A DNA stretch of 14,151 nt from contig JAIVHR010000022.1 of the NCBI GenBank assembly GCA_020200935.1, forward strand, positions 1 to 14,151, read 5' to 3'. Source of the DNA: Sphingomonadales bacterium (lineage in GTDB: Bacteria > Pseudomonadota > Alphaproteobacteria > Sphingomonadales > Sphingomonadaceae). Of this stretch, positions 1-14,151 are shown piece by piece (positions within the stretch are counted from its first letter, which is position 1; each line of letters starts with the position of its first letter). The position numbers were made by a program, and so were the translations under genes. The notes below the pieces were generated by a model, which was given only the letters and a program-made list of their open reading frames with translations, was not told where the DNA came from and did no database searches.

Positions 1-1
1 C

Positions 2-538
2 CTTCAAACCGATCGCCTGATCCTGCGCCCGGTCGTCATGGACGACGCCGAGGCGATGCATCATTTCTTCTCCGACGAGGAGGCGATGCGCTGGTGGTCG
101 AGCGGGCCGCACGAAACGCTCGCGGAGACGCGCGACTATCTGCGCGGAAACGTCATGGGCGACGTGCGCCTGACCTGGGTGATTACCGAGGATGGTGGCG
201 AGGCGCTCGGCTGGGTGGTGCTGATCACGGTACGCGAGGGCGTCGCCGAGATCGGCTATAATCTGCGCCGCGGCGCCTGGGGCAAGGGCTATGGGCGCGA
301 AGCCGTTGCGCGGGTCATCGACCATGCCTTCGGCGAGATGGGCCTGCGCCGCATCAGCGCCGATACCGATCCCGACAATGCCGCCTCGAACGCGCTGCTC
401 GAAAAGTTGGGCTTCCGCCGCGAAGGCTATCTGCGCGAGGAATGGAAGACCCATATCGGCGTCCGCGACAGCATCATCTGGGGGCTGCTCAAGCGCGAGT
501 GGGAGGGACGATCCCTCTCCCAAGGGGAGAAGTTTTGA
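2..538 (+). CDS. GNAT-family N-acetyltransferase (RimJ/RimL type), 5'-truncated by the window edge
   Basis: The protein transfers an acetyl group from acetyl-CoA to an amine; the substrate cannot be told from sequence. The frame is already open at base 2 and reads LQTDRLILRPVVMDDAEAM, the usual N-terminus of the RimJ/RimL (Acetyltransf_3) group, so the true start lies a few codons upstream of the window and the Met at 38 is internal. The acetyl-CoA loop is visible as RGAWGKGYGREAV, followed by the RRISADTDPDNAASNALLEKLGF block typical of motif B, shown here by its ends at about residues 117-140 of the visible frame. The C-terminal codons SLSQGEKF and the TGA stop come from a fragment of the intergenic repeat family (513-536), so the native C-terminus was probably different. 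It converges with the aldehyde dehydrogenase downstream. Family call is firm; substrate unknown. Confidence 0.88.
   Translation, partial: LQTDRLILRPVVMDDAEAMHHFFSDEEAMRWWSSGPHETLAETRDYLRGNVMGDVRLTWVITEDGGEALGWVVLITVREGVAEIGYNLRRGAWGKGYGREAVARVIDHAFGEMGLRRISADTDPDNAASNALLEKLGFRREGYLREEWKTHIGVRDSIIWGLLKREWEGRSLSQGEKF
513..536 (+). repeat. Truncated copy of the four-hairpin intergenic repeat, inside the end of the GNAT gene
   Basis: The 24 bases resemble the left arm of hairpin 1 (ccctctccc) joined to the right arm of hairpin 4 (gggagaag plus a T run) of the full elements, as if everything between them had been lost. It is read in frame as the last codons of the acetyltransferase and its T run supplies part of the TGA stop. 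The fold is a short stem with a tiny loop followed by TTTT, so it could also help terminate the transcript. Origin as an internally deleted element is inference. Confidence 0.6.
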
Positions 539-563
539 CGGCGCTCAGACGTCTTGCGAGTAG

Positions 564-696
564 CCCTCTCCCATAGGGAGAGGGTTGGGTGAGGGGTTCC
601 GGACTATCGGCATGGACGGAACCCCTCATCCAACTCCGACTAAATTCGCCTTCGGCTCATTAAGTCTCCGTATCCTTCTCCCCTGGGAGAAGGTTT
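564..696 (+). repeat. Four-hairpin intergenic repeat, copy 1
   Basis: It lies between the convergent GNAT and aldehyde dehydrogenase genes. Hairpin 1 is ccctctccc/gggagaggg at 564-584. Hairpin 2 has 17-base arms at 584-600 and 618-634 with one G-T pair. Hairpin 3 at 638-666 is GACT-A-AAT paired with ATT-A-AGTC around an A-A mismatch. Hairpin 4 is ccttctccc/gggagaagg at 674-693, followed by TTT. The terminal arms are also near-inverted repeats of each other, as in small non-autonomous mobile elements or REP/BIME units. Hairpin 4 plus TTT could act as a terminator for rightward transcription. Confidence 0.9.
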
Positions 697-710
697 AACG
701 GGAGGACTCC

Positions 711-2159
711 CTAAATCTTCAGCTCGCGCTTGATCGTCGATCTGGTCGCCTTGCCGTAGGGCGGCTTGAAGCCGCCGAGTTTGGCGACGTCGATCTTGGG
801 CTGCGAATAGACGCTCTTCGCGTGGCTGAAGGTCTTGAAGCCTTCGTGGCCGGTATAGGCGCCCATGCCCGACGGGCCGATGCCGCCGAAGGGCAGCTCG
901 TCCATCGCGATATGGAAGATCACGTCGTTGACCGTCGCGCCTCCCGATATGGTCCGCGAGAGCACGCGACGCTCCTCGGCGCCGTCAGAGCCGAAATAAT
1001 AGAGCCCCAGCGGCCGGTCGTGGCGGTTCACATAATCGATCGCCTCGTCAACCGACTTGTAGGTCCTGATCGGCAGGACGGGTCCGAAAATCTCCTCCTG
1101 CATCACCTTCATCTCGTCGGTCGGCCGGCGGATGATCGTCAGCGGCATCTTGCGCTTGTTCGAGGCCGAGAAATCCTCGTTCCCCGGATTGATCTCGACC
1201 AGCTCGGCGCCCTTTTCGCGCGCATCGTTCAGCAAGCCCTGGAGCCGGTCATAATGCCGGTCGTTGACGATCGAGGTATAATCGTCATTGGCGTCGAGCG
1301 TCGGATACATCTCCTCGACCGCCGCCGTAATCCCGTCGATCAGCTCGGCTTCCCTGGCCTCGGGCACGATCATGTAATCGGGGGCGAGACAGATCTGGCC
1401 GGCATTCATCATCTTGCCCATCGCCACCCGGCTGGCGGTTCGCCCGACATCGGCGCTCTCGCCGACAATGACCGGGCTTTTGCCGCCGAGCTCGAGCGTC
1501 ACCGGCGTCATATTGTCGGCCGCGGCATGGAGGATGTGCTTGCCGATCGCCGTCGCGCCGGTGAACAGCAGATGGTCGAAGGGGAGGGCGGAAAAGGCCT
1601 GGCCGACCTCGGGCCCGCCATTGAAGCAGGCGATCTCCTCGGGGGCGAACTTCTCGGCGATCAACCTCTCGACGAGCGCGCTGGTGGCCGGCGTGAACTC
1701 GCTCATCTTGACCATCGCCCGGTTGCCCGCCGCGAGCACGTCGGCGAGCGGGCTGAAGGTCAGCTGGACCGGGAAGTTCCACGGCGCGATGATGCCGACG
1801 ACGCCCTTGGGCTGATATTCGATACGCGCCCGCGCGCCGAACAGCCCGAGCGGGAAGCGGACCTTGCGCTTTGCCGGCTTCATCCATTTGCCGACATGCT
1901 TGCGCGCATAGCGGATCTCGCCGAGCGCCGAGGTGATGTCGGTGAGCAGCGACTGATCCCGCGAACGATGGCCGAAATCCTCGCTCATCGCGTCCGTCAG
2001 CCCATCCGCATTGTCGACGAGGATCTTGCCGAGCCGCGTCAGCCTTTCTTTGCGGGTTTCGGCGCTGACCGGGAGTTCGGCGGTGAAGGCGGCGCGCTGG
2101 CGCGCGAGCGCATCGAGCATCGCCTGCTTGTCGACGGGCTGCGGATCGGCATCGGCCAT
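711..2159 (-). CDS. calB: Coniferyl-aldehyde dehydrogenase (CalB type), NAD(P)+-dependent
   Basis: This 482-residue cytoplasmic aldehyde dehydrogenase oxidises an aldehyde to its acid; the CalB family acts on coniferyl aldehyde, giving ferulate, in lignin-monomer catabolism. Visible motifs are PWNFP (oxyanion Asn128), the cofactor-binding Lys151, ELGGKSP with general base Glu223, and NAGQICLAPDY with catalytic Cys257; the last block and DFGHRSRDQ near residue 61 are typical of CalB-like enzymes. The start at 2159 is chosen because AGGAG (2167-2171, minus strand) lies 7 bases upstream. A longer frame running to 2303 would translate the neighbouring repeat and is rejected. The gene diverges from the CoA hydrolase and has no catabolic partner beside it, so its substrate could equally be a fatty or other aromatic aldehyde. 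Family is certain, substrate less so. Confidence 0.87.
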   Translation of the reverse strand: MADADPQPVDKQAMLDALARQRAAFTAELPVSAETRKERLTRLGKILVDNADGLTDAMSEDFGHRSRDQSLLTDITSALGEIRYARKHVGKWMKPAKRKVRFPLGLFGARARIEYQPKGVVGIIAPWNFPVQLTFSPLADVLAAGNRAMVKMSEFTPATSALVERLIAEKFAPEEIACFNGGPEVGQAFSALPFDHLLFTGATAIGKHILHAAADNMTPVTLELGGKSPVIVGESADVGRTASRVAMGKMMNAGQICLAPDYMIVPEAREAELIDGITAAVEEMYPTLDANDDYTSIVNDRHYDRLQGLLNDAREKGAELVEINPGNEDFSASNKRKMPLTIIRRPTDEMKVMQEEIFGPVLPIRTYKSVDEAIDYVNRHDRPLGLYYFGSDGAEERRVLSRTISGGATVNDVIFHIAMDELPFGGIGPSGMGAYTGHEGFKTFSHAKSVYSQPKIDVAKLGGFKPPYGKATRSTIKRELKI

Positions 2160-2166
2160 GCGGCAT

Positions 2167-2171
2167 CTCCT
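2167..2171 (-). promoter_or_regulatory. Shine-Dalgarno site of the aldehyde dehydrogenase gene
   Basis: The minus strand reads AGGAG, 7 bases before the ATG at 2159. This decides the start against the longer in-frame extension through the repeat. A 15-base inverted repeat, gttgc-gattt-gcaac (2172-2186), abuts it directly and could fold in the mRNA leader or serve as an operator; no function is shown. Confidence 0.75.
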
Positions 2172-2233
2172 GTTGCGATTTGCAACCGAGTCTAGGTCGG
2201 GAACAAGAAATTGGCGAGTCGTTGTAAAAAAAG

Positions 2234-2364
2234 CCCTCTCCCATGGGGAGAGGGTTGGCTGAGGGGTTCCGACGTACCGGCACGGGCGGAACCCCTCATC
2301 CAACTCGGTCTAGGCTCCTTCGTCGCCAAGACTGCGTAATCCTTCTCCCCATGGGAGAAGGTTT
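2234..2364 (+). repeat. Four-hairpin intergenic repeat, copy 2
   Basis: It lies in the divergent region between the aldehyde dehydrogenase and the CoA hydrolase. Hairpin 1 is perfect at 2234-2254. Hairpin 2 has arms near 2254-2270 and 2288-2304, with one mismatch. Hairpin 3 at 2308-2332 reads GTCT-A-GGC paired with GCC-A-AGAC, so every changed base relative to copy 1 is compensated on the other arm. Hairpin 4 is perfect at 2341-2361, then TTT. It ends 33 bases before the hydrolase ATG, so the promoter of that gene must lie inside or across the element. Confidence 0.9.
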
Positions 2365-2397
2365 GCTTGCCGCCCGGCCTCCGCTACAGCCGCCCCC

Positions 2398-3444
2398 ATG
2401 ACCGACGACCTCATCATCGACAGGCAAGCCAAGGCGGGCCGCATCCGGCTCAATCGCCCCGAGGCGCTGCATGCGTTGACCACCGCGATGTGCGAGGGCA
2501 TCATCGAGGCGCTACGGGGCTGGCGCAGCGATGCCGCGATCGAGGCGGTGCTGATCGACCATGCCGAGGGCCGCGGGTTCTGCGCCGGCGGCGACATCCG
2601 CATGCTCGCCGAAAGCGGCGCCACGGACGGCGCGAAGGCGCGCGAATTCTTCCATACCGAGTATCGGATGAACCACCTGCTGTTCAGCTACGCCAAGCCG
2701 GCGGTCGCCTTCATGGACGGGATCACGATGGGCGGCGGGGTCGGGCTGTCGCAGCCCTGCAAATACCGCATCGCGACCGAAAATACGCGCTTCGCGATGC
2801 CCGAGACGGGGATCGGGCTGTTCCCCGACGTCGGCGCCGGCTGGTATTTGTCGCGGCTGGCCGGGCGGACCGGACAGTTCCTCGCGCTGACCGGCGCGCG
2901 GCTCGACGGCGCCGAATGCAAGGCGCTCGGCCTCGCCACCCATTATTGCGAGAGCACGGACCTCGACCAGATCAAGATCGAGATCGCCGAAAATCCGGCC
3001 GAGATCGGCGCGATCCTAGAGGAATATGAAAGTGAAGCGCCCGCGGCGCGGATCCTCGACAGTCGCGAGGCGATCGACCGGCTCTTCGCTTCGGACCGGT
3101 TGGAGGAAATCCTCGCCGCGCTCGGGGCCGACGGGTCGGACTGGGCGAAGAAGGAGCTCGAGACGCTGCGGAGCAAATCGCCGCAGACCTGCAAGGTCGC
3201 GCTGCATCTCCTCAAGCTCGGCGAGCACCGCAAGGATTTCGCCGACGAGATGCGCGCCGAATATCGCGTCGCCAGCCATGTCGTCCAGCGACACGATTTC
3301 CTCGAAGGCGTGCGCGCGGTGATCGTCGAGAAGGACAATGATCCGCAATGGAACCCGGCGACGCCCGAAGGCGTCAGCGACGGACTGATCAACCAGATCT
3401 TCGCCACGCTCCCCGAAAATGAGGAATGGACCCCGCTGCGGTGA
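2398..3444 (+). CDS. Enoyl-CoA hydratase/isomerase family protein, 3-hydroxyisobutyryl-CoA hydrolase-like
   Basis: The 348-residue protein belongs to the ECH_2 branch of the crotonase fold. The human enzyme HIBCH hydrolyses 3-hydroxyisobutyryl-CoA to free acid and CoA in valine breakdown. The oxyanion-hole segment GRGFCAGGDIRM (59-69), GGGVGLS (112-118) and the block MPETGIGLFPDVGAGW are present. Glu136 and Asp144 in that block keep the 8-residue spacing of the human catalytic pair Glu169/Asp177. The long C-terminal region after residue 180 is normal for this branch and absent from simple hydratases. The ATG at 2398 has no clear Shine-Dalgarno sequence and starts 33 bases after repeat copy 2. 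No other valine genes are adjacent, so some doubt about the exact acyl-CoA substrate remains. The gene converges with glpK. Confidence 0.88.
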   Translation: MTDDLIIDRQAKAGRIRLNRPEALHALTTAMCEGIIEALRGWRSDAAIEAVLIDHAEGRGFCAGGDIRMLAESGATDGAKAREFFHTEYRMNHLLFSYAKPAVAFMDGITMGGGVGLSQPCKYRIATENTRFAMPETGIGLFPDVGAGWYLSRLAGRTGQFLALTGARLDGAECKALGLATHYCESTDLDQIKIEIAENPAEIGAILEEYESEAPAARILDSREAIDRLFASDRLEEILAALGADGSDWAKKELETLRSKSPQTCKVALHLLKLGEHRKDFADEMRAEYRVASHVVQRHDFLEGVRAVIVEKDNDPQWNPATPEGVSDGLINQIFATLPENEEWTPLR

Positions 3445-3453
3445 GGGCAATAG

Positions 3454-3584
3454 CCCTCTCCCACGGGGAGAGGGTTGGGTGAGGGGTTCCGGACTATCGG
3501 ATAGGGCGGAACCCCTCATCCAACTCCGCCTAAATTCGCTGCGCTCATTAAGGCTCCGTATCCTTCTCCCAGGGGAGAAGGTTT
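3454..3584 (+). repeat. Four-hairpin intergenic repeat, copy 3
   Basis: It fills the gap between the convergent CoA hydrolase and glpK genes. Hairpin 1 is perfect at 3454-3474. Hairpin 2 has arms at 3474-3490 and 3508-3524. Hairpin 3 at 3528-3554 reads GCCT-A-AAT paired with ATT-A-AGGC, a compensated A-T to C-G change relative to copy 1. Hairpin 4 is ccttctccc/gggagaagg at 3562-3581. The T run of its right end forms, on the minus strand, the TAA stop of glpK (3583-3585), so element and gene overlap. Confidence 0.9.
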
Positions 3585-5040
3585 ATTGGAGCACCAGATC
3601 GAGGGCGCGTTTCCAGTTGGCGAGCAGCGCCTCTCGTCGCGCATCCTCCATCGCCGGCTCGAAGCGCGCCGCAGCTTCCCAGTTGGCGCCGATATCGTCG
3701 AGGTCCCGCCAGACGCCGCAGGTCAGACCGGCGAGATAGGCGGCGCCCAAGGCGGTCGTCTCGTGGCTCGCGGGGCGCTCGACCGGCGTTTCGAGCACAT
3801 CGGCGAGGAACTGGGCGAACCAGCCATTCTGCGCCATGCCGCCGTCGATGCGGATGTCGCGCGGCGCGTCGGCGCCGTCGGCGCGCATCGCATCGACGAG
3901 ATCTCGGGTCTGGAAGGCTATCGATTCCAGGGTCGCGCGGACGATGTGATCGGCGGAGGTGTCGAGCGTCATGCCGGTCAGCAGCGCGCGCGCGTCAGGC
4001 TGCCAGTGCGGCGCGCCGAGCCCGACGAAGGCGGGGACCAGGGTGATGCCGTGATCGTCGGGCACCGAGCGGGCGACCTCCTCGCTGTCGGCGGCCTCGG
4101 CGATCAGCCCGAGCTTGTCGCGCAGCCATTTGACCGCCGCCCCGGCGACGAAGATCGAGCCTTCGAGCGCGAAAGCCCGCTCACCGCCGATCGTATAGGC
4201 CGGCGTCGTCAGCAGCCGGTTTTCCGACAGCAGCGCCTCGGCCCCGGTATTCATCAGCAGGAAACAGCCGGTGCCATAAGTCGATTTGACCATGCCCGGC
4301 GCGAAACAGGCCTGGCCGATCATCGCCGCCTGCTGGTCGCCGGCCATCCCGGCGATCGGGATCGGCCGGCCGAAGAGCGCGGCATTGGTCTCGCCGAAAA
4401 TCTCCGCATTTTCGTTGATTTGCGGCAACAGGCTGCGATCGATTTCGAAGAGATCGAGCAGCGTGTCCGACCATGCAGCCTCGTGGATATCGCAGAGCTG
4501 GGTGCGGCCGGCATTGGTGATGTCGGTGGCATGGACCTTGCCGCCGGTCAGCCGCCACAGCAGGAAACTGTCGATCGTCCCGCAGGCGAGATCGCCGCGG
4601 CTCGCCGCCGCGCGCGCATCGAGATGGTCGAGCATCCAGGCGAGCTTGGTGGCGCTGAAATAGGGATCGAGCAGCAGCCCGGTGATCCGGCGGATCTCGT
4701 CCTCGTGACCGTCCTCTTTCAATTGCCGGCACTGTTCGGCGGTGCGCCGGTCCTGCCAGACGATCGCGTTGTGGAGCGGCTTGCCGCTCGCGCGATCCCA
4801 GAGCACCAGCGTCTCGCGCTGGTTGGTGATGCCGATCGCCACCGTCTCGTCGCTGAGCACCTCCTTCACCACGGCGACGGTGTCGCGCCAGATATCCTCC
4901 GGGTCATGCTCGACCCATCCGGGCCGCGGATAATGCTGGGCGAATTCGCGGGCGGCGGTCTCGAGCGGCTGGCCCGCCTCGTCGAACAGGATCGCGCGGG
5001 TCGAGGTCGTCCCCTGGTCGATCGCGACGATATGCTTCAT
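3583..5040 (-). CDS. glpK: Glycerol kinase
   Basis: The 485-residue cytoplasmic FGGY-family kinase phosphorylates glycerol with ATP to sn-glycerol-3-phosphate. It has the N-terminal phosphate-binding segment DQGTTSTRAI (8-17), glycerol-binding Arg75-Glu76 in TNQRET, Trp95 in VWQDRRT, Tyr127 in DPYFSATK, and the catalytic base Asp235 in GMAGDQQAAM. KSTYGTG (252-258) and a C-terminal DGGMAQN block complete the ATP side. Length matches the family (about 500). The start MKHIVAIDQGTT at 5040 overlaps the glpD stop as ATGA, giving likely translational coupling; a longer upstream frame inside glpD is rejected. The stop codon lies in repeat copy 3. No glycerol facilitator (glpF) is in this cluster, so uptake is encoded elsewhere or is passive. 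Confidence 0.96.
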   Translation of the reverse strand: MKHIVAIDQGTTSTRAILFDEAGQPLETAAREFAQHYPRPGWVEHDPEDIWRDTVAVVKEVLSDETVAIGITNQRETLVLWDRASGKPLHNAIVWQDRRTAEQCRQLKEDGHEDEIRRITGLLLDPYFSATKLAWMLDHLDARAAASRGDLACGTIDSFLLWRLTGGKVHATDITNAGRTQLCDIHEAAWSDTLLDLFEIDRSLLPQINENAEIFGETNAALFGRPIPIAGMAGDQQAAMIGQACFAPGMVKSTYGTGCFLLMNTGAEALLSENRLLTTPAYTIGGERAFALEGSIFVAGAAVKWLRDKLGLIAEAADSEEVARSVPDDHGITLVPAFVGLGAPHWQPDARALLTGMTLDTSADHIVRATLESIAFQTRDLVDAMRADGADAPRDIRIDGGMAQNGWFAQFLADVLETPVERPASHETTALGAAYLAGLTCGVWRDLDDIGANWEAAARFEPAMEDARREALLANWKRALDLVLQ

Positions 5041-6515
5041 GCGCTGCGCTCCTCGAGATAGCGCGCCAGCCTGTCGCGCCCATCCTCTCCGATCAATAGC
5101 CCCATCTTGCTGCGCCGCCAAAGCAGGTCGTCGATGGTGCGCGCCCATTCGCGATCGATCAGATGATCGACCTCGCGCCGGGTGAAGCCGCCGCCGAAAT
5201 CCTCGCCCATCTCGATGAGGCTCTGCGCATCGCCGACGACATCGGCAATTCGGGTGCCGTAGGCGCGCGCCATCCGCTCGGCATTCTCGGCTTCGAGCCA
5301 AGGATAGCGGCGCTGCGTCTCCTCGAGGAAGGCGTCGAAGGGCATGCCGAGATCGCCGCCGGGGAACGGGGCGCGCTTCGTCCAGTCCTCTCCCGTCAGC
5401 CCGATCGCCACGCCCAGCTCGTCGACCGCTTCCTCGGCCAGCGCGCGGGCGGTTGTGATCTTGCCGCCGAACAGGGTCACTGCCGGCGCGGCGCGCCCGT
5501 CCTCGCCGCGGTCGGTCTCGAGCACGTAATCGCGCGTCACCTCCATCGACTCGGCCGATCCGTCGTCATAGAGCGAGCGCACGCCGGCATAATGGTGGAT
5601 CACGTCTTCGGGATGGATCTGCACGGCGAAATAGAGATTGGCACAGCGGCACAGATAATCGAGCTCATGCGCGTCGATCACCGCATCGCCGGGCTGCTCG
5701 ACCGGCACGTCGGTGGTGCCGATCAGGGTGAAGCGGTCCATGAAGGGCATCGCGAAGACGACGCGGCGGTCGGGCTGCTGGAGGATATAGGCATGGTCGC
5801 CGACATAGAGCCGCGGCACGACGATATGGCTGCCGCGCACCAGCCGCAGCGCCGAATTGCTCGTCAGGCCGAGCCGAGTCGAAAGCACCTCGCAGACCCA
5901 GGGCCCGGCTGCGTTGACGATCGCTCTGGCCGCCACAGTCCGTCCGTCGCTTATTTCAGCCCGCCAGACATCGCCCTCGCGGCGCGCCGACAGCAGTTCG
6001 GTGCCCGCTACGATCTCGGCGCCCTTCTCGCGGGCATCGAGTGCGTTGGCGATCACCAGCCGCGCATCGTCGACCCAGCAATCCGAATAGACGAAGCCCT
6101 TGCTGCCGATATCGCGCAGCGGCGAGCGGTAGCGCGGCGAGGCCTTGCCGAGCGTTCGGGTGCGCCGCAGCGAACGCCAGCCGCCCATCAGGTCATAGAG
6201 CCAGAGGCCCGCTCGTATCATCCACCAGGGACGCACCAGGTCGTTATGCGGCATGACGAAGCGCATCGGGCGGATCAGGTGCGGCGCCGCCGCGAGCATC
6301 ACCGCGCGTTCCTTGAGCGCCTCGCGGACCAGCCGGAATTCGTAATATTCGAGATAGCGGATGCCACCATGGATCAGCTTGGAGGAGGCCGAGGAGGTGT
6401 GGCCGGCGAGATCGTCCTTCTCGACCAGCAACACGTTCCAGCCGCGCCCCGCTGCATCGCGCGCGATCGCCGCCCCGTTGATGCCGCCGCCGATGACGAG
6501 AAGGTCGTAGGTCAT
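5037..6515 (-). CDS. glpD: Glycerol-3-phosphate dehydrogenase, FAD-dependent
   Basis: The 492-residue membrane-associated flavoenzyme oxidises sn-glycerol-3-phosphate to dihydroxyacetone phosphate and passes electrons to the quinone pool. The dinucleotide motif VIGGGINGAAIARDAAGRG at residues 7-25 with Glu32 at the end of beta-2 binds FAD. SSASSKLIHGGIRYLEYYEF (41-60) and the late FGGKITTARALAEEAV block are family signatures. The start at 6515 puts the FAD motif at the very N-terminus as in GlpD proteins; no good Shine-Dalgarno precedes it. It is the first gene of a glpD-glpK unit, with the glpK start overlapping its stop. It diverges from the small gene at 6599, with only 83 bases between the two starts. 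No glp repressor gene is seen. Confidence 0.95.
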   Translation of the reverse strand: MTYDLLVIGGGINGAAIARDAAGRGWNVLLVEKDDLAGHTSSASSKLIHGGIRYLEYYEFRLVREALKERAVMLAAAPHLIRPMRFVMPHNDLVRPWWMIRAGLWLYDLMGGWRSLRRTRTLGKASPRYRSPLRDIGSKGFVYSDCWVDDARLVIANALDAREKGAEIVAGTELLSARREGDVWRAEISDGRTVAARAIVNAAGPWVCEVLSTRLGLTSNSALRLVRGSHIVVPRLYVGDHAYILQQPDRRVVFAMPFMDRFTLIGTTDVPVEQPGDAVIDAHELDYLCRCANLYFAVQIHPEDVIHHYAGVRSLYDDGSAESMEVTRDYVLETDRGEDGRAAPAVTLFGGKITTARALAEEAVDELGVAIGLTGEDWTKRAPFPGGDLGMPFDAFLEETQRRYPWLEAENAERMARAYGTRIADVVGDAQSLIEMGEDFGGGFTRREVDHLIDREWARTIDDLLWRRSKMGLLIGEDGRDRLARYLEERSA

Positions 6516-6561
6516 TAGGGCGGGAGCTTAGCAATTTGATCGGCTGCGTCACCAATCAGAT

Positions 6562-6590
6562 GTGACACGGTCCGATACCAGCGGTATTCT
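6562..6590 (+). promoter_or_regulatory. Candidate sigma-70-like promoter of the small hypothetical gene
   Basis: GTGACA (6562-6567, 5 of 6 matches to TTGACA) is followed after exactly 17 bases by TATTCT (6585-6590, 4 of 6 matches to TATAAT). The -10 box ends 8 bases before the ATG at 6599, so transcription would begin at or within a base or two of the start codon. That would give a leaderless mRNA, which agrees with the absence of any Shine-Dalgarno sequence. This is a prediction from spacing and consensus only. Confidence 0.45.
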
Positions 6591-6598
6591 GTTTCCCG

Positions 6599-6850
6599 AT
6601 GACCGAGCTCACGAACCTTGAAAAGAGTGCGATTTCGGCGATTCTCAAGGAGAACCCCAAATTTGCCACGACCGTGGAAAGGCAGCTTGGTTATGTCCGG
6701 GTTACAAAGGGAATCGGACTCCTGCTGTTCCGGAAAGATGGCCGGATCAGTCTTTTGGAAGGCTACGCCGTTGCCGGCGAGAGCACCGAGGATATCGACT
6801 TCGAGACGGTGTCATTCAAAATCACCGACCGACCTGGCCCTTACTCCTGA
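6599..6850 (+). CDS. Small hypothetical protein, 83 residues
   Basis: I do not recognise a named family. The protein starts MTELTNLEKSAISAILKE and has no signal peptide or membrane segment. It looks like a small alpha+beta protein with a predicted N-terminal helix (about 6-28) and beta-strand-like stretches including KGIGLLLF (37-44) and ISLLEGYAV (50-58). The LLEGYAVAGESTEDIDF portion recalls the end of longer uncharacterised proteins that carry an LEGY-G-(E/D)ST-x-ID pattern; by memory those have an extra middle segment missing here. Codon choice is visibly less GC-rich than in all neighbours, which suggests recent acquisition or weak expression. It lies between divergent glpD and rnr, 67 bases before rnr, so it could be co-transcribed with rnr. 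No Shine-Dalgarno is visible; a promoter sits just upstream. Confidence 0.6.
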   Translation: MTELTNLEKSAISAILKENPKFATTVERQLGYVRVTKGIGLLLFRKDGRISLLEGYAVAGESTEDIDFETVSFKITDRPGPYS

Positions 6851-6895
6851 GTTCCGAACGCTCGCCAGCCGCGGGCCTTCCGGTGGATAAAACGC

Positions 6896-6901
6896 GAGGA
6901 G
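6896..6901 (+). promoter_or_regulatory. Shine-Dalgarno-like GAGGAG upstream of rnr
   Basis: GAGGAG lies 16 bases before the rnr ATG at 6918, longer than usual, but only 9 bases before another ATG at 6911 that is out of frame (a 60-codon frame to 7093). The rnr frame has a stop (TAA, 6888-6890) and no ATG, GTG or TTG between it and 6918, so 6918 is the earliest possible start for the visible RNase R N-terminus. The out-of-frame ATG may dampen translation or simply be chance. Confidence 0.5.
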
Positions 6902-6917
6902 CGTCTATCTATGTGCC

Positions 6918-8939
6918 ATGCCCCGCACACCCTCCGGCCTGCCCAGCGAGCAGCAGATACTCGATTTCCTTGCAACCTCCGACCGTCCGGCCGGCAAGCG
7001 CGAGATCGCCAAGGCCTTCGGCCTGACCGGCGACGATCGCGGCAGGCTCAAGGGACTGCTCAAGCAGATGGCCGACAAGGGCATGCTCGATAGCGGCCCG
7101 CAAAAGAAGCTGCACAAAGCGGGCGGCCTGCCCAAGGTGACGGTGCTGATCGTCACCGATGTCGACGATGACGGCCAGATCTTCGCCGAACCCGAGCGTT
7201 GGGACAATGACGCGCCGACGCCGAAGCTGCGCATCAAGGAGCGCGGCAAGAAGCATCCGCTCGGCATCGGCGACCGCATTCTGGCGCGGACCGAGCAGGC
7301 CGGGAAGGGCTGGATCGCCCATCCGATGAAGAAGCTCGAGCCGGGCAGCGCCGAGCTGATGGGGGTGATCCACGAGGAAGGCGGCGAGCTCTGGCTCAAG
7401 GGGCTGGAGAAGAGCGACCGGCGCGATTTTCGCGTCATCGACGCCAACCGGGCGAGCGCCGGCGATCTGGTGATGGCCGAGAAAAGCGGCCGGCCGCCGC
7501 GGATCGGCGTACGGGTGACCGAGATCCTCGGCGATCCCTTCGAGCCCAAGAGCTTCTCGCTGATCGCGATCCACAAGCACGAGATCCCGGTCGAGTTTCC
7601 CGACGAAGTCCTTGCCGAGGCCGAAGAGGTGGCGAAGCTGCCGCTCGGCGAGCGCGAGGATCTGACGCATCTGCCGATCGTCGCGATCGATCCCGAGGAT
7701 GCGCGCGACCATGACGACGCGATCTGGGCCGAGGCCGACGGAGAAGGCGGCTTCGACGCGATCGTCGCGATCGCCGATGTCAGTTTCTATGTCCGCCCGG
7801 GCTCCGAGCTGACGGCCAACATCGCCTATGAAAATGCGCAGGCGGCGATCGACGGGACGCAGAGCGGGATTTCCGACGAGTTGCGCGATGCCGCGCTCAA
7901 GCCGCTGTGGGATTGCTGGAAGCTATTGTTCAAGGCGCGCGCGGATCGGGCGCCGCTCGAACTCGACCTGCCCGAGCGCAAGATCCAGCTCGACGAGAAG
8001 GGCCGCATCCTCTCGGTCGCGCCGCGCGAGCGGCTCGATGCGCACCGGCTGGTCGAGGACTATATGATCGCCGCCAACGTCGCCGCCGCCAAGGCGCTCG
8101 AGGCAAAGCAGGCGCCGGTGATGTATCGCGATCACGAGCCGCCGAGCCGCGAAAAGCTGGTCGCGCTCAAGGATTATCTCGACAGCTACGATATCCCCTT
8201 CGCGCTCGGCCAGGTGATCAAGCCCGATAGCTTCAACCGGCTGATCGACAAGGTCGGCGATGCCGATGCGCGGCCGCAGATCATGGAGCAGATCCTGCGT
8301 ACCCAGATGGCCGCCTATTACGGGCCGAACAATACCGGCCATTTCGGGTTGGCGCTCGGGAGCTACGCGCATTTCACCTCGCCGATCCGGCGCTATGCCG
8401 ATTTGATCGTCCACCGATCGCTGGTCGGCGCCTGGAAGCTCGGCCCCGATGTCGGAGCGACGAAGCTGCCGGGTGAGCAGGCCAAGGCGATGGAGCAGCT
8501 GGGCGAGGTGATATCCCGCCTCGAACGCCGGGCGATGGAGGCCGAGCGCGACACCGTCGACCGCTATGTCGCGGCCTTCCTGTCGGAGCGCGTCGGCGAT
8601 GTCGTCGATGCGCGGATCACCGGCGTCCAGCCCTTCGGCTTCTTCGCCACCGTCGACGGCCTCGGTGGTGACGGGCTGCTGCTCGCCCGCGATCTCGGCC
8701 GCGAATGTTACCGTTACGAGGAAAAAGCGCAGGCGCTGATCGGCAACGATTCGGGGACCCGCTACCGCGCCGGCGATCGGCTCGAGCTGCGATTGGTCGA
8801 GGCCAACCCGGTCAGCGGCGGATTGCGCTTCGAACTCCCCGAGGGGAAGGGCGGGGGGACGCGGCCCGATAGCGGCAAGCCGCGGGGAAATACGAAGAAG
8901 AAATCGCGCCGCGGCAAACCACGGCGTTCGCGCTCCTAG
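6918..8939 (+). CDS. rnr: Ribonuclease R, with an apparent internal deletion in the RNB catalytic domain
   Basis: RNase R is a processive 3'-to-5' exoribonuclease that degrades structured RNA. In order: an N-terminal helix-turn-helix-like region (about 8-60), cold-shock RNA-binding domains (about 75-225), the RNB domain from about 250, an S1 domain (about 562-640), and a basic tail ending in KKKSRRGKPRRSRS. The metal-binding cluster IDPEDARDHDD is intact, with Asp258, 264, 266 and 267 at the spacing of E. coli Asp272, 278, 280 and 281. HFTSPIRRYADLIVHR (485-500) is also intact. However YVRPGSEL (291-298) runs straight into TANIAYENAQAAIDG, where the family normally has about 66 more residues, including the NSxYFPDRVVPMLPE-type block. 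The 673-residue length is short by about that amount. Whether the enzyme is active is open. Confidence 0.9.
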   Translation: MPRTPSGLPSEQQILDFLATSDRPAGKREIAKAFGLTGDDRGRLKGLLKQMADKGMLDSGPQKKLHKAGGLPKVTVLIVTDVDDDGQIFAEPERWDNDAPTPKLRIKERGKKHPLGIGDRILARTEQAGKGWIAHPMKKLEPGSAELMGVIHEEGGELWLKGLEKSDRRDFRVIDANRASAGDLVMAEKSGRPPRIGVRVTEILGDPFEPKSFSLIAIHKHEIPVEFPDEVLAEAEEVAKLPLGEREDLTHLPIVAIDPEDARDHDDAIWAEADGEGGFDAIVAIADVSFYVRPGSELTANIAYENAQAAIDGTQSGISDELRDAALKPLWDCWKLLFKARADRAPLELDLPERKIQLDEKGRILSVAPRERLDAHRLVEDYMIAANVAAAKALEAKQAPVMYRDHEPPSREKLVALKDYLDSYDIPFALGQVIKPDSFNRLIDKVGDADARPQIMEQILRTQMAAYYGPNNTGHFGLALGSYAHFTSPIRRYADLIVHRSLVGAWKLGPDVGATKLPGEQAKAMEQLGEVISRLERRAMEAERDTVDRYVAAFLSERVGDVVDARITGVQPFGFFATVDGLGGDGLLLARDLGRECYRYEEKAQALIGNDSGTRYRAGDRLELRLVEANPVSGGLRFELPEGKGGGTRPDSGKPRGNTKKKSRRGKPRRSRS

Positions 8940-9036
8940 CCATTCTCCTTGTCCCCTTGTGGGAGCGCAGGTCCCTCGCGAATGACATGTCTGTCAAAGG
9001 CGATCGCGCTCCAGAGTCTTACCGCTGAAATTGGAT

Positions 9037-9120
9037 CGTCACCCCGGGCTTGACCCGGGGTCTAGAGCGGCAAGCGATGTCGCTTCGGGTTCTGGATGCC
9101 GGATCAAGTCCGGCATGACG
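9037..9120. repeat. Three-hairpin intergenic repeat (second family), 84 bp
   Basis: The element begins cgtca and ends tgacg, an inverted terminal pair. Inside are three perfect stems: accccggg-cttga-cccggggt (9041-9061), aagcga-tg-tcgctt (9072-9085) and atgccgga-tcaag-tccggcat (9096-9116). The loops cttga and tcaag are themselves complementary, and the outer stems are diverged inverted copies of one another, so the whole unit is close to symmetrical. From general knowledge, repeats of this kind (GATCAAGTCCGGCATGACG type) are common between genes of alphaproteobacteria. Only one copy is in this window. Confidence 0.85.
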
Positions 9121-9198
9121 TGGTTAGGTTAAGGTCGGAAGGATTCCAAACAGAGGCAGATTCTTTTCGGCCCTGGACATGGCCAGCCCTTTACCCAT

Positions 9199-9221
9199 CC
9201 CTTTCCCACAGGGGGAGAGGG
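9199..9221 (+). repeat. Partial copy of the four-hairpin repeat (hairpin 1 only)
   Basis: The sequence ccctttccc followed by an aca loop region and gggggagaggg matches hairpin 1 of the full elements with small changes. The other three hairpins are absent. It sits 23 bases past the stop of the MBL lipoprotein gene on the minus strand, so it could be a decayed remnant reused as a terminator stem. Confidence 0.55.
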
Positions 9222-9243
9222 CAATGATGCGCCGTTGCTCGCT

Positions 9244-10320
9244 TTAATCGCGCGCTTCCGCGTTCATTCGCTCTTCCTCTGACGGCGGTCTGCCCGCGGC
9301 CCGCTCGACCTCGCCGCCCAGCGCCCTGACCAGCGCCTCGAGATTACGCCTCAGATAGCCGGGCCTTCCCGACGCATCGCCCCAGTCGGGGTAGTTGCGC
9401 TCGATCCGCGTGATCGCATCGCGGATCTCGCCCTCGGTCGCGCGATCGTCTTCGTCGTCTAGGATCTCGGTGGTGACCAGCCGGCGCATAAAGGTGAGAT
9501 AGGCGATCTGGTTGGCGGCGAGCAGGTTGGTCGGCCCGGGCTCGCCATGGCCCGGATAGAGCCGGTAGCCGGTAAAGTCGCGGGTGATCCGCTCGAGCTC
9601 GCGCGGCCAGCTGTCGATATTTGCATCGACAAGGTTCGGATGGACGTTGGCCGAGACCATGTCCGAGGCGAGAAGCAGCTTCTGGCCGGGGACCGCGAGC
9701 ATCAGGATCGGCGAGGATTCGGCCGAGGCGATGATCTCGACGGTCACCGGCACGCCCGAGACACTGAGCTGCTGATTGTCCACGAGCAGCCGGTCGGGTT
9801 CGGGCAGCGGCTCCCATTCCTCGTCGGCTGCCTCGGCGCTCGTCTCGACCTCGCCGGCATCCTCGGCCCGCGTCTCGTCCTCACCGGCTTGTTCGGCGAG
9901 CGCCTCGACATAGCCGAGCGGATCCTCGGCGAGCTGCTCGGCGATGCTCTCGGCCGTCGCGAATTCGGCATCGGGAAAGGCTTCGAGGAAGACTCGCAGC
10001 CCGCCGAAATGATCGGGGTGATAGTGGCTGACGATGATCGTCTCGACCGGCTTTCCGGTCGCCTCGATCCGCTCGACGACGCGCGCGGCGAGGTCGGGGT
10101 TGCTCTGCACGTCGAACACCAGGATCGCATCCTCGCCTTCGAGCCAATAGCTGTTGACCGCCCCGGCGCCGGCGCCATGCGAGCGGTGGATGTCGAGCGT
10201 CGGGGCCGGGGCGGGATCGGCTTCGGCCGAGTCGCCGTCGGGTGCCGGATCGCCGCCGCAGGCGCCGAGCGCCAGCATCGTCGATGCGAGCGGCAGGAGG
10301 AAGAAACGGGCGAAACGCAT
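9244..10320 (-). CDS. MBL-fold metallohydrolase, predicted lipoprotein
   Basis: The 358-residue protein has a lipoprotein signal: basic MRFAR, a hydrophobic stretch, then LALGAC with Cys21 as the lipid-modified residue, so it should be anchored in the envelope facing the periplasm. The metallo-beta-lactamase fold is shown by SHYHPDH (His99, His101, Asp103, His104), the bridging Asp220 in LLLASDMV and His258 in YPGHGEPG. At the position where most members have a third site-1 histidine (a GHSPG-like block) this one reads SAESSP (199-204), with Glu201. An acidic insert at about 143-170 holds two 10-residue repeats. MBL proteins hydrolyse lactams, thioesters, esters and other bonds, and the substrate here cannot be inferred. 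It is downstream of dcd on the same strand, 116 bases away, with its own candidate promoter. No clear strong Shine-Dalgarno. Confidence 0.85.
   Translation of the reverse strand: MRFARFFLLPLASTMLALGACGGDPAPDGDSAEADPAPAPTLDIHRSHGAGAGAVNSYWLEGEDAILVFDVQSNPDLAARVVERIEATGKPVETIIVSHYHPDHFGGLRVFLEAFPDAEFATAESIAEQLAEDPLGYVEALAEQAGEDETRAEDAGEVETSAEAADEEWEPLPEPDRLLVDNQQLSVSGVPVTVEIIASAESSPILMLAVPGQKLLLASDMVSANVHPNLVDANIDSWPRELERITRDFTGYRLYPGHGEPGPTNLLAANQIAYLTFMRRLVTTEILDDEDDRATEGEIRDAITRIERNYPDWGDASGRPGYLRRNLEALVRALGGEVERAAGRPPSEEERMNAEARD
9829..9888 (-). repeat. Two tandem 30-bp units encoding an acidic decapeptide repeat
   Basis: Bases 9829-9858 and 9859-9888 agree at 24 of 30 positions by eye and encode AGEVETSAEA and AGEDETRAED; a partial third unit (ADEE) follows in the protein. 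The array lies in the insert between the HxHxDH motif and the next core strand of the MBL protein, so it probably forms a negatively charged surface loop. Confidence 0.7.
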
Positions 10321-10352
10321 GGCGGCCTTGATCGAGTGGAACTGCCCCGACG

Positions 10353-10380
10353 ACTATATCGGACCGCCCGCAAAGCGCAA
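10353..10380 (-). promoter_or_regulatory. Candidate sigma-70-like promoter of the MBL lipoprotein gene
   Basis: On the minus strand TTGCGC (10375-10380) and TATAGT (10353-10358; 5 of 6 matches to TATAAT) are 16 bases apart. Transcription would start near 10346, about 26 bases before the ATG at 10320. A weak AAGG near 10327 could serve as ribosome-binding site. This would let the gene be expressed apart from dcd. Confidence 0.4.
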
Positions 10381-10436
10381 TTTGCGTGTGCACAGATTGT
10401 GTTCGCGTCATTGCTCCCTGCAACGACGGTCGAGGG

Positions 10437-10991
10437 CTAAAGCTTGGGCAAGGTCACGCCCTTCTGGCCCATATATTTGCCGGCGCGGTCGGCATAGCTC
10501 GTCTCGCAGGGCTCCTCGCCCTTGAGGAACAGGAATTGGCAGGCGCCCTCGTTGGCGTAGACCTTGGCGGGCAGCGGCGTGGTGTTGGAAAATTCGAGCG
10601 TCACATGGCCCTCCCAGCCCGGCTCCAACGGCGTCACATTGACGATGATTCCGCAGCGCGCATAGGTCGATTTGCCGAGGCAGATGACGAGGATGTCGCG
10701 CGGCACGCGGAAATATTCGATCGTCCGGGCGAGCGCGAAGCTGTTGGGCGGGATGATGCAGACATCGGTCTTGCGGTCGACGAAGCTGTTCGAGGAGAAG
10801 TTCTTGGGGTCGACGAGCGCATTGTCGACATTGGTGAAGATCTTGAATTCGTCGGCGGCGCGCGCGTCATAGCCGTAGCTCGACAGGCCGTAGCTGATCG
10901 TCCCCTCACGGCGCTGGCCGTCGACGAAGGGTTCGATCATCGCGTCCTCGAGCGCGCGCTCGCGGATCCAGCGGTCGGCCATGATGCTCAT
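10437..10991 (-). CDS. dcd: dCTP deaminase
   Basis: The cytoplasmic enzyme deaminates dCTP to dUTP, feeding dTMP synthesis through dUTPase and thymidylate synthase. The 184-residue sequence carries [12 protein letters not shown] near residue 33, [10 protein letters not shown] (81-90), the conserved GKSTYARCG with Ser108 and Arg112, and [15 protein letters not shown] with catalytic Glu133. These correspond to E. coli Ser111, Arg115 and Glu138. The C-terminal [14 protein letters not shown] is the nucleotide-covering tail typical of the family. The start at 10991 (MSIMADRW) overlaps the stop of the GH25-like gene as ATGA, which suggests translational coupling; the second Met at 10982 is the alternative. 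Last gene of a tight three-gene run. Confidence 0.96.
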
Positions 10992-11641
10992 GGGTTATCC
11001 TTAGCGCTTTCGGGCGGCCTGACGACAGACCAGCGGACCGGGTTTTCCACACCTTCGACCCGGCGGATGTCGCTCGCTTCCCAGATCGCCCAGGGCACCG
11101 CGCCGTAATCGGGCGGGAACAGCCGCCGCCGCAGCCAGAAGGAGCGTTCGTAGAGCACCGCCGGATCGCCGCTATAGGGCTCGATCGCCTCGAGGAAGGC
11201 TGTCAGTTCGGCGATCAGCAGCGCGACATCGGGCCGGTCGGCGCAATCGTCTTCGAGATCGAGCATCACGGCGGGCGGCAGCATGTCGGGATCGCGCGGC
11301 ACATTGGCGAGGAAATTGGCGATCTGGTCGGCGCCGAGCCGGCAGAGCCGCCATTTGTGGACGACGCCGTAGCGCAGCCCCGCGGCGATCGCGCCGCCGC
11401 GATTGATCGCAAAGCGCGGATCGCGCGCCTCGTCGCCGTCTGTCGCCAGCAGATAGGCGAAATCCGCCCCCGCGCCCTTCAGCGTCGGCCAGTGGACGGC
11501 GCCGTCCGTGGCCGAGATCATCACTCCCTGCGTCGGATACTGGCTCTCGGCCGGTCGCCAGCCGATCGCCGCCTGCCACAGCGCGAAGCCGGCCGCCGCG
11601 GCGCAGAGAAGCAAGATGAGGATCCAGGCGAAGCTCCGCAT
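10988..11641 (-). CDS. GH25 (lysozyme-like) family membrane-anchored protein, possibly catalytically altered
   Basis: The 217-residue protein has one N-terminal membrane segment or uncleaved signal (about 4-25) and an exported GH25-like domain. The family backbone is visible: [13 protein letters not shown] (39-51), FAYLLATDG (61-69), [10 protein letters not shown] (74-83), [12 protein letters not shown] (86-97), and [10 protein letters not shown] (121-130), which keeps the DxE pair as Asp128-Glu130. GH25 enzymes normally begin with GxDxS, whose Asp is part of the active site; here that position is Met41, so lytic activity is doubtful or altered. Canonical members cut the MurNAc-GlcNAc bond of peptidoglycan. 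Cys100 and Cys133 could form a disulfide. The start is 1 base after the UPF0262 stop and the end overlaps dcd by ATGA. Confidence 0.78.
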
Positions 11642-11642
11642 C

Positions 11643-12125
11643 TCAGCCCCGGATGTGGAGGACGCAGATCAGGGTGAAGAGCCGGCGCGCGGTGTCGAAA
11701 TCGACCGCGATCTTGCCTTCGAGCCGCTCCTTGAGCAGCTCGGCCGCGTCATTGTGTACGCCGCGCCGGGCCATGTCGATGGTCTCGATATGCTGCGGCG
11801 AGGCCTGGCGGATGGCCTGGAAATAGCTGTCGCAGATGGCGAAATAATCGCGGATCGGGCGGCGGAAGCGGTTGAGGCCGAGGACGATCGTTTCGAGCGG
11901 ATCGCCGCTCTCGCTCCTGATGTCGAGCGCCAGCCGCCCCTCCTCGACGCGCAATGCGAGCTTGTAGGGCCCGGCATAGCCGTCCGGATATTCGCGCGCC
12001 GGCTCGAAGCGATTGCCCTCGAGCAGATCGAAGATCGCGATCCGGCGTTCCTGCTCGATATCGGCATTGCGCCAGATGATCGTCTGCTCGTCGAGCGCGA
12101 TGTCGATGATCCGCGGGTCGGACAT
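11643..12125 (-). CDS. UPF0262 family protein
   Basis: This is a 160-residue soluble protein of unknown function from a family (UPF0262) that I associate with alphaproteobacteria. Typical features are the opening MSDPRIIDIALDE, ERRIAIFDLLEGNRF (about 26-40), GPYKLAL and the end MARRGVHNDAAELLKERLEG followed by a helix ending in LFTLICVLHIRG. The start at 12125 gives the usual family length and N-terminus; the 12-codon extension to 12161 lacks support. It heads the UPF0262-GH25-dcd run, with 1 base to the next start, and diverges from dnaB. No membrane segment, signal or catalytic motif is visible, and I propose no function. Confidence 0.87.
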   Translation of the reverse strand: MSDPRIIDIALDEQTIIWRNADIEQERRIAIFDLLEGNRFEPAREYPDGYAGPYKLALRVEEGRLALDIRSESGDPLETIVLGLNRFRRPIRDYFAICDSYFQAIRQASPQHIETIDMARRGVHNDAAELLKERLEGKIAVDFDTARRLFTLICVLHIRG

Positions 12126-12444
12126 GCGAGCGGACTTAGTCGGCGGGGCGGGCCGAGACAATGTATAGCCTTATGGGTCCAACGAGCGCTTCGGCAAATA
12201 GCCTTCTCCCATGGGGAGAGGGTTGGGTGAGGGGTTCCGGCGTATCAAGAGCGCGGAACCCCTCATCCAACTCCGACTAGCTTCGCTACGCTCAGCAAGT
12301 CTCCGTATCCTTCTCCCCTTGGGAGAAGAAAGCGGATGGGAGAGGGTTTGGCGCGCCCTGCGAGCGTCTTTCTCGCCGCCAACATCATATCCACAGGCTT
12401 GTGGGCTTGCCGCGGCAGGCGATCGGCGCGACAAGGGTCGGTCC
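12126..12444. other. Divergent intergenic region of 319 bases between UPF0262 and dnaB
   Basis: It holds repeat copy 4 (12202-12348) in its centre. The 76 bases on the left must carry the promoter of the UPF0262 run and the 96 bases on the right that of dnaB, unless the promoters lie inside the element. I found no convincing -35/-10 pair on either side. A small stem ccaca-ggct-tgtgg lies at 12391-12404, and a weak AAGGG ribosome-binding site precedes dnaB. Confidence 0.6.
12202..12348 (+). repeat. Four-hairpin intergenic repeat, copy 4, with remodelled right end
   Basis: Hairpin 1 is ccttctccc/gggagaggg (12202-12222, one G-T pair). Hairpin 2 has arms near 12222-12238 and 12255-12271. Hairpin 3 at 12275-12301 reads GACT-A-GCT paired with AGC-A-AGTC, a compensated change of the inner three pairs relative to copy 1. 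Hairpin 4 (12309-12328) lacks its usual GGTTT end and instead continues through aaagcggat to a second gggagaggg followed by TTT, as if the right end had been extended or recombined with another copy. It is open in the dnaB frame, which creates a false 78-codon N-terminal extension. Confidence 0.87.
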
Positions 12445-13950
12445 ATGGCCGAACCGATCCGACTCGTATCCGACAGCGATGACGGCACGCCCGCGCTGCC
12501 GAACAATCTCGACGCCGAAGCAGCTCTGCTCGGCGCGCTTATGATCGACAACCGGCTCGTCGACGAGGTGCAGCGGATCATCCGCGCCGATCATTTCTTC
12601 GATCCGGTTCATGGCCGAATCTACGAGGCGATCATCCGCATGGTCGTCGACAAGAACATGATCGCCAACCCGGTCACCCTGAAGCCGATCGTCGAAAGCG
12701 ACGAGGGGCTGAAGGAAGCAGGCGGCGCCGGCTATCTCGCCAAGCTGACCGAGAGCGGCGCGGCGCTGATCGGCGCCAGGGATTTCGCGACCCAGATCTA
12801 CGATCTCGCCCTGCTGCGCGAGCTGATCGGGGTCGGCCGCGAGATGGTCGAGCGCGCCATCGACACCAGCGTCGATGTCGATCCTAAGAGCCAGATCGAG
12901 GAAGCCGAGATCGCGCTCTATACGGTCGCCGAGGAGGGCGGCGAATCGGGCTCGACCAAGACCTTCGCCCGCGCCGCGTCGGAAGCCGTCAAGCAGGCCG
13001 AGCGGGCGAAGAATTCGGGCGGCAAGGTTTCGGGCTACACGACCGGTTTCGACAGCCTCAACTATCAGTTCGGGGGCCTCCACAAATCGGATCTGACGAT
13101 CCTCGCCGGCCGCCCCGGCATGGGCAAGACGGCGCTCGCCACCAACATCGCCTTCAATTGCGCGCGGCGCTTCGCCCGCGATCTCGAGGACGGCGTCGAT
13201 GCCGAGGAATCGATGGGCGCGCCGGTCGCCTTTTTCAGCCTCGAAATGTCGGCAGACCAGCTCGCCACGCGTATCCTCGCCGAACAGTCGCGGATATCCT
13301 CGTCGAAGCTCAGAAAGGGCGCGATCAGCCAGGCCGAGTTCCGCGATCTCGCCCGCGCCGCCGCCGATCTGGAGGCGCTGCCGCTCTATATCGACGATAC
13401 GCCGGGCCTGTCGATCGCCGCGATCCGCACGCGCGCGCGGCGATTGAAGCGCCAGCGCAATATCGGCGTGATCGTGGTCGATTATCTGCAGCTGCTCCAG
13501 GGCTCGGCCGGGCGGCGGCAGGAAAACCGCGTCCAGGAGATTTCGGAGATCAGCCGCGGGCTGAAGACGCTGGCCAAGGAACTCGACGTGCCGGTGCTGG
13601 CGCTGTCGCAATTGAGCCGCGCCGTCGAACAGCGCGAGGACAAGAAGCCCCAGCTGTCGGATCTGCGCGAATCGGGGTCGATCGAGCAGGATGCCGATAT
13701 CGTGCTGTTCGTCTATCGCGAGGATTATTATCACGGCTTCGCCGAGCCGCCGATGATCAGCGAGAACAGCTCGTCGGAGGATCGCGAGAAACGGTCCGAA
13801 TGGGAACTCAAACATTCCGAGATCGCCGGCCGCGCCCAGGTCATCGTCGCCAAGCAGCGCCACGGCGCGACCGGCAGCGTGACGCTCCATTTCGATCGCG
13901 AATTCACCCGCTTCAGCGATATCGCTTACGAAGACCAGCGCTACGATTGA
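12445..13950 (+). CDS. dnaB: Replicative DNA helicase DnaB
   Basis: The hexameric helicase unwinds DNA at the replication fork and contacts primase. The 501-residue protein has the N-terminal domain with NLDAEAALLGALMIDN (21-36), a linker, and the RecA-like domain from about 195. Walker A is GRPGMGKT (222-229); FSLEMS with catalytic Glu266 follows, then Walker B VIVVDYLQLL with Asp346, SQLSRAVEQRE (388-398), and the late KQRHGATG block carrying the arginine-finger region. An insert at about 240-258 is, from memory, usual in alphaproteobacteria. The start at 12445 (MAEPIRLV) gives normal length; a frame open from 12211 only translates repeat copy 4 and is rejected. No intein is present. The stop is 30 bases from the convergent astD stop. 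Confidence 0.96.
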   Translation: MAEPIRLVSDSDDGTPALPNNLDAEAALLGALMIDNRLVDEVQRIIRADHFFDPVHGRIYEAIIRMVVDKNMIANPVTLKPIVESDEGLKEAGGAGYLAKLTESGAALIGARDFATQIYDLALLRELIGVGREMVERAIDTSVDVDPKSQIEEAEIALYTVAEEGGESGSTKTFARAASEAVKQAERAKNSGGKVSGYTTGFDSLNYQFGGLHKSDLTILAGRPGMGKTALATNIAFNCARRFARDLEDGVDAEESMGAPVAFFSLEMSADQLATRILAEQSRISSSKLRKGAISQAEFRDLARAAADLEALPLYIDDTPGLSIAAIRTRARRLKRQRNIGVIVVDYLQLLQGSAGRRQENRVQEISEISRGLKTLAKELDVPVLALSQLSRAVEQREDKKPQLSDLRESGSIEQDADIVLFVYREDYYHGFAEPPMISENSSSEDREKRSEWELKHSEIAGRAQVIVAKQRHGATGSVTLHFDREFTRFSDIAYEDQRYD

Positions 13951-13980
13951 GCGGTTGGGCGGGTAGCGTTGGTGTTGTGC

Positions 13981-14151
<171 letters not shown>

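Follow-up and report, generated by a model that had tools for sequence, protein, structure and literature searches.

The window analyzed here, a whole contig of 14,151 nucleotides (C240) from a Sphingomonadales bin, carries an RNase R gene (rnr; positions 6918 to 8939, forward strand) that encodes, as assembled, a protein of 673 residues without 65 residues of its RNB domain. This raises the question of whether the organism possesses a shortened RNase R or whether the gene was shortened between the cell and the contig. Three readings had been offered in an earlier note on this DNA: a natural short form, a non-catalytic derivative, and a deletion or assembly artefact of about 200 bp. The last is strongly supported by the present analysis, and the signs for the other two are weak and unspecific. 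We consider it very probable that the gap is an assembly or library artefact and that the RNase R of the organism is ordinary and full length.

The gap in rnr

The junction lies at positions 7811/7812 (forward strand), between L298 and T299 of the 673 residues, and 195 nt are missing relative to aligned relatives, with the reading frame intact. The in-frame loss at this place had been predicted correctly by the earlier note; its size, put there at about 66 residues, is exactly 65. Alignment with relatives, the check proposed at that time, bore out the loss: all 120 (the best 120 of 7,998 passing) have 65 additional residues between window residues 294 and 312. When proteins from a search with window residues 275 to 330 were added, 222 of 223 other proteins showed the 65 residues in the alignment, and the exception (P0121) is a misplacement by the aligner, its own sequence having the 65 residues. 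The clean 65-residue alignment gap rules out a segment that is diverged but present. Two measurements of spacing agree with the alignments. Among 342 proteins (the window protein included), an alignment-free measure gave the common spacing in 306, the window protein alone was short, and 35 were unmeasurable because of sequence ends or a differing motif. In DNA, a motif pair showed a single spacing in all 70 matching loci of a set of 110, some of which represent one genome fetched twice; the 40 loci without a motif-pair match include the window's own locus, L001.

RNase R was matched in 38 of 39 relatives' genomes, and none of the relative matches listed crosses the rnr junction. A second complete rnr, which the earlier note had suggested looking for, was not found in the searched part of the genome, nor was another RNB gene or the missing segment, and a full-length relative used as the query found no other matching place there at an E value of 10.

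Properties of the assembled protein

The gene is the same as that encoding RNase R in Parasphingopyxis and other Sphingomonadales, and its product is 77 to 78% identical to the full-length sister protein P0001. The product falls below the curated cut-off of the RNase R equivalog family TIGR02063 (467.3 versus 597.85 bits), and its RNB domain is incomplete, with positions 1 to 54 and 120 to 320 of the 326 profile positions matched. CSD2 and S1 domains score above the Pfam cut-offs, and the first cold-shock domain is absent from that listing. The missing part, which contains many nearly invariant columns, corresponds to approximately positions 233 to 297 of the E. coli chain 5xgu_B, as read off the alignment. 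We take this to be residues 313 to 377 of full-length E. coli RNase R, with Tyr324 inside, in agreement with the earlier note. The assembled protein thus differs from RNase R of the TIGR02063 type in lacking 65 RNB residues that include, by alignment, the tyrosine responsible for setting the end product. In the available text of one study, Tyr253 of RNase II is described as setting the end product and the same role is given for RNase R (PMC3293843). The RNB active-site Asp cluster (IDPEDARDHDD, residues 257 to 267; positions 7686 to 7718) and the TSPIRRYAD block (positions 8376 to 8402), both on the forward strand and placed from the sequence, are retained, as had been claimed; the active-site role of the Asp cluster is described for RNase II in the same available text (PMC3293843).

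Outside the gap, the gene has changed at an ordinary rate. The end branch of the window protein is 0.27, compared with 0.24 for P0001, and 4 of 234 near-invariant sites are changed, a number equalled or exceeded by 6 of 120 relatives; relaxed selection on the remaining gene is not evident. Such a rate fits an artefact, a recent deletion, and a kept function equally well. It could be cited, together with the intact frame, the retained metal-binding Asp residues, and the count of changed near-invariant sites, in favor of an internally shortened RNase R that is functional but yields products of a different length, or of a non-catalytic RNA-binding derivative, either of them maintained by selection. 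We regard such a selected protein as highly improbable: the loss is common to none of the 223 aligned proteins, the lost segment is rich in nearly invariant columns, and the intact form exists in what appears to be the same species (P0121, described below). AlphaFold2 models point weakly in the same direction. Block means of pLDDT at residues 241 to 300 were 29 to 42 for the window protein and 73 to 92 for P0001, both predicted from the same 38 sequences, with low pTM values (0.37 and 0.40) and a poorly modeled later half of the RNB domain in both. If a 673-residue product were real, it would most likely be inactive, because a conserved RNB stretch and the tyrosine are lost and pLDDT at residues 241 to 300 is low, although the evidence for this is weak. 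A literature search for naturally truncated RNase R with an internal RNB domain deletion returned no papers.

An intact copy in a second bin

A search with window residues 275 to 330 ranked P0121 first. This NCBI record (“MAG: ribonuclease R family protein, partial [Parasphingopyxis sp.]”; 458 residues) comes from another bin of the genus and matches the window protein exactly, both in the 375 residues that follow the junction and in the 18 that precede it, with the 65 residues in between; the record begins 18 residues upstream of the junction, and upstream identity therefore covers those 18 alone. Because 393 residues are identical while the next relative is at 77 to 78%, P0121 and the window in all likelihood represent the same species; among the named records listed, those of Parasphingopyxis are highest in identity. 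The earlier note had suggested looking for the same deletion in sister strains, but P0121 has the segment, which argues against a fixed natural deletion.

The start of P0121, 54 to 56 nt upstream of the junction, may fit a fork in an assembly graph at the junction with a k of 55 (an assembly value that we assume), with both forms in one read set. A fork of this kind would mean that both forms occurred together, which favors a real and recent 195-nt deletion in some cells, i.e., a loss-of-function allele of rnr coexisting with the intact form, and the ordinary rate of change in the rest of the gene suits such a deletion as well as it suits an artefact. However, the best 120 of 910 passing matches included no identical fragment that approaches the junction from the left and stops there, the top match being 75% identical, and the other losses in the bin, which are mostly out of frame and affect genes such as sdhA and glmM, are hard to believe real. 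We therefore consider a recent deletion improbable, and it is marginally less probable still that a true deletion allele segregates in a natural population alongside the intact form, with its carriers producing an RNase R that binds RNA but has no activity.

Similar losses elsewhere in the bin

The bin comprises 2.1 Mb in 343 contigs and is 66.09% complete and 0.87% contaminated. Losses were counted in the window and 60 further contigs (61 of 343; 440,965 of 2,107,072 bases) against a single genome of the same genus (G009, 1.6 of 2.96 Mb), with cut-offs of at least 60 nt for split losses and at least 20 residues for in-frame gaps. The 107 gene matches yielded 9 split losses, 3 in-frame gaps, 2 insertions, and 3 small frameshifts. 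When the alignments were read by eye, 10 of the 12 flagged losses were clear; the other two, a gap in a proline-rich stretch (L210) and an event in dapD (L229) with overlapping alignments, were set aside. The frame is broken in 7 of the 10, namely, sdhA, glmM, creD, and genes for a biotin-carboxylase-type subunit, an aldo-keto-reductase-type protein, an enoyl-CoA-hydratase-type protein, and one protein without an NCBIfam match at an E value of 1e-20. The three in-frame losses are in rnr, a gene for a lactate-dehydrogenase-type protein, and a third gene whose product we take to be a sirtuin-type deacylase; the aldo-keto reductase, hydratase, and lactate dehydrogenase matches lie below the curated NCBIfam cut-offs. 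In addition, the exonuclease III gene lacks 45 residues in frame and stands outside the count, being below its identity cut-off; with it, the clear losses number 11, of which 4 keep the frame, close to one in three. Lost lengths in other conserved genes of the bin are approximately 74 to 455 nt and mostly out of frame (L125, L192, L224, L217, L123, and L219). The G009 versions of sdhA, glmM, creD, and the exonuclease III gene cover almost the full length of their NCBIfam profiles, and the gaps are therefore losses in the bin rather than insertions in G009. Broken reading frames of sdhA and glmM are unexpected in a free-living cell unless other copies exist.

As a control, 80 named loci were put through the same test; among 209 matches there were 13 insertions but no losses and no small frameshifts. 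These control loci lie around rnr and had been selected for their similarity to the window protein rather than as a random sample of genes, and since each of the 80 matches rnr, the matches to other genes number at most approximately 129. The bin thus shows an excess of similar losses (12 flagged, 10 of them clear, in 107 matches, versus 0 in 209). Extreme G+C content was rejected as a cause of the losses, as the lost segments (0.48 to 0.68) lie in genes of 0.56 to 0.62 with no clear trend, the segments having been cut from G009 for 8 of 10 gene pairs, one of which is the doubtful dapD event.

The window itself probably contains another dropped segment. A gene for a 217-residue protein (positions 10988 to 11641) lacks 15 residues at a junction at positions 11149/11150 (reverse strand); this loss is below the 20-residue cut-off and outside the 12 flagged. 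The 15-residue segment is present in all six matching control loci, two of which match at only 43 to 45% identity, and a search for the gene in L002 to L030 gave no match.

Because P0121 is intact and similar losses, mostly out of frame, exceed those in the control, the loss in rnr most likely arose in assembly or library preparation rather than in cells. The contig would have lost 195 nt at one of these stages, and losses in the bin would arise without regard to reading frame; the loss in rnr would happen to be a multiple of three and so resemble a neat internal shortening. As the other losses are mostly out of frame, an in-frame gap in rnr can be viewed as a one-in-three outcome. Chimeric reads are one candidate mechanism, and a short false join is another. 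The overlap implied at the junction by the protein and the window DNA is at most short (one Leu codon), and nothing therefore points to a long repeat that simply collapsed. True gene decay in the genome could give a similar picture. Pseudogenes could also have a technical origin in sequencing or assembly, as noted in the available text of PMC11017572, and like technical pseudogenes and misassemblies in drafts and bins, the losses of conserved genes described here fall both in and out of frame and have well-conserved flanks.

A natural variant of rnr is thus not supported, and the locus reveals nothing new about RNase R. It does provide a warning that when a gene in a draft bin loses a segment in frame, the result can mimic a new protein variant, and claims of gene loss or of variants from this bin need care. 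Counts of in-frame and out-of-frame losses across an assembly, combined with an intact record from the same species, can go far even without reads.

Three further observations on RNase R deserve mention. G024 is the sole genome of 40 without an RNase R match at an E value of 0.001, though it is 99% complete. The partial RNase R P0310, which comes from a Sphingomicrobium bin, resembles its kin as far as the middle of the RNB domain and is strongly different thereafter, possibly owing to a chimeric contig. Finally, G016, a genome of the same family (86% complete and 7% contaminated, in a single contig), shows two copies of rnr, both of which are broken, possibly by sequencing errors; they yield nine matches altogether (C1:64665-66680 and 2873491-2875603), and one copy contains an internal stop.
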